In this document: positions 1 to 20,127 of the stretch, in pieces
Layout: each line of letters begins with the position of its first letter
Position numbering within the stretch: position 1 is the stretch's first letter
IMG/VR virus record: IMGVR_UViG_3300009158_000259
Location: 1 to 20,127 of that record
Direction: 5' to 3' (one strand)
From: a virus
Length of the DNA: 20,127 nt
Notes under the pieces: generated by a model
Told to the model about the DNA's origin: nothing
The model's database searches: none
What the model saw: only the letters and a program-made list of their open reading frames with translations
Program-made: the position numbers and the translations under genes

Positions 1-1
1 C

Positions 2-3000
2 TTTGCGTATAAACAAGCAGTAATGGGCTTAGAAGAAAGCATGAGCGGAGAAAAAGCCGTATTCGATAATAAGCCTTTCCCACACATTAGAAACAAAAGT
101 CAGCCAACATTTAGTTCCGCAATATCTGATCATGGTGGTTTAAGTAACGCTTTGAGTGATTCAATGAGAGGGCAGAAGAATGCTGGATTGATGAGTGGAG
201 GATTTGTGCCTAATTTTGCAAAAAAAGGTAAAGGTGGGAAAAAGGGTAAAAAAAATACACAAACTAATGCTCCTGCATCAATGTCTGATGATGATATTGA
301 AAAAGCTATTTCTGATTTTATAAATTCTGTTCAAAACGCAGATGAGCAAATGGGTTTATTTGAAAGTCTGTTTGGAGGTAGAACAAAACTTATAGATGCT
401 GAATTAGGTAAATTTAAAAATACTCTTACTGCTGGAGGCGTGTCTGGTCAAAAACTTGACGCTGCAATGAATAAAGCTTCCAAAGGAATAAATAATCAGC
501 AAAGTAAATTTGCCAAGAGTTTAGCTTCAGCGGGTACTGCTATTTCGATTGCTGGACCTATGCTTGCAGGACAAATTGAACAAATGGCTTTTGGTAATAG
601 AGATAGAACTGATATGACTAGCGGAGAAAGATTTGGTCAATCTGCATTAAGCAGTGGTTTGACTTCTTTTACTACTGGCATTGGTATAGGCGCAAGCTTT
701 GGACCTCTTGGTGCTGCAATTGGTGGTTTGAGTGGATTATTGATAGGTTTAGCAACTGCAACTGGTGCAGCAAAACTATCCATTGAAGATTTAAACAAAA
801 TAAATGAAAAATATTTTCAAACACAATCTGAAAATTTGTCATCTGGTCGAGAATATATTCAATCACAACAACAGTTGAGCGATTTAATTTCTAAAGGGGC
901 TAGTAATAAAGATATTGAAAGAGCTAGTAAAAATTTAGCAGAAAACTTTTCAAAAATAAAAGACGTTAATTTGCAGCAAGCTTTTGTTCAAGCTGGAGGT
1001 AATTTGAAAAAAATGGATGAGGTTATTAAAGAGTTTACTGACAACATAAATGCTCAAAAATTAACTAGAGGAATAATATCTAGTACTAAAGATCTTTCAG
1101 GTTTTTCAGGTTATTGGCAAAATTTTCTTTCGTTTTTTGGAGGAAAAACTTCTTTTGAAGCCTCAACTAATTTAGATACAGAAAATATAAACAATTTAAT
1201 TTCGTCTTTATCGCAAATAAATGTTCCTTCTGATAAATTAAAATTTACAGGAAAATCGTTGGATGAAAGAACTAAAGACGCTAAAGTAAAAAAAAGTAAA
1301 GAGTTGGGCGTGCCTGCTGAAAAGGTTGTTCTAGAGGATCTTGATAATATTCAAAATGAATTTGCTTCTGATTTTGTGCAACAAAATATTGATTTTATAA
1401 ACGAATTAACTGAAAAAGGAAAATTTAAAAACAAAGAAGAGAAAGAAAAATACAAACAAACAATAGGTTTGCTTTTATCTCGTTATTATGAATTTATAAA
1501 TGAAGGTTTAAGTGCGAGAGAAATAACTCAAAAAAACGCTTCAATAATCACTCGTCTTTCGGCGACAACGATTCAATCTTTTTCTAAGCTTTTTAAAATA
1601 ATTGAAAATCAATTTAAAGATTTAGCTTTTAATATTGCGGTGGGTTTTGAAAAAGATAGTGCAAAAAATAGAGTTGAAAATATACTGTTAGATTTTACAA
1701 CAAGTTTTAATGATCAATTATCAAGTTTTGTATTAAAAAATTTACCTGATCTTGATAAATTTACAATGGCACCAATAATTGCAAGACAAAAAAAAGAAAC
1801 ATCTTTTAGAAAATTAAGTTTAGAATCTTCGGATTTTGAATTAAAACAAGCTAAAGATAGAAGTTTATTTTTAATGGAAGGCGCTCAAAATTTAACTAAA
1901 GATTTCAAAGACCAATTGCTAGATTCCGAGCAGAACGCTAAATACTTTCTAGATAGTATTTTGCCAAATTTACAAAAAGGCGATTATAATATTGATGTTG
2001 GATCTGTAGCTAAAAAAATGTTCGAAACAAGACAAAAAGATTTAATGGACTATTCTCAATCGTTAGATAGCGAACCAAGAGGTTTAGGAATAAAAGGACT
2101 TACTGGAATTGGTAGTAGAAGAGGTCAACCTTTCGATTTAAATAATCCAAGTCAGATCAAAACATTGCAGTTAGCCGTGTCTGAAAATTTAAATAGTAAA
2201 AATTTAAATTTAAAAGATAGAGAAGATCTTATCAAATTAAATGATAAAATAATTTTAGCAGAAAAAGCTACTGCGTTTTTAAAAAATCAAAATGCTCAAG
2301 ATGAATTAATCGCATCTTTAAAAACACAGAATAATAAAAAAATTGAATTTAATTTAATGGCCACAAACGCTAAAAAAGAATTTGAATTAAATCAGACTCT
2401 TTCGAAAGAAAGAATGAAAGCTGAAGAAATCATGGCTGTTGAAGAAGCCAAAATTCAATCAAAAAATTTAATTAGAATAAAAAGCATGGAGTCCGCTAGT
2501 AAGCGTATTGGATTTGGTAATGATTTGTTTAAAGCGGAAAGAGAAGGTAGAGTATCAGATATAGAAAGAAATCTTGCCGATCCAAGATTAGAGGCTGGTT
2601 TAGGCGTTAAAGAAATGACTGAAAGAAGAATTAAAGCAGAAAGAGAAATATTAGAAGAAAGAAGAAAAATTGAAGATCGAGCTTTAGCTACTGAAATAAC
2701 TCAAGCGCAAATGCAATTATCAGTAGAAATTCAAAATACCAACGCATTACAACAATTGACTAAAGCTGTGTTAGCAATGGTTAGTTATAATTTGACGACA
2801 GATTTAGGAGGAGAAGAAAGAATAAAGCAAATTGAAAATTTTGTTAATCAACCTTTTGGAGACGTTCTTAATGAACAGGGAAATATCATTGGTAGAGATA
2901 AAATGCCTGATTCATTTCTGGATGCAAATTTTGGAAAAGGTGTTTCTGCTAAGTATTTAGCGTACAAGACAAATGAAGAGCAAAGACAGTTTTTAGATAA

Positions 3001-4555
3001 TAATGCTAATAATATTACCAGCATGACGCAGCAATTAAAAACATCTGGTAATTTTACAGATGAACAATTGAATTACAGCAATTTAGAAAATTTAGCTAAA
3101 CAAAATCCGCTTCTTGCCGACCAAGTTCAATTATTAAGAGATCAATATGAAAATCGTAAAAAAATATTAGAAAAGCAAAGAGATAGCGTTAATAAAGATC
3201 AAGCTCAAAAAGATGCTTTAGCAAGGCTTAATTCTTCATTTGTAGGAAATATGGCTTTAGGTCTTGGAGGTTTAAAAAAAGAAGGAGAGGAAATCTTATT
3301 AAGATTAGGAAGAGATCTTCCAAGGATGTTTGGAGACGGCCTTGTTGATGGTATAAAAGCAGCAATTCGCGAATCAGATAATTTAGGAGAAGCTTTGATG
3401 GGCATAGCTGCAAAATTTCTTGATGAAATAAGCACAGCGATGATGAGAAGCGCTATATATGGAATGCTTGGAAATATGGGTATGGGTATACCGGGGGTTG
3501 GACAAGCACTAAGCGGCAACCAAAAAGGAGGATACATTCGCGCTCAATCTGGTATGTATATTTCTGGAAGCGGTTCTGGAGATAAATATCCAGCGTTGCT
3601 TGAGAACGGTGAATATGTATTAAATAGAAGAGCGGTAATGGCAATGGGTGGTCCTGCTGACATTGATAAATTAAATTTTAGTATGGCTCCAAGATTCGCA
3701 TCTGGAGGTTCTTTTTCAACAGAGTTTACTGATTTAAAGTCAATGGAAGAGGGTATGACTACTGCTGGTCTTGAAAACAGTCAAGTATATAGTGAATTAA
3801 GAGATACAGAAAGACAAAAACAAGAAGAAAAAAGACAAAAACGCAGAAAACAGAAAGAAATGATCGCTGGTATTGTAGGGTCTCTTGTTGCGGCAGCAGC
3901 TAGTTATGGGATGAATAAAGGTATATCAAAGTTAAAAGCAAATGCTGAAGTAGGTGGGGCTAAAGATTTTGCAGAATCTGGAGCCGCTACAATAACAGGA
4001 GCGGGATTAAAAGCGTATGGAGATACGCCTCAAATGTATGCAGAAACAGGGAGTACTCCTAGTGATGTGTCTCGCTATAATAAATATGTTGGATCAAATT
4101 TAATAACCCCATCAGGAAGTTTCACAGGAGCAAAAAATTATACTGGAATAAGATCTTTCTTTTCAAGTCCTAAGATGCCTGGAGGAAAACGTCAAACTGG
4201 TGGTCTAATTGGTTCTCGTTTATCTGATACTATTCCAGCTTATGCTGAAGGAGGGTTATATAACAATTCAATAGTTAAAAAATATGGCATTGGTTTACAA
4301 AATGGTGGAATGGGTTCATCTGTTAATAATTCTAATGTTGTAAATAACAGTAATGCTGCTAATTCTTTCAATTTTAATACTAATGTAAATAGAGACGGTG
4401 CTATACAAGTTGGTTCTAATTCGACAAGTTATAAACAACAAGATGTTGAATTATCAGAAAATTTAAATAATAAGATATATGGAGCAGTGTTAGGAGTAAT
4501 AAAAGATCAACAACGATTTGGTGGGTCTTTAGCAGGAACTCGTAGGGCAACATAA
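2..4555 (+). CDS. Phage tail tape measure protein (5' end outside window)
   Basis: This is the tail-length ruler: it fills the tail tube during assembly and leaves through it at DNA delivery. The frame is open to the window edge, and the first ATG (base 23) has no ribosome binding site, so the N-terminus probably lies upstream. Counting from that ATG, at least 1510 residues are visible. Seen in order: a GFVPNFA motif at 60-66 followed by a Lys/Gly-rich stretch; a Gly/Ala-rich hydrophobic segment at about 218-252; a long Lys/Glu/Asn-rich, largely helical central part (about 255-1080); a first copy of the tape-measure tail motif (GGYI...GDKYPALLENGEYVLNRR) at about 1168-1205; a very basic patch and a second hydrophobic segment (about 1280-1299); and a degenerate second copy (GGLIGSRLSDTIPAYAEGG) near 1392-1411. 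No M23, SLT or other hydrolase motif was seen. Lambda H is about 850 aa, so this phage should have a longer tail. Confidence 0.9.
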   Translation, partial: FAYKQAVMGLEESMSGEKAVFDNKPFPHIRNKSQPTFSSAISDHGGLSNALSDSMRGQKNAGLMSGGFVPNFAKKGKGGKKGKKNTQTNAPASMSDDDIEKAISDFINSVQNADEQMGLFESLFGGRTKLIDAELGKFKNTLTAGGVSGQKLDAAMNKASKGINNQQSKFAKSLASAGTAISIAGPMLAGQIEQMAFGNRDRTDMTSGERFGQSALSSGLTSFTTGIGIGASFGPLGAAIGGLSGLLIGLATATGAAKLSIEDLNKINEKYFQTQSENLSSGREYIQSQQQLSDLISKGASNKDIERASKNLAENFSKIKDVNLQQAFVQAGGNLKKMDEVIKEFTDNINAQKLTRGIISSTKDLSGFSGYWQNFLSFFGGKTSFEASTNLDTENINNLISSLSQINVPSDKLKFTGKSLDERTKDAKVKKSKELGVPAEKVVLEDLDNIQNEFASDFVQQNIDFINELTEKGKFKNKEEKEKYKQTIGLLLSRYYEFINEGLSAREITQKNASIITRLSATTIQSFSKLFKIIENQFKDLAFNIAVGFEKDSAKNRVENILLDFTTSFNDQLSSFVLKNLPDLDKFTMAPIIARQKKETSFRKLSLESSDFELKQAKDRSLFLMEGAQNLTKDFKDQLLDSEQNAKYFLDSILPNLQKGDYNIDVGSVAKKMFETRQKDLMDYSQSLDSEPRGLGIKGLTGIGSRRGQPFDLNNPSQIKTLQLAVSENLNSKNLNLKDREDLIKLNDKIILAEKATAFLKNQNAQDELIASLKTQNNKKIEFNLMATNAKKEFELNQTLSKERMKAEEIMAVEEAKIQSKNLIRIKSMESASKRIGFGNDLFKAEREGRVSDIERNLADPRLEAGLGVKEMTERRIKAEREILEERRKIEDRALATEITQAQMQLSVEIQNTNALQQLTKAVLAMVSYNLTTDLGGEERIKQIENFVNQPFGDVLNEQGNIIGRDKMPDSFLDANFGKGVSAKYLAYKTNEEQRQFLDNNANNITSMTQQLKTSGNFTDEQLNYSNLENLAKQNPLLADQVQLLRDQYENRKKILEKQRDSVNKDQAQKDALARLNSSFVGNMALGLGGLKKEGEEILLRLGRDLPRMFGDGLVDGIKAAIRESDNLGEALMGIAAKFLDEISTAMMRSAIYGMLGNMGMGIPGVGQALSGNQKGGYIRAQSGMYISGSGSGDKYPALLENGEYVLNRRAVMAMGGPADIDKLNFSMAPRFASGGSFSTEFTDLKSMEEGMTTAGLENSQVYSELRDTERQKQEEKRQKRRKQKEMIAGIVGSLVAAAASYGMNKGISKLKANAEVGGAKDFAESGAATITGAGLKAYGDTPQMYAETGSTPSDVSRYNKYVGSNLITPSGSFTGAKNYTGIRSFFSSPKMPGGKRQTGGLIGSRLSDTIPAYAEGGLYNNSIVKKYGIGLQNGGMGSSVNNSNVVNNSNAANSFNFNTNVNRDGAIQVGSNSTSYKQQDVELSENLNNKIYGAVLGVIKDQQRFGGSLAGTRRAT

Positions 4556-5472
4556 TGAAAAACGCCGCATTAAATTACGAAAATATTTTCTACCTAAATG
4601 GTAATGCTATTTCTGGCATACAATCTATAGAAGGCAGTTATTCTGTAAATTATGGGCCAATTAATACAATAGGTGTTGGTTATAATAAACAAATTATGGC
4701 CGATGTGCCTAACGCAACATTTAATGTTCAAAAATATTTATTATATAATGAGCCATTTTTACAGTTTACTGGTGAGAGTCCATCGAAACAGGCAAGAAGT
4801 TTCGCTGGTAGCATAAATTATTTTGGCAAATCATTCGGTTTCAAAACTGGTTGTGTAAATAGTTTTAATTTACAATGTTCAGTCGGAGAAATTCCACAAA
4901 CATCAATAGATATACAAGTATTTGGAGATATAGGTAAAAATACTTCTGCTTCTGGTAATTTTGGCGCACCATATATAAGCGTTCCACAAATAAAAGATAT
5001 TACATTAACTTGTAGTGGATCTTCTACAAATAGAATAACTCAATTTGATTATTCTATTAACTGTCCAAAGAAACCGATTTATTTATTGCAACCATCAGGG
5101 GTCAGCGCTTCAGGACCGGGATATGATTATCCTTCAGATAATTACGCGTATATACCTAATGAAATATTGTTAGAATTGCCTATAGAAATAGACGCTTCAT
5201 TTACAATGGAAGTGGATGATTACGAAAGCAAAAAATTATACGATCAGATGAATAATGATATTGATTACAATTTTAGCATAGAAGTTCGTGGAAAGGTCTT
5301 TAAAAATCTTTCTTTAGGCGTATTGGATTTATTAGCTTTAGACGCTTCTAATGGAATTTTGTTGTTTAAACAAACTTTTTCAAATGTTAAATTGGTATCT
5401 CAAAATTATAATTCGTCAGCAGATGACGTTTTAAGTGTAAAATTAAGTTACAAAGGATATTTAAATAGTTAA
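4555..5472 (+). CDS. Putative two-domain tail-tube-like protein
   Basis: This 305-aa protein starts inside the stop codon of the tape measure gene (TAATG), so the two are translationally coupled. No name can be assigned from motifs alone. It is rich in beta-strand-like alternation, has no signal peptide and no membrane segment. It seems to contain two similar halves. The first (about 1-155) has a hairpin-like stretch at 103-130 (FNLQCSVGEIP... then a strand ending in FGDIG). The second ends with an analogous pair at about 273-303 (FSNVKLVSQNYN... then LSVKLSYKGYL). The N-terminus (YENIFYLNG at 8-16) and both halves resemble the 268-aa protein at 7222. Duplicated tube domains in one chain are known from the T5 tube protein pb6, which forms trimers with pseudo-sixfold symmetry. 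By analogy and position, a tube or tube-terminal ring protein is the best guess. It could instead be an unrelated beta-sandwich tail protein. Confidence 0.55.
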   Translation: MKNAALNYENIFYLNGNAISGIQSIEGSYSVNYGPINTIGVGYNKQIMADVPNATFNVQKYLLYNEPFLQFTGESPSKQARSFAGSINYFGKSFGFKTGCVNSFNLQCSVGEIPQTSIDIQVFGDIGKNTSASGNFGAPYISVPQIKDITLTCSGSSTNRITQFDYSINCPKKPIYLLQPSGVSASGPGYDYPSDNYAYIPNEILLELPIEIDASFTMEVDDYESKKLYDQMNNDIDYNFSIEVRGKVFKNLSLGVLDLLALDASNGILLFKQTFSNVKLVSQNYNSSADDVLSVKLSYKGYLNS

Positions 5473-5473
5473 T

Positions 5474-7222
5474 ATGAGCGCACCTTTAGCATCTCTAACA
5501 GAAATTTTCGGGTCTAATGTCGTGTCTGGTGATATATTTTATGTCACTGATTCTACATCTACTAATACATATAAAATCTCTAGGGATGAATTATCTAAAG
5601 CTTTTACTGGATTTACAGCTCAAAACGTAAATGGTTTTAGTATTTTTGAGAGCGCTGGAGAATATGGATTATCTGTTAGCGGTTCAAATGGTTTTATAGG
5701 AGTAAATAATAGAACACCATTTGTTTCATTAGATATAAAAGATAATATTTCCGCTTCTAATGGCTCAGGACAAATAAGAATATCAACCATCAATTCTGGA
5801 AGAAAAATTAGTTTTTCAATATCTGATCCAAATGTTTATTATCAATTTGCAAAAAAATCAAATGACTCTAAATTATATTTAGAATCATCTATTGATGGAG
5901 GATCTAATTTTACAAATTTAATGGTTTTTGATCAAAGTGGAAATTGCGCTTTACATAAAACTACAGGAAGTTTAAGTGATAAATTTTTAGTAAGCGGAGA
6001 ATTTATAGAATTTCAAAATTCTGGTAATTCTATTATTTTTGATCCATACAATGGAGAAATAAAAACTAACGCTTCGGACGAACCTTTATTGTTGAACTAT
6101 AATAATTTAGGAAATGTTATATTAGGTTCTGACGCTGTTTTTGTTGATAATGATTCAGTTAATCCAAAAGTTGGAATTAATACTAATAATCCTACTGCAA
6201 CTTTTACTGTAAGTGGTGCAGGACAAACAAGTAAATTTGAAAGTAATACTAATATTTCTGTTTTAGGTTTAGGAAATACTGTAGATTCAGGATTTTTTGG
6301 AGTAGTAGATGACAAAACTTTTTTTGGCCCTTCATCTGGAGGATTAAGTATTTATAATGTTGTATATGATCATAGTAGTGAAGGGTTCTTAGGTTTAGGA
6401 ACAACAGGTCCGCAATATAAATTAGACATAAACTCTGATGCTTTAAATACTGTGGCTCATTTTAGTAACACAGGAACCGCAAAAACATGCGAAGTAATTA
6501 TAGCTGCAAATAAAGCTTTGGGTGGAGGGGACACTGGCCCAAGAAATTCTTTTTTAACTTTTTCTAGATATGATTCTACTGTAGATACGGATAAATGGTC
6601 GATAGGAAATATTTATGTTGATCCAACATTTGGAGGTAGTGATGATTTCGTGTTTATTAAGAATGGTTTTTATGGGGCAAGTCCTAATGTAGTCGCTAAA
6701 TTAAGTAACATTGGAGATTTCGACATTGATGGAAAATTTACTACTAACAGTTCTTTTTGTAAGGGGCAATTTGTTGAAGTTTATAGTAGTCGATTAACAG
6801 GCACAGCGAATATTTATATAGATCCTTTCGGGGTAAATGGATCGTCCACAATGTCTAGTGGAAATTTTAATGCGGATTCTCCGTTTGGTGTATCGATGTA
6901 TAATGGAAAATTAGAAAGAGTAATGGCATTTACATCAGATAGTATAACTGGAGAAAACGTGATTTTTCAATTTTATGCTATAACTCCAGCAGCAACAAGC
7001 GTCAATGGTTTTAATAATATTGGAACAACTGGAGACACGACAAACGTAAGATGTAGTGGGACTTTTACAATATACAGCAATCAAGTTTCACAATTAATAT
7101 TTCCAACTTTTGGAACATTTAATTCTGGACAATTATTACAATTTAGATTGTTTAAAGATAATTATACTCAATTAACGTATCCAGTCACTTTGACAAGCTC
7201 AATGAAATACATAATTGTTTAA
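5474..7222 (+). CDS. Fibre-like virion protein with GVNxxxP-type repeats
   Basis: This 582-aa protein starts one base after the previous stop (TAATATG), with no usable Shine-Dalgarno (AAGGA is 16 bases away). The N-terminus (residues 1-45) contains GDIFYVTDST and YKISRDEL, a pattern typical of the attachment ends of phage fibre proteins. The middle carries at least three spaced copies of a fibre repeat of the type 'xGxNTxxPxxxLDI': around 74 (FIGVNNRTPFVSLDI), 233 (VGINTNNPTATFTV) and 307 (LGLGTTGPQYKLDI), with a weaker relative near 412. Such repeats usually mark trimeric beta-structured shafts. The C-terminal 150 residues are Ser/Thr/Gly/Phe-rich and probably a globular beta domain, perhaps receptor-binding. 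No S74 intramolecular chaperone was seen. It sits between two tube-like genes, so it may decorate the tail tube or tip. The fibre-like nature is fairly secure; its place in the particle is inference. Confidence 0.6.
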   Translation: MSAPLASLTEIFGSNVVSGDIFYVTDSTSTNTYKISRDELSKAFTGFTAQNVNGFSIFESAGEYGLSVSGSNGFIGVNNRTPFVSLDIKDNISASNGSGQIRISTINSGRKISFSISDPNVYYQFAKKSNDSKLYLESSIDGGSNFTNLMVFDQSGNCALHKTTGSLSDKFLVSGEFIEFQNSGNSIIFDPYNGEIKTNASDEPLLLNYNNLGNVILGSDAVFVDNDSVNPKVGINTNNPTATFTVSGAGQTSKFESNTNISVLGLGNTVDSGFFGVVDDKTFFGPSSGGLSIYNVVYDHSSEGFLGLGTTGPQYKLDINSDALNTVAHFSNTGTAKTCEVIIAANKALGGGDTGPRNSFLTFSRYDSTVDTDKWSIGNIYVDPTFGGSDDFVFIKNGFYGASPNVVAKLSNIGDFDIDGKFTTNSSFCKGQFVEVYSSRLTGTANIYIDPFGVNGSSTMSSGNFNADSPFGVSMYNGKLERVMAFTSDSITGENVIFQFYAITPAATSVNGFNNIGTTGDTTNVRCSGTFTIYSNQVSQLIFPTFGTFNSGQLLQFRLFKDNYTQLTYPVTLTSSMKYIIV

Positions 7223-8028
7223 TGAGTAAATTCATAAAATATGAAAATTTAGATTTTAGAATAAATAACGATATTTTTTATTCTACATCTGTTGAAATTT
7301 CAATTCAAACTAATATAGAACCAATATTGTTATCTGATGGTTCATTGTTAAGATATGCCCCTCAAGGTACAATTGTTGGTTCATTGACTACTGAGTTTTT
7401 TTTAATTGGCGCTTTTCCTAACTATCTAGTTCCAACTAGTTCCACGGAAAGCCCTGTAAACGCTATCTTTGCAGGAGTTCAAATAGAAAATTGTTATTTA
7501 AAAAGCATTTCTTTTCAAGCTTCTCAGTTCTCTCCAATTTCTTTGAACGCTGAATTTGATTGGTACGGTCAAATAAATAATAAAGATAGCACAAATAGTC
7601 TAAAACCTTTTTCCGCTACAAGAAACGCAAGCTTAAGTCAAATATCTCATTCTAATAGATCTTACATTAGCGATTTAACAAATGTTTTTGGTTTTTCAGA
7701 AATCTTTGGTTTTCAATATTCTGAACAATGTAACAGAATTCCATTTTTCAAAAATGATGAAATAGTTCCTTTTAGAGTGGCAAAAACAAATAAAACAAAA
7801 AGCGTAACAGTTGATGGCAATTTTTTTAGGCAAAATAATATAAATAGTATAGAAGGAAAAGACGTTAATTGTGATTTATTTTTAAAGGATTATAATAATA
7901 CATTATTAAATAATTTTAACGTTTCTGGTAAAATAGAATCAAGAGGCTTGTCGATTAGCAACAATGGGATATTGCAAAGCAAACTATCTATAATGCAACG
8001 TTTAGCGCCGTTAAGGAGTTCTTTATGA
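7222..8028 (+). CDS. Second putative tail-tube-like protein, paralogue of the 305-aa protein
   Basis: This 268-aa protein starts within the preceding stop codon (TAATG). It is beta-rich with no signal peptide and no membrane segment. The N-terminal YENLDFRIN (7-15) matches YENIFYLNG in the 305-aa protein. Two half-repeats are visible: one with a CYLKSISFQASQF strand pair near 91-115, and one ending in NNFNVSGKIESRGL... at about 231-262. These occupy the same positions relative to each half as the corresponding strands in the 305-aa protein. The opening of the second half (FGFQYSEQCNRIPFF) also resembles the second half of the other protein (FDYSINCPKKPIYLL). Both therefore look like divergent copies of one two-domain tail-tube-fold protein. 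Likely role: a ring at the distal tube or tip that adapts sixfold tube to threefold tip symmetry. This is inferred from architecture and position, not from a recognised family. Confidence 0.5.
   Translation: MSKFIKYENLDFRINNDIFYSTSVEISIQTNIEPILLSDGSLLRYAPQGTIVGSLTTEFFLIGAFPNYLVPTSSTESPVNAIFAGVQIENCYLKSISFQASQFSPISLNAEFDWYGQINNKDSTNSLKPFSATRNASLSQISHSNRSYISDLTNVFGFSEIFGFQYSEQCNRIPFFKNDEIVPFRVAKTNKTKSVTVDGNFFRQNNINSIEGKDVNCDLFLKDYNNTLLNNFNVSGKIESRGLSISNNGILQSKLSIMQRLAPLRSSL
8013..8018 (+). promoter_or_regulatory. Shine-Dalgarno (AAGGAG) for the M-like gene
   Basis: AAGGAG lies six bases before the ATG at 8025, inside the 3' end of the 268-aa gene. It supports this start, which overlaps the upstream stop as ATGA. 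It is the only good Shine-Dalgarno seen before any gene start in the window. Confidence 0.7.
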
Positions 8029-10028
8029 GTAAATTTTTAGACACTCAATTTTCAATTACAGGTATAAAGGATTTTGATATCACATCCGTTTATCAAAAAT
8101 ATGATTTGATTGACTTTGAATATTATACGGGAGACGCCAAAGATCCTAGAAATTTAAGTGGATTATTCGCTTGGTTTAATGTTGATAATCTTAATAACCT
8201 AGAAATTGATGTTTCTGGTAAAGTTTATAAATGGTATAATTCTGCTCCAGGTCATGGGGTGGCTCAAGATTTACATAATACTGAAAACTATATTTGGAAA
8301 AAACCGACATATAATAAAAATAATAATTCAATAGTATTTTCTTCTGATCTTGCTAAATACGAGTATAGTGAATTATATACAACAGGCAATTCCAACCCAG
8401 GAGACACGCATTTTAAAGAATTCGCAGATGTTGATCGTTGTTGGTTCTTGGTCTATGAATTTGAAGACTTAAGAAGAGGAGATTATGGTTACACAATCAT
8501 GCCAAATATATCTGCAATAATTAATACGTTTCATACAGGCGCGTTATCATATGGTTTTATAGGTGCTTCAGGAAATAATGAAATTTATAGTTGGAATTCA
8601 AATGTTCCAAAGTCATCACAACAATTTGTTATTGATGTCAACGCCGCTGCTGAAACCTCACCTAATATTTTAAATTCTGCATTTTCATCCGCTAAATTAA
8701 TTAAAAACAAAAACATTCTATCGGTAATAAAAAATAATACATCTAATAATTTAAGAATTAGGAATAATGGTTTTGAGGTATTAAACACAACTTCTTCGCA
8801 ATGTTTTCCGTCAGGAGCTACGAGTTTAAAGATCGGGGCAGGAGGTAATACTCATTTGACTGATAATCCTTTGTATAATTATGACGCTTCAAATATTTCA
8901 TATTATGAAATTTTAGGTTTTTCTAAAGTTCCTACAAATACAGATATTTTAGCGGTAGAAAAATATTTGTTTGAAAAACATTTCGTTAACGATGATGGTT
9001 TATATATAGCTAAAGAAAATTTTACGGCTTCTAGTTATAATTTTTCTCCAATAAATATAAGCGGATCTGATTATTTAACTAGAGACATAGATTCTATTTT
9101 TAATAAAACTTACGGATGCTCCGCTTCTTTTAGCACAAAAGCTCAAAGAATAAATTATGGTGATGGATATGTGATTAATGTAATACCAAATATAAATAAC
9201 CTTAATTCAGAATTTAATTTATCTTATGACGGTTTGACGGATAAACAGGCTAAATCTTTGATAGGATTTTTTCAAAATACTTTCGAATACACTCCTAAAA
9301 ATATTACAGATTCATACGAAAGCGTAAATATGGAATTGTTTTTTCCATATAAAAATAATGCTAAGATTTATTTTTCTGATTTGCAATATAATTCAGTAGA
9401 AGCTAATTTAAACAAAATAGATATAAAGTGTATTTCTACATACGATTCTAGTTTGGATTATAAAGGGTTTTTAGTTACTGGCAAAAATGTGACTAGTTTA
9501 TTCCAAAATAATAAAAGGCATTTTTATAATGATGTTGTTTATTTCGATTCTAACGCTTCTAGTAATAGAGGGTATTATTGGTTTACAGGAGCAGATAATA
9601 CATTTGTAACTCATACAACAAATCCAACTGGAGTAAATAGTTTATTTACAAGATCTTTTTATTTTAAACCTGATTTAAATTTTGATGTTCCGGTAAATCC
9701 TAAATTTATAAAAACAGAATATGATTCATCCGCTCCTGCTTTTGAAAATTACGGTATAAATAAAACCTGTTTAGAATTCACTTTTAATTATAATAACAGA
9801 AGCGATAAAGAAACAGAGGCTATATTAAAATTTTTAGATTCCAACGCTGGTTTTAAAATCTTTGAAATGAGACTACCAGAACCTTATAATAAATTAATTG
9901 ATTTATATTGTCCAGAATGGAACCACACATATAAATTTAAAAATAACCACGATATGTCTGTAAAATTTATAGAGTTCAAAGGTAAAACTGATTCTGACAT
10001 TTTTTTTAACACATTATTAGTATTATGA
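8025..10028 (+). CDS. Lambda M-like minor tail protein with tandem M-like domains and N-terminal LamG-like domain
   Basis: This 667-aa protein is over six times the length of lambda gpM (about 109 aa), a tail-tip ring protein. Residues about 45-320 look like a LamG/concanavalin-type domain: an opening LFAWFNVDN...GKVYKWYNSA and a closing YYEILGFSKVPTNTDILAVE...YLFEKHF, the usual frame of such domains. Residues about 366-485 begin with QRINYGDGY, the counterpart of gpM's RFGDGY near its N-terminus, followed by an LTDKQAKSLIGFFQN helix. A second M-like unit at about 560-667 has SDKETEAILKFLDSNAGFKIF, an EPY motif and YCPEWNH. These match in order gpM's ESFLEEHGGWKSFLW, PPY and TCAKW. Its position upstream of L fits M. 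It is the best-initiated gene in the operon and overlaps both neighbours by 4 bases (ATGA). The M assignment comes from remembered lambda motifs; the LamG call rests on general pattern. Confidence 0.7.
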   Translation: MSKFLDTQFSITGIKDFDITSVYQKYDLIDFEYYTGDAKDPRNLSGLFAWFNVDNLNNLEIDVSGKVYKWYNSAPGHGVAQDLHNTENYIWKKPTYNKNNNSIVFSSDLAKYEYSELYTTGNSNPGDTHFKEFADVDRCWFLVYEFEDLRRGDYGYTIMPNISAIINTFHTGALSYGFIGASGNNEIYSWNSNVPKSSQQFVIDVNAAAETSPNILNSAFSSAKLIKNKNILSVIKNNTSNNLRIRNNGFEVLNTTSSQCFPSGATSLKIGAGGNTHLTDNPLYNYDASNISYYEILGFSKVPTNTDILAVEKYLFEKHFVNDDGLYIAKENFTASSYNFSPINISGSDYLTRDIDSIFNKTYGCSASFSTKAQRINYGDGYVINVIPNINNLNSEFNLSYDGLTDKQAKSLIGFFQNTFEYTPKNITDSYESVNMELFFPYKNNAKIYFSDLQYNSVEANLNKIDIKCISTYDSSLDYKGFLVTGKNVTSLFQNNKRHFYNDVVYFDSNASSNRGYYWFTGADNTFVTHTTNPTGVNSLFTRSFYFKPDLNFDVPVNPKFIKTEYDSSAPAFENYGINKTCLEFTFNYNNRSDKETEAILKFLDSNAGFKIFEMRLPEPYNKLIDLYCPEWNHTYKFKNNHDMSVKFIEFKGKTDSDIFFNTLLVL

Positions 10029-12649
10029 CATATGTCAATTTAACAGGCAAACTTATTGGCGAGTGTTTAACTGGCTTTGGTATTCATTTGCCTATAACAA
10101 TTATAAATAGTGGTAATTCTGATATTAATTATTTATTTGATATAAAAAACGATTCTGATAAATTGTTTTCGTTTTCTCAACCTTCATTACTAATAAATAA
10201 TGGTGATAGTAAGATTGTAGATATTTTTTATAAACCAAAAGAAGTCGCATCCGCAGTGAATGATGAATGTGATTTTTTAATTTACAGCGAATCGGTTGAA
10301 GATGGCGCTACAGATCCAAGCGGGGTTATTACGATTGAGATTACTGGATCAAGAATAATAAATAATACTGCTGGACATGTAAGAAATTTTGTTGCATTGA
10401 AAAATTATGATTTAAATAAAGGAGTAAATTATGACTTTATTTGGTCACCTCCGACTGGAACTGGAGTCTTAAAAAATTATTTTTTTACAGGATATCAGTT
10501 AGATATTTCTACAATTAATGATTTTTCATCTATAGTATTTGTTACGGGTTTTAATATCGCAGAAAATACAAATAAAAACCCTAGATTCAGTAAGTACTAT
10601 GGTTACGATTCTGAAGAAAAAATAATTAGAAACGTCTCAAATAAAGATTTTACATCTCTAACTTTAGATACAGATTATTACGCTCGTTTATATACATATA
10701 GTGTTGGTAATTCTGGTATAAACATTTACGCTTCTGGTATCGAAAGTTTGAATGATCAGTCCTCTAGCGAAGTGATTAACGGTTTTTCAGGAGCCGCCGC
10801 TACTCGTCCAAACTTGAAATTTGAAAAGAAAGCTTTGAATGTTATTGTTACTCAAGGTAATTATATTAACTATGATTTATATAAAAAAATCTTAGATTCA
10901 AATGCTGGTTCTCCAGATTTAAGTTTTTATTCAGGAATTAACATGTATTTATCTGCTGGTAGCTCTTTCATGTCTAGCGATGAAAATAATTATGCTTTAG
11001 ATTTTAAAAACGGTATTTTTCAAAATTTTTCAGGCGATAACACTTATGGCACAAATATAAATATTTATGTCCCTGAAAGAGTATCTATTATCGGTAATCA
11101 TGGTAAAGGTGGAGATTTGTCTAATGTTATAGCTCTTGATACAGCACAAACCGTTAGAGCTAATCTAAAACCAGTTTTTGATGCTTCTGTTTACTCCACT
11201 ACCAATGGAATGTCAGATAGCAAAAAAGGTGGAAATTCTTTAAATTTTAATAATAAAATTTCAATTAATAACGAAACAACTGTTAGAACAAATATAAATT
11301 ATAATGTTTTTATTCAAAAAACATCGCAAATAAATGCCGGTGGTGGAGGAAATAAGGCTGGTGTAGGATTTTTAGGAGGTGGAAATAAATATATAGGGGT
11401 AGGTTCTGATGGTATAGAAAGAAATATTGCGTTTCCAATAAGAGGATCAAATAATAATCAGAATACATTTTTTTCAGTTAGAGCTGCCCAAAGGACAACA
11501 TTGCAAGATGTTGTTAAATTATATTCACCTAATCCACAATATGGAGAAGATGCTATTGATAATATAATAAAATATACAATAAATGATAATTCTTTTACAA
11601 CGAATTCTGATATTATAGTTTATAATCCTGACTTGCCTGTGCAAGAAAATGTATCAACTATACCTGATTTACAAACAAAATTCGTTAAAATCAATAATAA
11701 TGCGGCAAGCTCTTGCGGTTATTTAGTAAATAAATATTTAAACTCTAATTTAAAAATCAACTTTTATAACGATGCCGTCATAAGCGATTACATTTTTAGA
11801 TGTAATAATTCTGATTTATCAGGTAGTCCGTCGTCGTGGATAGGTAAAAACTCTCAATCAGCAACTATAGTAACTTTAACTGGTGATGGAACATATGTTG
11901 CAGATTTTGAGGGGTTAGGATACAAAGCGATATCTTTGCCTGATACAAAATATTTACAAGGGTTATTTTCTTCGTCTGTTAATTGTACGGATTTTGATTT
12001 ATTTATAGTTGGTTGTTTTAAAGGCTCGTCTTATACGGAGCAAATTTTTAAAATGTTTAATTGGTATAGTTCGCCTACTAACATCAGCAGTAGAAATGTT
12101 CTTTTGCGACCTTTTTTAAAAACAGCTTATAAAGCTTTTTCAAAAGAAAACAACATTTTTAGTTTCTTTTTCTCTTTATTATATAATAGCACGATAGATA
12201 ATAAAAATACGGCTAGTTTTTATCAAGCTGCGAATGATCCAGCTTTAATTAGTTCGTATTTTCAAATTTCTAAACAATTAAACGGTTCTGGTAATTATTA
12301 TCCTTTTATTTTAAATATTCAAAGATCTAATAATAGATATTCAATTTTTATTAATGGAGAAAGATATTGTATGTATGGTTTTACTGACAAAACAAAATAT
12401 TTAAATAATTTAAACAATACCACTCTACAATTGAAAAACGAAGGTGGAACTTTAACTAATTCTTTTTTTGATATTATATTTTATAATAGAACTTTGTATA
12501 ATAATGAAAGATTACAAATGTATAATTCATTAAACAAACAATATTTAAAATTATTTGCTGGAGAAACTGGTTCTTCTTTACTTGTCGATAGTCAGATTCA
12601 ATTGCCAAATATTTTCAATTTAGCTGGTAAAATAAATACACAAACATAA
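10025..12649 (+). CDS. Multidomain tail-tip protein (Ig-like ASH, FN3-like, Gly-rich, LamG-like domains)
   Basis: This 874-aa protein overlaps the M-like gene by an ATGA junction. Residues 1-110 resemble an ASPM/SPD-2/Hydin Ig-like domain (PITIINSGNSDINYLF...LINNGDSKIVDIFYKPKE). About 118-245 is FN3-like, with an FIWSPP strand start and TDYYARLYTYSVGNSG near the end. At about 343-460 there is a glycine-rich part (IGNHGKGGD, GGGGNKAGVGFLGGGNK), similar in flavour to Gly-rich tips of phage adhesins. About 597-855 looks like a LamG/concanavalin domain, ending with FFDIIFYNRTLYNNERLQMYNSLNKQYL. Such proteins are usually adhesins or tip-attached fibres, so a receptor- or glycan-contacting role at the tip is likely. 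No enzyme motif was seen. It lies between the M-like and L genes, which are adjacent in lambda. Domain boundaries are estimates by eye. Confidence 0.6.
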   Translation: MTYVNLTGKLIGECLTGFGIHLPITIINSGNSDINYLFDIKNDSDKLFSFSQPSLLINNGDSKIVDIFYKPKEVASAVNDECDFLIYSESVEDGATDPSGVITIEITGSRIINNTAGHVRNFVALKNYDLNKGVNYDFIWSPPTGTGVLKNYFFTGYQLDISTINDFSSIVFVTGFNIAENTNKNPRFSKYYGYDSEEKIIRNVSNKDFTSLTLDTDYYARLYTYSVGNSGINIYASGIESLNDQSSSEVINGFSGAAATRPNLKFEKKALNVIVTQGNYINYDLYKKILDSNAGSPDLSFYSGINMYLSAGSSFMSSDENNYALDFKNGIFQNFSGDNTYGTNINIYVPERVSIIGNHGKGGDLSNVIALDTAQTVRANLKPVFDASVYSTTNGMSDSKKGGNSLNFNNKISINNETTVRTNINYNVFIQKTSQINAGGGGNKAGVGFLGGGNKYIGVGSDGIERNIAFPIRGSNNNQNTFFSVRAAQRTTLQDVVKLYSPNPQYGEDAIDNIIKYTINDNSFTTNSDIIVYNPDLPVQENVSTIPDLQTKFVKINNNAASSCGYLVNKYLNSNLKINFYNDAVISDYIFRCNNSDLSGSPSSWIGKNSQSATIVTLTGDGTYVADFEGLGYKAISLPDTKYLQGLFSSSVNCTDFDLFIVGCFKGSSYTEQIFKMFNWYSSPTNISSRNVLLRPFLKTAYKAFSKENNIFSFFFSLLYNSTIDNKNTASFYQAANDPALISSYFQISKQLNGSGNYYPFILNIQRSNNRYSIFINGERYCMYGFTDKTKYLNNLNNTTLQLKNEGGTLTNSFFDIIFYNRTLYNNERLQMYNSLNKQYLKLFAGETGSSLLVDSQIQLPNIFNLAGKINTQT

Positions 12650-13689
12650 TGAATACTTTATTTAAACTTAATAATTATGTTGTTATAGATTTGTTTGAAA
12701 TAGAGTTAGAATCTAATGAAGGGTATTTAAGATTTCATGGATCTAAAAATTTTAATAAAAATTTAATTTTTCAAAACAAAGAGTATATTTTTATACCTTG
12801 TGAATTTTCGCAATTTGAAACCACATCAGACGGAAGACAAGGAAGGCCAAAGATAAAAGTAGGCAATATAAATAATTATTTTTCAAGAGTTCTTCAAGAT
12901 AGAGGCGACTTGATTGGAAAAAATTTTAATAGAAAAAAAATATTAGCTAAAGATTTAGACGTAATTAATTTTACTGATGGTAAAAATCCATTTGGAACCT
13001 CTAATTTTAATACTTATATTTCTTTTGATAAATTGATTGTTAGTGCAAAATTAACTGAAAATTTAAATGAAGTGGAGTTAGAGTTGGTTACTAAGGTCGA
13101 TGTTCAAACTTTAACCATTCCAGCAAGAAAGGTGACAAATGACACATGTTCATGGAATTATCGTTGTTATGGTTGTAATTATGGAAATACAAGAACATAT
13201 GCTGGTCCTAATTTAGGCGTAACAATTGGAGGGGGATTTCAAAGTGTTTTAGGAGCGCCGGTTGCGGATGAAAATGATAAAATTTTTGTCAGTACGTATA
13301 ATGAATTTTCTAATAATGGAAATTATAATTTAACCTCTTTAACTTATAAAGCAGAATGGTTGGAAACCACAGTATATAATAAAGCAGATTTTGTTTATTT
13401 GGACGCTTTATTCGATACAAATTTGGAGTCGGAAGAAGCTGTTTTATCTCCATTAAATAAAAATAAAAATTATTTTGTTTGTATTGCAGACGGTGTTCTT
13501 AATAAAAATCCTTTAAAAAATACTGATGTTTGGAAACAGGATAAATGCTCTAAAACTTTACAAGGTTGCAAACTTAGATTTGGAAATAACACTACTAGAG
13601 CTTTTACAGATGGCTTGACATATCTTCCGTTTGGAGCATTTCCAGCAACATTTCCTTATAATAATGAAACTACCAAATCAAATATGTGA
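12649..13689 (+). CDS. L: Tail tip protein L (iron-sulfur type) with CBM5/12-like insertion
   Basis: This 346-aa protein starts in the preceding stop codon (TAATG). It matches lambda gpL in order: VVIDLFEIEL near the N-terminus, FETTSDGRQGRPKIKVGN, then DLIGKNFNRKK, LDVINF, LTIPARKVTNDTCSWNYR, and near the C-terminus DKCSKTLQGCKLRFG and LPFGAFP. Cysteines 167, 176, 300 and 307 are the probable ligands of the Fe-S cluster known in gpL; Cys173 is an extra nearby cysteine. In lambda the two cysteine pairs are roughly 25 residues apart. Here about 120 residues intervene, and part of them (about 225-298: AEWLETTVYNKADFVYL... NYFVCIADGVLNKNP...DVWKQ) looks like a CBM5/12 chitin-binding-type module. 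L joins the M ring to the J hub in the tail tip. Family call secure; the module call is pattern-based. Confidence 0.88.
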   Translation: MNTLFKLNNYVVIDLFEIELESNEGYLRFHGSKNFNKNLIFQNKEYIFIPCEFSQFETTSDGRQGRPKIKVGNINNYFSRVLQDRGDLIGKNFNRKKILAKDLDVINFTDGKNPFGTSNFNTYISFDKLIVSAKLTENLNEVELELVTKVDVQTLTIPARKVTNDTCSWNYRCYGCNYGNTRTYAGPNLGVTIGGGFQSVLGAPVADENDKIFVSTYNEFSNNGNYNLTSLTYKAEWLETTVYNKADFVYLDALFDTNLESEEAVLSPLNKNKNYFVCIADGVLNKNPLKNTDVWKQDKCSKTLQGCKLRFGNNTTRAFTDGLTYLPFGAFPATFPYNNETTKSNM

Positions 13690-14002
13690 GGAAATTAAAA
13701 GATATTGTTTGGATAATAGAACCGTTGAGGTTTGTGGTTTTGTTGTCAAAAAAGATGATTTAATTTCATTTATACCTGTCGATAACAAACACCCAGATAA
13801 GAAATGGTTTTTTTTGATATCTCCAGAAGATTATTTGAAAATAAAAAAAGAATATGTTATATTATATCTATTCCATAGTCATCCTTTAGACGCTTCATTT
13901 TCTAATTTTGATTTAAAATATCAAAAATATCATAATATGAATATGCTATTATATAATGTGGCGGTAGATTTGTTCGAAGAAAAACGTGTAAATATATATT
14001 AA
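13664..14002 (+). CDS. K: Tail assembly protein K, JAB/MPN domain only
   Basis: The 112-aa product from ATG 13664 is preferred. The frame extends to a TTG at 13631, but the added 11 residues are not family-like and would deepen the overlap with L. With ATG the overlap is 26 bases. It is a JAB/MPN (JAMM) metalloprotease-like domain: Glu22 in VEVCGFV as the general base, then HSHPLDASFSNFD, giving zinc ligands His71, His73 and Asp83 with Ser80. Spacing is HxH-x6-SxxD, one residue shorter than the common x7. Lambda gpK is about 200 aa, with a C-terminal NlpC/P60 cell-wall peptidase half that is absent here, as the gene ends soon after the JAB core. K acts with I in tail-tip assembly in lambda. 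Located exactly between L and I, so identity is well supported; proteolytic activity is unproven. Confidence 0.82.
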   Translation: MKLPNQICEEIKRYCLDNRTVEVCGFVVKKDDLISFIPVDNKHPDKKWFFLISPEDYLKIKKEYVILYLFHSHPLDASFSNFDLKYQKYHNMNMLLYNVAVDLFEEKRVNIY

Positions 14003-14003
14003 T

Positions 14004-14573
14004 ATGGTAACCATAAAACTTCATGGTATTTTTGAAGAATTTGTTAAAACAGATTGGCTTTTAAATGTCAAAACTGTTGGAGAAGCTTTTGAAGCTATAG
14101 AGGCTAATAGTAATAAAATGTTAACAGCTTTAGGTAATATGCAAGAATATTTGACGCATTTTATTATATATGTTGATGATAAAATCATGCCTCCAGAATA
14201 TTTAAACTCTCCAATTTTGAACAAAAACTCAAAAATTGAAGTAGTTCCTTTAATGTTAGGAGCTGTTTTTGTTTTTGACGACTTTTTAATTGCTTTAGTT
14301 ATTATGATTATTGCTATGGGTATTCAAATGTTGGTCACTCGTTTAATGTCTCCAAAAGCCGCAAAAGATATAAAAAACAATTCCAGAATGTTTTCTGGCT
14401 ACGAAAACGTTACCAAACGTAATGTAGCTATTCCTATTGGATATGGAAGATTAAAAATTGGAAGTATTGTCATATCTAACGATTTGCAAATAAAAGGAGT
14501 TATAGACAATCCAGCGGGCGGTAATTTAGGTGGTTCATATGGTGGAATAAACAATAATAAGAAGATTAATTAA
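14004..14573 (+). CDS. I: Tail assembly protein I (ubiquitin-like N-terminus, membrane-associated)
   Basis: This 189-aa protein begins one base after the K stop (TAATATG), with no Shine-Dalgarno. Residues 1-85 form a ubiquitin-like/beta-grasp pattern (VTIKLHGIFEEFV...VKTVGEAFEAIEAN...IYVDDKIM...SKIEVVPL). Then comes a strongly hydrophobic stretch at about 88-116 (FLIALVIMIIAMGIQMLV), and a conserved-looking C-terminal part with FSGYENVTKRNVAIPIGYG and KIGSIVISN (about 129-160), a hallmark of the lambda gpI family. In lambda, I (about 223 aa) is needed to build the tip but is not found in mature tails. The Ubl domain next to a JAB gene suggests K recognises or clips I, a pairing often proposed for this family. 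The C-terminus is Gly/Asn-rich. Identity is well supported by motifs and by the L-K-I-J order. Confidence 0.85.
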   Translation: MVTIKLHGIFEEFVKTDWLLNVKTVGEAFEAIEANSNKMLTALGNMQEYLTHFIIYVDDKIMPPEYLNSPILNKNSKIEVVPLMLGAVFVFDDFLIALVIMIIAMGIQMLVTRLMSPKAAKDIKNNSRMFSGYENVTKRNVAIPIGYGRLKIGSIVISNDLQIKGVIDNPAGGNLGGSYGGINNNKKIN

Positions 14574-14581
14574 ACAATAAT

Positions 14582-17500
14582 ATGCTTACTTTTGATATTA
14601 AAAATTTAGCGGACGGCCCCACAACTGAAGAGGGGCAAGGCTTATTGAATTCAAATGGAGTTTCTGCCAACAGCACTGTCGCAACGAATACAAATTCAAA
14701 TTTAAATGCAAGTCAAAGTAGCGCATCACAAACAAACATTAGCGCGGATCAACAAACGAGTGATGTAAAAATTTATTTAAATAAAGATTTATATGGTCCA
14801 ATTAGTTTAGCAGGTAGCCCGTCCGACAGTTCAAGAAATAAAACATTGGATACAGAAAGTTTATACATAAGCTCTGATTTATTATGTGAAGGTCCAATAG
14901 AAGGGTTGGTTGATCCAGATGGATCTACATTAAATTATTTATCTTTGGACTCCAATGTTGCTAATGCGAGTTCTTCATTGGCTTATGGAATGTATTATAA
15001 TGACACTCCTATTAGAGATAAAAAAACTAATTTTTTAAATTTCTCTGCTGCTAACTTTTTCGTTTCTTACGGTCAAGAAATTGATAATTTAAATAGTACA
15101 CCCAGCGCTGTTTATAGTTATAATTCTAGAATATATGATTTAGACATAGATCCAGGAATTACTGAGTTTAAACTTTATCAATTTGATGAAGCTTTATTCA
15201 CAGATTCAACATTAGTCCCTTTACAGCAAAAACTAATAAACGCTAGAAACATATCAAGAAATTTCTCTCATTATGTAAAAAACAAATATACAACAAGAGC
15301 CACAGTAAATATAAAAGTAGATACCTGTTTTTATATTGGTGGAGATGGTAGCACGTTTAGTAATCATGCAAGATTTGTAGTTTGCGTAACTAATTTATTT
15401 ACTAGAACTAGGGTTTACTATTTTTTTCAAGGCTACTTTGTGGTTAAAGGAAGTCCAACTTTAATTCCTATAGAAATTGAATTTGGTAAAAAGAACGATT
15501 TAAAATCGAATAACCCAGAATATATAATTAATATTTATAGTGTAGAAAAAAGACTATCAGCTTCTGATGAAAAAACTAATAATTTTGCAAAAGAGTTTTA
15601 TGTTGATTCTGTAATTGAAAAAGTGGGATATAGATTTTCTTATCCATACTCGGTAGTGTGTGAAAATAAAATAAGTTCTAAACATTTTTCTAATGTTCCG
15701 GTAAGAAGTTTTGATTGTAAATTATTAAAAATAAAAGTTCCTGAAAATTACGATGCTGACGTTCACGAATATATTGGTGATTGGAATGGCTATTTCAGTA
15801 AAACATTAAAATGGACAGATAATCCAGCTTGGATATTTTATGATTTATGTTTAAATAGTAGATACGGTCTTGCTAAAACTTATATAACAGAAAACGATTT
15901 AAATAAATGGGAAATGTTAAAAATATCAAAATTTTGTGATGAATTAGTGATAACCAACTCGGCAACAAAATATAATGCAGATAATTTTAGCTACGATAAT
16001 AAGTTAAAAATAGATGAAAAAAATTATAATGCTATTACGTTTACATGGTCTAAATCTATCAATGAGTTAAGAGATGCATATCCTGAAAATGGTATTTTAT
16101 TTTTATATGATGTTGTAAATGAATCGGAAGAAAATATAAATATAAATTATAAAAAGATCATTTTATCCGCATCTCTTGACGGAACTACCGCTAGATTAAA
16201 GTTGTGTAATGATTTCGGAATGCGAAGATTTATAGAGTCTGATAGTTCAGGAGAATTCTATAAAAATCTACAAGTGTATATAAGTGGCAATCCAGCTATT
16301 TTAAACACAGAGGAAAAAATAAAGTTTTATGCTTTGAGTTATATAAATTCATCTGTTACTAGCGAATATCCTTCTTCTAATACTTCAATAGCGCAGAAAT
16401 TTACTAAATCTAAAATTTTCGATTCAACTTTAAAAATAAAATCAGGAAAATGTGTAGCTAGACAACAAGATTATTATGATTTCTTGGAACCTAGATTTTC
16501 GGCAAATATATATATAAATGAAAATGTAGAGGGTTTGAAAATTCTTTCTGATTTAGCGTCTGTTTTTAGAGGTGTTTTTTATTTTAGAAATGGTCTTTTG
16601 AATTTAACGACAGATGTTAAAAAACCTGTTGTTTACTTGTTTACAAATTCAAACGTAAAAGAAGGAAATTTTACTTATACATCTGCAAACTTAGAAACGT
16701 CTTTTTCTGTTGTTAAAGTGTCTTATTTAGACAAGACTGACAATTTCAAAGATAAAATCATTAATGTTGAAGATAGTTCTTTAATTAAAAAATACGGTTT
16801 GATAGAAAAAGAAATTTTAGGTTTTGGTATAACTTCTAGATATCAAGCAGAAAGAATCGGTAAATGGTTTTTAGCGACAAGTAAATTGGAGTCGCAAACA
16901 GTCTCTTTTAGTACAGGTATAGAAGTAACAAATATAAAAATTGGAGATATAGTCAGAGTTGCTGATGATCTTAAATTTAGTAAATTAGCTTTTGGGCGTG
17001 TGGTGAGTTTAGATTTTAAAAATAATTATATTTATATTGATCGTGAAGTTAATCCAACAGTTTTAGGTAAAAAAATAAAAATCTTTTCTATCGTTGATGA
17101 CGAGCCTTTAGAAACTACGCTAAGTGTTTTTGCTGTTGATAATCCAAATTTAAGATTACAGATTTTTTCTAAATCATTTGTTTCTTGGAATTCGGTTGCT
17201 AAAATTTTATCTTCTGAAGATGGGTCTATTGTTCGCGGTGATAATACTGGTTCAGCAGGTTGGACTAGAAAAGGGTATACAAAACAAAACTTTGTAGATA
17301 ATTGTCAAATCTTTTATAAAGTTACATATCCGTCTACATATTTGGCATGTGGTTTAAGCTCAGTTAATAATATTACTATTGACCAAACTGATATTGATTA
17401 TGCGTTTTATATTTCAGGTGGAGCGTTATATGCTATTGAAAAAGGGCTTTATACGACAGCTAGTCCTTTCAATTTTAATAAAACAATAAATGAAAAATCT

Positions 17501-18301
17501 GTTTTGAAAATTGTTTTCGATGGAACAAAAATTATTTATTTCTTAAATGATGTGAATTTAAGAGAAGTAACTCGTTCTATTGGAAATTCTTTATACGGTG
17601 TTATAGCTTGTAATACGCCATATGCCGAAGTTAATAATTTAAATTTTACAACTTATCCAGATATAGATTATGGCAGGTTTTCTAATTTGAGAGCAGACGC
17701 TAATTTTTCTATTTATTATGATGACTCTTCAGAGTCGGAAGATTTATACAGAATAATCACAATTAATGAAACATCAGCTAATGAGTATAATATTACAGCG
17801 ATGAGATATAGCAATGAAAAGTTTGATTATGTTGATGAAGACAAATATATAGAAAAAAATCAAAACACTAAAAAACAAATTGTTTTTAGTACAGATGATT
17901 ATATAAAATCAGCGCTATCTGATTTTTTGATTTCGGAAGGTGATAATATCATTTTAAGGAATTTGTCTTATGCTGAAGTTGTTTCAAAAGATTTCGATTA
18001 TAGTTTCTATATTGAAAATGAAATTTTTACTTCAAATTTTAATCAAAAAAAGTATGAAGCAGCGGAAATAAATTTTATAAAATATTTTTCTTATTTAACT
18101 CTTAACCCTTATGTTTATGGTTTATATTGTACTATAATAAAAGATGGTAAAATTTTAAAATTCAAAGTTAATAAAAATGAAGCAGCTAAAATAACAGTTT
18201 TTTTAGGAGAAAAAAGAGAAAGTCTAGCTTCACAAACAGCTCTTTCTTTTGATATAGATGTGTATGCTTTTGATTCAAATATGAAATTAATTAATGTGTA
18301 A
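14582..18301 (+). CDS. J: Central tail hub / host specificity protein J
   Basis: This 1239-aa protein starts 8 bases after I. It is a lambda gpJ-type hub, trimeric in lambda, which closes the tube and carries receptor-binding parts. Diagnostic stretches: ISSDLLCEGPIEGLV (about 96-110), VPENYDADVHEYIGDWNGYF (about 387-406), DNPAWIFYDLCLNSRYGL (413-430), CDELV (452-456), EPRFSANIYIN (636-646), and a hub barrel with IGDIVRVADD (about 780) and DLYRIITINE...YNITAMRYSN. Two insertions stand out. About 180 residues (457-635) separate CDELV from EPRF, which are only some ten residues apart in lambda. A LamG/concanavalin-like stretch (about 868-1025: SWNSVAKILSSED, LKIVFDGTKIIYFLNDVNL, NNLNFTTYP) interrupts the later barrel region. 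The C-terminus (to 1239) is shorter than might be expected for receptor binding, a task that may pass to the next gene. Family call is secure; insertion folds are tentative. Confidence 0.92.
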   Translation: MLTFDIKNLADGPTTEEGQGLLNSNGVSANSTVATNTNSNLNASQSSASQTNISADQQTSDVKIYLNKDLYGPISLAGSPSDSSRNKTLDTESLYISSDLLCEGPIEGLVDPDGSTLNYLSLDSNVANASSSLAYGMYYNDTPIRDKKTNFLNFSAANFFVSYGQEIDNLNSTPSAVYSYNSRIYDLDIDPGITEFKLYQFDEALFTDSTLVPLQQKLINARNISRNFSHYVKNKYTTRATVNIKVDTCFYIGGDGSTFSNHARFVVCVTNLFTRTRVYYFFQGYFVVKGSPTLIPIEIEFGKKNDLKSNNPEYIINIYSVEKRLSASDEKTNNFAKEFYVDSVIEKVGYRFSYPYSVVCENKISSKHFSNVPVRSFDCKLLKIKVPENYDADVHEYIGDWNGYFSKTLKWTDNPAWIFYDLCLNSRYGLAKTYITENDLNKWEMLKISKFCDELVITNSATKYNADNFSYDNKLKIDEKNYNAITFTWSKSINELRDAYPENGILFLYDVVNESEENININYKKIILSASLDGTTARLKLCNDFGMRRFIESDSSGEFYKNLQVYISGNPAILNTEEKIKFYALSYINSSVTSEYPSSNTSIAQKFTKSKIFDSTLKIKSGKCVARQQDYYDFLEPRFSANIYINENVEGLKILSDLASVFRGVFYFRNGLLNLTTDVKKPVVYLFTNSNVKEGNFTYTSANLETSFSVVKVSYLDKTDNFKDKIINVEDSSLIKKYGLIEKEILGFGITSRYQAERIGKWFLATSKLESQTVSFSTGIEVTNIKIGDIVRVADDLKFSKLAFGRVVSLDFKNNYIYIDREVNPTVLGKKIKIFSIVDDEPLETTLSVFAVDNPNLRLQIFSKSFVSWNSVAKILSSEDGSIVRGDNTGSAGWTRKGYTKQNFVDNCQIFYKVTYPSTYLACGLSSVNNITIDQTDIDYAFYISGGALYAIEKGLYTTASPFNFNKTINEKSVLKIVFDGTKIIYFLNDVNLREVTRSIGNSLYGVIACNTPYAEVNNLNFTTYPDIDYGRFSNLRADANFSIYYDDSSESEDLYRIITINETSANEYNITAMRYSNEKFDYVDEDKYIEKNQNTKKQIVFSTDDYIKSALSDFLISEGDNIILRNLSYAEVVSKDFDYSFYIENEIFTSNFNQKKYEAAEINFIKYFSYLTLNPYVYGLYCTIIKDGKILKFKVNKNEAAKITVFLGEKRESLASQTALSFDIDVYAFDSNMKLINV

Positions 18302-18309
18302 TATAGAAT

Positions 18310-20127
18310 ATGGCGTTTATATCTGGTCAAAGCATAATTTATGATGATCCGTTTGCAATAAAAAACATAGATTTATCATTAAATAGTTTGTATTCTTCTA
18401 GAAATACATCTTTTAATGCTAGTAGTTTTGGTTACGACCCTGAAGTCTCATTTGTAAGTGGTTTTATAGCTCAGAATACTATAGATTTAAGGTGGACCGT
18501 GGAAAGGCCGGTAACCAAAGAAATAATTAGTTCTTTCGTAGAAGATTCGGCTTTTTCAGGATTTATAGTTAATTTTTATGATACAGGTAAAAATTTAATA
18601 AATTCTGATTCAAGTAGTTTTAAACAAACTAGATATTCTATATCAACTAAAGATTTATACAATAGTTTTATTACTCATACGGGTTCAGAGAATATAAGCA
18701 ATTTAAATCAATTTTATATTGAAGTAATCAGCAAAGATTTTAACAATAAAACAAGCACTGGTGTAGCTTTAATTAATTTTGGGATTCCATCAATAAGTGT
18801 AAGTGGTTATTCGCTTGACAATTATTCTTTATTAGATGTAAGATATACTGATAGAAGGGTTATACAATCTGTAGATGTATTTATAACAACAGGAACAAAT
18901 TTTAATCCTGATGAAGATAGTTATTTATATACGCAGCAATATAATGCTCCAAGTATTGATCAAATTGTTATACCTGATTTAGATCAGATAAATTCTTCTT
19001 CTAATTTAGATAATACAATAAGGTTGCCGTATTATACTCATTTAGTTCCTTATAATTATTTTACAAGTGGATCTAAATTTGTTTCTTCTGGAATTAAACC
19101 AGCTTCTTATTCTCAAATAACTTTGCCTGATAAAATTGAAAATGTAAGCGGTTACGTTTTTCATAATTATAATGATAGGTCTAAAGATCTTAATCTAAAT
19201 GCGTTCATAAAATGGAATCAAGTAACGGAATCGCAAGACTGTATTTTTCATATATTAGTAGAAGAAAGTGGTAAAAATAAAACAAATTACGATTATTTTA
19301 TTAACAATAGATCTGTTGAGAATATAATTTCTATATTTAATGGAACAGGTACTGGTGTAAATTCGACAGGAACTGTTTTTAGTAATTATTCTTCTTCTGG
19401 AATACAATGGTCTAATCATACAATTTATTTAGATAATTTTGGTTCTTTGCCCACAGGGATATACGATCAGTATTCTTCTGGAATTAATTATATTACAGAG
19501 ATAAGAATACCTTCAGGTTATTTAAATAATCAAGAAGTCTTTTTAAGCTATGGCTTCACTGGAAACAATCAGTTTAGCTTTTTACCTTCTGGTGGATATT
19601 ATAGTGGAAGTATATATACAGGAACATATTCTGATTCTAGATACATAAATAACGTATCTATTAATAATTCAGGAATTAATGTTTTGCAAACTGGTGTTAC
19701 TGGCATTTGTGTAGCTAAAAGAATAACTGGATATGCTAATTTTGTTCATAATTTATTAGATCCGAGTTTTATATTTCCAGTAACACAAGATAATAATTAT
19801 TTTGTAAAAGTAAGAGCTATTAATGATGATGAGATTGTATCTGAGTTTTCTGATTTTTTGTTTATTAGTTCGGGATATATAGATCAAACAATTAATTTAT
19901 CACCGCTTAGTGGAAGATATGTATTTGATGGAGTTGGAGTTACTGGGTATATACCAAAATTTGATGGAGTAGATTCATTAACAACAGGTACGTTGTATTA
20001 TAGTGGTAGTAATAATTTAGTATTTACTGAATTGCCGACAACAACAACTTCAGAAAATTTATATAAATTAGTAGTTGAAGATAACATTGTAAAAAAACAA
20101 TTAGATACAGGGAGCGGCACTTCTTTA
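18310..20127 (+). CDS. Tail fibre / hub-associated protein with FN3-like regions (3' end outside window)
   Basis: An ATG 8 bases after the J stop opens a frame of 606 codons with no stop before the window ends. No Shine-Dalgarno is visible, but tight spacing in the operon and phage-like content support the start. The protein is rich in Ser, Gly, Asn and Tyr, with many SSGI/SGY/TGV-type turns. Beta-domain signs: an LRWTVERPVTKEI strand region (about 60), an FN3-like start near 280-303 (VSGYVFHNYNDRSKDLNLNAFIKW), and an FN3-like end near 497-520 (YFVKVRAINDDEIVSEFSDF). From about 541 (GVTGYIPKFDGVDSLTTGTLYYSG) the sequence turns into the shaft-like style seen in phage side fibres. In lambda-type operons the gene after J encodes side-fibre or tip extensions, which fits. 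No enzyme motif is present in the visible part. The final domain, likely receptor-binding, lies outside the window. Confidence 0.75.
   Translation, partial: MAFISGQSIIYDDPFAIKNIDLSLNSLYSSRNTSFNASSFGYDPEVSFVSGFIAQNTIDLRWTVERPVTKEIISSFVEDSAFSGFIVNFYDTGKNLINSDSSSFKQTRYSISTKDLYNSFITHTGSENISNLNQFYIEVISKDFNNKTSTGVALINFGIPSISVSGYSLDNYSLLDVRYTDRRVIQSVDVFITTGTNFNPDEDSYLYTQQYNAPSIDQIVIPDLDQINSSSNLDNTIRLPYYTHLVPYNYFTSGSKFVSSGIKPASYSQITLPDKIENVSGYVFHNYNDRSKDLNLNAFIKWNQVTESQDCIFHILVEESGKNKTNYDYFINNRSVENIISIFNGTGTGVNSTGTVFSNYSSSGIQWSNHTIYLDNFGSLPTGIYDQYSSGINYITEIRIPSGYLNNQEVFLSYGFTGNNQFSFLPSGGYYSGSIYTGTYSDSRYINNVSINNSGINVLQTGVTGICVAKRITGYANFVHNLLDPSFIFPVTQDNNYFVKVRAINDDEIVSEFSDFLFISSGYIDQTINLSPLSGRYVFDGVGVTGYIPKFDGVDSLTTGTLYYSGSNNLVFTELPTTTTSENLYKLVVEDNIVKKQLDTGSGTSL
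19083..19487 (+). repeat. Dispersed short direct repeat encoding SSGI
   Basis: TTCTTCTGGAATTAA occurs at 19083-19097 and again at 19473-19487; a 12-base version (TTCTTCTGGAAT) lies at 19392-19403. All three are in the same frame and encode Ser-Ser-Gly-Ile (with Asn or Lys following in the longer copies), so they may simply reflect repeated protein turns using the same codons. Confidence 0.45.

Follow-up and report, generated by a model that had tools for sequence, protein, structure and literature searches.

A predicted small-barrel domain inserted in the conserved hub of a lambda-type tail-tip protein J from uncultured phages

Introduction

Few tail-tip proteins of siphophages have been studied as well as protein J, whose conserved hub is known from lambda, T1 and T5. 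In lambda, J and L form a three-fold cone, as described in PMC10721106. The J protein encoded by the virus record IMGVR_UViG_3300009158_000259 raises a question on this hub, because its residues 459-634 (about 176 residues) stand where a lambda-type J has a six-residue loop (PDGFGG in a lambda phage). What is this stretch, which phages carry it, and what may it do at the tail tip? The whole record, 20,127 bases in length, was analysed and is called the window in this paper.

Results

Gene J and the insertion site

The tail genes of the window are arranged in the lambda order. A long open reading frame (ORF), whose 5' end is open and which sits at the tape-measure position, is followed by five more ORFs, by L, K, I and J in the order of a lambda-type tip, and by the start of a tail-like gene. 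Gene I (14004-14573, plus strand) encodes a tail tip assembly protein (PHROG 32, E 1.1e-16). Gene J (14582-18301, plus strand), for the tail-tip hub or central fibre protein, is a single open frame of 1239 codons. Its product matches PHROG 31 'central tail fiber J' with E 8.8e-99 and Pfam family PF13550 with E 3.3e-15, which is above the family cut-off. By sequence, the hub matches the J chains of lambda, T1 and F2-pyocin, and lambda gpJ chain 8iyk_J is found at E 1.8e-117 with profile A5, an alignment of 96 rows for which three insert regions (L241, L238 and L173) and 12 canonical ones were left out of 85 + 25 regions. An AlphaFold2 model of J 83-880 (96 rows) has a mean pLDDT of 87.2. The modelled hub matches the tips of lambda, T1, Sf11, JBD30, Chi and T5, with 8xcg_Z aligned at Z 26.1 over 497 residues (rmsd 8.1) and 9occ_E at Z 15.2 over 425 residues (rmsd 3.6). 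By sequence, hub fold and gene order, the window J is a lambda-type J hub protein.

In the layout of a lambda-type J, a loop of about six residues connects a helix ending in CD-x-x-V to EPRF; the equivalent stretch of Phage Lambda h434 imm21 reads CDQSVPDGFGGTEPRITC. In the window J, CDELV is located at 452-456 and LEPRF starts from 635. The N-terminal flank of the insertion site (J 376-458; 15707-15955, plus strand), conserved hub that reads ...WTDNPAWIFYDL...KFCDELV, is delimited by alignment with lambda-type J. The inserted domain (J 459-634; 15956-16483, plus strand) is delimited by the flank alignment, the spacer surveys and AlphaFold2, and the C-terminal flank (J 635-800; 16484-16981, plus strand), with LEPRFSANIYIN... 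and PF13550, by Pfam and alignment. When eight J proteins are aligned with that of the window, seven have the short loop and one, the close relative L002, has the insert. In the alignment of the hub profile with lambda gpJ, the profile jumps from position 403 to position 557 where gpJ goes from residue 318 to 319. The flanking motifs and these J alignments bear out the original prediction, which placed an insertion without repeats between J residues 457 and 635 (15950-16486). The absence of repeats also holds: self-BLASTP detects no internal repeats in the insert, and no direct DNA repeats are found at it. Its DNA contains two 12-base inverted pairs, one of them made up of A/T only, and these are taken as chance.

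Distribution among phages

In a first survey of 93 J ORFs, the spacer beyond the fixed flanks is 3 residues long in 71, 4-18 in five and 169-221 in 17. Three further viral-contig scans and one genome-contig scan were added to give a larger set of 269 J ORFs, each recovered with its two flanks, which includes the window itself and ten named-phage loci; ORFs with one flank only (14 with the N-terminal and three with the C-terminal flank) stand outside this count. In the larger set, the spacer is 145-261 residues long in 185 ORFs, which represent 136 distinct insert sequences, and shorter than 30 residues in 84. The J spacer is therefore bimodal, with an insert in one state and a loop in the other. 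Because the search patterns are largely derived from the hub, and because each scan contributes at most 80 loci, with the limit on candidates reached in three scans, the fraction 185/269 describes the loci recovered and is no measure of how common each state is. The insert is nevertheless not rare among uncultured phages. The set of 183 insert and 74 canonical ORFs used for some of the comparisons omits L005 (the window again), L006-L015 (named phages) and L284.

The last of these, contig CAISTO010000340.1 of a metagenome-assembled genome (MAG) labelled Bacteroidetes, encodes J with the insert and is probably of phage origin. Among 296 genomes of this phylum, two matches are obtained, the MAG of L284 itself and G083 (E 1e-4). 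The G083 match is set aside, because it appears antisense to an ORF that we take, from its sequence, to be kinase-like. As a side observation, the genes of L284 comprise a partial L, K, I, the insert-bearing J and a long gene of GSSGTSG repeats, and L001 and L002 resemble it in this.

Named phages were searched with several queries. A 424-residue hub query matches 1527 of 50,697 phage records, none of which covers 80% of it. Among the 60 of these 1527 matches that were listed, which are taken from all along the ranking, 58 are in two pieces, in all of which the record span is 171-176 residues shorter than the query, and these phages therefore lack the insert; the remaining two are single pieces, which are uninformative on this point. 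The insert alone finds nothing better than E 4 in the phage records, and the divergent insert queries L026 and L021 give no match. The L027 query matches 59 records, with at most 41% covered among the 12 matches listed, and the L208 query matches four, over its last 14-15%. The longest L027 match, Aeromonas phage pAEv1818, was considered as a carrier, because the match reaches the insert; its J, the one examined among these 59 records, reads CDEMVSNGAGGKEPRF, with a short loop, and this candidate is rejected. A tblastn match to Vibrio phage phiV208 (L010) starts inside the insert, yet its J also has the short loop. A putative shared insert piece in PHROGs 2148, 10652 and 15723, for which the matches start at J 602-605, is likewise rejected: PHROG and tblastn matches that start within the insert are read as spurious extensions, because the phages looked at (phiV208 and pAEv1818) are canonical.

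No named phage with the domain is found in the phage record collection searched. No description of this J insertion is found in the open-access library searched, a scope outside which most subscription papers lie; on this count, the original prediction is not refuted. The accessible text of the papers on JBD30 and T1 (PMC11445458, PMC11945409) names no such domain.

Relationship of the inserts

When the 183 inserts are linked by BLASTP matches at E<1e-5 that cover at least 70% of the length, two groups result, of 178 and 5; at 1e-10, there are four, of 131, 36, 11 and 5. This grouping by single linkage is lenient, and identity to the window insert goes down to 12%. An insert profile, A6 (64 rows), finds 180 of the 185 insert ORFs and none of the 84 canonical ones. 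The inserts of L235, L245, L252, L271 and L272, which are 145-168 residues long, are matched to the others neither by BLASTP nor by the profile, four of them even though they are rows of the profile's own alignment. They are inserted at the same place, and lie on the same side of the tree, as the main family, of which they may be a diverged form; alternatively, they may represent a second domain or insertion there. How the main family is read is independent of them.

On a tree of 121 rows constructed from the flanks only, with the insert columns removed, the insert trait requires one change, as compared with a mean of 40 changes when the labels are shuffled. The 66 insert rows lie on one side of one branch, for which the SH-aLRT value of 85, from a quick search, represents moderate support. 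The insert may have been gained twice, and no loss of it is seen among the 66 insert rows. When the ORFs of the recovered loci are searched with the insert profile, 13 further matches are obtained outside the recovered J ORFs, all of which are fragments of J where a contig ends or is broken; no copy of the insert outside J is found in these ORFs.

Predicted structure and conservation

In the hub context, AlphaFold2 gives the insert a pLDDT of about 95, with ten-residue blocks at 92-98 except for one at 79. The insert modelled alone (64 rows) has a pLDDT of 92.5 and a pTM of 0.86 and contains the same elements as in the hub. The impression that the insert looks folded is thus supported by confident models in both settings. 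According to DSSP, the insert consists of six strands and six helices; a single short helix links strand 2 to strand 3, and the other five separate strand 5 from strand 6. Strands 1-5 and the short helix span J 467-543 (15980-16210, plus strand), the helical cap, which is mostly less conserved, spans J 547-609 (16220-16408, plus strand), and strand 6, IKSGKCVA, spans J 619-626 (16436-16459, plus strand). The strand order and the structural matches described below suggest that the strands close into a barrel.

Conservation is distributed unevenly over these elements. In the 15 closer rows, the fraction of consensus kept is 0.65-0.76 for strands 3-6, 0.52-0.61 for strands 1-2 and 0.39-0.58 for five of the six helices, while helix 2, at 0.74, equals the best strands. 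In all 64 rows, the values are 0.37-0.49 for the strands and 0.25-0.46 for the helices. Only one column within the insert is invariant in these 64 rows, the Gly of strand 6; two others are located in the EPR flank. A single invariant Gly speaks against a conserved catalytic site, and no conserved set of aromatic or polar residues stands out in the 64 rows. The dN/dS values against five relatives are 0.08-0.25 for the insert, 0.03-0.08 for the N-terminal flank and 0.04-0.10 for the C-terminal flank, with an insert/flank ratio of 1.3-4.6; these ratios are rough, because dS exceeds 1 in many comparisons. The insert is coding and under purifying selection, and the comparison with the five relatives gives no sign of positive selection in it.

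The original prediction also recognised no family in the insert, and no convincing Pfam, PHROG or PDB sequence match is obtained. The 64 insert rows match 13 Pfam families at E<=0.1, in one row each, with a best E of 0.0048. The matches to enzyme families, GH99 (0.054), topoisomerase (0.041) and methyltransferase (0.076), are probably fortuitous, and inteins and homing endonucleases are not represented among the 13. The same rows match 23 PHROG families at E<=0.1 (best E 0.0054, at most three rows each), which are taken as chance, and give no match to GTA_TIM at E<=0.1. Profile A6 finds three distinct PDB sequences at E<=10, and the K1 lyase discussed below is not among them. Foldseek detects no match at E<=0.001 in PDB or BFVD, the best values being 0.033 and 0.019 respectively.

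When the insert is compared with 996 chains by VIA-align, Z is at least 2 for 786 chains, at least 5 for 61 and at least 8 for none; below 8, the tool warns of mere common arrangements, and the absence of Z>=8 excludes no named family. The top rows are two chains of a K1 capsule lyase, 7w1c_B (residues 135-230) and 7w1d_H (residues 139-229), with Z 6.2 each, rmsd 3.3 and 2.8, and 81 and 76 residues aligned respectively. An N4 tail chain, GH110, a chain of an efflux-pump complex and a helicase tie with them at Z 6.1-6.2, and T5 pb9, the Chi tip and ATPase and translation-factor barrels follow at lower values. The modelled core is therefore taken as a small barrel of a widespread type. No structural match is found for the helical cap. 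The proposal that the insert is a new tip domain is supported in that the insert is found in no named J protein of the collection searched, but not as regards a new fold, because a small six-stranded barrel of a widespread type is not clearly one.

Genes K and L

Gene K of the window (13631-14002, plus strand) encodes a JAB domain only (PF14464, E 3.9e-6), and neither Pfam nor an alignment with four K proteins reveals an NlpC/P60 domain in it. In a survey of 232 loci, not dereplicated, in which J is preceded by 1.9 kb or more of sequence, JAB is present in 166/166 insert loci and 64/66 canonical loci, and NlpC in 6/166 and 57/66 respectively. Among the 121 dereplicated rows, 4 insert rows have NlpC and 58 do not, 42 canonical rows have it and 5 do not, and 12 rows have too little upstream sequence. 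NlpC changes at least six times on the tree. We considered whether the insert is functionally linked, independently of ancestry, to the absence of NlpC/P60 from K, and make no such claim: the raw association is strong, but only one independent tree pair bears on it, so that ancestry can explain it.

Gene L (12649-13689, plus strand), the tip partner of J, matches PF05100 in two stretches (E 5.9e-34). Four cysteines of its product (167, 176, 300 and 307) correspond in an alignment to the Fe-S cysteines of lambda L. The second and the third of these are separated by 123 residues (177-299; window 13177-13545), as compared with 22 in lambda L. The L piece AEWLETTVYNKADFVY recalls what we take to be a chitin-binding (CBM5/12) motif. 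At this place of L, the hub proteins of R4C and RcGTA have a domain that is named oligosaccharide-binding in PMC7296036 and PMC10276861.

Discussion

We lean, with somewhat better than even confidence, to the reading that the insert is a clade-specific hub-insertion domain of J that braces or decorates the tip, a structural decoration that is neither an enzyme nor a swappable receptor-binding module. The six-stranded core and its helical cap would be set into the loop that joins the hub helix NKWEMLKISKFC to the EPRF strand. As to its position on the trimer and its function, we infer that three copies project from the cone, because three J subunits form the tip in lambda. The outside of the hub, where the original prediction puts the insert, is its putative location. 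The conserved core may pack on the hub or on the neighbouring J subunit and brace the tip in this way, and the less conserved cap would be the outward face, able to contact host surface material. The insert is retained on its side of the tree, its core is conserved, its cap is for the most part more variable, and a candidate catalytic residue is lacking; these properties fit a bracing decoration with a variable face. The first-ranked, though tied, structural match, the K1 lyase with its inserted rider, and the sugar-binding-type insertions of the R4C and RcGTA tip proteins point the same way. A more far-reaching version, which we regard as doubtful, is that the domain is an unrecorded tip part marking a large clade and acts, on the HDII-HDIII block, as an external lock or lever that helps the cone to open. 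In T5, HDII-HDIII turn as a rigid block when the tip opens, as described in PMC10038345. The cone might then be helped to open when the cap touches the host surface, or when a contact with the neighbour is released, in phages that mostly lack the NlpC/P60 domain of K.

The chief rival, possible but clearly less probable than a bracing decoration, is a receptor- or glycan-binding module, in which core and cap bind a host sugar or protein and host range drives change. The long insertion of L, at the place where the R4C and RcGTA hub proteins have their oligosaccharide-binding domain (PMC7296036, PMC10276861), is consistent with it. So are the dN/dS values, which are higher for the insert than for the flanks, and the structural matches, which include the phage tail or depolymerase proteins K1 lyase, N4 tail, T5 pb9 and Chi tail tip. 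Receptor modules are often exchanged between phages, however, and the insert is not lost in any of the 66 rows on one side of one branch. Its dN/dS does not exceed 0.25, no aromatic or polar residue set stands out as conserved, and J has a long C-terminal part and is followed by a fibre-like gene. The domain might alternatively be a docking platform for a partner absent from lambda, such as the L extension, K with its JAB domain only, or the protein encoded by the next gene. That the insert loci mostly have a K without NlpC/P60 and that L carries a long insertion speak for such a role, which we nevertheless rate as rather unlikely: the K pattern is explicable by shared ancestry, with only one independent tree pair that differs in the insert, and the group formed by L253, L254, L219 and L242 combines the insert with NlpC.

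The missing NlpC/P60 domain in most insert loci could also be explained if the insert were an enzyme, for example a peptidoglycan or capsule hydrolase that replaces this domain of K. This is very improbable, given that the Pfam matches over the 64 rows are weak and chance-like (best E 0.0048), that the one invariant column of the insert is a Gly, that the core is small with a helical cap, and that six insert loci keep NlpC. Inteins often lie in conserved stretches, and the insert sits in one. A mobile or degenerate element (an intein or a homing-endonuclease remnant) or an assembly error is nonetheless hardly conceivable, because the insert is found at the same site in 185 ORFs, requires one change on the tree, is under purifying selection and has a compact, confident fold in the hub.

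Folded domains inserted in the conserved core of the J hub are known from lambda gpJ. As described in PMC10721106 and PMC13243795, these are an HDII-insertion with FNIII-A (72-215) and a beta-sandwich/OB domain in HDIV (483-569). The insert resembles them in being such a domain and differs from them in site, the property by which they are compared here, because it lies between lambda residues 318 and 319; by this comparison with PMC10721106, it is none of the known insertions of lambda. HDII-ins3 of Jersey phage, known from prediction, is a further insertion domain in a J-like hub, but is described with an Ig-like match and located on the N-terminal finger (PMC13243795), and it is by this description only that it is set apart from the insert.

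The 'rider' of the K1 lyase is described in PMC8822698 as a protruding, barrel-like inserted domain, likened to the I-domain of P22 coat protein. It contacts the neighbouring subunit, mutations in it lower the stability, and its loops line a second sugar pocket. The matched lyase residues 135-230 probably correspond to the rider, as judged from the mutated residues 154-215 given there. The insert and the rider are alike in that a barrel-like domain is inserted in a trimeric phage protein, though the match (Z 6.2) is weak and tied, and unlike in that the rider is carried on a beta-helix and the insert on a hub, with no sequence relation shown. The likeness would thus be one of analogy and not of descent; common descent is not claimed, because other barrels tie. 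In T5 pb9 and the RcGTA distal tail protein, an OB-type insertion similarly provides a tail-tip protein with a small barrel (T5 pb9 chain 5mf2_C aligns weakly with the insert, at Z 5.2 and rmsd 3.9 over 83 residues), but the carrier protein is another. We know of no helical cap in these OB-type insertions. The hub and megatron proteins of RcGTA and R4C carry sugar-binding-type parts, according to PMC7296036 and PMC10276861. The peripheral domain of the megatron is described there as a large part beside the hub core that is held to contact surface sugars, and is comparable with the insert in this respect, but it has about 515 residues in RcGTA and is mannanase-like by prediction in R4C. The hhalign probabilities for a site shared with this domain (R4C, RcCronus) are 0.2-16.5%, and a shared site is not claimed.

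With a folded domain in the hub core across a large environmental clade, tips are built differently from those of the cultured models, and the difference lies at a defined place that is open to testing. The insert can also serve to recognise, by sequence, a group of phages for which the collection searched yields no named representative.

Two other proteins or regions of the window were observed in the course of this analysis. A 667-residue protein encoded at 8025-10028 has a Phage_min_tail domain as its C-terminus (545-649), and its long N-terminal part matches no family at E<=0.01. Upstream of the insertion site, J 170-352 (window 15089-15637) is modelled as a beta-sandwich roughly at the place of FNIII-A of lambda, and this sandwich aligns with jelly-roll domains, some of which are carbohydrate-binding (Z 6.3-7.7).
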